From Alphaproteobacteria bacterium (GTDB lineage: Bacteria > Pseudomonadota > Alphaproteobacteria > Rs-D84): 33,290 bases of DNA. Below, piece after piece: positions 1 through 33,290 of this stretch. The DNA lies in assembly GCA_017617915.1 (NCBI GenBank), contig JAFZVH010000057.1:1-33290 (forward strand). The letters run 5' to 3'. Numbering within the stretch: the first letter of the stretch is position 1; each line of letters opens with the position of its first letter. Both the position numbers and the translations under genes were made by a program. Below the pieces are notes generated by a model. It saw nothing but the letters and a program-made list of their open reading frames with translations. It did not search any database and had not been told where the DNA came from.

Positions 1-4
1 CAAA

Positions 5-32
5 TCATGAATAAAATCAGCTCGTGAATTGC
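5..32. repeat. 28-bp repeat, copy 1 (downstream of first deaminase gene)
   Basis: These 28 bases recur at 1897-1924 with two mismatches. Each copy lies just downstream of one of the two paralogous deaminase genes (36 bp from the first stop, 15 bp from the second). In the second copy the core CAATTCGTGAATTG is a perfect palindrome; in this copy two substitutions break one arm. It is best explained as part of the segment duplicated with the deaminase gene. Confidence 0.7.
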
Positions 33-68
33 TTAAGTCGTCCTGCCACAATAACTGTGTTAATTAAA

Positions 69-617
69 TTATCTATTTGGTTTATAAACTGTATGCCCAT
101 TTGACACATAATCTTTCAAAACTTTTTCACCGGCTTGTGTTTCTATTTGGCCGTAAACTGTTATACCACGTTTTTTAAATTCGTTGTACCAATTCTGCTT
201 AAAACCTTCATCAAAACCGGTGATTTTGGTAACTTGCCCAGATGGCACACCATAATAAACCTCTTTTATCCCAGACCACATAATACTGCCTAAACACATC
301 ATACATGGTTCAGCGGTCACATATATGCTTAAATTATACGGCGACAAATCGTAAGTTCCCAATTTCTTTTCTGCTAACTGTATTGCGTTTATTTCGGCAT
401 GATTATTACTGCAAGATTTATTAACAACATTGTTGGCAGCTTTGGCAATCAAATTACCGTTTGAATCATAGATAGCGGCTAAAAAAGGTCCATAACCTTT
501 GTTAATATATTTTTTTAATTCTTGCTGTAAATCCAATATAATTTTACTGGCATTCGCTAATTTCTTGGCATCAATTTTTTTATTAGCAATTACAGATATT
601 TTGTTATTTGTTTTCAT
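69..617 (-). CDS. Guanine-deaminase-like cytidine-deaminase-fold enzyme (copy 1)
   Basis: This 182-aa protein should be a zinc-dependent nucleobase/nucleoside deaminase acting in purine salvage. The zinc site is clear: HAE (residues 73-75, Glu as proton shuttle) and PCMMC (104-108). The GPFLAAIYD segment before the site, the LG-Y-L stretch, the CLGSIMW segment after the cysteines and the later GFDEGF motif resemble bacterial guanine deaminase (GuaD) more than cytidine or tRNA-adenosine deaminases. The start at 617 is preceded by AGAGGG about 6 nt upstream; a longer reading frame to 665 has no such site. A close paralogue of the same length lies at 1940-2488, with an unrelated gene between. 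Substrate is inferred by similarity; the fold and active site are visible. Confidence 0.85.
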   Translation of the reverse strand: MKTNNKISVIANKKIDAKKLANASKIILDLQQELKKYINKGYGPFLAAIYDSNGNLIAKAANNVVNKSCSNNHAEINAIQLAEKKLGTYDLSPYNLSIYVTAEPCMMCLGSIMWSGIKEVYYGVPSGQVTKITGFDEGFKQNWYNEFKKRGITVYGQIETQAGEKVLKDYVSNGHTVYKPNR

Positions 618-714
618 ATTGTTCCCTCTGCAAAGGATTATGACATAAATTATACAAAATTGCAAAAACAGTTATGAAAAAATTGTACCGCTTCGCGCGG
701 TGTTTTGAACTTTA

Positions 715-1776
715 TTACCTGCCCTTTGAACAATACATTTTGTTAAAGTGCATTGCCCTGGCGCGTTGTATAGCATTTATTTGCCCCGGCATTTGTGCAA
801 AAGTACATTTTTTTATTGTGTATTGTAAATTATCGGCGTTATTATCATAACGAACATTCGTAATCAAAAAATTGCCTTGCTTTGAAAACCTGTCATAGTT
901 TAAAAACGTAAATTCATGCAGGCCTGTTTTGACAATAAAATCTATATCTGTGGGATAACCCACAACAGAATAATCGTTTGGATTACTGGTTTTATAGAAT
1001 TCGCCCAACTTTTTTAATACTTGGGTTCGTTGTTCTGCGTATTTATGACGTTGTTCAGATTCATATTGATGTGAGCATAATACACTTTTATCATCACTAA
1101 CTGTTTTTATATATTTAACAGGCACACCTTGGTCCAGGCAAAAAACTGGTTTAAAATGACATTCGTGTTTTGTACAGGAATCTTGGGCACCATAAGGCAA
1201 ATCATTATCAAAAATTGTTAACACTGTATCATCATAATTACCAGTGACAAAAAAATCATCAATCATAGCAAAAAGAGAATTAAACGATGCTACACTTTGT
1301 AATTCATTAAGAGAGATATAAACATCGCTTAGTTTTATTCCATAATTGATTTCAAACATATCTTTGGCGTGTCCATTTGTACCCGACCTGGTATTCCATA
1401 TATAATCATGCGTGCAAACAAACGGAACACCACCAAATTTAAAAAAAGGAAATTCTTCAAATATTCGGGCAATTTTGTGTGTTGTTTCATCTGTACCATC
1501 TACATCTGCTGAGGGAATCTTGGATACAGGATAAACAGTCCCAAATCGGTTCAAGAAAAGAGAAGAAGTCAACAGTAAATCGTTCACAAGTGTTTTGTGG
1601 TAAAAATGTGAAAATTCCCAGTATTTTGCCAGTTGGCTGAATTTAAAATGTTCTATTAAGTAGTGTCGTAACGGTATATCTTTATTCAACTTTGTTTGCA
1701 GTGTTTCACAATATAGGTCAGGTTCAACACCAGTCTTGTTTGCAACAACTTCTTCAAATGACGGTTCATCTGGCAT
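715..1776 (-). CDS. Hypothetical protein, 353 aa, between deaminase paralogues
   Basis: I do not recognise this protein. It is a soluble-looking 353-aa product with no signal peptide or membrane segment and no recognisable catalytic signature. It is rich in Phe, Tyr and Asp. Scattered cysteines cluster in the middle (SCTKHECHFKPVFC) and could bind metal, but no standard zinc-finger spacing is visible. The start at 1776 has a weak AAAGAG site about 7 nt upstream. It sits on the same strand as the two deaminase genes and between them, so it either was inserted between tandem copies or was carried in with the duplication. It may be cargo of a mobile or duplicated block; no function is proposed. 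Confidence 0.75.
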   Translation of the reverse strand: MPDEPSFEEVVANKTGVEPDLYCETLQTKLNKDIPLRHYLIEHFKFSQLAKYWEFSHFYHKTLVNDLLLTSSLFLNRFGTVYPVSKIPSADVDGTDETTHKIARIFEEFPFFKFGGVPFVCTHDYIWNTRSGTNGHAKDMFEINYGIKLSDVYISLNELQSVASFNSLFAMIDDFFVTGNYDDTVLTIFDNDLPYGAQDSCTKHECHFKPVFCLDQGVPVKYIKTVSDDKSVLCSHQYESEQRHKYAEQRTQVLKKLGEFYKTSNPNDYSVVGYPTDIDFIVKTGLHEFTFLNYDRFSKQGNFLITNVRYDNNADNLQYTIKKCTFAQMPGQINAIQRARAMHFNKMYCSKGR

Positions 1777-1896
1777 ACTGTATACTCTTTTACATTATAT
1801 CTCTCTGTTCCCCGCAATCGTGAACATTATAGAATACGCTATAACAAAAATCAAATTTTTGTCAAAAACACCTTAATATCTTTCCCAAACAACAAT

Positions 1897-1924
1897 TCAT
1901 GAATAAAATCAATTCGTGAATTGC
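1897..1924. repeat. 28-bp repeat, copy 2, with CAATTC-GT-GAATTG palindrome
   Basis: This is the second copy of the repeat at 5-32 (two mismatches). Here the inner 14 bases form a perfect inverted repeat with 6-bp arms and a GT centre. It lies 15 bp beyond the stop of the second deaminase gene. Confidence 0.7.
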
Positions 1925-1939
1925 ACATCAGAAAAATGA

Positions 1940-2488
1940 TTATTTGCTTGGTTTATAAATTGTGCGGCCTTGGGTGACATAGTCTTGCAAAACCTTTTTG
2001 CCCGCATCCATTTCAATTTGACCGTAAACCGTTATTCCGCGTTTTTTAAACTCGTTGGGCCAGTTTGGTTTAAAGCCTTCGTCAAATCCAGTTGTTTTGG
2101 TTACAATATCAGAAGGCACACCATAATAAACCGCCTTTATCCCAGACCACATAATTGCGCCCAAGCACATCATACATGGTTCAGATGTTATATATAAACT
2201 CAAATTATATGGCGACAAATCATAAGCACCCAGTTTCTTTTCCGCCAATTTTATTGCATTTATTTCGGCGTGATTATTACTGCAAGATTTACTTACAACA
2301 TTATTGGCACTTTTGGCAATCAAATTACCGTTTGAATCATAAACCGCCGCCAAAAACGGGCCGTAACCTTTGCTGATGTATTTTTTTAATTGCCGTTGTA
2401 AATCAAGAATGATTTTTGCGGCTTTGGCTACTTTCGTGTCGTTTATCTTTTCATTGGCGATTACAGAGGCATTTTTATTGTTTGGCAT
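1940..2488 (-). CDS. Guanine-deaminase-like cytidine-deaminase-fold enzyme (copy 2)
   Basis: This is a 182-aa paralogue of the protein at 69-617, the same length and colinear throughout. It has the same zinc site (HAE and PCMMC) and the same GFDEGF segment. Differences are conservative and are concentrated in the N-terminal 40 residues and the C-terminal tail. The start at 2488 is chosen because AAAGGA lies about 7 nt upstream; the in-frame upstream ATG at 2548 would read through this site. Both copies keep every catalytic residue, so both may be active. A difference in substrate or expression between them cannot be told from sequence. Confidence 0.85.
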   Translation of the reverse strand: MPNNKNASVIANEKINDTKVAKAAKIILDLQRQLKKYISKGYGPFLAAVYDSNGNLIAKSANNVVSKSCSNNHAEINAIKLAEKKLGAYDLSPYNLSLYITSEPCMMCLGAIMWSGIKAVYYGVPSDIVTKTTGFDEGFKPNWPNEFKKRGITVYGQIEMDAGKKVLQDYVTQGRTIYKPSK

Positions 2489-2566
2489 ATTAGTTCCTTT
2501 TAGAGAATTATGCAAAATTTTCATTAAATTGTAAAGGAAGTTTAACACTCGCCAGAACTATAAATA

Positions 2567-2595
2567 TTGCTTTTCTTACCGATTTGTGATATAAT
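2567..2595 (+). promoter_or_regulatory. Sigma70-type promoter of the lysozyme gene
   Basis: A -35 TTGCTT (2567-2572), a 17-bp spacer and a perfect -10 TATAAT (2590-2595) with an extended TG at 2587-2588. Transcription should begin near 2602, giving a leader of about 75 nt that contains two terminator-like hairpins before the lysozyme start. Confidence 0.75.
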
Positions 2596-2610
2596 ATGGC
2601 GCATTGGATG

Positions 2611-2660
2611 GGCGGCATTTGCCGTCTGTTTTTTTGTTCCGCCACGTGCGGGATTTTTTT
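2611..2660 (+). terminator. Two consecutive terminator-like hairpins in lysozyme leader
   Basis: Hairpin 1 pairs GGCGGC (2611-2616) with GCCGTC (2621-2626) over an ATTT loop and is followed by a run of seven T. Hairpin 2 pairs CCGC (2639-2642) with GCGG (2648-2651) over a 5-nt loop and is followed by another seven T (2654-2660). Both lie between the promoter and the start codon, so unmodified polymerase would be expected to stop before the gene. A matching arrangement precedes the phage gene at 31912. Confidence 0.6.
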
Positions 2661-2676
2661 ATGACAAGGATAAAAA

Positions 2677-3177
2677 ATGAAAATAAGCAATAATGGTATA
2701 AATATTCTGAAACAGCTTGAAGGCTGTGTCAAAGTTGGTGATAAACACATTATATATGATGATCAAACGGGCAGGGCCGTTGGGGCAAATGCGCCTTTGC
2801 CACGTGGTGCAACCATAGGTTATGGGCATTTGATTAAATCCGGTGAAAATTTTAGAAACGGAATAACCGAAGCCCAAGCCACAGCATTGTTGCGCGCCGA
2901 CGTTGCGGTAGCAGAGAGCATAGTGCAAAATGTTATTACAGGGCCACTATCGCAAAACCAGTTTGATGCGCTTGTTATATTTGCGTATAACATCGGCGCA
3001 AAGAATTTTGCAAATTCAACAGTTGTAAAATATGTGAACAACCCAAAGTTTCACAGCGCAGTCTATCCAACATTAGAATCGGCGTGGCGTGCATGGAATA
3101 AATCGGGCGGTCGCGAAATGTCGGGACTGAATAACCGCAGAAACACGGAATGGGTGTTATTTAACGCTGTTTCATAA
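2677..3177 (+). CDS. Phage-type lysozyme (glycoside hydrolase family 24 endolysin)
   Basis: This 166-aa muramidase should cleave the glycan strand of peptidoglycan. It is a complete T4/P21-type lysozyme: the N-terminal QLEGC segment carries the catalytic Glu (about residue 15), followed by YDD and TIGYGHLI, which supply the other active-site residues. Further conserved blocks are QFDALVIFAYNIGA and the C-terminal GLNNRRNTEW. No signal peptide or membrane anchor is seen, so export would need a holin, which is not next to it. The start has an AAGGA site about 9 nt upstream. The gene stands alone behind its own strong promoter and a double-hairpin leader. It may be a prophage remnant or part of a dispersed phage or gene-transfer-agent system with the genes at 31912-33290. 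Confidence 0.92.
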   Translation: MKISNNGINILKQLEGCVKVGDKHIIYDDQTGRAVGANAPLPRGATIGYGHLIKSGENFRNGITEAQATALLRADVAVAESIVQNVITGPLSQNQFDALVIFAYNIGAKNFANSTVVKYVNNPKFHSAVYPTLESAWRAWNKSGGREMSGLNNRRNTEWVLFNAVS

Positions 3178-3274
3178 TTTCGAATTTGCGTAAATTGAAA
3201 TCGTGTATCAGTTTTTCTGCATCGGCAAAATGTCGGCCAATTTGGTTGGCCGCGTGGGCATCGCTGCAAGGAAT

Positions 3275-3302
3275 TTGACATGATTGCAATGTATGATATA
3301 AT
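3275..3302 (+). promoter_or_regulatory. Consensus promoter giving a leaderless lipoprotein mRNA
   Basis: A perfect -35 TTGACA (3275-3280), a 16-bp spacer and a perfect -10 TATAAT (3297-3302) with an extended TG. The ATG at 3309 falls 7 nt after the -10, exactly where transcription should begin, so the message is predicted to have no 5' leader. Confidence 0.8.
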
Positions 3303-3308
3303 CAAAGT

Positions 3309-3419
3309 ATGAAGAAAATATTATTACTTTTATTGTGTGTGTCGGCACTGTGCGCGTGCGGTGTAAGGTCTGATTTGGAAAGACCAACTGGGCCGTTGCG
3401 CAATTACCCAATATATTAA
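3309..3419 (+). CDS. Small LptM-like lipoprotein, 36 aa
   Basis: This 36-aa peptide has a lipoprotein signal: MKK, a Leu-rich hydrophobic stretch, and LCAC with the lipidated Cys at residue 17. The mature part is about 20 residues beginning CGVRSDLERP and ends in a short Pro/Tyr tail. That pattern (CG, a few residues, then L-x-x-P) resembles the tiny outer-membrane lipoproteins of the LptM/YifL type, which assist LptD in LPS export; this match is tentative. There is no room for a ribosome-binding site after the predicted transcription start. It is followed 16 nt later by the large gene at 3435 and may be cotranscribed with it. Confidence 0.65.
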   Translation: MKKILLLLLCVSALCACGVRSDLERPTGPLRNYPIY

Positions 3420-3434
3420 AGTAAAGTTGGTGTT

Positions 3435-4832
3435 ATGTCTGATGCTGATTTAATTTTGCGTGTGGATAAAACCAAGACAAACAAGCATGGAATCGCGCAT
3501 GTTGCCAGCATTCCATCCGATGAGGCATGCGTGCTTTATTTGGGCGGCAACGGCACAGATGATTTGCGTGCGGCATCTGGAAATGCCAAGATTATAGAAA
3601 GAGAAATTTTGCCGAATTTGCCGGTTCATGTGCCTGTGTATGCCGTTAAATATGACTTTGATAATGATGATTTAGAATTTGCGCGCGATGCGAATTTTAG
3701 CAAATATGGATATAATTTTTTATCTTCGCCGCGCGCGATGGATTTTGTTTCTGTGAATAACAAGAATATAAACTTGATTTTTCAGCGCAATGTTTTGCCG
3801 CGTGTTATAACCGCAACTGGGCGCGCCAGAAAATTTGATTTGGCCAAGGCGAATATAGAAAAACTGTATGTCGCATTTGATGGAAACTTGGACGAAATGC
3901 GCGGTAAATTAAATCAAATGCTGCGTACAGAAATGTTAAAGGCGGGTTTTAGCTCAAGCCAGGCAATAATGTTTGCTAAAACTATTGTGCGCAATTCCAC
4001 CGCAAGCAAGGATTTAGATTTTGAATATATATCTGACATATTTAACAAAGCGATTTTGCCACGAATTTCTGATAATGGACGGCGTTTGCCATTAAATGTT
4101 GCGATGGCGCGGATGCGCAAGATAAATATCATTGCGCATTGTCATGGTGCCTATGTTGCCCAAAAATTGGAAGAAAAAATGGCCGAAACAATGCGCAAAC
4201 TGGGCTATGATGCGCGTGAAATTCGTGCGGTCCAATCGCAAACATTGGTTGTCGCACATGCGCCGGTTATACCATTGGGCAAATCAAAGTTTCGCGTAAT
4301 CAGTTTTACCAGCGCCCGCGATTATATTTCTGCGCGTCCAAAAAATTGGGTGACTAAATATGTGCGCAATAAACAATACCAAGAAAATCGTAAATTTATA
4401 GGCGACGATTGGTTGCCGTCCTGTTTCTTGGCGGGCAAAAACGGTGATGTTTTTATCATCCACAATGCTTTCCAACCCCGCAATAATGGTCGTCCCAGTG
4501 AATACGAACATCAAAATGCACATTATTTGCCAATCGAAAAGCAGACAGACATTGGTAAGTTTATGAATACTGTGGCGGGAAATATTTTAACAAATGGAAT
4601 CAAAAATGCTTTGAATAAAAAGTTCGTGCCATTGCCACCAACGCGCGAATTGGTCTTGGGTGATAGTTCGCGTGATGATATGCGAAAAACTTTTGATAAA
4701 TTGGTAAAAAATGGTCGTGCATTTATGGCTGATGTGTATAAGTTTGCAACTGCGCAAGTTCGTGGGTTACAGGCAAATAAATCACGTGCAACGGAAAATA
4801 AGTGCAACAAGGTTTCAGACATCCAAAGATAA
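3435..4832 (+). CDS. Hypothetical 465-aa protein with possible Cys-nucleophile alpha/beta-hydrolase motif
   Basis: I do not recognise this as a named family. An early strand-like segment (VLYLGGNG, residues 33-40) and a central INIIAHCHGAYVAQKLEE (230-247) look like the beginning and the nucleophile elbow of an alpha/beta-hydrolase; the usual G-x-S-x-G would be replaced by A-H-C-H-G-A with Cys236 as candidate nucleophile. Later segments LVVAHAPVIP (271-280) and RVISFTSARDYI could be the following core strands, and His360 or His364 a candidate catalytic base. No signal peptide or membrane segment is visible, and the C-terminal 60 residues are Lys/Arg-rich. The ribosome-binding site is weak. 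It probably shares the promoter at 3275 with the lipoprotein gene. Fold and activity are inference. Confidence 0.75.
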   Translation: MSDADLILRVDKTKTNKHGIAHVASIPSDEACVLYLGGNGTDDLRAASGNAKIIEREILPNLPVHVPVYAVKYDFDNDDLEFARDANFSKYGYNFLSSPRAMDFVSVNNKNINLIFQRNVLPRVITATGRARKFDLAKANIEKLYVAFDGNLDEMRGKLNQMLRTEMLKAGFSSSQAIMFAKTIVRNSTASKDLDFEYISDIFNKAILPRISDNGRRLPLNVAMARMRKINIIAHCHGAYVAQKLEEKMAETMRKLGYDAREIRAVQSQTLVVAHAPVIPLGKSKFRVISFTSARDYISARPKNWVTKYVRNKQYQENRKFIGDDWLPSCFLAGKNGDVFIIHNAFQPRNNGRPSEYEHQNAHYLPIEKQTDIGKFMNTVAGNILTNGIKNALNKKFVPLPPTRELVLGDSSRDDMRKTFDKLVKNGRAFMADVYKFATAQVRGLQANKSRATENKCNKVSDIQR

Positions 4833-4842
4833 CAATTTTTCG

Positions 4843-4927
<85 letters not shown>

Positions 4928-4964
4928 CTATTTAATGCAAACCTAAGTCTATGATAAAAAAAAC

Positions 4965-4993
4965 TTGATTTCCAGTAAAAAATAACCTACACT
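4965..4993 (+). promoter_or_regulatory. Promoter of rpmG
   Basis: A -35 TTGATT (4965-4970), a 17-bp spacer and a -10 TACACT (4988-4993), with predicted start about 25 nt before the rpmG ATG. Confidence 0.55.
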
Positions 4994-5025
4994 TAGACGC
5001 AATCTGAACCAAAAAGGCAAATAAA

Positions 5026-5199
5026 ATGGCATCAAAGAAAGGTAATCACGAAATTATCAAACTGGAAAACAAAGAAACCGGTTATTTTTATACTGTGACG
5101 AAAAACAATAAAACTGCTACGGGCAAGGTGAAACGTCGTAAATACGATCCAAAATTGCGCAAGCATGTCGAAATGACCGAAGCGAAAATGTCACACTAG
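5026..5199 (+). CDS. rpmG: 50S ribosomal protein L33
   Basis: This 57-aa basic protein is ribosomal protein L33 of the large subunit. The sequence has the family's features: a Lys-rich N-terminus, the TGYFYTVTKN strand segment, the KVKRRKYDPKLRKHV block and a short acidic tail. It lacks the two Cys-x-x-Cys pairs of zinc-binding L33, so it is the zinc-independent form, as usual in proteobacteria. It is a single-gene unit with its own promoter and a strong terminator directly downstream (5222-5250). Confidence 0.95.
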   Translation: MASKKGNHEIIKLENKETGYFYTVTKNNKTATGKVKRRKYDPKLRKHVEMTEAKMSH

Positions 5200-5221
5200 T
5201 GGACAGCGGTTAGTGTTTTGA

Positions 5222-5250
5222 AAAACATCGGCAAAACGCCGATGTTTTTT
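5222..5250 (+). terminator. Rho-independent terminator of rpmG
   Basis: A stem of AAACATCGGC and GCCGATGTTT with an AAAAC loop, ending in a T run. It closes the rpmG unit just upstream of the separate promoter for the structured RNA. Confidence 0.85.
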
Positions 5251-5257
5251 CTATAAC

Positions 5258-5286
5258 TTGCAATATCAATATTTATAAGATATAAT
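5258..5286 (+). promoter_or_regulatory. Promoter of the structured RNA
   Basis: A -35 TTGCAA (5258-5263), a 17-bp spacer and a perfect -10 TATAAT (5281-5286). Transcription should begin about 5292, immediately before the first hairpin of the RNA. Confidence 0.8.
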
Positions 5287-5291
5287 ACTTA

Positions 5292-5471
5292 TGCATTGGC
5301 GGGTTGCCAATGTGGGTGTAGACAGCCCTTTATTACCTCAATACGTCAGAGATGACGTGAAATATCCAACCATAAATGGTTGGAGTTTGCCGAATATATT
5401 GAATAAGGCAACCAATACTTATTGAGGTTATTGTTGTCTATGCTACAACCAGTTTTTTTACTGGTTTTTTT
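5292..5471 (+). ncRNA. Candidate structured non-coding RNA, about 180 nt, multi-branched
   Basis: No gene of normal size fits here, but the sequence folds densely. A 5' hairpin pairs CATTGGC (5294-5300) with GCCAATG (5306-5312). An outer stem joins GTGTAGACA (about 5316-5324) to TGTCTATGC (about 5435-5443). Inside it, ACCTCAATA (5335-5343) pairs with TATTGAGGT (5420-5428). That stem closes three hairpins: ACGTCA/TGACGT with a GAGA (GNRA) loop, CCAACCA/TGGTTGG, and TTGCC/GGCAA. The RNA ends in a rho-independent terminator, AACCAGT/ACTGGTT plus T run (5447-5471). Promoter and terminator bracket it exactly. It could be a stand-alone sRNA or a terminated leader of the small gene at 5497. I do not see the signature elements of tmRNA, RNase P, SRP RNA or 6S RNA. 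Confidence 0.75.
5447..5471 (+). terminator. Terminator ending the structured RNA
   Basis: AACCAGT (5447-5453) and ACTGGTT (5460-5466) form a 7-bp stem with a T-only loop, then T5467-5471. It ends 26 nt before the ATG of the 51-aa gene. The AACC of its 5' arm could alternatively pair with GGTT at 5303 in the 5' hairpin region, so a switch between structures is possible. Confidence 0.75.
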
Positions 5472-5496
5472 AATTCAAAAAAAGAAAGGACAAAAA

Positions 5497-5652
5497 ATGT
5501 CAAAGACCAAAACCAATCAAGATTCAAACAAAGAAGAACTGATGATGGCGATTTTAGATTTTTATGCCAAACACCCCAGATACAGAATGTCGCAAGGCGA
5601 ATTTGTCGGTTTAATTTGTGCACTTAGTCAACAAATGCTAAAAGATATTTAA
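5497..5652 (+). CDS. Small hypothetical protein, 51 aa
   Basis: This 51-aa peptide begins MSKTKTNQDS and then has an amphipathic stretch, EELMMAILDFYAKHPRYRMSQGEFVGLICALSQQML, with no membrane segment or Cys motif. The start at 5497 follows AAAGGA about 6 nt upstream, which favours it over the in-frame ATG at 5422 inside the structured RNA. Its only visible route of expression is read-through of the terminator at 5447-5471, which suggests the RNA may control it. It converges with parC, whose stop is 15 nt away. No function recognised. Confidence 0.6.
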   Translation: MSKTKTNQDSNKEELMMAILDFYAKHPRYRMSQGEFVGLICALSQQMLKDI

Positions 5653-5667
5653 TTCGTGCACTAGCTG

Positions 5668-7899
5668 TTATTTCCCAAACTTACCACTGCGTGGGAAACC
5701 AACCGGAATAGTATGGCCTTGGGATGCACGCTTTGCAACCCATGGAGTCCAGTCGTCCAATTTTGTTGTGCCGCGTCCAGTTGTCCAACCAAACCCATCC
5801 GCCGCATCAAAGAACATTACATCCAGCACATAGGTTCTTTCGGCATTGTACTTTTGCAGAATAACGCCTTTGCCGCGCACCATTTCTGGAATTTCATTTG
5901 TTGCGAATATCAGCAATTTGTCGTTTGACCCCGACATCGCAACCATATCACCGTTCACACGCACACAGAAAGCCGCCGGATTCTTGTCATCTGCGTTCAT
6001 TACCTGTTTGCCGTTGCGCGTTTGTGCCAAGCAATTTTCGCCAAGCACTATAAAACCATTCCCATGTCGTGATACGACCAGATAACGTGCCGCAGTATCT
6101 AATACGAACGCGCCAACAATGTTTTCTTCGGCGCCGATGTCCGCCATCATACGCACTGATTCACCAAACCCGCGCGCCGAAGGCAAATCGTTTGCGGTCA
6201 AAGTGAACATACGCCCAGACGACCCAAACAGGTTGATTTTGTCGGTGGACATTGCGTGGAAAGCAAATTGTAGTTCATCGCCTTCTTTGAATTTCACATC
6301 CAGCGAATTCAAATCCATATGGCCTTTGGCCGCACGAATCCAACCCATGGTGGACAGGATAACGGTCAGTGGTTCTTTTTCAATAAATTCTTCGGCATTG
6401 ACAACGATTTCTTCGGTTTGTGCTTCCCAAGTTGTGCGACGGCGCCCAAGTGCGGTCTTTTTATCAAATTGCTTTTTAATATCTGCGAACCAAGCCTTGA
6501 TTTGATTGTTCTGAATTTCTGTATCGGCCAACAGCGCATTCAAATCTTCGCGTTCTTTGCGCAATGCAGCATCTTCGCGCTTTATTTCCATCTCTTCCAG
6601 TTTGCGCAACGCACGCAGGCGCGTGTTCAGAATAGATTCAACCTGAACCTCGGTCAAATTGAATTCCGCCATTAAAACGGCCTTGGGATCATCTTCATTG
6701 CGGATGATTTCGATAACCCGATCCAGATTCAGATAGACGACCAACAGCCCGCCCAAAATTTCCAGTCTGCGTTCAATATTGCCCAAACGCCAGCGCGACC
6801 GACGGCACAGAACATTTTTCTGGTGCGCGATAAATTCGGTCAAGACATCGCGAATGCCCATTACACGCGGCGCACCATTGGAATCAATCACATTAAAGTT
6901 CATGTTGAAACGGTATTCCAAATCGGTCATTGCGAACAAGTGTGCCATCATTTTGTCTGCGGGGACATTGCGTGACTTTGGTGTAATAACAATTCGCACA
7001 TCGGTTGTAGATTCATCCACAATATCATCCACCAGTGGCAACTTTTTCGCATCGACCAGTTCACCAATTTGTTCCACCAATTTCGATTTGATTATCCCGT
7101 ATGGAATTTCGGTAATTACAACCTGATAGCCGCCGCGGTCTAATTCTTCAACGGTCCAGCGTGCGCGGATTCTGAATGCGCCTTTGCCAGTGTCATAGTT
7201 TTTAACAATAGTTTCAAAATCATCGACCAAGATACCGCCTGTTGGAAAATCTGGTCCAATCATCTTTTTCATAATTTGGGCGGTGCCAGATTCAGGTTTG
7301 TCCACCATAAGGGTCAATGCATCGCAAACCTCGGCCACGTTGTGGGTTGGGATATTTGTTGCCATACCTACGGCGATACCCATTCCCCCATTGGCAAGCA
7401 AGTTTGGAAACGCACCCGGCATAACGACAGGTTCAACCGTTGTGCCGTCAAAGTTAGGCATCATATCGACACTGTCTTCGTCGATGCCTTCCATAATCAT
7501 CATGGCGGCTTCGGTCATTTTAGATTCGGTGTAACGATACGCCGCCTGGGGGTCACCGTCAATGTTTCCAAAGTTTCCTTGGCCGTCAATCAGCGGATAT
7601 CGCACAGAAAAATCTTGGGCCAAGCGCACCATTGCGTCATACACAGACGAATCGCCATGCGGGTGATAGTGCCCCAGCACATCGCCGACAACGGTTGCAC
7701 ACTTGCGAAAAGCCGCGTTTGGCGACAACTTTTGCCGCAACATAGAATATAAAATGCGCCGATGTACAGGCTTTAACCCATCGCGAACATCGGGCAGCGC
7801 GCGCGATACAATCGTGCTGACCGCGTAAGATAAATAGCGCGACGACAACGCATCCGCCAACTGTTGTGAATCTATTCTTTCCTGTATTTCTTTTGTCAT
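5668..7899 (-). CDS. parC: DNA topoisomerase IV subunit A
   Basis: This is the breakage-reunion subunit of topoisomerase IV, which pairs with ParE to unlink daughter chromosomes. At 743 aa it has ParC length and lacks the GyrA box of gyrase. The N-terminal winged-helix region holds LPDVRDGLKPVHRR and the catalytic tyrosine, Tyr123, in AAYRYTE. The quinolone-determining region reads HPHGDSSVYD; Ser84 and Asp88 are the residues usually seen in drug-sensitive enzymes. The middle (about 370-470) is the long coiled coil rich in Arg/Lys/Glu, and the C-terminal 250 residues form the degenerate beta-pinwheel. The gene is monocistronic, converges with the 51-aa gene and is followed upstream by zapA on the same strand. 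Confidence 0.95.
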   Translation of the reverse strand: MTKEIQERIDSQQLADALSSRYLSYAVSTIVSRALPDVRDGLKPVHRRILYSMLRQKLSPNAAFRKCATVVGDVLGHYHPHGDSSVYDAMVRLAQDFSVRYPLIDGQGNFGNIDGDPQAAYRYTESKMTEAAMMIMEGIDEDSVDMMPNFDGTTVEPVVMPGAFPNLLANGGMGIAVGMATNIPTHNVAEVCDALTLMVDKPESGTAQIMKKMIGPDFPTGGILVDDFETIVKNYDTGKGAFRIRARWTVEELDRGGYQVVITEIPYGIIKSKLVEQIGELVDAKKLPLVDDIVDESTTDVRIVITPKSRNVPADKMMAHLFAMTDLEYRFNMNFNVIDSNGAPRVMGIRDVLTEFIAHQKNVLCRRSRWRLGNIERRLEILGGLLVVYLNLDRVIEIIRNEDDPKAVLMAEFNLTEVQVESILNTRLRALRKLEEMEIKREDAALRKEREDLNALLADTEIQNNQIKAWFADIKKQFDKKTALGRRRTTWEAQTEEIVVNAEEFIEKEPLTVILSTMGWIRAAKGHMDLNSLDVKFKEGDELQFAFHAMSTDKINLFGSSGRMFTLTANDLPSARGFGESVRMMADIGAEENIVGAFVLDTAARYLVVSRHGNGFIVLGENCLAQTRNGKQVMNADDKNPAAFCVRVNGDMVAMSGSNDKLLIFATNEIPEMVRGKGVILQKYNAERTYVLDVMFFDAADGFGWTTGRGTTKLDDWTPWVAKRASQGHTIPVGFPRSGKFGK

Positions 7900-7953
7900 A
7901 GCACCATAAAATTAGAACATTTGAAAAAAAATAACAACCAAAAAAAGCGCAAT

Positions 7954-8232
7954 TTACTGCCCAATTTTATTTTTAATTTCACGAATGCGGGCCAAAATTT
8001 CTTGTAAATCGGTATCGTTCACACTGGGGGTGGGATGGTTGCGCAATTCATCCGCCAAAACAATACAAACCGTCGCAAGCAGTGAACTTTCGGGCAGAGG
8101 CCCAATTTTATCCAAAATCTTGCGTGCACGAATATCGACCATCTGGCCCAGTTCAATTAGGCGGGCTTCTTGACCATCTTCACAGCCCATTTGATAGTTT
8201 TTGTTGACAATAGGTATCGAAACAACACTCAT
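7954..8232 (-). CDS. zapA: Cell division protein ZapA
   Basis: This 92-aa protein should bundle FtsZ filaments at the division site. It has the ZapA pattern: an N-terminal beta-hairpin with a positional N-x-Y-x-x-G-C-E-D motif (NKNYQMGCEDGQEARL), then a long helix for tetramerisation (ILDKIGPLPESSLLATVCIVLADELR) and a charged C-terminal coiled coil. Its ATG overlaps the stop of the upstream coiled-coil gene by four bases (ATGA), so the two are translationally coupled. Confidence 0.85.
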   Translation of the reverse strand: MSVVSIPIVNKNYQMGCEDGQEARLIELGQMVDIRARKILDKIGPLPESSLLATVCIVLADELRNHPTPSVNDTDLQEILARIREIKNKIGQ

Positions 8233-8456
8233 TTTAACTTCTTTAATATCCCAACAGATTGGTCAATCAGTTCGGTCGCGCGGGCGTTCTTGTCGCGCAG
8301 TTTTTTAACCTGCTCGGTCAAAATAGCAACCTCCAGATCTGTTTGTTTGCCCGCATTTATCGCCGTTGCGCGCAAACGAACGACATCTTCTTCCAGTTTT
8401 GTCAATTCTTGAAAGATTTTATCCTTGATATCAGACATATTTGCATAATAAGACAT
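8229..8456 (-). CDS. Small coiled-coil protein upstream of zapA
   Basis: This 75-aa protein is almost entirely predicted helix with heptads (KIFQELTKLEEDVVRLRATAINAG, LTEQVKKLRDKNARATELIDQSV). A short coiled-coil gene in this position, overlapping zapA, is common in Alphaproteobacteria (DUF4164-like). Its role is unknown but context suggests the division apparatus. An internal Met at residue 7 (MSDIKDK) is an alternative start; neither start has a clear ribosome-binding site. Confidence 0.7.
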   Translation of the reverse strand: MSYYANMSDIKDKIFQELTKLEEDVVRLRATAINAGKQTDLEVAILTEQVKKLRDKNARATELIDQSVGILKKLK

Positions 8457-8483
8457 TTTTTATATGCGTTCAACCCTAAAATG

Positions 8484-8492
8484 TGATATAAT
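8484..8492 (+). promoter_or_regulatory. Extended -10 promoter of the acidic-protein gene
   Basis: TG-A-TATAAT (8484-8492) is a perfect extended -10; the -35 region is poor. The gene's ATG at 8523 follows a GGGAAAGG ribosome-binding site. Confidence 0.55.
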
Positions 8493-8522
8493 TGTGCCAA
8501 ATGGTTGTTGTAGGGAAAGGCG

Positions 8523-9233
8523 ATGAAAAAGAAAATTGTATATATCTCTGGGGCAGAAGTCTTTGGTGCCGATGACGTGCGTGCCGCTTTTGACGAGGTG
8601 CGTGCCACATTGAATCTTGATGCAGATACAATATTGTTCGGCGTGCCAATCGATAATTTGGATGCAAAAACCGAATCTGTGGCGGACGAACAGACCAAAC
8701 CGGCAGCATCAATCGAACCAGAACCTGTCAAAGAAGAGCCTGAAACACAAAACACCGATTCGAATATCGTGCCGATTTTATCTGTGCTGGGCGCAAATGC
8801 CACAGTTGAAACGCCCGAGGAACCAGTGCCAGAACCAATAGATGATATTTTGGATGATGAAATGCCGGTTGCAACCACAGAACAGACTTTGGAAGAATTG
8901 TTGGAAAAAATGACGCCGCTGCGTGAAGATGTGCATTTGGAAACCTCAGATGATGAACCGTCGGATTCAATCTCCGAAACAAAAAGCGCAGATGATGCGA
9001 CATTGGAAAACTTGGCCAGTGAATTTGCAAAAGTTCAAGATACTATACCGGCACCCAAGAAAACCTCAGAACGTGGCAAAATCAGCAAACTGAAAAATAT
9101 TTTGCCGTTCAAAAAAATTAAACGCGATGATTCGGGGCTGATGGGCGATTTGTTTGGCTGGGCGGGCATTGCCGCAAATGACGATGATTTCTCTATGCCT
9201 GGATTCTTTGCGGGCGTGGCATCCAAGAAATAA
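8523..9233 (+). CDS. Acidic low-complexity hypothetical protein, 236 aa
   Basis: I do not recognise a family. The N-terminal 50 residues (KKIVYISGAEVFGADDVRAAFDEVRATL) look like a small globular domain. Residues 55-165 are low complexity, Glu/Asp/Pro-rich and probably disordered. A basic patch follows (RGKISKLKNILPFKKIKR), then a hydrophobic C-terminus (SGLMGDLFGWAGIAAN, MPGFFAGVASKK) that could insert in or touch the membrane. The stop is 3 nt before the next gene, a membrane protein, so the two are an operon and may act together. The layout resembles a flexible tether with a membrane-proximal end; that is inference. Confidence 0.75.
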   Translation: MKKKIVYISGAEVFGADDVRAAFDEVRATLNLDADTILFGVPIDNLDAKTESVADEQTKPAASIEPEPVKEEPETQNTDSNIVPILSVLGANATVETPEEPVPEPIDDILDDEMPVATTEQTLEELLEKMTPLREDVHLETSDDEPSDSISETKSADDATLENLASEFAKVQDTIPAPKKTSERGKISKLKNILPFKKIKRDDSGLMGDLFGWAGIAANDDDFSMPGFFAGVASKK

Positions 9234-9236
9234 AAA

Positions 9237-9761
9237 ATGAATAACATAGAACATATTCGCAAATTGTTAGAAAGCGCAGGTCTGCGCGTGCTTGGTATAG
9301 ACGATACTTTCTTTTATTTGGAAGATCCGTCTTGTGTTTTGCGCAGTTTTCAAACTTTTTTGGAATATGCTTGGGCGGTGTTGGCCTTGTTCACTGGCGG
9401 TTTAATTATTGGTTGGGGCGTTTCTATGATACGCGGTGCCAAGAACGATATAAAACAGAACTTTCGCAACTTGATTTTGATTTTTGGAATTTTGTCTGCA
9501 GCTGGCCCGATTTTGAATGTTATATATGGTGGCGATTTGTTTGGCGCAGGATGCCAAGTTATTCAAGTCCCTTTGGCGGATGTGAACGAAGTTTTGGCGG
9601 CGCGCGCCGCATCCGTCGGTTCCAGCGCAGAACTTTACGAAGATATAGATATATATGATACAGGCCCAGTATTAGTCGGAGAACCCGACAGCAGTGCGGC
9701 CAATGCGGCAATTGAGTACTTGGACAGTGTGGATATTCAGATAGAACCCGATAATAATTAA
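9237..9761 (+). CDS. Inner-membrane hypothetical protein, 174 aa
   Basis: This protein has two predicted transmembrane helices, about residues 44-65 (YAWAVLALFTGGLIIGWGVSMI) and 78-97, joined by a short basic loop (RGAKNDIKQNFR) that should be cytoplasmic. The C-terminal 75 residues are acidic and soluble (EDIDIYDTGPVLVGEPDSS). The topology recalls small inner-membrane parts of type IV secretion or conjugation systems, but no specific family is recognised. It is cotranscribed with the acidic gene upstream and its last four bases overlap the end of the convergent radC gene. Confidence 0.75.
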   Translation: MNNIEHIRKLLESAGLRVLGIDDTFFYLEDPSCVLRSFQTFLEYAWAVLALFTGGLIIGWGVSMIRGAKNDIKQNFRNLILIFGILSAAGPILNVIYGGDLFGAGCQVIQVPLADVNEVLAARAASVGSSAELYEDIDIYDTGPVLVGEPDSSAANAAIEYLDSVDIQIEPDNN

Positions 9762-10438
9762 AGCAACATCATTTCTTTCATAGAATAAACAATTCCGCCT
9801 GACACTACATAATGGTCGTACAATATTATCTGAATAAAGGCCAGCGCCTCTTTCAATTTCTTTGTTAAATCGGAATCTTCTTGTGAAAAAGTACAATTAG
9901 GTTTTGGATGGTTGTGTACCAAAACGATAAAACGTGACTTTAATGCCAACGCCTTTTGCACAATTTGGCGAATGCGAATTTCTGTGTAATCGACATCGCC
10001 GTTACTGTGCAGTTTGTCTTCCTGTAAGCGACCATCGCTGTCCAAATATAACACATGCGATTCTTCAACGTCTTTGCCACCCAGCATAAGCAACATATAG
10101 TTGTCCAACTGTTCCCGCGTATGCAAAATAACATTCTGGTTTTCCATTTCGCATTTATAGCCTTCAAGCATAATCTTTTGAACAACTTTGATAAATGTCG
10201 CAATATTTTTCCCAACACCTGCGACAGTCATAAGATCTGCGGGGCTTGCAGAAAGTATCGGGTACATACCCCCAAACTTTTTCCACAGCATTCGCGCCAT
10301 AGGGCGCACATCTTTGCGTGGTATGGCATAACTTAGCAATAATTCCAACAACTCGTATTTCGCCAACTTGTCGTCAAGAAAGTTTTGACGCAACCTTTCG
10401 CGATGCCCTGCACATAAATCTTTGTTGTTGTCCGTCAT
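9758..10438 (-). CDS. radC: RadC-family JAB-domain protein
   Basis: This 226-aa protein is of the RadC/YicR family. An N-terminal UPF0758 helical region contains a helix-hairpin-helix (SPADLMTVAGVGKNIA, 65-80), and the C-terminal JAMM domain has the metal site H175-N-H177-P followed by S185-Q-E-D188, with the upstream Glu in EESHVLYLD. Despite its name, a DNA repair role is not well established for the family; a metallo-hydrolase activity is inferred from the motif. It is the last gene of a lptE-holA-map-radC run; its ATG is 1 nt from the map stop. Confidence 0.93.
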   Translation of the reverse strand: MTDNNKDLCAGHRERLRQNFLDDKLAKYELLELLLSYAIPRKDVRPMARMLWKKFGGMYPILSASPADLMTVAGVGKNIATFIKVVQKIMLEGYKCEMENQNVILHTREQLDNYMLLMLGGKDVEESHVLYLDSDGRLQEDKLHSNGDVDYTEIRIRQIVQKALALKSRFIVLVHNHPKPNCTFSQEDSDLTKKLKEALAFIQIILYDHYVVSGGIVYSMKEMMLL

Positions 10439-10439
10439 A

Positions 10440-11201
10440 TTATGCCATTTTTTCGGTGAAGATAATTACACCATCTTCGGTAATTCCCAATGTGTGTTCC
10501 CATTGTGCAGACAAACCGCCGTCAACCGTCCGCGCCGTCCAACCATCGGGGTCGATTTTGCATTCTGCGCGACCAGTATTTATCATTGGCTCGATTGTGA
10601 ACACTAAACCAGGAGCCATTTTTACCTTGTCCCACATTTTATCATAAAAGTGAAATATTTGTGGATCATCGTGCATAACTTTGCCAATACCATGTCCAAC
10701 AAAATCGCGTGAGATTGAAAATCCATGGGGTTTTACAATCGCTTCAATAGTTTTACCGATTTCAGACAGTGGTACCCCAGGCGCACAAACTGCAATTGCC
10801 GCATTCAGTGCGTCTTGGCATGTTTGCACCAATTCGCGCGCACGCGGCGACACATTCCCTATCATAAACATACGCGATGAATCACCATGAAAACCTTTGT
10901 ATTCTGCGGTTAAATCAACATTTACAATGTCCCCATCTTTTAGTATAACATCATCACTGGGAATGCCGTGTACAATAACATCATTTACCGATGTGCAAAT
11001 ACTTTTCGGGTAGCCTTGATAACCCAAATCAGAAGAACGTGCACCGTTGCTGTGTAAAAATTCTGCAACCATTCTGTCGATTTCGCCGGTTGAAATACCC
11101 GCTTTGATATATGGTGTAATATGGTCAAAGCACCGCGCAACTAAATCGCCGACAACACGCAACCTTTTAAAATCTTTTGGTGCATACACAGATGCCAACA
11201 T
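10440..11201 (-). CDS. map: Methionine aminopeptidase, type I
   Basis: This 253-aa enzyme removes the initiator methionine from nascent proteins. All metal ligands of type I enzymes are visible: Asp in VNVDLTAEYKGFHGDSSR (two Asp), His in GHGIGKVMHDDP, Glu in FTIEPMI and Glu near the C-terminus in QWEHTLGITEDG. The start at 11201 has a strong AGGAGG-type site (GGAGGAATTAAA then ATG). It lies between holA, 1 nt away, and radC. Confidence 0.97.
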   Translation of the reverse strand: MLASVYAPKDFKRLRVVGDLVARCFDHITPYIKAGISTGEIDRMVAEFLHSNGARSSDLGYQGYPKSICTSVNDVIVHGIPSDDVILKDGDIVNVDLTAEYKGFHGDSSRMFMIGNVSPRARELVQTCQDALNAAIAVCAPGVPLSEIGKTIEAIVKPHGFSISRDFVGHGIGKVMHDDPQIFHFYDKMWDKVKMAPGLVFTIEPMINTGRAECKIDPDGWTARTVDGGLSAQWEHTLGITEDGVIIFTEKMA

Positions 11202-11202
11202 T

Positions 11203-12192
11203 TTAATTCCTCCGTTTAATAGACATTTTATATGTTTTTAATACAAGTTTTAATGCAAAGTCGCGCAATAAAATTTCTGCGGGCATACCAGTGGTACGAA
11301 GTTGTGCCTCTAGTTCATTTAACCGAACCAATACAGATGTGATTTCTTCGCCAGACCATATTTTGATTGCGGCATGAAATTTGTCGGCAACTTTCCAAAA
11401 CAGACGCGGCAGTTGACCGTCAATAACCGCAGTCAGCAACGTCTTAAAGTGACGGTCCAACATACGAACCAACATATTTGGTTCCGCGTTGTCATACAGC
11501 AATCTGTCCAATGCCAGCATAGTTTGCTGTATATGACCCGCCGTCAAAGAATACAGAAAATCATCAGTGTTTGATGCACCTGTATCAGGCAAACATTTTT
11601 CCGCGTCTTCTAAATCTATTGTTTTTTTATCGTCAACATACAGCGCAATTTTACCCAAAAATCCACGCGTAATTCCGCGGTCGCCCCCAAGGTGTGCCAA
11701 CATATACGCCATAGCATCAGGGGAAATCTGTTTTATTCCCGCATTGGTGAACAGTTCTGTGCGTATAAGAGTTTCAAGTGTTTTTGCATCATCTGTATAA
11801 CACGCAACTGCGGCAAGGGTTTCGGCACCTTCAAATAAACTGCGCAAGGTTCCGCCCGAACGTAAATCCCCCGCCGTCACGATAACCGCCGCGTCCAGAG
11901 CAGGGTGTTCAACCAAATCTTTGATAGTTTTTCCATCTGAATCGCCCGCGTTCGAAATGATAATCATTTTTTTGCCGCCGAACATTGATGGGGTGCATGC
12001 CTCGGCAAACAGAGCATCTTGTTTTTCACGCAAATCGTTTGCATCAACTGCAAATACATTATCTTTTTCGATGTCCAGTGTTTCAATTGCTTTGTCACAC
12101 AACTCGTCTACCAAGCCCGCATCGGGACCGTAAATCAAGACTGCGCGAACTTTGGAAAGTTCTTTCTTAAAATCCGATTCTTTCCATTTCAT
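11203..12192 (-). CDS. holA: DNA polymerase III subunit delta
   Basis: This 329-aa protein is the delta subunit of the clamp loader, which opens the beta sliding clamp. The N-terminal AAA-like domain starts with AVLIYGPDAGLVDELC and contains the KMIIISNAGDSDGKTIKDLVEHPALDAAVIVTAGDL block typical of HolA; the C-terminal helical collar contains MLVRMLDRHFKTLL. It overlaps the end of lptE by four bases (ATGA). The lptE-holA order is a conserved alphaproteobacterial arrangement. Confidence 0.93.
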   Translation of the reverse strand: MKWKESDFKKELSKVRAVLIYGPDAGLVDELCDKAIETLDIEKDNVFAVDANDLREKQDALFAEACTPSMFGGKKMIIISNAGDSDGKTIKDLVEHPALDAAVIVTAGDLRSGGTLRSLFEGAETLAAVACYTDDAKTLETLIRTELFTNAGIKQISPDAMAYMLAHLGGDRGITRGFLGKIALYVDDKKTIDLEDAEKCLPDTGASNTDDFLYSLTAGHIQQTMLALDRLLYDNAEPNMLVRMLDRHFKTLLTAVIDGQLPRLFWKVADKFHAAIKIWSGEEITSVLVRLNELEAQLRTTGMPAEILLRDFALKLVLKTYKMSIKRRN

Positions 12193-12659
12193 TTTTTATT
12201 AGATTTGTTTTCGTTTTTATATACTTCGGCGATTGCACGCGAACCAATTTTATCTGCCAGCGCAGTTATTGTGTTTTCTACTGCATTATTGTATGACGCG
12301 TTTGCGGCGACCAAATATTGCACAAATGTGTAAGATTCAGATGCTGTTTCTGTGCCGCGGGCAATAGGCTTTCCATTATAGTTCAAAACATAATTTGCGC
12401 GCAGATTTATTTCCTGCCATGTGGCGGCACCACTGGTTTCAATCGCCTTGTATTTAGTTGTTGGATTGTGCAGTGTCACCGTCAGTGTGTATGGTGCGTC
12501 GCTGGGGCGTGGCCCACCAAACTTGGTGTTTAGCGCATTGCGCAGTTCTATACCGTTGATACCACTAATCACCGGCACATAAATATTTGTATCGTTGCCA
12601 GAAAACATCGGCTTAAAGCCACAAGCAGAAAGCAACAAAAAACACAGAATTTTTTTCAT
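12189..12659 (-). CDS. lptE: LPS-assembly lipoprotein LptE
   Basis: This 156-aa lipoprotein should plug the LptD barrel and help deliver lipopolysaccharide to the outer leaflet. The signal peptide ends in LLLSAC with lipidated Cys13, followed by GFKPMF, the usual LptE beginning. The GIELRNAL motif, the LTVTL strand and the final helix (NAVENTITALADKIGSRAIAEVY) fit the family. The C-terminus is basic. It is the first gene of the run with holA, map and radC. Recognition rests on the N-terminal signature plus its position before holA. Confidence 0.88.
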   Translation of the reverse strand: MKKILCFLLLSACGFKPMFSGNDTNIYVPVISGINGIELRNALNTKFGGPRPSDAPYTLTVTLHNPTTKYKAIETSGAATWQEINLRANYVLNYNGKPIARGTETASESYTFVQYLVAANASYNNAVENTITALADKIGSRAIAEVYKNENKSNKK

Positions 12660-12678
12660 ACCATATCACCCAGTAAAA

Positions 12679-12687
12679 TGTTATAAT
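12679..12687 (+). promoter_or_regulatory. Extended -10 promoter of the Cys-rich surface protein gene
   Basis: TG-T-TATAAT (12679-12687) is an extended -10 without a good -35. It lies about 50 bp before the ATG at 12737 and diverges from lptE. Confidence 0.5.
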
Positions 12688-12736
12688 ACCATACAAACAT
12701 GATACTTGTAGTTTTGGCAAAGCGCAAGGGGTAAAG

Positions 12737-13978
12737 ATGAATATTTTTCTTATAATGTTGATATCTGTTTTTATGGCAGGTTATTACATGTTTTTTGCTC
12801 CAAATACCAAGGTTCAAGAACAAGAACGGGATTATGCAATCACATTGTCTGACTTGCGTTCGGTGGCGCAATGCGCACTTGCGGTACATAACGCCAAAAT
12901 AAACAACAACAGTTTCGAAGATGTTTGTGTTGAACAAAATCAAATTACAAGTGAATTTGTATGTCTGGATTCGCGGCAAGAAATAACAGATTGTGATGCC
13001 CAAGGAATTAAACGACCAACAGCCAGTTTTATTATTACTGCCACTGGTGCAATTGACACAAGCGATTATAATGAAATGATGGAAATTTTAGAAAAAGGTT
13101 TTTCAAACAATGGATCTTTTGGCATCTATCAAGATGGTGTGATTATTGTGGCGGGAACAACAGCAAAACGCAACGTACCAGATTCTATTCGTAAAAAATT
13201 TGATTTGCAAGACGGTCAACTAATGTATATGACACAATATGACAAGCCCGATGCCCCGCGGACTTTCACAAACCCAGGTGCAAATGATATTGTTTGCCCC
13301 AGCGGAACAGAAAAAACATACAGATTTGGTCGGTGGCAGTGTTTAGGATATAACCTTAAAACCAGTTGTGGCGGCGATATGATGTGGGATGCAAACCTTA
13401 TGGAGTGTGTACCAGACGAAACCCGAAAACCGCTGTGCGCAGGTCAGCAAACTGCGGTTATTGTTGATGAGGTTTGGGAATGCGTAAATCCTTTTGGTGA
13501 ACGTAAATGCCCAAATAATATGATTGCCAGATTGAATTACGAGACCTTGGAATGGGAATGTGTCGAAGACCCAAACAAAACCCGCACAGTCAGTAAATGT
13601 CGGCTTTCGGCGGTCCAAACGATTCGTGGTCGCGGCGGTGCGACATTGCGTGTTACAACAAATATTTGCACGGATTGTGAAAAGTTAGTTGTGGATGAAG
13701 AAAATTGTACTGTTGCGTGTGTGCCTGATACATCAAAAATAAACAATGCAAATTGCTATCCGGGGCGCGCCCAAGATTGCAGCGGCATAAAACGTGCATT
13801 TTATTTTGGTTTTCCAAACAAGGAATATCTTGCAAATGTATCGGGTGTTTCCGAATCGGAAGTACCGTTTGACTCTTCGCATTCCCAGAATCGCCGATTT
13901 AACTGTCTGGATTGTGGCGCAGGGCGCATAGATACATCGCTGTCTGTGTACCCGTTTGTCGCGGTTTGTAAAGATTAA
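12737..13978 (+). CDS. Membrane-anchored Cys-rich surface protein, pseudopilin-like N-terminus
   Basis: No family is certain. The first 20 residues (NIFLIMLISVFMAGYYMFF) form a single membrane helix with no cleavage site, followed by a helical QEQERDYAITLSDLRSVAQCALAVH stretch, a layout similar to minor type IV pilins or PilV-type adhesins. The rest is Cys-rich. A repeated unit, Cys, about 12-16 residues, then W-x-C, occurs at least three times (RWQC, VWEC, EWEC), with a related MWDANLMEC; these probably form disulfide-linked modules outside the cytoplasm. The C-terminal part has further pairs (CTDC, CLDC). A ribosome-binding site (AAGGGG) precedes the start. A terminator follows at 13989. 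Surface adhesion or a pilus tip role is inference. Confidence 0.75.
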   Translation: MNIFLIMLISVFMAGYYMFFAPNTKVQEQERDYAITLSDLRSVAQCALAVHNAKINNNSFEDVCVEQNQITSEFVCLDSRQEITDCDAQGIKRPTASFIITATGAIDTSDYNEMMEILEKGFSNNGSFGIYQDGVIIVAGTTAKRNVPDSIRKKFDLQDGQLMYMTQYDKPDAPRTFTNPGANDIVCPSGTEKTYRFGRWQCLGYNLKTSCGGDMMWDANLMECVPDETRKPLCAGQQTAVIVDEVWECVNPFGERKCPNNMIARLNYETLEWECVEDPNKTRTVSKCRLSAVQTIRGRGGATLRVTTNICTDCEKLVVDEENCTVACVPDTSKINNANCYPGRAQDCSGIKRAFYFGFPNKEYLANVSGVSESEVPFDSSHSQNRRFNCLDCGAGRIDTSLSVYPFVAVCKD

Positions 13979-13988
13979 AAATGTACAC

Positions 13989-14011
13989 CGATTCGCTGTA
14001 AGAATCGTTTT
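13989..14011 (+). terminator. Terminator after the Cys-rich surface protein gene
   Basis: CGATTC (13989-13994) and GAATCG (14002-14007) pair over a 7-nt loop and run into TTTT. Confidence 0.6.
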
Positions 14012-14051
14012 GATAGGACATTTGGTTGCTTTTACAATATTTTTTACAATA

Positions 14052-14098
14052 CATCAATATATAGTCAATATTTAAATATTTTACACAATATTTTGATA
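14052..14098. promoter_or_regulatory. Distal pair of NrdR-box-like sites
   Basis: Two 16-bp sites fit the NrdR consensus core CWATATWTWG: core CAATATATAG at 14055-14064 and core CAATATTTTG at 14086-14095. The cores are 31 bp apart, the three-turn spacing typical of paired NrdR boxes. They lie about 260 bp before the chosen nrdD start. The rest of 13979-14354 is an AT-rich non-coding stretch in which I see no other feature besides the terminator at 13989 and the proximal box pair. Confidence 0.5.
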
Positions 14099-14279
14099 TT
14101 TTTGCTGTTTTCGAATCGGTTTTGATGCAGATTTGATGTTTTTCTTGATACAAAATATGTTTTGGTGTTTTTATCAGAGAATCGGAATATGGCTGAAATG
14201 CCCAGATAACTGGCGTTTGGAAAAGTAAAGCAAAAAAATAAAAAAAAATTACATTTTCTTGGTTGTATGAAAATCTTAA

Positions 14280-14328
14280 ATACTATATATTGGTAAGGAA
14301 ATGGTAAAAACAACACAATATATTGTGT
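14280..14328. promoter_or_regulatory. Proximal pair of NrdR boxes in front of nrdD
   Basis: ACACAATATATTGTGT (14313-14328) is a perfect 16-bp palindrome and matches the NrdR-box consensus throughout. A second site, ATACTATATATTGGTA (14280-14295), has the full core CTATATATTG; the cores are 33 bp apart. The sites lie just upstream of the nrdD start at 14355, a repressing position. NrdR normally represses RNR genes when dATP is high. Confidence 0.75.
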
Positions 14329-14354
14329 TTTTTGACAAAAATCGGAGTTTTATA

Positions 14355-16403
14355 ATGGTTGACACACAAAAAGAAGTAAAAATGCATATTGTTCCGCGGT
14401 TCACCTGCAATGTGACCAGTGTTAAGAAACGTTCTGGGGAAATGGCTGCGTTTGATGCCAAAAAGATATACACTGCAATAGAAAAGGCGGCGGCGGCAAC
14501 AAAAGAAATAGATGAAGACAAGATTATAGATATTACAAATGATGTCTTGCATGATTTGGATGACAATTTTATGGGGCGCACACCGACGGTTGAAGAAATT
14601 CAAGATACGGTGATTCGCAAACTTATGGATGCGCATGCATATAAGACTGCCGAGGCTTACATTATATATCGTCAAAAACATTCTGAAATCCGTAATGCGA
14701 ATATAGATGCGGTTGATATAATCGACAGTTATGTTGGTGGTTCAAACTGGCGCATCAAAGAAAATGCCAATATTGGTTATTCCATCGGTGGTCTTATTTT
14801 GCGTACCAGTGAACGTGTTACCGCGGAATATTGGTTGAATATGTTTCCAGAAGAAATTGCAGATGCACATCGCAGTGCGGCGATTCATATTCATGACCTT
14901 GGCTGGTTGACGGGTTATTGCGCAGGTTGGTCTTTGCGTGAGTTGCTGTATGAAGGTTTTAATGGGGTCCCTGGGTATTTACAGTGTGAACCTGCGCGCC
15001 ATATGGCGACGGCGGTATCGCATATGGTGAATTTCCTTGGTACATTGCAGAATGAATTTGCGGGGGCTCAGGCATTCTCGTCGGTTGATACTTACTTGGC
15101 GCCTTATGTTCGTATAGATAATATGAGTTATGCTGATGTCAAAAATTCTATGCAGACCTTGATATTTAATTGCGCGGTGCCATGTCGTTGGGGAACCCAG
15201 ACGCCGTTTATCAACTTTACATTTGATTGGACATGCCCAGAAGATTTGAAACATCAACGGCCTTTTGTAGGCAAACAGCAGGTTGATTTTACCTATGGTG
15301 ATTTGCAGGCGGAAATGGATATGATAAACAAGGCGTTTATCGAGGTTATGACCGAAGGCGATGCACATGGCCGTCCGTTCACTTTCCCAATTCCGACATA
15401 TAATATCACAAATGATTTTCCATGGGATCATCCAAATGTCAAACCTTTGTTTGATTTGGCGGCAAAGTACGGAATTCCAAACTTCCAGAATTTCTTGAAT
15501 TCTGATCTGAACCCAACCGATGTGCGTTCTATGTGCTGTCGTTTGCGCCTTGACGTTCGCGAATTGTTAAAGCGCGGTGGCGGTTTGTTCGGTTCGGCGG
15601 AAAAGACAGGCTCTATCGGTGTCGTGACAATCAACTTGTCGCGGTTGGGCTATCTGCACAAGGGGGACCGTGAAGGTTTGTTCCGCGATTTGGAAAAGTT
15701 GATGAATATGGGTCGCGAAGTTTTAGAAATCAAACGTCGCGTAATCAGCAAACATCTGGAAAATGGTCTGTATCCATTTACCAAACGTTATTTGGGTAAT
15801 TGGAATCATCATTTTTCGACCATTGGTGTGAACGGTGCAAACGAAATGGTTTTGAACTTTACAGACGGCAAGGAAAGCATTGCTACGCCATTTGGTAAAA
15901 AGTTTGTATTAGATTTGATGGACTTTATGCGTGATAAATTGGCAACCTTCCAAGAAGAAACGGGCAACCTGTATAATCTGGAGGCGACACCTGCCGAAGG
16001 TTGTTCGTATCGTTTTGCCAAGACTGATGTCAAGAATTTCCCTGATATCATTACCGCTGGCACACGCGAAGCGCCATACTACACGAATTCAACACAATTA
16101 CCGGTGAACTTTACAGACGATCCGTTTGTTGCGCTGGAACACCAGGAAGAATTACAACGCAAATATACTGGTGGCACGATGTTGCACCTGTATATGGGCG
16201 AACCTGTTTCCAGTGGCGAAGCGGCACAAAAGATTGTTCGCACGATATTTGAAAACTACAAGATTCCGTATATGACACTTACCCCGACATTTTCAATATG
16301 TCCAAAGCATGGGTATTTGCCAGGTCGGCACGAGTTTTGTCCAAAGTGTGATGCAGAACTGGGTATAGTTACCGAAACGGAAACTGCATCAAACAAGGCA
16401 TAA
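14355..16403 (+). CDS. nrdD: Anaerobic (class III) ribonucleoside-triphosphate reductase, catalytic part lacking the glycyl-radical domain
   Basis: This 682-aa protein reduces ribonucleotides without oxygen. An N-terminal ATP-cone (about 18-110, VKKRSGEMAAFDAKKIYTAIEKA onward) gives allosteric control. The ten-stranded barrel follows, with class III blocks such as IHIHDLGWLTGYCAGWSL. Near the C-terminus come the zinc-site cysteines, Cys649, Cys662 and Cys665 (SICPKHGY, FCPKC). The protein then ends 17 residues later. The glycyl-radical segment that normally follows is absent and is encoded by the next gene. The start at 14355 follows GGAG by 7 nt; the earlier in-frame ATG at 14301 is rejected because the NrdR palindrome lies between the two. 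Operon: nrdD, radical-domain gene, nrdG. Confidence 0.95.
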   Translation: MVDTQKEVKMHIVPRFTCNVTSVKKRSGEMAAFDAKKIYTAIEKAAAATKEIDEDKIIDITNDVLHDLDDNFMGRTPTVEEIQDTVIRKLMDAHAYKTAEAYIIYRQKHSEIRNANIDAVDIIDSYVGGSNWRIKENANIGYSIGGLILRTSERVTAEYWLNMFPEEIADAHRSAAIHIHDLGWLTGYCAGWSLRELLYEGFNGVPGYLQCEPARHMATAVSHMVNFLGTLQNEFAGAQAFSSVDTYLAPYVRIDNMSYADVKNSMQTLIFNCAVPCRWGTQTPFINFTFDWTCPEDLKHQRPFVGKQQVDFTYGDLQAEMDMINKAFIEVMTEGDAHGRPFTFPIPTYNITNDFPWDHPNVKPLFDLAAKYGIPNFQNFLNSDLNPTDVRSMCCRLRLDVRELLKRGGGLFGSAEKTGSIGVVTINLSRLGYLHKGDREGLFRDLEKLMNMGREVLEIKRRVISKHLENGLYPFTKRYLGNWNHHFSTIGVNGANEMVLNFTDGKESIATPFGKKFVLDLMDFMRDKLATFQEETGNLYNLEATPAEGCSYRFAKTDVKNFPDIITAGTREAPYYTNSTQLPVNFTDDPFVALEHQEELQRKYTGGTMLHLYMGEPVSSGEAAQKIVRTIFENYKIPYMTLTPTFSICPKHGYLPGRHEFCPKCDAELGIVTETETASNKA

Positions 16404-16456
16404 AAATAAACCAAACAAGTTTAACAAAAACAACAAACAAAGAAAGGAGAGTAAAA

Positions 16457-16642
16457 ATGACAACTAACGAAGCACAAAGAACACCTTGCGAAGTATTTTC
16501 ACGCAGTATGGGTTTTATCCGTCCAACGAAGAATTTTAATATTGGCAAATATTCTGAATTCTGTGAACGCAAAACATTTACCGAAGCGAACAGTTTGACC
16601 GCAGGTGCGCGCCACGAAGAACTGATGAAAAAGGCGGCATAG
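16457..16642 (+). CDS. Separately encoded glycyl-radical domain of class III RNR
   Basis: This 61-aa protein matches the extreme C-terminus of full-length NrdD: CEVFSRSMGFIRP, then FNIGKYSEFCERKTF. Gly19 in RSMGF is the expected radical-bearing residue, and Cys11 would be the missing zinc ligand following the three in the large subunit. It is a real gene, not a sequencing break: nrdD ends in TAA, 53 nt intervene, and this ORF has a strong AAAGGAG site 7 nt before its ATG. Adding its length to nrdD gives about 743 residues, in line with a complete enzyme. It should insert in the NrdD barrel and be activated by NrdG, comparable in idea to the spare radical subunit YfiD/GrcA of pyruvate formate-lyase. 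Confidence 0.85.
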   Translation: MTTNEAQRTPCEVFSRSMGFIRPTKNFNIGKYSEFCERKTFTEANSLTAGARHEELMKKAA

Positions 16643-16647
16643 TAAAA

Positions 16648-17349
16648 ATGAACACGATTCAGATTGGCGGGTTGGTATCTTTCACAACGATAGATTATCC
16701 CGGAAAGTTGGCGGCTGTGCTGTTTTTGGTTGGTTGTCCGATTCGTTGTGCATATTGTTCCAATCCGCATCTGATACCGGTTGGCGCGGGTGAATATGAC
16801 CCAGACAAGGTTTTGGAATGGTTGCGGTCCCGCGTTGGTAAACTGGAAGCGGTCGTCTTTTCTGGGGGCGAAGCGCTGATGCAGGCGGATGCCTTGTTTG
16901 ATTATATGCGGCGTGTGCGGGAAATGGGCTTTGCAATTGGCCTGCATACGAACGGTTTTTATCCAGAAAATTTGGCGCGATGCGCAGATTTGATAGATTG
17001 GGTTGGCATTGATTACAAAGCAACCAAAACAAATTACGAAAAATTGACGGGCGTAAATATTGCATATGACCATATGCTGAAAAGTTTAGATGTGTGGGCG
17101 AACACTGGTAAACCGGCCGAGGTCCGCGTTACCTGTGATCCGCGGTTTGTATCGGTGGCAGATTTGCGCGAAATTGCGATGGATGTTGCATCGCGCGGGT
17201 TCAAGAATTTTGCGGTGCAAAAATATATTCCACATTTTGAAGAGCCTGAAAACCCGACAACCGCGCAAATGCGAAATGCGTTTTTTGCAGATAAAGAACT
17301 GCGCGCCGAAATAGATTCCCTGTTTGAAACCGTTGCTTGGCGGGAATAA
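16648..17349 (+). CDS. nrdG: Anaerobic RNR activating enzyme (radical SAM)
   Basis: This 233-aa radical SAM protein installs the glycyl radical on the class III reductase. The 4Fe-4S motif is C30-x3-C34-x2-C37 (GCPIRCAYCSNP), followed by the GGE-type motif (FSGGEALMQ) that binds SAM. DYPGK near the N-terminus and the GLHTNGFYPE strand are typical of the NrdG/PflA group. It begins 5 nt after the radical-domain gene. Its length is that of the longer NrdG class (about 230 aa). Target recognition must cope with a separate small radical subunit here. Confidence 0.93.
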   Translation: MNTIQIGGLVSFTTIDYPGKLAAVLFLVGCPIRCAYCSNPHLIPVGAGEYDPDKVLEWLRSRVGKLEAVVFSGGEALMQADALFDYMRRVREMGFAIGLHTNGFYPENLARCADLIDWVGIDYKATKTNYEKLTGVNIAYDHMLKSLDVWANTGKPAEVRVTCDPRFVSVADLREIAMDVASRGFKNFAVQKYIPHFEEPENPTTAQMRNAFFADKELRAEIDSLFETVAWRE

Positions 17350-17405
17350 TAATTGTATCAAGTTATAATAGGTGCCAAGATATCCCGCCTTGTGGCGGTA
17401 TGACG

Positions 17406-17446
17406 ACTAATCACTAACCACTAACACTGACCACCAGCCACTAAAA
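17406..17446. repeat. Degenerate heptamer repeat (ACTAACC-like)
   Basis: Six near-tandem units, ACTAATC, ACTAACC, ACTAAC, ACTGACC, ACCAGCC and ACTAAAA, lie in the convergent gap between nrdG and birA. It is short and degenerate; it might be slippage or a spacer between terminators. Confidence 0.5.
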
Positions 17447-17454
17447 ATTGTGAC

Positions 17455-17472
17455 AAAAACGTACGTTTTTTT
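17455..17472 (+). terminator. Terminator downstream of nrdG
   Basis: AAAAACGTACGTTTTT is a perfect palindrome with a T tail. A second hairpin, CCGCC/GGCGG at 17385-17398, lies closer to nrdG but lacks a T run. Confidence 0.5.
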
Positions 17473-17488
17473 CGACCGTTTTTTGTAA

Positions 17489-17508
17489 AAAATACCGCAT
17501 TTTTGCGG
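17489..17508 (-). terminator. Terminator of birA
   Basis: On the minus strand CCGCA and TGCGG form a stem with an AAAA loop, followed by TATTTTTT. It lies 28 nt beyond the birA stop. Confidence 0.65.
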
Positions 17509-17536
17509 CTTTTATCATTAAGGCAATTCAGGTTTT

Positions 17537-18217
17537 TTACATTAAAATTTCATCGCCATGAATCAGCAGGTATTCGGGTCCACGGCGAACGACTAATGCG
17601 CCATTGTCATTTATACCGATAAGTTCGACCGATTCCCCGCGATATTTAACCAGTCGGTTTAACCCCGCCGCCAGTGTCATCCATTCACGACGCACCGAAT
17701 CAAATTCTGCGGTCATCCATTTATCTAAATTTTTGGTAAGTCGCCCAAATAAATCTGTTAAATCAACATCGGCATATTTCGCCAGTTTGGTCGTCTTGTA
17801 TTCCGCCACAGTTGGATTAGAATGAACATTTATACCAATTCCAACGATAACGAATCGGCCTGCGTATTCAATTAAAACACCGGCAATTTTTGCGCCGTCT
17901 ATCAGTATGTCGTTTGGCCACTTGATTTGCGGGTTTGTACCAAAAGAAATCAGGGTTTCCGCGATTGCCACCGCTATGGCATACGCAAGGCGTGGTTCGC
18001 GTTCAGATATGCGGAAAATAAAACTTGCATACAAATTGCCATGGTGCGACACCCACTTGCGGCGATAGCGTCCACGCCCCGCATATTGTGCCGCCGCAAC
18101 TATTGCAGTGTGATCGATTGCGGTTCCATTCGCAACCATATCGTGGGCATAGGTCTGCGTGCTGGAAATCTTGTCAAAAGAAAGAACCTTATATCCCGCC
18201 AAGTGAAAATTTCCCAT
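17537..18217 (-). CDS. birA: Biotin--[acetyl-CoA-carboxylase] ligase
   Basis: This 226-aa enzyme attaches biotin to the carboxyl-carrier protein. The biotinyl-AMP loop reads GRGRYRRKW (47-55), a variant of GRGRRGRxW, and KWPNDI with IAGVLIE is intact. The C-terminal SH3-like domain (VKYRGESVELIGINDNGALVV) is present. The N-terminal DNA-binding domain of E. coli BirA is absent, so this is a class I ligase with no own repressor function. The ATG lies 29 bp inside the end of the upstream winged-helix gene, so the two are coupled. Confidence 0.93.
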   Translation of the reverse strand: MGNFHLAGYKVLSFDKISSTQTYAHDMVANGTAIDHTAIVAAAQYAGRGRYRRKWVSHHGNLYASFIFRISEREPRLAYAIAVAIAETLISFGTNPQIKWPNDILIDGAKIAGVLIEYAGRFVIVGIGINVHSNPTVAEYKTTKLAKYADVDLTDLFGRLTKNLDKWMTAEFDSVRREWMTLAAGLNRLVKYRGESVELIGINDNGALVVRRGPEYLLIHGDEILM

Positions 18218-18608
18218 TGTTGTTTTTTATAAATTCGCGGCCGTATTTCTTGCGCAGTTCGTATATCGCAGTATTTACTGTATGAGTTGCAGTATCGGGC
18301 GCATAACCCAACGCGACCTTTAATTCATCGGCAGAAAGTTCCCCAGATTTATACAGCCGCGCAATAATTTGTGCCTGAATTGGTGATACAGACGCATCCG
18401 CCCCAAGTAATTTGGTCAGAATTTTGCTGTTGTCCGTTGCATTTATTATCGCGGTTTTTAAATCCAGTGGTGAAACAGGCGTCGCGATATCCAAAGAGTC
18501 AAAATCCACATCTGCGCTAAATGCATCGTCAACCAATGTTGCATTAAAATCAGCCAGCACAGATTGCCATACTTTGTCAGATACAAAAATCCTGATGCCA
18601 GATAACAT
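18189..18608 (-). CDS. Small winged-helix protein overlapping birA
   Basis: This 139-aa protein ends in a winged-helix domain like the effector domain of OmpR/PhoB regulators: SPIQAQIIARLYKSGELSADELKVAL, then ATHTVNTAIYELRKKYGREFI, then a KFSLG wing. The first 70 residues are acidic and not a recognisable receiver domain; no phospho-acceptor Asp pattern is seen. It overlaps birA by 29 bp. One possibility is that it supplies DNA binding for a ligase without an HTH, but its domain type differs from the HTH of BirA; a role as a general regulator is equally likely. Confidence 0.75.
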   Translation of the reverse strand: MLSGIRIFVSDKVWQSVLADFNATLVDDAFSADVDFDSLDIATPVSPLDLKTAIINATDNSKILTKLLGADASVSPIQAQIIARLYKSGELSADELKVALGYAPDTATHTVNTAIYELRKKYGREFIKNNNGKFSLGGI

Positions 18609-18644
18609 ATATCAAGAATAATATATTGTTTGCGCGCTGTCCAA

Positions 18645-18673
18645 CAAAAAAACCGACACAAATATGTGCCGGT
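18645..18673 (-). terminator. Terminator of the small HTH gene
   Basis: On the minus strand ACCGGCACA and TGTGTCGGT form a stem (one mismatch) with a TATT loop and a following T7 run. Confidence 0.8.
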
Positions 18674-18696
18674 CGGGCTGTGAGAAACAATAAGAT

Positions 18697-18945
18697 TTAG
18701 GCAATACGGCTGTGTTCGGGGTTGTCTATGAATTTGGTAAAGTCCTGAATCGATGCGCCCGTAGATGATAAAATCTTGGAAATACTGTTGGTCGAAGGCC
18801 ATCTAGGTTGACCCTCTTTGGTCCAACGTTTGCTTTTGTTGAATGTAGTTGGGTCTAAACCGCTGCAACGCGCCAAGCCAGAACACGACATACCATGCTC
18901 TAATGCGAATCGCTCGATTGCGCGCCAAACATCTTCATGTGTCAT
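18697..18945 (-). CDS. Small HTH DNA-binding protein, phage-repressor-like N-domain
   Basis: This 82-aa protein is an HTH domain: MTHEDVWRAIERFALEHGMSCSGLARCSGLDPTTFNKSKRW, then RWPSTNSISKILSSTGASIQDF. That pattern is the N-terminal domain found on alphaproteobacterial S24-peptidase (LexA/CI-type) regulators; here it ends after the HTH with no peptidase domain. The start follows AAGGGGGG. It diverges from the candidate sRNA promoter at 19081, with a gap of about 135 bp, and could regulate it. It ends with its own terminator. Confidence 0.8.
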   Translation of the reverse strand: MTHEDVWRAIERFALEHGMSCSGLARCSGLDPTTFNKSKRWTKEGQPRWPSTNSISKILSSTGASIQDFTKFIDNPEHSRIA

Positions 18946-19080
18946 TTTTTTGCCCCCCTTGATGTTAATATTTTTATTGTAATTGAATTTTATTCGTCAT
19001 TTGTAAGAACGGCAACAAGCACGATTTCCTAGGAAAACAGGGGTTTTTAGTTGTCCAAATAATTTTTTTGACAAAAACAC

Positions 19081-19109
19081 TTGACAAACTGTTTTTGTGG
19101 TATTATATT
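19081..19109 (+). promoter_or_regulatory. Promoter of candidate anti-SD sRNA
   Basis: A perfect -35 TTGACA (19081-19086), a 17-bp spacer and a -10 TATATT (19104-19109). The predicted start is about 19116, directly before the first stem of the RNA. Confidence 0.8.
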
Positions 19110-19115
19110 TTGTGT

Positions 19116-19305
19116 TGTCAAAGGGACAAAACCTTTGATCGGACGCGAAAGTGTTCGTGGGGCCCAAAGATTCCAGACTCCCTCCTACATTCTCTCTCCT
19201 CTGGACTTTGGACCCCAAAACAAAGTTTAGAATGCCCATTTCTTTTTCTCCTTTCCTTCCTTTCGGGGCATTCGGAAATACCGCCGGCAACGGCGGTGTT
19301 TTTTT
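19116..19305 (+). ncRNA. Candidate trans-acting sRNA with C/U-rich, anti-Shine-Dalgarno loops
   Basis: About 190 nt with no plausible ORF but a clear fold. Stem 1: TCAAAGG/CCTTTGA (19118-19138). Stem 2: CGAA/TTCG (about 19146-19157). Stem 3 is long: GGGG, CCAAAG and TCCAGA (19159-19177) pair with TCTGGA, CTTTGG and CCCC (19200-19216), leaving a 22-nt loop that contains CTCCCTCC. Stem 4: GAATGCCC (19230-19237) with GGGCATTC (19266-19273), with a 28-nt loop made almost only of C and T (CTCC, CCTTCC). It ends in a terminator. Exposed CUCC-type loops can pair with ribosome-binding sites; alphaproteobacterial CUCCUCCC-motif ('cuckoo') sRNAs have this design. The rest of the gap 18946-19115 holds only the promoters. 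Confidence 0.75.
19280..19305 (+). terminator. Terminator of the candidate sRNA
   Basis: ACCGCCG and CGGCGGT form a 7-bp stem with a GCAA tetraloop, then G and a T7 run. The T run is only on the plus strand, which fixes the direction of the RNA. Confidence 0.9.
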
Positions 19306-19316
19306 GTTGTTCTGGG

Positions 19317-20240
19317 TTATTTTTCAAATACAGCGGCAATTTCCCAATGTTCGCTGCCAACGAATTGGTCAAATGCGGCGCATTCGATCAGTCGATAGCC
19401 CGCGTTTATCAAAATTGCCGAATCGCGGCGCAAAGTTATCGGATTGCACGAAACATAGATTATTTTTTTGACGTTTGATTTGGCCAGTTCCCGACACTGT
19501 TCCAACGCGCCTGCACGTGGCGGATCCATAATCACAACATCATAGTTATTTAATGTCTTGGGCGACAGTGGGCGTTTAAATAAATCGCGCTGAACCCCGG
19601 TGCCCGCAATATCAAAGCCATCTGCATGCGTTGCAAAAGTAAAATTTCCCAACCCACAAAACAAATCCAGCACGCGGCGCGCGCCAGCAGTGTGTTTGAT
19701 AACAAAATCCCGCATAGCCGTTTCACTCGGCACTGTTGGTTGTAGAAATGCGCCAGACGGGTAGTCTATTAGCCTGTTTCCAAATCTAATCTGCGGTTGG
19801 GCACGCTGAACAACGCACGCACCGTTCCTTGTCACGCGCAGTAAATTCAGTCGTTCCGCCGCGTGTTTGAATTCTGCGGTAAAGTACGGAACGTCTGCGG
19901 TTACCGCCAAATCTAACCCGTTTTCACAAGATGTTATCAGCGCCGAACCGGTACCAGTCCAAGGCAAAGCCGCGATTTTCGGTAAAACAGCATTTATTTC
20001 TGGGACTAAATTCGGACAATTTTTAACGGCAATAATATCTTTGGATGCGCGCGCATAGAATCCAAATACGCCGTCCGAAAAACAAAAATCTGCACGGCGC
20101 CGACAACCTGGGGCCGTCCAAAATGGTTCTGTGCTTAAATTCCAATCGGCTATACCCCGCTGTTTTTCAGTGCGATATTTAGGCGCGGCAAAATCATATT
20201 TGCACCCGCCACATATTGAAAATAAAGGACACGGTTTCAT
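19317..20240 (-). CDS. Shortened RlmD/TrmA-type RNA m5U methyltransferase
   Basis: This 307-aa protein is of the TrmA/RlmD (RumA) family, which methylates uridine at C5 in rRNA or tRNA. The Fe-S cysteines are Cys4, Cys10, Cys13 and Cys75 (CPLFSICGGC, KNCPN). The SAM motif I is LDLFCGLGNFTF (191-202), the DPPRAG motif is at 239-244, and the catalytic nucleophile is Cys265 in SCNP. It is about 100 residues shorter than usual: the N-terminal TRAM domain is missing, and after motif I the text runs GFDIAGTGVQRDLF, without the helix and acidic residue that normally hold the SAM ribose. It may still be active; target RNA is not determinable. Confidence 0.85.
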   Translation of the reverse strand: MKPCPLFSICGGCKYDFAAPKYRTEKQRGIADWNLSTEPFWTAPGCRRRADFCFSDGVFGFYARASKDIIAVKNCPNLVPEINAVLPKIAALPWTGTGSALITSCENGLDLAVTADVPYFTAEFKHAAERLNLLRVTRNGACVVQRAQPQIRFGNRLIDYPSGAFLQPTVPSETAMRDFVIKHTAGARRVLDLFCGLGNFTFATHADGFDIAGTGVQRDLFKRPLSPKTLNNYDVVIMDPPRAGALEQCRELAKSNVKKIIYVSCNPITLRRDSAILINAGYRLIECAAFDQFVGSEHWEIAAVFEK

Positions 20241-20330
20241 AAAAATCCCCTGAATTTACATTTTTGTCGATATTATGCTAGCACAAAAACAAACTTGATT
20301 CCAGATAGATTTGCGCGTATCATTAAACAC

Positions 20331-21155
20331 ATGAAAAAAGTACAAAACAAAAAGATAGCAATTGTTTCGGGGGCATTGCGCCTGCCGTTTCTGGTGCGCG
20401 ATGCTTTGCGGGCGCGCGGGTACGAGCCATTTGTTATCGGACTCAAAAATTTTTATGACCCAAAACTGAATCCGGACCTTGTCATACGCCTTGGCGGGGC
20501 AGGGCGTGCAATTCATGCGGCGCGGCGATTGGGCATAAAAGATGTGATATTTGTCGGGGCGATTGGGCATCCGAATTTGTCTGATTTGCGGCCGGATTTG
20601 TGGACTTTTTTTGCATTGTTTAAAATACTTAAAAATCAACGGGGGTATGATTCTATGGCGGTTGCATTAAATAAAATTATGACGAATGCAGGCTTTAATG
20701 TTGTGGCGGCACAAGATTTGGCGCCGGAACTCGTCTTTGAACATTCTGGTGTTATGACCAAGAAGCACCCAACGCGCGCAGATGAAAAAACTATTGCCCG
20801 CGCGATAGAGGTTTCTCATACCATTGGTGCGGCCGATATTGGTGCGTCAGTCGTTGTTGACAAGCAGGTTTTGGCGGTAGAGGCCGCCGAAGGCACCGCG
20901 CGTATGTTGAACCGCGTTGTTGAAATGCGCGCCAACAACAAGAAACGGGGCGGCGTGTTCGCAAAAATGACCAAGCCAGGTCAAGATTTGCGCATAGATA
21001 TTCCCGCTATTGGCGTTGATACAGTAAATGCAGTGGCCGATGCCAGATTGAATGGTATAGTGGTCAATACCAAGACATGCTTTGTGGTTGACAAGGCCGA
21101 AGTCATAAAAACCGCCAACAAACGTGGCATTTTCATTATGGCTGTTGACGAATAA
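20331..21155 (+). CDS. lpxI: UDP-2,3-diacylglucosamine hydrolase LpxI
   Basis: This 274-aa enzyme makes lipid X from UDP-2,3-diacylglucosamine in lipid A synthesis; LpxI replaces LpxH in Alphaproteobacteria. The N-terminal domain begins KKIAIVSGALRLPFLVRDALRARGYEPF; the C-terminal domain holds the conserved GASVVVDKQVLAVEAAEGTARML, and the final DIPAIGVDTVNAVADARLNGIVV block. The first in-frame ATG is at 20331; the frame upstream offers only a TTG at 20295 with no ribosome-binding site. It is followed by the acyl-carrier-like gene 58 bp downstream. Confidence 0.93.
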   Translation: MKKVQNKKIAIVSGALRLPFLVRDALRARGYEPFVIGLKNFYDPKLNPDLVIRLGGAGRAIHAARRLGIKDVIFVGAIGHPNLSDLRPDLWTFFALFKILKNQRGYDSMAVALNKIMTNAGFNVVAAQDLAPELVFEHSGVMTKKHPTRADEKTIARAIEVSHTIGAADIGASVVVDKQVLAVEAAEGTARMLNRVVEMRANNKKRGGVFAKMTKPGQDLRIDIPAIGVDTVNAVADARLNGIVVNTKTCFVVDKAEVIKTANKRGIFIMAVDE

Positions 21156-21157
21156 AT

Positions 21158-21185
21158 TTGACATTTAATCGTTTTTGTGTATAGT
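21158..21185 (+). promoter_or_regulatory. Promoter of the acyl-carrier-like gene
   Basis: A perfect -35 TTGACA (21158-21163), a 16-bp spacer and -10 TATAGT (21180-21185). It begins three bases after the lpxI stop, so the carrier gene has its own promoter. Confidence 0.75.
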
Positions 21186-21213
21186 GTGGTCATAACAGTT
21201 AAGGATGTTTATT

Positions 21214-21555
21214 ATGGCGACACAAAAACAAAAATCTTTTACGATACCGGAAGTCATAGATATCGTTACGAAAAATATTATGCAGGCCTTTGGCACCAGC
21301 AAAGAGTTGGCATCGAATCGGCGCAGTGTGTTGGGGCGTGATATCGAGATAACTTCACTTAGTATGCTAAGTCTGATTATCAATTTATGGGAAGATTTGG
21401 AATTGGATATAAAGACTATTCCTGCGCGTCATGTAGGAACCGTTGAAGATATTATAGACCTTGCGATGGATTCATTGGACGCGGACAATCGACTTTCTCT
21501 TAAGCTTAATGCCAAAGGCCCAGGACCATACATTTTGCGTGGCAAACACAGATAA
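21214..21555 (+). CDS. Acyl-carrier-protein-like protein
   Basis: This 113-aa protein has the four-helix carrier-protein pattern: a first helix (IPEVIDIVTKNIMQAF), then LGRDIEITSLSMLSLIINLWEDLELDI, which aligns with the DSL-motif helix of ACPs, and GTVEDIIDLAMDSL as the last helix. The usual D-S-L is T-S-L here; that Ser would carry phosphopantetheine if modified. The C-terminal 30 residues extend beyond normal ACP length and are basic (KGPGPYILRGKHR). The start at 21214 follows AAGGA by 8 nt. Beside lpxI it could serve a special acyl chain for lipid A, but this is inference. Confidence 0.65.
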   Translation: MATQKQKSFTIPEVIDIVTKNIMQAFGTSKELASNRRSVLGRDIEITSLSMLSLIINLWEDLELDIKTIPARHVGTVEDIIDLAMDSLDADNRLSLKLNAKGPGPYILRGKHR

Positions 21556-21556
21556 A

Positions 21557-21590
21557 AACACACCGCCAAATTGGCGGTGTTTTTGTTTAG
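21557..21590. terminator. Bidirectional terminator between carrier gene and FKBP gene
   Basis: ACACCGCC and GGCGGTGT form a stem over AAATT, flanked by A and T runs on both sides, so it can end transcripts of both converging genes. Confidence 0.85.
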
Positions 21591-21600
21591 AATCGAAATT

Positions 21601-21933
21601 TTATTTTTTCAAGATATCAACGATTTTAACTTTGAATATAACATCTTTACCCGCCAAATCTGGGACATACTGTGTTGGGAAAGTAATGTTTATATCACGT
21701 TCTTCGCCCTTGGCCATGCCGACCAGTTGTTCTTCGAAACCTGGAACAAATTGGCCACTGCCCAAAGTCAAAGGATAAGATTCTGCGGTGCCACCAGGAA
21801 ATTGAACGCCGTTCAAAAAGCCAGCAAAGTTTATGATAACTGTATCACCATTTTGGGCAACCGAATCGTTCGCGTTGCATGCAGAACAGCACAGCGCGCC
21901 AACCAACCCAAAAACACCAAGAGTTTTTTTCAT
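21601..21933 (-). CDS. FKBP-type peptidyl-prolyl isomerase, exported
   Basis: This 110-aa protein has a signal peptide (MKKTLGVFGLVGALCCSAC) with several Cys at its end, so a lipid anchor is possible though the lipobox is not canonical. The mature part is a compact FKBP domain: GDTVIINFAGFLNGVQFPGGTAESYPLTLGSGQFVPGFEEQLVGMAKGEERDINITFP, ending VIFKVKIVDIL. The usual F-D-S of FKBP is F-P-G here. It should catalyse prolyl isomerisation of exported proteins in the periplasm. It shares its strand with the lipoprotein gene next to it, 23 nt away. Confidence 0.88.
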   Translation of the reverse strand: MKKTLGVFGLVGALCCSACNANDSVAQNGDTVIINFAGFLNGVQFPGGTAESYPLTLGSGQFVPGFEEQLVGMAKGEERDINITFPTQYVPDLAGKDVIFKVKIVDILKK

Positions 21934-21956
21934 TTTTTTCCCTTTGTTTAAGTTTG

Positions 21957-22508
21957 TTATTTATTGTAAATGCAGCGGAAACCATATTCGCGCATTGTTG
22001 CGCCTTCGGCCTCTACCCGATAGTCAAAGAACGGTGTTGGACGCATTGTATCAAATGATGGATTATCGTACACAACGATAATATTTTCTGCATTGCGACC
22101 ACATACGCGTTTCATTTCGTAATCTGCGACCTTGGACAAGACGCTGTGGATATCGCCATCTATATCCATGCCATCGGCATTCTGCATCATGCGCAGGCGC
22201 ATTTCGCGTAAATCACTGTTCCCCAACAAGATTTGCACGCGCACCATTGTACCATGATATTCTTGCCACCGCGTTTCCATACGCGAAGTATTCCAACGCT
22301 TGTTCATTTTTTCTTTTTCTAAATCATTCTTTGGACGATATGTTGCAATTTCAGAATACTGATTGTCGTCTTGCATAAAAGTACTTGTACGTTCGTTATA
22401 CAACGGTGCAGTATCACCACCATTTGCATAATCCACCGTATCATAAGGCATATCATTGGTGCATGCCGCCAAGGTTAGTCCAAAAATAATTAAAAATAGT
22501 TTTTTCAT
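21957..22508 (-). CDS. Lipoprotein of unknown function, 183 aa
   Basis: The signal peptide MKKLFLIIFGLTLAAC ends in a good lipobox with lipidated Cys16. The mature part starts with a flexible, Asp/Asn-rich stretch (to about residue 60) followed by a mixed alpha/beta region ending YRVEAEGATMREYGFRCIYNK. Two further Cys (CGRN and RCIY) could form a disulfide. I do not recognise a family. It precedes the FKBP gene on the same strand and diverges from the VirB11-type ATPase gene. Confidence 0.75.
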   Translation of the reverse strand: MKKLFLIIFGLTLAACTNDMPYDTVDYANGGDTAPLYNERTSTFMQDDNQYSEIATYRPKNDLEKEKMNKRWNTSRMETRWQEYHGTMVRVQILLGNSDLREMRLRMMQNADGMDIDGDIHSVLSKVADYEMKRVCGRNAENIIVVYDNPSFDTMRPTPFFDYRVEAEGATMREYGFRCIYNK

Positions 22509-22548
22509 TTTTTTCTCTCTTTTTTACAATTTTATCAAATAAACCTTT

Positions 22549-22577
22549 TTGATTCAAGTAAGGATTTATGATAAAAT
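22549..22577 (+). promoter_or_regulatory. Promoter of the VirB11-type gene, leaderless
   Basis: A -35 TTGATT (22549-22554), a 17-bp spacer and -10 TAAAAT (22572-22577) with an extended TG. The gene's ATG at 22585 falls at the expected start point. A short ATG-ATA-AAA-TAA frame lies within the spacer and is probably not transcribed. Confidence 0.6.
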
Positions 22578-22584
22578 AAATTTG

Positions 22585-23544
22585 ATGGGAAATGTAGTTC
22601 TTGATTCTTTATTGAAACCGCTGGCGGATTTTTATCGCCCTTCGTTTGTTGAAGAAATCGCGATAAACCACGAAGGTGAAGTTTGGATGCGGCTGCATGG
22701 GGCGCGTGTTCCCTGGGTTGCGTATGATGCGCCCGCGCTTTCTAAACAATACTTGGTGGATTTGATTCATACAGTTGCAAATATATACGAACGTCCCTTT
22801 GACCCAATTCATGGTATGCCGGTGGTTTACGCAACTTTACCGGGGAATCATCGTTTCAGTGCAATTGCGGGCCCCAATGTTCAATATGATGAACGTGATA
22901 TAACTGGCGGTGTTGCATTGAATATTCGTGGTGGCGGTGTTGCAGAAACATCTTTTGAAAACTATCACCTGAAACGTGGCGAAAAACTAATGAAGGTTAA
23001 ACCACGTGAAACGAATCGCCCTGATGACCCATATGACCGATTGATGTCCGCTATAAATGACGGCAGTCCTATTTTGATAAGTGGTGCAACTGCAACTGGA
23101 AAGACAACGTTCCTGAATCATATGTTGACGTTGATTGACCAAGACAGTCGTGTGATTACCGTTGAAGACGCGCGCGAAATCCGCGTTCCGCAAAAGAATC
23201 GTGTGCATTTTGTTTTGTCACGAACCGAGCAAACAAATGATTTTAATTATGCGCGATTGCTGGACTTGGTTGTGCGTATGACGCCCGATGTTATAATTGG
23301 TGGTGAAATTTCAACAGATAACGCGGGTGTATTGTGGGAAATGTTGGGCACAGGGCACGAACATTTTTATACAACTATTCACGCAGAAAGTGCCGAAGCC
23401 GCCTATGCCGCGTTTGCAGACAGAATTTTGCATACTCAACCAGCGTACGACCGCGCAGAGTTGATTGAAGAAATGAAAAAGAAAATTCGCGTTGTCCAAC
23501 TGTCACGCGATGGCGCGCTGCGCGCAGTGACCGAAGTGGTTTAA
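22585..23544 (+). CDS. VirB11/GspE-family secretion ATPase
   Basis: This 319-aa ATPase has the VirB11 layout: an N-terminal domain (SFVEEIAINHEGEVWMRLHG), then Walker A GATATGKT (167-174), an acidic VITVEDAREI Asp box, the Walker B region RMTPDVIIGGEIS and the His box GHEHFYTTIHAESAE. It would power a type IV secretion or pilus-like machine from the inner face of the membrane. The ATG at 22585 has no ribosome-binding site, in line with a leaderless message. No other vir/tra genes adjoin it; membrane proteins elsewhere in the window (9237, 12737) might belong to the same machine, but that is a guess. Confidence 0.85.
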   Translation: MGNVVLDSLLKPLADFYRPSFVEEIAINHEGEVWMRLHGARVPWVAYDAPALSKQYLVDLIHTVANIYERPFDPIHGMPVVYATLPGNHRFSAIAGPNVQYDERDITGGVALNIRGGGVAETSFENYHLKRGEKLMKVKPRETNRPDDPYDRLMSAINDGSPILISGATATGKTTFLNHMLTLIDQDSRVITVEDAREIRVPQKNRVHFVLSRTEQTNDFNYARLLDLVVRMTPDVIIGGEISTDNAGVLWEMLGTGHEHFYTTIHAESAEAAYAAFADRILHTQPAYDRAELIEEMKKKIRVVQLSRDGALRAVTEVV

Positions 23545-23564
23545 TATAGTATTTTCCCAACAAC

Positions 23565-23588
23565 AAACCACCCGAACGGGTGGCTTTG
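23565..23588 (+). terminator. Possible terminator after the VirB11-type gene
   Basis: CCACCCG and CGGGTGG form a stem with a short A-rich loop, followed by CTTTGTT. The T run is poor. Confidence 0.45.
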
Positions 23589-24299
23589 TTAGTGTGTACC
23601 ATATTGCCGTTGCAGATATTCGTCCCTTTGTTTTTTTAAGTATATTAAAAAGTCCTTTAATTGTTTTAAATTCGTCATACCCGACACAGTTTCCCACTCC
23701 GTGGTATTGGCTTTTATCGTATATATAGTTGTACATATTTTTGTAGGGAGTAAATAAAGCAGCGCGTACCTTCCTGTACCTGTTTTAAACATAACCCCCG
23801 TCTTAAAATAGTTGCTATTAACACACTTATAAAATCTGTTTGATGTATAAATTGGTTTGTCATCAAAGCCCAATTCTTGAATCATATTAAAAACTGTACT
23901 TTCCATACGCGTCTGATTATCCGCGCGATTTTTGGAATCAGCAACATGTTTCAGCTTTGCATTAGGAATGGAAAATACATTTACAAAGCGAATAGGTCTT
24001 AGTGCTTTATTAACAATACGCATTCCTGTGTCATCAACCCAAGACTCGACAGCCTTGTCAACAATATCCACACTTTTGGTACAGTAGTTTTCCAAAACGA
24101 CAAAATCCTCTACGGGCTGTTTACTGCCATATGCCAATTGGTGGTAACTTGCATATATCCGATCAGAGAACAGTTTCCGTGGTCCATGTCTATCCGGATC
24201 CATATTGTAAACTGGTTCGCCGTTAAATTCATACTCTGGATCATCCCAAGAATACCTTATACCACATTTTTGAAAGCGTGGGATTTTGATGTCTGACAT
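23589..24299 (-). CDS. Hypothetical protein, 236 aa
   Basis: I do not recognise this protein. It has no signal peptide or membrane segment, is rich in Tyr, Asn and Arg, and ends with a basic helical tail (NLKQLKDFLIYLKKQRDEYLQRQYG). A central RPIRFVNVFSIPNAKLKHVADSKNRADNQ segment and TGTGRYALLYLLP suggest a mixed fold. The start at 24299 follows AAAGGC. Its base composition is more AT-rich than the flanking virB11-like and priA genes, as is the orphan at 715-1776, so recent acquisition is possible. Confidence 0.7.
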   Translation of the reverse strand: MSDIKIPRFQKCGIRYSWDDPEYEFNGEPVYNMDPDRHGPRKLFSDRIYASYHQLAYGSKQPVEDFVVLENYCTKSVDIVDKAVESWVDDTGMRIVNKALRPIRFVNVFSIPNAKLKHVADSKNRADNQTRMESTVFNMIQELGFDDKPIYTSNRFYKCVNSNYFKTGVMFKTGTGRYALLYLLPTKICTTIYTIKANTTEWETVSGMTNLKQLKDFLIYLKKQRDEYLQRQYGTH

Positions 24300-24377
24300 A
24301 ATAATACAGCCTTTATATTTGTATCCTACATCCGTACCCAGAGAGTAGCATTATCAGATACGTAAATCAAGCAGGAA

Positions 24378-26579
24378 TTACATAAAACTCTGTGGATTTA
24401 CATCGATTTTAAGCCGAACATTCGCGGGCGCCTGCACGCGCGACAGCCATAATTCTACCAACGGTTGCAACAACGCTTTTTCGTCGCCTGCGACCAAGAA
24501 GCGCATACGAAACAGCCCGCGTACCTGATAAATTTGTGCCATAACAGGCCCCATTATTCGGACACCGTTAGTGTTTGGTTTGGCGTGTGCCAATTCATCA
24601 CAGAATTTCTTTAATGTGTTTTCTTTTTTAGATTCTATGATAAGCGCAATCAACTGCCCAAAGGGTGGCATTTTTGCAGCGGCGCGCGCGACCATATCAT
24701 TATGTAAAAATTCATCACGATTTCCCGCGCAAATCGCCATCAGTACAGGATGCGATGGCTGATATGTTTGCAACAACACGCGCCCAGGGTTTTGACCGCG
24801 GCCTGCACGTCCGGCTACTTGAAACAACTGTTGAAAAGTGTGTTCGGCGGCGCGGAAATCAGTGCCAAACAGACCCATGTCCGCATCAACAACGCCGACC
24901 AATGTCAGGTTCGGAAAATGATGCCCCTTGGCCAAGATTTGGGTTCCAATAACGATATCTATTTCGCCGCGCTCCATCTTGGTTACCAAGCGTTCCAGTG
25001 CGCCATGCGACATCATAGTATCACTGGACACCAAGGCGGTTCGCGCATTTGTAAAGCGCGCCAAAACTTCTTCTTCGATTTTTTCCAGACCCGCACCACG
25101 CATAGATATATCGCCACCGCAATCGGGGCATACATTTGGCAAGGTCATCATACGTCCGCAAATATGGCACAAGAGTTTTCCAAGTTTTTTATGATACGTC
25201 ATGCCAACCGAACAATCAGGACAGGTCGAAACCCATCCGCATTTTTTACATTGCACAATCGGCGCAAAGCCACGACGGTTTATGAACAGCATAACCTGTT
25301 GATGCTTTTCCAACGTTGCCTGAATTTCGCTGCACAGCAAGGGCGACAACGCACCTGTTCGTTTGTCTTCTGTTTCGGATTTTATCGTATATTCATCTGG
25401 GCGGTGTTCGCGCAGGTCGATTGTTTCAATTGTTGGCATTTCTGCACCGCCATAGCGTGAACGTAGCACTAAATGCCCAAAACGTCCAAGTTCTATGTTG
25501 TGCATTGTTTCCTCGGATGGCGTAGCACTGGCCAGCACCACTGGGATATTTGCCAGTTTAGCGCGCAAAATCGCCATGTCGCGCCCATGATAATTGCCCA
25601 TATCTTCTTGCTTGTACGAAGAATCGTGTTCTTCATCTATAACAATTAGCCCAAGGTTTTGCCAAGGCAAAAATAACGCGCTGCGTGTACCAACAACTAT
25701 GCGAATTTCACCGGTCATAACGCCGCGCCAAATGTCGCGTCGCCGTGCCGCGGTCAGATTGCTGTGCCATACAACCGGCGGTGCGCCAAAGCGCGATTCA
25801 AATCTCTTCATAAACTGTGCGGTAAGGGCGATTTCAGGCATCATCAGCAAAACCGAACGTCCCGCACTGTATGCACGCCACACAGAATCAAAATATACTT
25901 GGGTTTTTCCACTGCCCGTTATGCCATCCAGCACATTCACCGAAAAACCGCCGCGCGCAATATCTTGCCCAATTTTGTCGGCGGCGGTGCGCTGTTCCGC
26001 GTTCAATTCAATATTGCCAATATCAGAATACTTGTATGCAAAAGATTGCGCCCGCGGACGTACCACAGTCGGAATCAACATACCCTGTGCAATCATGGAC
26101 TTTACAACCGCCAGTCCCACGCGCGCAATATTTTGAATATCGGATGCGGACATCGGCTCATTACCGTTTAGTTCAAACGCATCTGATACCATTTGACGTC
26201 GCGGAGTCATTTTGGCACCCGCCGCATCGGCATCATAAGAATACAGTTGTTCTGTCCTTGGTGGATTAAATGCATCGGGTACATTTAAAATCAGTCGCAA
26301 TACCCCACCAAGTGCCATCAGTGTCCATTCAGACATTTTCTGAATCCATTGCAATGTCGCAACATCCAGTTTATACGGAAATACTTCAGATATATTTTTA
26401 ATTTTTTCTGGTGGTAAATTACTGTCGCCAATGCCGTATATAATACCGATATATGGGCGATTCATCACTGTTACGCGAACAAAGTTTCCAAGGTCTGCAT
26501 CGGACATCAAGCGATAGTCGTAACCAGAGTTTACGACATTAGGTAAAATAACTTTTACAACAGTACCTGTATTAAACAT
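24378..26579 (-). CDS. priA: Primosomal helicase PriA
   Basis: This 733-aa helicase restarts collapsed replication forks. The N-terminal 3'-end-binding domain is followed by the helicase: Walker A GSGKT (222-226), the DEEH box (VIDEEHDSSYKQ), and ASATP as motif III. The zinc-binding insert with paired cysteines is intact (CKKCGW, CPDC, CHICG, CPDCGG). The C-terminal helicase half contains GTQILAKGHHFPNLTLVGVVDAD and QVAGRAGRG. Complete and of usual length. It stands alone on the minus strand with no close neighbour in its transcript. Confidence 0.97.
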   Translation of the reverse strand: MFNTGTVVKVILPNVVNSGYDYRLMSDADLGNFVRVTVMNRPYIGIIYGIGDSNLPPEKIKNISEVFPYKLDVATLQWIQKMSEWTLMALGGVLRLILNVPDAFNPPRTEQLYSYDADAAGAKMTPRRQMVSDAFELNGNEPMSASDIQNIARVGLAVVKSMIAQGMLIPTVVRPRAQSFAYKYSDIGNIELNAEQRTAADKIGQDIARGGFSVNVLDGITGSGKTQVYFDSVWRAYSAGRSVLLMMPEIALTAQFMKRFESRFGAPPVVWHSNLTAARRRDIWRGVMTGEIRIVVGTRSALFLPWQNLGLIVIDEEHDSSYKQEDMGNYHGRDMAILRAKLANIPVVLASATPSEETMHNIELGRFGHLVLRSRYGGAEMPTIETIDLREHRPDEYTIKSETEDKRTGALSPLLCSEIQATLEKHQQVMLFINRRGFAPIVQCKKCGWVSTCPDCSVGMTYHKKLGKLLCHICGRMMTLPNVCPDCGGDISMRGAGLEKIEEEVLARFTNARTALVSSDTMMSHGALERLVTKMERGEIDIVIGTQILAKGHHFPNLTLVGVVDADMGLFGTDFRAAEHTFQQLFQVAGRAGRGQNPGRVLLQTYQPSHPVLMAICAGNRDEFLHNDMVARAAAKMPPFGQLIALIIESKKENTLKKFCDELAHAKPNTNGVRIMGPVMAQIYQVRGLFRMRFLVAGDEKALLQPLVELWLSRVQAPANVRLKIDVNPQSFM

Positions 26580-26645
26580 ACCAATAAATTACTTGTTTTT
26601 TTCTTTTTTTTCAATACCATTTAAATAGAATTTTGGTGATTGTCT

Positions 26646-27377
26646 ATGTGGATGTTATTTTTCAGAATTTGTGATTTTTTCTGTCGGTTTGTACCAAACC
26701 GGCAACGCAGAACATATTTGCGTCAGGTCAAATTGTTTGATTGGTATCGTAAATATAATGCGCTAAAGCGGGCTTTTCCTGAATTAAATTTTCATCATAC
26801 TAAAATGGTCAAAGGCGGATGGAATATTGGATTTATCGTTGACAACAAATATGTGTTCAAGGTCAGAAAACAGATAGACAAAGACATTCCAAACGAAAAG
26901 ATTATGCGTGAAAAACGGATAACCGATGCGCTGCGCCCATTTACATCATTGAAAATTTTGGATATAGATGTTGTGCGTCTTGGCGACTATACATTTTACA
27001 AATATAAATTTATTCGCGGGCATAATTTAAATCACTTTCGTTTAAAAACTATACTTTCGCACAGGGCAGAATGGGGCCGCCAGATTGCGGAATTTATATA
27101 TGGCATTCATAATGCACGCCCAAAAGAAATCCAAGATTTATGCACTGGTGATGGTGATGGATGGAATCATAATGACATTTGCAACAATGTGCTTGTAGAT
27201 ACAAAAACTATGAAAATTATTGGTGTCATAGATTGGGAATATTCCGGTTGGGGGACATTGGAAACTGAATTCAAAAATTGCACAAGGTTTTCCAGTACTT
27301 TGCGGGCGGCTGGCTTTGGTGATGTTATTCAGTCAGAATATAAAAAACTTTGTGCCAAATCAAATAAGCGCGCCTAA
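26646..27377 (+). CDS. APH/choline-kinase-family phosphotransferase
   Basis: This 243-aa protein has the kinase fold of the APH family: a KYVFKVRK segment for the ATP-binding lysine, the catalytic loop HNDICNN (H-x-D-x4-N, about residues 175-181) and the metal site IDWEYS. It would transfer phosphate to a small molecule; aminoglycosides, choline, sugars or LPS sugars are all possible. A Trp/Phe-rich N-terminus (MWMLFFRICDFFCRF) may associate with the membrane. ATG codons at 26646 and 26652 are both possible; a TTG at 26640 is less likely. The 3' end overlaps the convergent miaA by 18 bp. Confidence 0.8.
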   Translation: MWMLFFRICDFFCRFVPNRQRRTYLRQVKLFDWYRKYNALKRAFPELNFHHTKMVKGGWNIGFIVDNKYVFKVRKQIDKDIPNEKIMREKRITDALRPFTSLKILDIDVVRLGDYTFYKYKFIRGHNLNHFRLKTILSHRAEWGRQIAEFIYGIHNARPKEIQDLCTGDGDGWNHNDICNNVLVDTKTMKIIGVIDWEYSGWGTLETEFKNCTRFSSTLRAAGFGDVIQSEYKKLCAKSNKRA

Positions 27378-28244
27378 ATCATCCGAACTTGGCAAATGAT
27401 TTATCGTCAAATCTGAATCAAATTGTGTTTTGAACCAAGTCCGTTGACGTTTAGCATAATGGTTGGTTTTGGTTACCCATTCAGATATTGCAACATCGCG
27501 CGATATGTCGCCATGCAGAAATGCGGCGATTTGTTCTGCACCGATTGCACGATGCAAATCAAAGTTGTTGTCTAACATAAATTTTACTTCGTCAATTGCG
27601 CCCCCAGAAATCATTTCTGGGATGCGGTCGGCAATACGCGGGCGCAGATTTTCCATCGTCGGGTTTATAAGTATCTTAAACGGCGTTGGTGTAATTGCAC
27701 CAACCTTTGGTTCGCGCCACCAATCAGTTAGGTGTCGACCTGTTTGCAAAAAAACCTCCAATGCGCGGGCAACGCGTTGCGGATCGGTTGCAACTAAATC
27801 TGGGACCATTTTTTTTGCCGCAACCGGGTCTTGTGCAACCATTTCGCGGGCGTGCCGCCGCACAGATTCAGTAATTTCAGGTAGTTCTGCGATTCCGTTC
27901 ACAATGCCGTTTATGTAATAGCCCGTTCCGCCAACAAAAATTGGTATGCGCCCGTTTGCAATCGCCCTGTCATATTCTGTGCGTGCCATTTTGATATAGT
28001 CTGCAACACAGATTTGCTTTGACAGTGGTAATATAGAAAACAGCCTATATGGTACACCATCTATGTCTTCTGTAATTGCGCGACCTGCAAAAGGACTTGC
28101 CGAAATGTTTTCTATGCCGCGATAAATTTGCACACTGTCGCAGTTTATTATTGTGCCGCCGATTTTGCGCGCCAAAGCATGCGCCAAGGAAGATTTGCCT
28201 GACGCGGTTGGCCCAGTAATAATAAATGCGCTGTGTTTAACCAT
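27360..28244 (-). CDS. miaA: tRNA dimethylallyltransferase MiaA
   Basis: This 294-aa enzyme adds a dimethylallyl group to A37 of tRNAs reading UNN codons. The P-loop is GPTASGKSS (11-19), and the DSVQIYRG segment (usually DSMQVYRG), FVGGTGYYINGI and the PQRVARALEV block are typical of MiaA. The last motif, TNHYAKRQRTWFK, is the family's tRNA-binding C-terminus. Complete. Confidence 0.96.
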   Translation of the reverse strand: MVKHSAFIITGPTASGKSSLAHALARKIGGTIINCDSVQIYRGIENISASPFAGRAITEDIDGVPYRLFSILPLSKQICVADYIKMARTEYDRAIANGRIPIFVGGTGYYINGIVNGIAELPEITESVRRHAREMVAQDPVAAKKMVPDLVATDPQRVARALEVFLQTGRHLTDWWREPKVGAITPTPFKILINPTMENLRPRIADRIPEMISGGAIDEVKFMLDNNFDLHRAIGAEQIAAFLHGDISRDVAISEWVTKTNHYAKRQRTWFKTQFDSDLTINHLPSSDDLGALI

Positions 28245-28285
28245 ACTTTGATTATACCGCCTTGGTTTATAAATTCAAGTCTGCC

Positions 28286-28313
28286 TTGCAAATCTATTTT
28301 ATAGTGTTAGAAT
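28286..28313 (+). promoter_or_regulatory. Promoter of gapA
   Basis: A -35 TTGCAA (28286-28291), a 16-bp spacer and -10 TAGAAT (28308-28313). The gapA ATG at 28354 has a strong AAAAGGAAAA site. Confidence 0.65.
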
Positions 28314-28353
28314 AGCCTGCTGGGTAAAAGAAAAAAACAAAAAAGGAAAAAAT

Positions 28354-29352
28354 ATGTCAAAAGTAAAAGTTGCAATAAATGGTTTTGGTCGTATTGGCCG
28401 TTTGGTGCTGCGCGCCGCATTAGAATCTGGACGTGATGATATTGAATTTGTGGCGGTAAACGATTTGGCACCGGCGGAACAAAACGCATATTTGTTGCAG
28501 TATGATTCGGTTCATGGCAGATTGCCAATGGATGTTAAATTGGAAGGCGACACAATTATTGTCGGAAATCAGCGCATCAAATGTATTGCTGAAAAAGACC
28601 CAACGAAATTGCCTTGGCGCGAATTGGGCGTTGATATAGTTATGGAATGTACAGGCCTGTTTACTGCGGCGGACAAAGCACGTGTTCATATCGAATGTGG
28701 CGCAAAGCGCGTTTTGGTTTCTGCACCATCTGCGGGCGCAGATAAAACAATAGTGTTCGGTGTCAACCAAGATACATTAACTGCAAATGATATTATTGTT
28801 TCGAATGCATCTTGCACAACTAATTGTTTAGCACCTGTTGCCAAGGTTTTGGATGAACAATTTGGTATTAAATCAGGTTGGATGACAACGGTTCATGCAT
28901 ATACTGGCGATCAACAGTTGCTGGATAAAAACCACAAAGATTTTCGTCGTGCGCGTGCGGCGGCAATGTCTATGATTCCGACCAGTACCGGTGCCGCCAA
29001 GGCGATTGGTTTGGTGTTGCCGAATATCGCAGGCAAATTGGATGGTATTGCAATTCGTGTTCCAACGCCCGATGTGTCTGTTGTTGAATTGGTTGTAAAC
29101 ACTGAAAAGCCTGCAACTGTTGAATCTGTGAACGCGGCTATGCGTGCGGCGCAGTCCAAGACTTTTGGTTATAACGAATTGCCTTTGGTATCTGTGGACT
29201 TTACGCATGATGCGCACAGTTCGATATTTGATGCAACCCAAACACATGTATTGGAAGGCAATTTGGTTCATGTGACGGCGTGGTATGATAACGAATGGGG
29301 CTTCTCTAATCGCATGAGTGATACCGCCGTAGCAATGGGAAAGTTGTTGTAA
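28354..29352 (+). CDS. gapA: Glyceraldehyde-3-phosphate dehydrogenase
   Basis: This 332-aa glycolytic enzyme converts glyceraldehyde-3-phosphate to 1,3-bisphosphoglycerate. The NAD site starts NGFGRIGRLVLRA, with the NAD-preferring VNDL (Asp37). The catalytic Cys154 is in SNASCTTNCLAP, and the His is in the following TTVHAYTGDQ. The C-terminus WYDNEWGFSNRM is typical. Complete. It is followed 3 nt later by the anchored-protein gene, probably in one transcript ending at the terminator at 30146. Confidence 0.97.
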   Translation: MSKVKVAINGFGRIGRLVLRAALESGRDDIEFVAVNDLAPAEQNAYLLQYDSVHGRLPMDVKLEGDTIIVGNQRIKCIAEKDPTKLPWRELGVDIVMECTGLFTAADKARVHIECGAKRVLVSAPSAGADKTIVFGVNQDTLTANDIIVSNASCTTNCLAPVAKVLDEQFGIKSGWMTTVHAYTGDQQLLDKNHKDFRRARAAAMSMIPTSTGAAKAIGLVLPNIAGKLDGIAIRVPTPDVSVVELVVNTEKPATVESVNAAMRAAQSKTFGYNELPLVSVDFTHDAHSSIFDATQTHVLEGNLVHVTAWYDNEWGFSNRMSDTAVAMGKLL

Positions 29353-29355
29353 TAT

Positions 29356-30117
29356 ATGACAAAGAAAAAGTATTTTAAGTACAAGTTTTATTGTAATTCG
29401 GCGTATTATGCGTCTTTGATTGCTATGTTGGTTGTTGGTATGATAATTGGGCGCAGAATTCAGCCAACAACCAAAAATGCGCCGGTTCAAATTTCTGGAC
29501 CGCAAATGGAGGTTGTATCGGCTGACACAATCAAAACGAGTGCCGCGCCGGCAACCCAAAAGCCGCCAATTATGCCGATTACAAAAGACAATGATACAAG
29601 TAGATTACGTCATAAAATAGATTCTTTGTCGGCGGCAAATATGGCAATGTTTGATAGTGTTGCAGAAAGATATTGTGCTAAATTGGACAGTCGATATACA
29701 CTGGGACTTTTTTTTAACCAATCAGAAATTATGCAATTACACAAACTGTTAGCGCAGTATATGAATGACAGTCTTGTTGGCGACACATTGTTAAATACTG
29801 CCAAAGAAATATTGCCACTGACACAGAAAACTCCACTGGTGACACTTGAAACGCTGATAGCTATCGCAAATATTTCCGAACAAGATTTGGCAAAATTTGA
29901 CATAGTTTTTGATTCAGAACATATTGATCGTTTTACTAATGCTGCAAAACAAAGGGTGTTAGAGCAATATTTGCGCGCATATACGAAAGTTTCAACGGCC
30001 ACGGGTGAACCAAACTTTGTGGTGCCTGAAATTGCGTCTATACGTCAGCAATATGATGCAAACCGGCGACAAATAGCCAATTTGAAAAATCAGATACAAG
30101 AAAAATCTGGACATTAG
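29356..30117 (+). CDS. Membrane-anchored hypothetical protein, 253 aa
   Basis: A single N-terminal membrane helix (about residues 15-32, SAYYASLIAMLVVGMIIG) after a Lys-rich cytoplasmic tail makes this a bitopic inner-membrane protein facing the periplasm. A Pro/Thr/Ala linker (40-80) leads to a helical domain with repeated Leu/Ala positions and a C-terminal coiled coil (IRQQYDANRRQIANLKNQIQEKSG). No family recognised. It starts 3 nt after gapA and is likely cotranscribed with it, though no functional link is evident. Confidence 0.75.
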   Translation: MTKKKYFKYKFYCNSAYYASLIAMLVVGMIIGRRIQPTTKNAPVQISGPQMEVVSADTIKTSAAPATQKPPIMPITKDNDTSRLRHKIDSLSAANMAMFDSVAERYCAKLDSRYTLGLFFNQSEIMQLHKLLAQYMNDSLVGDTLLNTAKEILPLTQKTPLVTLETLIAIANISEQDLAKFDIVFDSEHIDRFTNAAKQRVLEQYLRAYTKVSTATGEPNFVVPEIASIRQQYDANRRQIANLKNQIQEKSGH

Positions 30118-30145
30118 CTTTCACAATAATTTAATAAAAGAAGAA

Positions 30146-30169
30146 TCACCGACAGTTCGGTGGTTTTTT
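30146..30169 (+). terminator. Terminator after the gapA unit
   Basis: CACCGA (30147-30152) and TCGGTG (30157-30162) form a stem with a 4-nt loop, then a T run. Confidence 0.85.
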
Positions 30170-30202
30170 ATATAAATACTGTTATAAACCAAAAGGAAAC
30201 AC

Positions 30203-30820
30203 ATGTCCATTATAGGCTATATTCGAGTAAGTTCTAATAAACAAACACTGGAACATCAAAAATATGAAATAAAACAATTTGCAAAACACAACAAAATACA
30301 CATAGACAGGTGGGTTCAAGAAACTATTTCTTCGCGTCAACCACTACAAAAGCGCCAGCTGTATATGCTGCTGCAGAATATCTGTGAAGGCGATATACTG
30401 ATTTCCTGTGAAATTTCACGATTAGGGCGATCTATTCTGGAAGTAATGCGTATTTTAGAAAACTGTTTAAACAATGGCTGTCAGGTTTGGACTATCAAAG
30501 AAAATTATCGCCTTGGAAATGATATTCAAAGCAAAGTAATGGCGTTTGCGTTCGGTCTGTCTGCAGAAATAGAAAGAAATTTAATAAGCCAACGTACAAA
30601 ATCATCATTGGATAACTTAAAAGCCAGCGGTAAAAAACTTGGGCGTCCGTTTGCGTCTTCGTCTAATAATTTGAAACTGACGCAAAATGTTAAAAAAATT
30701 TATTTTTGGTTGGACGAAGGCAAATCCAAAGCGTATATTGCACGCAACCTGGGGGTTCAAGCTGCAACTGTGCGTCGGTTTATGTTGCGTATGGGATTAA
30801 AAAAGAAACGAAAAGTATAA
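30203..30820 (+). CDS. Serine recombinase, resolvase/invertase (Pin/Mpi-like) type
   Basis: This 205-aa protein cuts and rejoins DNA through a serine covalent link. The catalytic N-domain has GYIRVSSNKQ with nucleophile Ser10 and Arg8, the ISCEISRLGRS block (68-77) with the arginines, and helix E (SAEIERNLISQRTKSSL). After the GRP linker (KLGRPF) comes an HTH (GKSKAYIARNLGVQAATVRRFMLRMGL). Its size and layout fit DNA invertases that flip promoters or gene segments, rather than large phage integrases. The start follows AAAGGA. It sits between the gapA unit and tRNA-Ser. Confidence 0.93.
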   Translation: MSIIGYIRVSSNKQTLEHQKYEIKQFAKHNKIHIDRWVQETISSRQPLQKRQLYMLLQNICEGDILISCEISRLGRSILEVMRILENCLNNGCQVWTIKENYRLGNDIQSKVMAFAFGLSAEIERNLISQRTKSSLDNLKASGKKLGRPFASSSNNLKLTQNVKKIYFWLDEGKSKAYIARNLGVQAATVRRFMLRMGLKKKRKV

Positions 30821-30877
30821 TAAGTTGTTTTACTAATTTTTCGTCTGGGTTTTGGTGCTGCGTGCGCTGCACTCGCG

Positions 30878-30970
30878 TCCAATCCCTCGCTATCTCTGGT
30901 AAAATTAAAAAATCCATCAAATGATGGATTTTTAAGATTTTACTGGCGGATGGTGAGGGATTTGAACCCC
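30878..30970. repeat. Imperfect inverted repeat joining recombinase 3' side and tRNA-Ser 3' end
   Basis: Around a terminator hairpin the two flanks are similar in opposite orientation. TCCAATCCCTCGCTATC (30878-30894) matches the tRNA-Ser 3' segment TCAAATCCCTCACCATC on the minus strand at 14 of 17 positions. Beyond it, GTAAAAT and AAAAATCCATCA occur in both arms. It could be a degenerate copy of the tRNA end left by recombination. Confidence 0.5.
30908..30935. terminator. Bidirectional terminator between recombinase and tRNA-Ser
   Basis: AAAAATCCATCA and TGATGGATTTTT form a stem with a 2-nt centre; A and T runs on both sides make it usable for both the recombinase transcript and the tRNA. 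Confidence 0.8.
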
Positions 30971-31037
30971 CGAAGGTCTTATTTCATACCTTGTCCGATT
31001 TCAAGTCGGATGCATTCAACCGCTCTGCCAACCATCC
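30944..31037 (-). tRNA. tRNA-Ser (anticodon UGA)
   Basis: On the minus strand GGATGGT pairs with ACCATCC, discriminator G, and CCA is encoded (30944-30946). The stem TCCGA/TCGGA encloses loop CTTGAAA, anticodon TGA. A long variable arm (GGTATGAAATAAGACC) and GGTTCAAAT T-arm confirm a class II serine tRNA. Confidence 0.97.
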
Positions 31038-31105
31038 GGAAAGTATGATACTTTTATGTATCGCGGTCATAATACTATATTATTTTTTTGCAAAACGCAA
31101 ATATT

Positions 31106-31702
31106 TTAAGACCCAAAGTGGCGAAATTCATAAATGAACAACATGTGAGGATATGATACGCGGTCCCATCGCGTAAACCCATAGCGCGACAAATCGACAG
31201 TTCGTGTTGCGGCAAGCCCTGCAATCGGCGCATCAAGTGTAATGATAACATCAAACTTTTTCGTAAATTGTTGCAGTTTTTTATTTGGCCCAGGTCCCAA
31301 ATATGCAATTCCTATATCAAAATGACGTTTAGTGTTTGTCAGATATTCAAAAGCATCGGCGCGAACAGCGGCGCATTTGCGCGCACGCGTCAGTAAATTT
31401 AATGTACGCAACATAAAAAAGGTGAACGGCATATTTTCAATTGCATAAACCTGTGCACTTGTTTTGCGGGCAATCGCACGCGCCATACCGCCATAGCCTG
31501 CACCGATTTCGACAACCGTTTTAGCACGTGGATAGTGCGAAAATATTTCGCGGACTGTTTCACGACGCAACACGCGTTCAGATGGAACAAAAGGAATTTG
31601 ACGTCGTACAAACACGCATCTAAAACGTTCGATGTTTTGAATTAGTTTGTATGCAATAAATACCCACATAAAAATGTTTAAAATAATCAATATGTATTCC
31701 AT
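31106..31702 (-). CDS. Membrane-anchored SAM-dependent methyltransferase-like protein
   Basis: This 198-aa protein begins with a membrane helix (MEYILIILNIFMWVFIAYKLI) and then has a Rossmann methyltransferase domain: motif I VVEIGAGYGG (63-72), the acidic end of strand 2 (QVYAIENMP) and a later FDVIITLDAP strand. Substrate is unknown; a lipid or sugar target near the membrane is plausible. It lies between tRNA-Ser and the phage module promoter, on the opposite strand. Confidence 0.75.
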   Translation of the reverse strand: MEYILIILNIFMWVFIAYKLIQNIERFRCVFVRRQIPFVPSERVLRRETVREIFSHYPRAKTVVEIGAGYGGMARAIARKTSAQVYAIENMPFTFFMLRTLNLLTRARKCAAVRADAFEYLTNTKRHFDIGIAYLGPGPNKKLQQFTKKFDVIITLDAPIAGLAATRTVDLSRYGFTRWDRVSYPHMLFIYEFRHFGS

Positions 31703-31783
31703 AAAACCAAGTGTATCAAAAAAATAAATCGTCGGCTATTACAAAATATTTTTGTATATATCGTGCTTAGCGACATAAAACGC

Positions 31784-31812
31784 TTGACTTTTTGTGCAAT
31801 TTATGATACTAT
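31784..31812 (+). promoter_or_regulatory. Promoter of the phage module
   Basis: A -35 TTGACT (31784-31789), a 17-bp spacer and -10 TACTAT (31807-31812) with an extended TG. It gives a leader of about 93 nt before the first phage gene. Confidence 0.75.
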
Positions 31813-31839
31813 AAGAGTCATCAAGAGAGGAAATTCTGT

Positions 31840-31892
31840 TCACACTTCGCGTGTGATTTTTTTATGCCGTACATCTGTGCGGCATTTTTTTT
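31840..31892 (+). terminator. Two consecutive terminator-like hairpins in phage-module leader
   Basis: TCACAC (31840-31845) and GTGTGA (31851-31856) form hairpin 1, followed by a T7 run; ATGCCG (31864-31869) and CGGCAT (31880-31885) form hairpin 2, followed by a T8 run. Same plan as the leader at 2611-2660. Without anti-termination the downstream genes should be poorly transcribed. Confidence 0.65.
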
Positions 31893-31911
31893 GTCGATGG
31901 GAGATTGTATC

Positions 31912-32304
31912 ATGCAGTTAGAATTTATAAATGCGTCTAATGCTGGAACATCATTGGCGCACGCGGTCGCCGCAGTCGTATATGCAGAAACTGGTGCAAA
32001 ATCACTGCGTGTTGTTGAAGCAATGTGTTCTATGATTTATAATGCCGCGGAACACAAAACAGAAAATGTTAAACGCGTTATACACGATTCAAAATTGTTC
32101 GCACACAGCAAATCAGATTTAAATATTGATATAACAAATCATGGTTTCCAGATGTGTCTGCGTGTTGCGCGTAGGATGTTGCATGGTAATTTACAAGACG
32201 CATGCAATCATGCAACTAAATTTCATTCTGCAGATACAATTCCCGATTGGGCTATGTCGCGTGGCTATGTCGCAGATATAGATGATATTTTATTTTATGC
32301 ATAA
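31912..32304 (+). CDS. SleB-like cell wall hydrolase (phage endolysin type)
   Basis: This 130-aa protein matches the SleB/Hydrolase_2 family of peptidoglycan hydrolases. The N-terminal AHAVAAVVYAETGAKSLRVVEAMCSMIYNA corresponds to the A-x-x-x-YAE-x-x-x...NR segment, with Glu26 as the catalytic candidate; the C-terminal CNHATKFHSADTIPDWAMSRGYVADIDDILFYA corresponds to the GAT-x-F/Y...P-x-W...H-x-FY ending. No signal peptide. The start at 31912 follows GGGAG by 8 nt; an upstream in-frame ATG at 31864 lies inside hairpin 2 and is rejected. It is followed by a small holin-like gene, so the pair is a likely lysis cassette. Confidence 0.75.
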   Translation: MQLEFINASNAGTSLAHAVAAVVYAETGAKSLRVVEAMCSMIYNAAEHKTENVKRVIHDSKLFAHSKSDLNIDITNHGFQMCLRVARRMLHGNLQDACNHATKFHSADTIPDWAMSRGYVADIDDILFYA

Positions 32305-32313
32305 GGTTTATAT

Positions 32314-32502
32314 ATGAACAAATTTATCAGTGGTGGTTTCTTTGCGAATCGCAGCACAAAAATTATGGCGGCGGCGGGCGCGTTGTCTGCATTATGTGCA
32401 TACCTTGTTGGCGAATCAGATTTGTTCGCAACAGTGCAAACTTTTGCTGCAATCGGTGGTGCATACTGGTTGCACAAATCAAAACAAAACAAAGGAAAAT
32501 AA
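32314..32502 (+). CDS. Small holin-like membrane protein, 62 aa
   Basis: This peptide has two likely membrane segments, about residues 17-36 (IMAAAGALSALCAYLVG) and 40-56 (TVQTFAAIGGAYWLH), and a positively charged C-terminus (KSKQNKGK). Size and shape fit a small class II holin, and it sits 9 bp downstream of the SleB-like hydrolase. Holins cannot be identified by motif, so this is inferred from topology and context. Confidence 0.6.
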   Translation: MNKFISGGFFANRSTKIMAAAGALSALCAYLVGESDLFATVQTFAAIGGAYWLHKSKQNKGK

Positions 32503-32503
32503 A

Positions 32504-33160
32504 ATGGACAAAATCCCAGAAAAGTTTTTGAACAAAGATGGCACATTAAACAGTGATGCGCTAATCAAATCTTATACAGAACTTGAAAAGAAAATTGGTG
32601 GTATGGTTTCAGTGCCGGATGAGAATTCTGATGAAACTGCGCAAAACCGCTTTCGCCGCGCGATTGGGGTGCCAGAAAAGCCAGAAGATTATCCGCATAA
32701 TGAAATGTTTGATGATGAAAATATTCGTGCAAAATTTCATGAAATTGGTTTAACAAATAATCAAGTTGAAAAAATTTATGGCATTGCACAAGAATTTTTA
32801 TCACCTGTTGTTTCAGAAATTTTTTCTGTGCAACAAGAAGCAAATGCAATATCTGAATTAAAAAAATTTTTTGGTGGTGATGAAAAAATGCATGATGCAT
32901 TAGTTGAAATAAAATCTTTTGGCGAAAAATTTTTGCCACACGATGCGTTTGACGAGTTGTGCTCTAGCGCCCAAGGAATCCAAGGGATATACAAGATGAT
33001 GCAATCTATGGAACCGCATGTAGAAACATCTGGAAACATAGAGGAAAAATTATCGGATGCAGATTTGCGACGCATGATGCGTGATCCAAAATATTGGCGG
33101 GATCATGACGCAGAATACATTCGTAAAATAGAAAATGGTTTTAAAAAATTATATTCGTAA
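32504..33160 (+). CDS. Phage scaffold-like protein, 218 aa
   Basis: The start is KIPEKFLNKDGTLNSDALIKSYTELEKKIG, followed by IGVPEKPEDYPH. That opening is typical of capsid-assembly scaffolding proteins of tailed phages that lie directly before the major capsid gene. The rest is highly charged and helical, with no membrane segment; the C-terminal RMMRDPKYWRDHDAEYIRKIENGFKKLY also fits. The start at 32504 has AAAGGAAAAT upstream; the ATG lies 1 nt after the holin-like stop. Function is inferred from the opening motif and the position before a probable capsid gene. Confidence 0.7.
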   Translation: MDKIPEKFLNKDGTLNSDALIKSYTELEKKIGGMVSVPDENSDETAQNRFRRAIGVPEKPEDYPHNEMFDDENIRAKFHEIGLTNNQVEKIYGIAQEFLSPVVSEIFSVQQEANAISELKKFFGGDEKMHDALVEIKSFGEKFLPHDAFDELCSSAQGIQGIYKMMQSMEPHVETSGNIEEKLSDADLRRMMRDPKYWRDHDAEYIRKIENGFKKLYS

Positions 33161-33228
33161 TATTTTTTATGAATAAAAATGCACTTTCTTCTTTACTAAT
33201 GCATATCTTTAATATAGAATATAAATCA

Positions 33229-33249
33229 AGAACAAAAGAAGTTTGTTCT
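33229..33249 (+). promoter_or_regulatory. Hairpin in scaffold-capsid gap
   Basis: AGAACAAA and TTTGTTCT form an 8-bp stem with an AGAAG loop, 30 nt before the next gene. No T run follows on the plus strand, so it is not a terminator; it may stabilise or process the message. The gap 33161-33278 also holds a 32-codon frame from 33169 with no ribosome-binding site. Confidence 0.5.
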
Positions 33250-33278
33250 ATCCAAAAAAAATATTAAAGGAGAGAAGA

Positions 33279-33290
33279 ATGGCATTCACA
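33279..33290 (+). CDS. Start of next phage gene, probable major capsid protein (cut by window)
   Basis: ATG-GCA-TTC-ACA (MAFT) follows a strong AAAGGAGAG site and is cut by the window end. Only position supports the call: the gene after a scaffold-like gene is usually the major capsid gene. The site is the strongest in the phage module, which fits a highly expressed protein. Confidence 0.5.

Follow-up and report, generated by a model that had tools for sequence, protein, structure and literature searches.

The window, as we call the whole stretch of 33,290 nucleotides analysed here, belongs to a genome of Candidatus Enterousia, a genus of the order Rs-D84 with reduced genomes (PMC12306168). 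Between rpmG (5026-5199) and a gene for a 51-aa protein (5497-5652) it encodes a structured RNA with its own promoter and intrinsic terminator; the RNA elements described below and the 51-aa gene are all on the forward strand. The promoter is of the sigma-70 type (5258-5286; TTGCAA-17 nt-TATAAT). A promoter scan by itself does not rise above chance (5 found, 3.5 expected); the TATAAT is kept at the same position across other copies of the RNA, with a perfect match in 84/165 copies against 16/165 in shuffles. The RNA (5291-5471) folds at -66.6 kcal/mol (z = -7.1, with 0/200 shuffles as good), in agreement with the original prediction, made from the sequence alone, that pairing here is denser than chance. 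The reverse strand is also well folded (z = -5.7), so folding alone does not prove the strand. All the elements that the prediction listed, namely a promoter, a 5' hairpin, two long-range stems, three inner hairpins and a terminator, are present. It lacked a pairing between 5378-5386 and 5442-5450, two hairpins (5413-5417:5429-5433 and 5314-5317/5325-5328) and the fact that the RNA is multi-copy. The Rfam covariance-model search that it proposed gave no significant match for the window copy, only chance matches, even at lax settings.

Along the RNA the elements follow in the order P0, P1a (with a1 in its loop), b1, P3, P4, P5, P6 (with b' in its loop), a' and terminator. P0 (5293-5313, paired as 5293-5300/5306-5313) is a 5' hairpin seen in the fold and is the counterpart of the c4-a1b1 5' hairpin in phage P1. 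P1a (5314-5328) is supported by the fold and by covariation in 109 copies. Its loop carries the a1 address (5317-5324), which pairs with a' (5435-5442) to form helix P1, and the b1 address (5335-5343) pairs with b' (5420-5428) to form helix P2. P3 (5344-5357), a hairpin with a GAGA loop, is optional in the family according to the fold and the covariation analysis; the GNRA loop, which had been read as a sign of a tertiary fold, occurs in just 18/109 copies and is not a family trait. P4 (5365-5384, paired as 5365-5372/5377-5384; fold and covariation) masks the 5' arm of a C4-type outer stem. That stem, AT (5378-5386/5442-5450), belongs to a module at 5378-5450 that resembles C4 and sRNA-Xcc1, begins with GGU, and comprises AT, P5, P6 and a', as judged from pairing across copies, model alignment and PMC5320573. 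Within it, P5 (5387-5411) has a near-invariant loop in the copy alignment, GAAUAUAUUGAAUAA (5392-5406), and P6 (5413-5433) is supported by its pairing in copies compared with shuffles. After a', the family has CUCCAACC and the window copy CUACAACC, running into the terminator (5447-5471; hairpin 5447-5466 plus U-tract, from a terminator scan), which shares part of its 5' arm with the 3' arm of AT.

The 51-aa protein (MSKTKTNQDSNKEEL...), whose Shine-Dalgarno (SD) sequence lies at about 5486-5490, is probably the product of the regulated gene, given its position and the paralogues behind three further copies of the RNA in the genome. Thus, 4/5 copies in the source genome lie ahead of paralogues of this family, whose members (window 5497-5652; C29, C16 and C17 in genome G000) share a DSNKEEL motif. 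The window protein itself has no Pfam match. Elsewhere in the window, an ORF at 2677-3177 (MKISNNGINILKQLEG...) resembles a phage-type lysozyme, judging from the ORF list alone.

Using blastn in the source genome and its relatives we recovered further copies, and built from 21 hand-cut copies a covariance model (R1), followed by the wider models R2 and R3. The source genome has 5 copies; counting it, 41/59 close relatives carry the RNA, with a maximum of 45 copies in one genome of ~1 Mb. Across the order Rs-D84 it occurs in 178/201 genomes and 19/23 genera. Among 385 sampled alphaproteobacterial genomes R3 is positive in 28. Of these, 24 are from beyond the genus and span about 15 further families, where the copies are diverged. 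The sole match outside the class, in a 349-genome sample of the phylum (G641, L233), is a palindrome that matches on both strands and is probably false. The RNA is also found on three contigs called viral (IMG/VR; L195, L196 and L197), and blastn gave no match for the window copy against phages or for the diverged copy L257 against plasmids. Our literature search, from which subscription papers were largely out of reach, returned no description of this RNA family. As Rfam misses nearly all family copies, routine genome annotation misses them too.

Covariation among these homologues settles the RNA structure. In 50 diverse copies all 31 of the modelled pairs changed on both sides, and the covariation score is 0.775, compared with 0.196 in shuffles and at most 0.13 for slid partners. 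Both sides changed at 8/8 pairs of a1 with a', and at 7/7 pairs of the 5335-5343/5420-5428 stem, the one singled out in the original prediction for a check on compensatory changes. P1a and P6, which are outside the models, nevertheless covary: at least 4 pairs of P6 form in 102/109 copies, where 53 are expected from shuffles, with pair types that include CAAU/AUUG, CUAU/AUAG, CUAC/GUAG and CUGU/ACAG, and CCGU/ACGG in distant copies. We considered P2 and P6 as mutually exclusive helices and do not claim this, because a loop-strand pseudoknot with a 2-nt crossing permits both by geometry. The sequence of the P5 loop is conserved beyond its pairing. P1 and P2 are hypervariable addresses. Over the 15 positions of a1 and b1, copies within one genome differ on average by 7.8, and in each of 50 copies compared the address pair is distinct within its own genome; such divergent pairs support a role as addresses.

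The 3' strand of P4, GGUUGGAG, is complementary not only to its own 5' arm but also to CUCCAACC, the start of the terminator, and the latter pairing is helix AT. Although AT is part of no model, at least 8 contiguous pairs form in 179/187 copies, and 9-11 pairs in 21/21 later matches, most of them from other families. Many of these later helices have wholly new sequence, such as GACCGGAAG/CUUCCGGUC (L250) and GGGCGGAUUUU/AAAAUCCGCCC. The two arms of P4 and the terminator arm likewise stay matched to one another through large sequence change, for instance in GGCGAGAGGU/ACCUCUCGCC (L203) and GUCGGGGUG/CACCCCGAC (L028), and AT is retained where P4 is degraded (L210, L078). In the window copy AT has 8/9 pairs, with one mismatch (5383/5445). 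A loose scan finds a terminator-like hairpin in 159/163 copies, compared with 97/163 in shuffles, and its 5' arm begins within the AT arm in 146 of the 163 copies. Since the 3' arm of the C4-type outer stem also goes into the terminator, the two structures are mutually exclusive. Folded in isolation, each of the 157 modules tested forms the outer stem. In median energies, calculated for isolated pieces without pseudoknots, the module (-20.9 kcal/mol) is balanced against P4 (-10.2) and the terminator (-10.7) taken together as two states. Comparison across copies shows the helices, the position of the RNA before genes, and the exclusion of AT with both P4 and the terminator.

A mutually exclusive terminator and antiterminator is what a riboswitch would have, and the conserved pair found here agrees to this extent with the earlier suggestion of a possible riboswitch. 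If the conserved P5 loop were a binding site for a metabolite, this would account for its near-invariance, the interlocked helices and the many copies ahead of genes for exported proteins. We regard this as improbable, since the hypervariable P1 and P2 addresses fit antisense systems rather than aptamers, and the relatives of known function (C4 and IsrK) are antisense or trans-activated. As for a particular ligand, GGDEF is absent from all 18 genus genomes searched, so c-di-GMP is unlikely in the genus.

The genes behind the RNA bear on its function. An SD and start codon lie 25-85 nt past the core (median 50) in 130/160 copies, compared with 14% of random positions and 27/163 in a mirror control. 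Many copies without a close SD and start are upstream members of tandem arrays or stand before decayed genes. In a crude test 65/130 downstream proteins look exported, and 39 of the 130 form one cluster of small HTH-like proteins, several with matches to Pfam HTH_3, HTH_19 or HTH_31. In other families the genes behind the RNA, judged by reading rather than by profile, encode lipoproteins, outer-membrane, pilin-like and HTH proteins. The RNA could be thought a mobile or selfish repeat with no regulatory role, given its high and variable copy number and tandem copies. This is very improbable, because the compensatory changes over about 15 families and the placement of 81% of copies before an SD and gene call for selection on the RNA. 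Nor do we think it likely that the RNA is a protein-responsive leader, in which an RNA-binding protein on the P5 loop would favour AT. Such a leader would fit the conservation of this loop beyond pairing and the small HTH proteins often encoded downstream, but proteins of the HTH_3 type are DNA binders as a rule.

The known RNA closest to the 3' half is sRNA-Xcc1 (RF02221). Against its Rfam gathering score of 53 bits, the window copy has no match up to E 10, and two diverged family members, which our own covariance model had picked up, lie above the cut-off (L257, 66.2 bits; L255, 56.2 bits), with several others at 44-52 bits. The 87-nt Rfam model aligns in register: its outer stem, enclosing two hairpins, is AT, its first hairpin P5 and its second P6, and the first hairpin has an AAUAC...GAAU internal loop as in P5. 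Unlike the leader family, the model is without the 5' half (P0, a1, b1, P3, P4) and the terminator overlap. From the register of the alignment, sRNA-Xcc1 as defined by Rfam thus appears to cover just the 3' module of a longer RNA. It is known from Xanthomonas and Xylella, where in Xylella it is multi-copy and in tandem, and it lies upstream of symE in integrons (PMC12189769, PMC12444791); a title cited in PMC12189769 describes it as trans-acting. Our literature search found no established mechanism for it. RF02221 is listed without a clan, and its layout is nevertheless that of C4 (clan CL00128).

The whole leader is laid out like the C4 locus of phages P1 and P7 (C4, RF01695; c4-a1b1, RF03163), with which it shares a promoter, a 5' hairpin, a hairpin with a1 in its loop, b1, a P4-like hairpin and the module. 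The phage P1 record annotates a1, b1, C4, a2 and b2 in this layout, with a1 (L262, 2256-2262) in a hairpin loop, b1 at 2270-2277 and C4 RNA at 2344-2420, in which b' is in the second loop and a' follows. The leader family likewise presents a1 in the loop of a hairpin, with b1 after it, and both lie upstream of a C4 fold that holds their complements a' and b'; P1, P2, P1a and P6 covary. R3 aligns over its full length to the P1 locus in the same register, weakly (10.3 bits, E 0.019 in 501 nt), and the 5' half of two family members matches c4-a1b1, also weakly (26-30 bits); in Rfam searches RF01695 did not match the window copy or its relatives. RNase P cleaves C4 at its GGW start (Hartmann 1995, cited by PMC5320573 and PMC11143913), and at the equivalent point the leaders of the order have a nearly invariant GGU (5378 in the window). 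In contrast to phage P1, where a2/b2 targets lie at the icd ribosome-binding site, the leaders of the order lack such targets and have a terminator in their place. P1 C4 lacks the conserved GAAUA...GAAUAA loop of the leader-family P5, and the genes behind the leaders, unlike those of C4, are chromosomal and mostly not antirepressors. Homology to C4 would rest on layout and the bridge provided by sRNA-Xcc1, which do not fully separate common descent from convergence. With this anatomy, and with diverged members above the sRNA-Xcc1 threshold, the RNA is not the stand-alone new sRNA class that the original prediction held possible.

Based on these comparisons, we consider it fairly likely that the RNA is a cis-acting leader (an attenuator) of the C4/sRNA-Xcc1 type, with copy-specific addresses, that controls whether the gene behind it is read. 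Transcription from the promoter would yield an RNA of ~180 nt. Its 5' half displays two short addresses, of which a1 sits in a hairpin loop and b1 follows closely; its 3' half can form a C4-like module in which AT encloses two hairpins, the second of them with b' in its loop, and a' lies next to that hairpin. When the leader is OFF, a1:a' and b1:b' would be paired and the terminator would form, with the AT 5' arm masked by P4. In the ON state, AT would capture the arm required by the terminator and RNA polymerase would continue into the gene. We infer that AT formation means readthrough and that P1/P2 and P4 favour termination. The balance could be shifted by an RNA in trans with the same address, or by another signal on the conserved P5 loop. 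By analogy with C4, RNase P could release the module at the GGU. Like IsrK, which targets its own long transcript, this product or the terminated RNA may in turn regulate in trans those leaders that share its address.

The RNAs could instead be trans-acting antisense RNAs, with a module cut by RNase P that regulates other mRNAs through a' and b', and a downstream gene that is a passenger or is read through. C4 provides a precedent (P1 annotation; RNase P processing as cited in PMC5320573 and PMC11143913), sRNA-Xcc1 is trans-acting going by the title cited in PMC12189769, and the tandem copies and the distinct addresses within each genome would also fit. We regard this as rather unlikely, because the downstream gene lacks a2/b2-like targets: among 107 copies of the order these show no excess for b' (5.32 compared with 5.37 in shuffles) and a marginal one for a'. 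The tight 40-60 nt SD spacing and the AT/terminator overlap also call for a cis role. Exceptions with a2/b2-type repeats are the phage-like L257 and L211 and the phages Aaphi23 and VaK. In L210 (2259-2396) and L211 (genome G365) the downstream sequence repeats addresses, GCATATA in both and TTAGAAC in L211, which is possibly phage-type C4 control in an alphaproteobacterium.

Points against cis attenuation are the AT mismatch of the window copy and the existence of arrays, with as many as five tandem RNAs ahead of a single gene at L139, which hint at an RNA that is also able to function alone. In the L139 array (L139:3961-5043) the five copies lie ~240 nt apart, with promoter-like boxes between them, ahead of a single HTH gene, and an SD and start are close behind the last copy only.

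Other multi-copy or terminated RNAs resemble the leaders in part. IsrK of the Gifsy-1 prophage (RF01394) is a small RNA that ends in a terminator, and readthrough yields the mRNA of the gene that follows; the short form in turn targets the long one in trans (PMC4825925). Unlike the leaders, it acts on orf45/anrP translation, and the similarity of the models is weak. The Group 1 sRNAs of Acinetobacter baumannii are chromosomal, multi-copy and C4-like, with a variable a' and apparent cleavage at GGW, and the accessible text of PMC5320573 describes for them no terminator overlap or large downstream set of surface genes. Bartonella Brt1-9 are multi-copy structured RNAs of ~200 nt with a possible terminator, directly before small trp HTH genes (PMC5387305). 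When 41 Bartonella genomes were searched with R3, none had a convincing match, and those weak matches that were examined lay at dnaA or were chance-like.

Returning to the cis-acting leader, an RNA built like phage C4, present in dozens of copies per genome in gut Alphaproteobacteria, lies ahead of genes for surface proteins and regulators and probably decides whether each of them is read. This joins sRNA-Xcc1, the C4 immunity RNA of phage P1 and an unannotated family that fills up to 45 sites in a ~1 Mb genome, and supplies sRNA-Xcc1 with a full-length version and with a model open to testing, in which its outer stem mediates attenuation. More tentatively, the C4 design may have been multiplied into a genome-wide switchboard of dozens of leaders. 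Each leader, with an a1/b1 and a'/b' of its own, would then control a surface-protein or regulator gene independently of the others, and terminated RNAs would work in trans on leaders whose address matches theirs. If the addresses do act in trans, a large network of RNAs would govern the surface proteins of very reduced gut bacteria. In the phages Aaphi23 (L263:1384-1621) and VaK (L264:1389-1617), we found an unannotated RNA of the sRNA-Xcc1/C4 type immediately upstream of ant or kilA-N genes; repeats that resemble a1/b1 cover the ribosome-binding site, as in C4 control.
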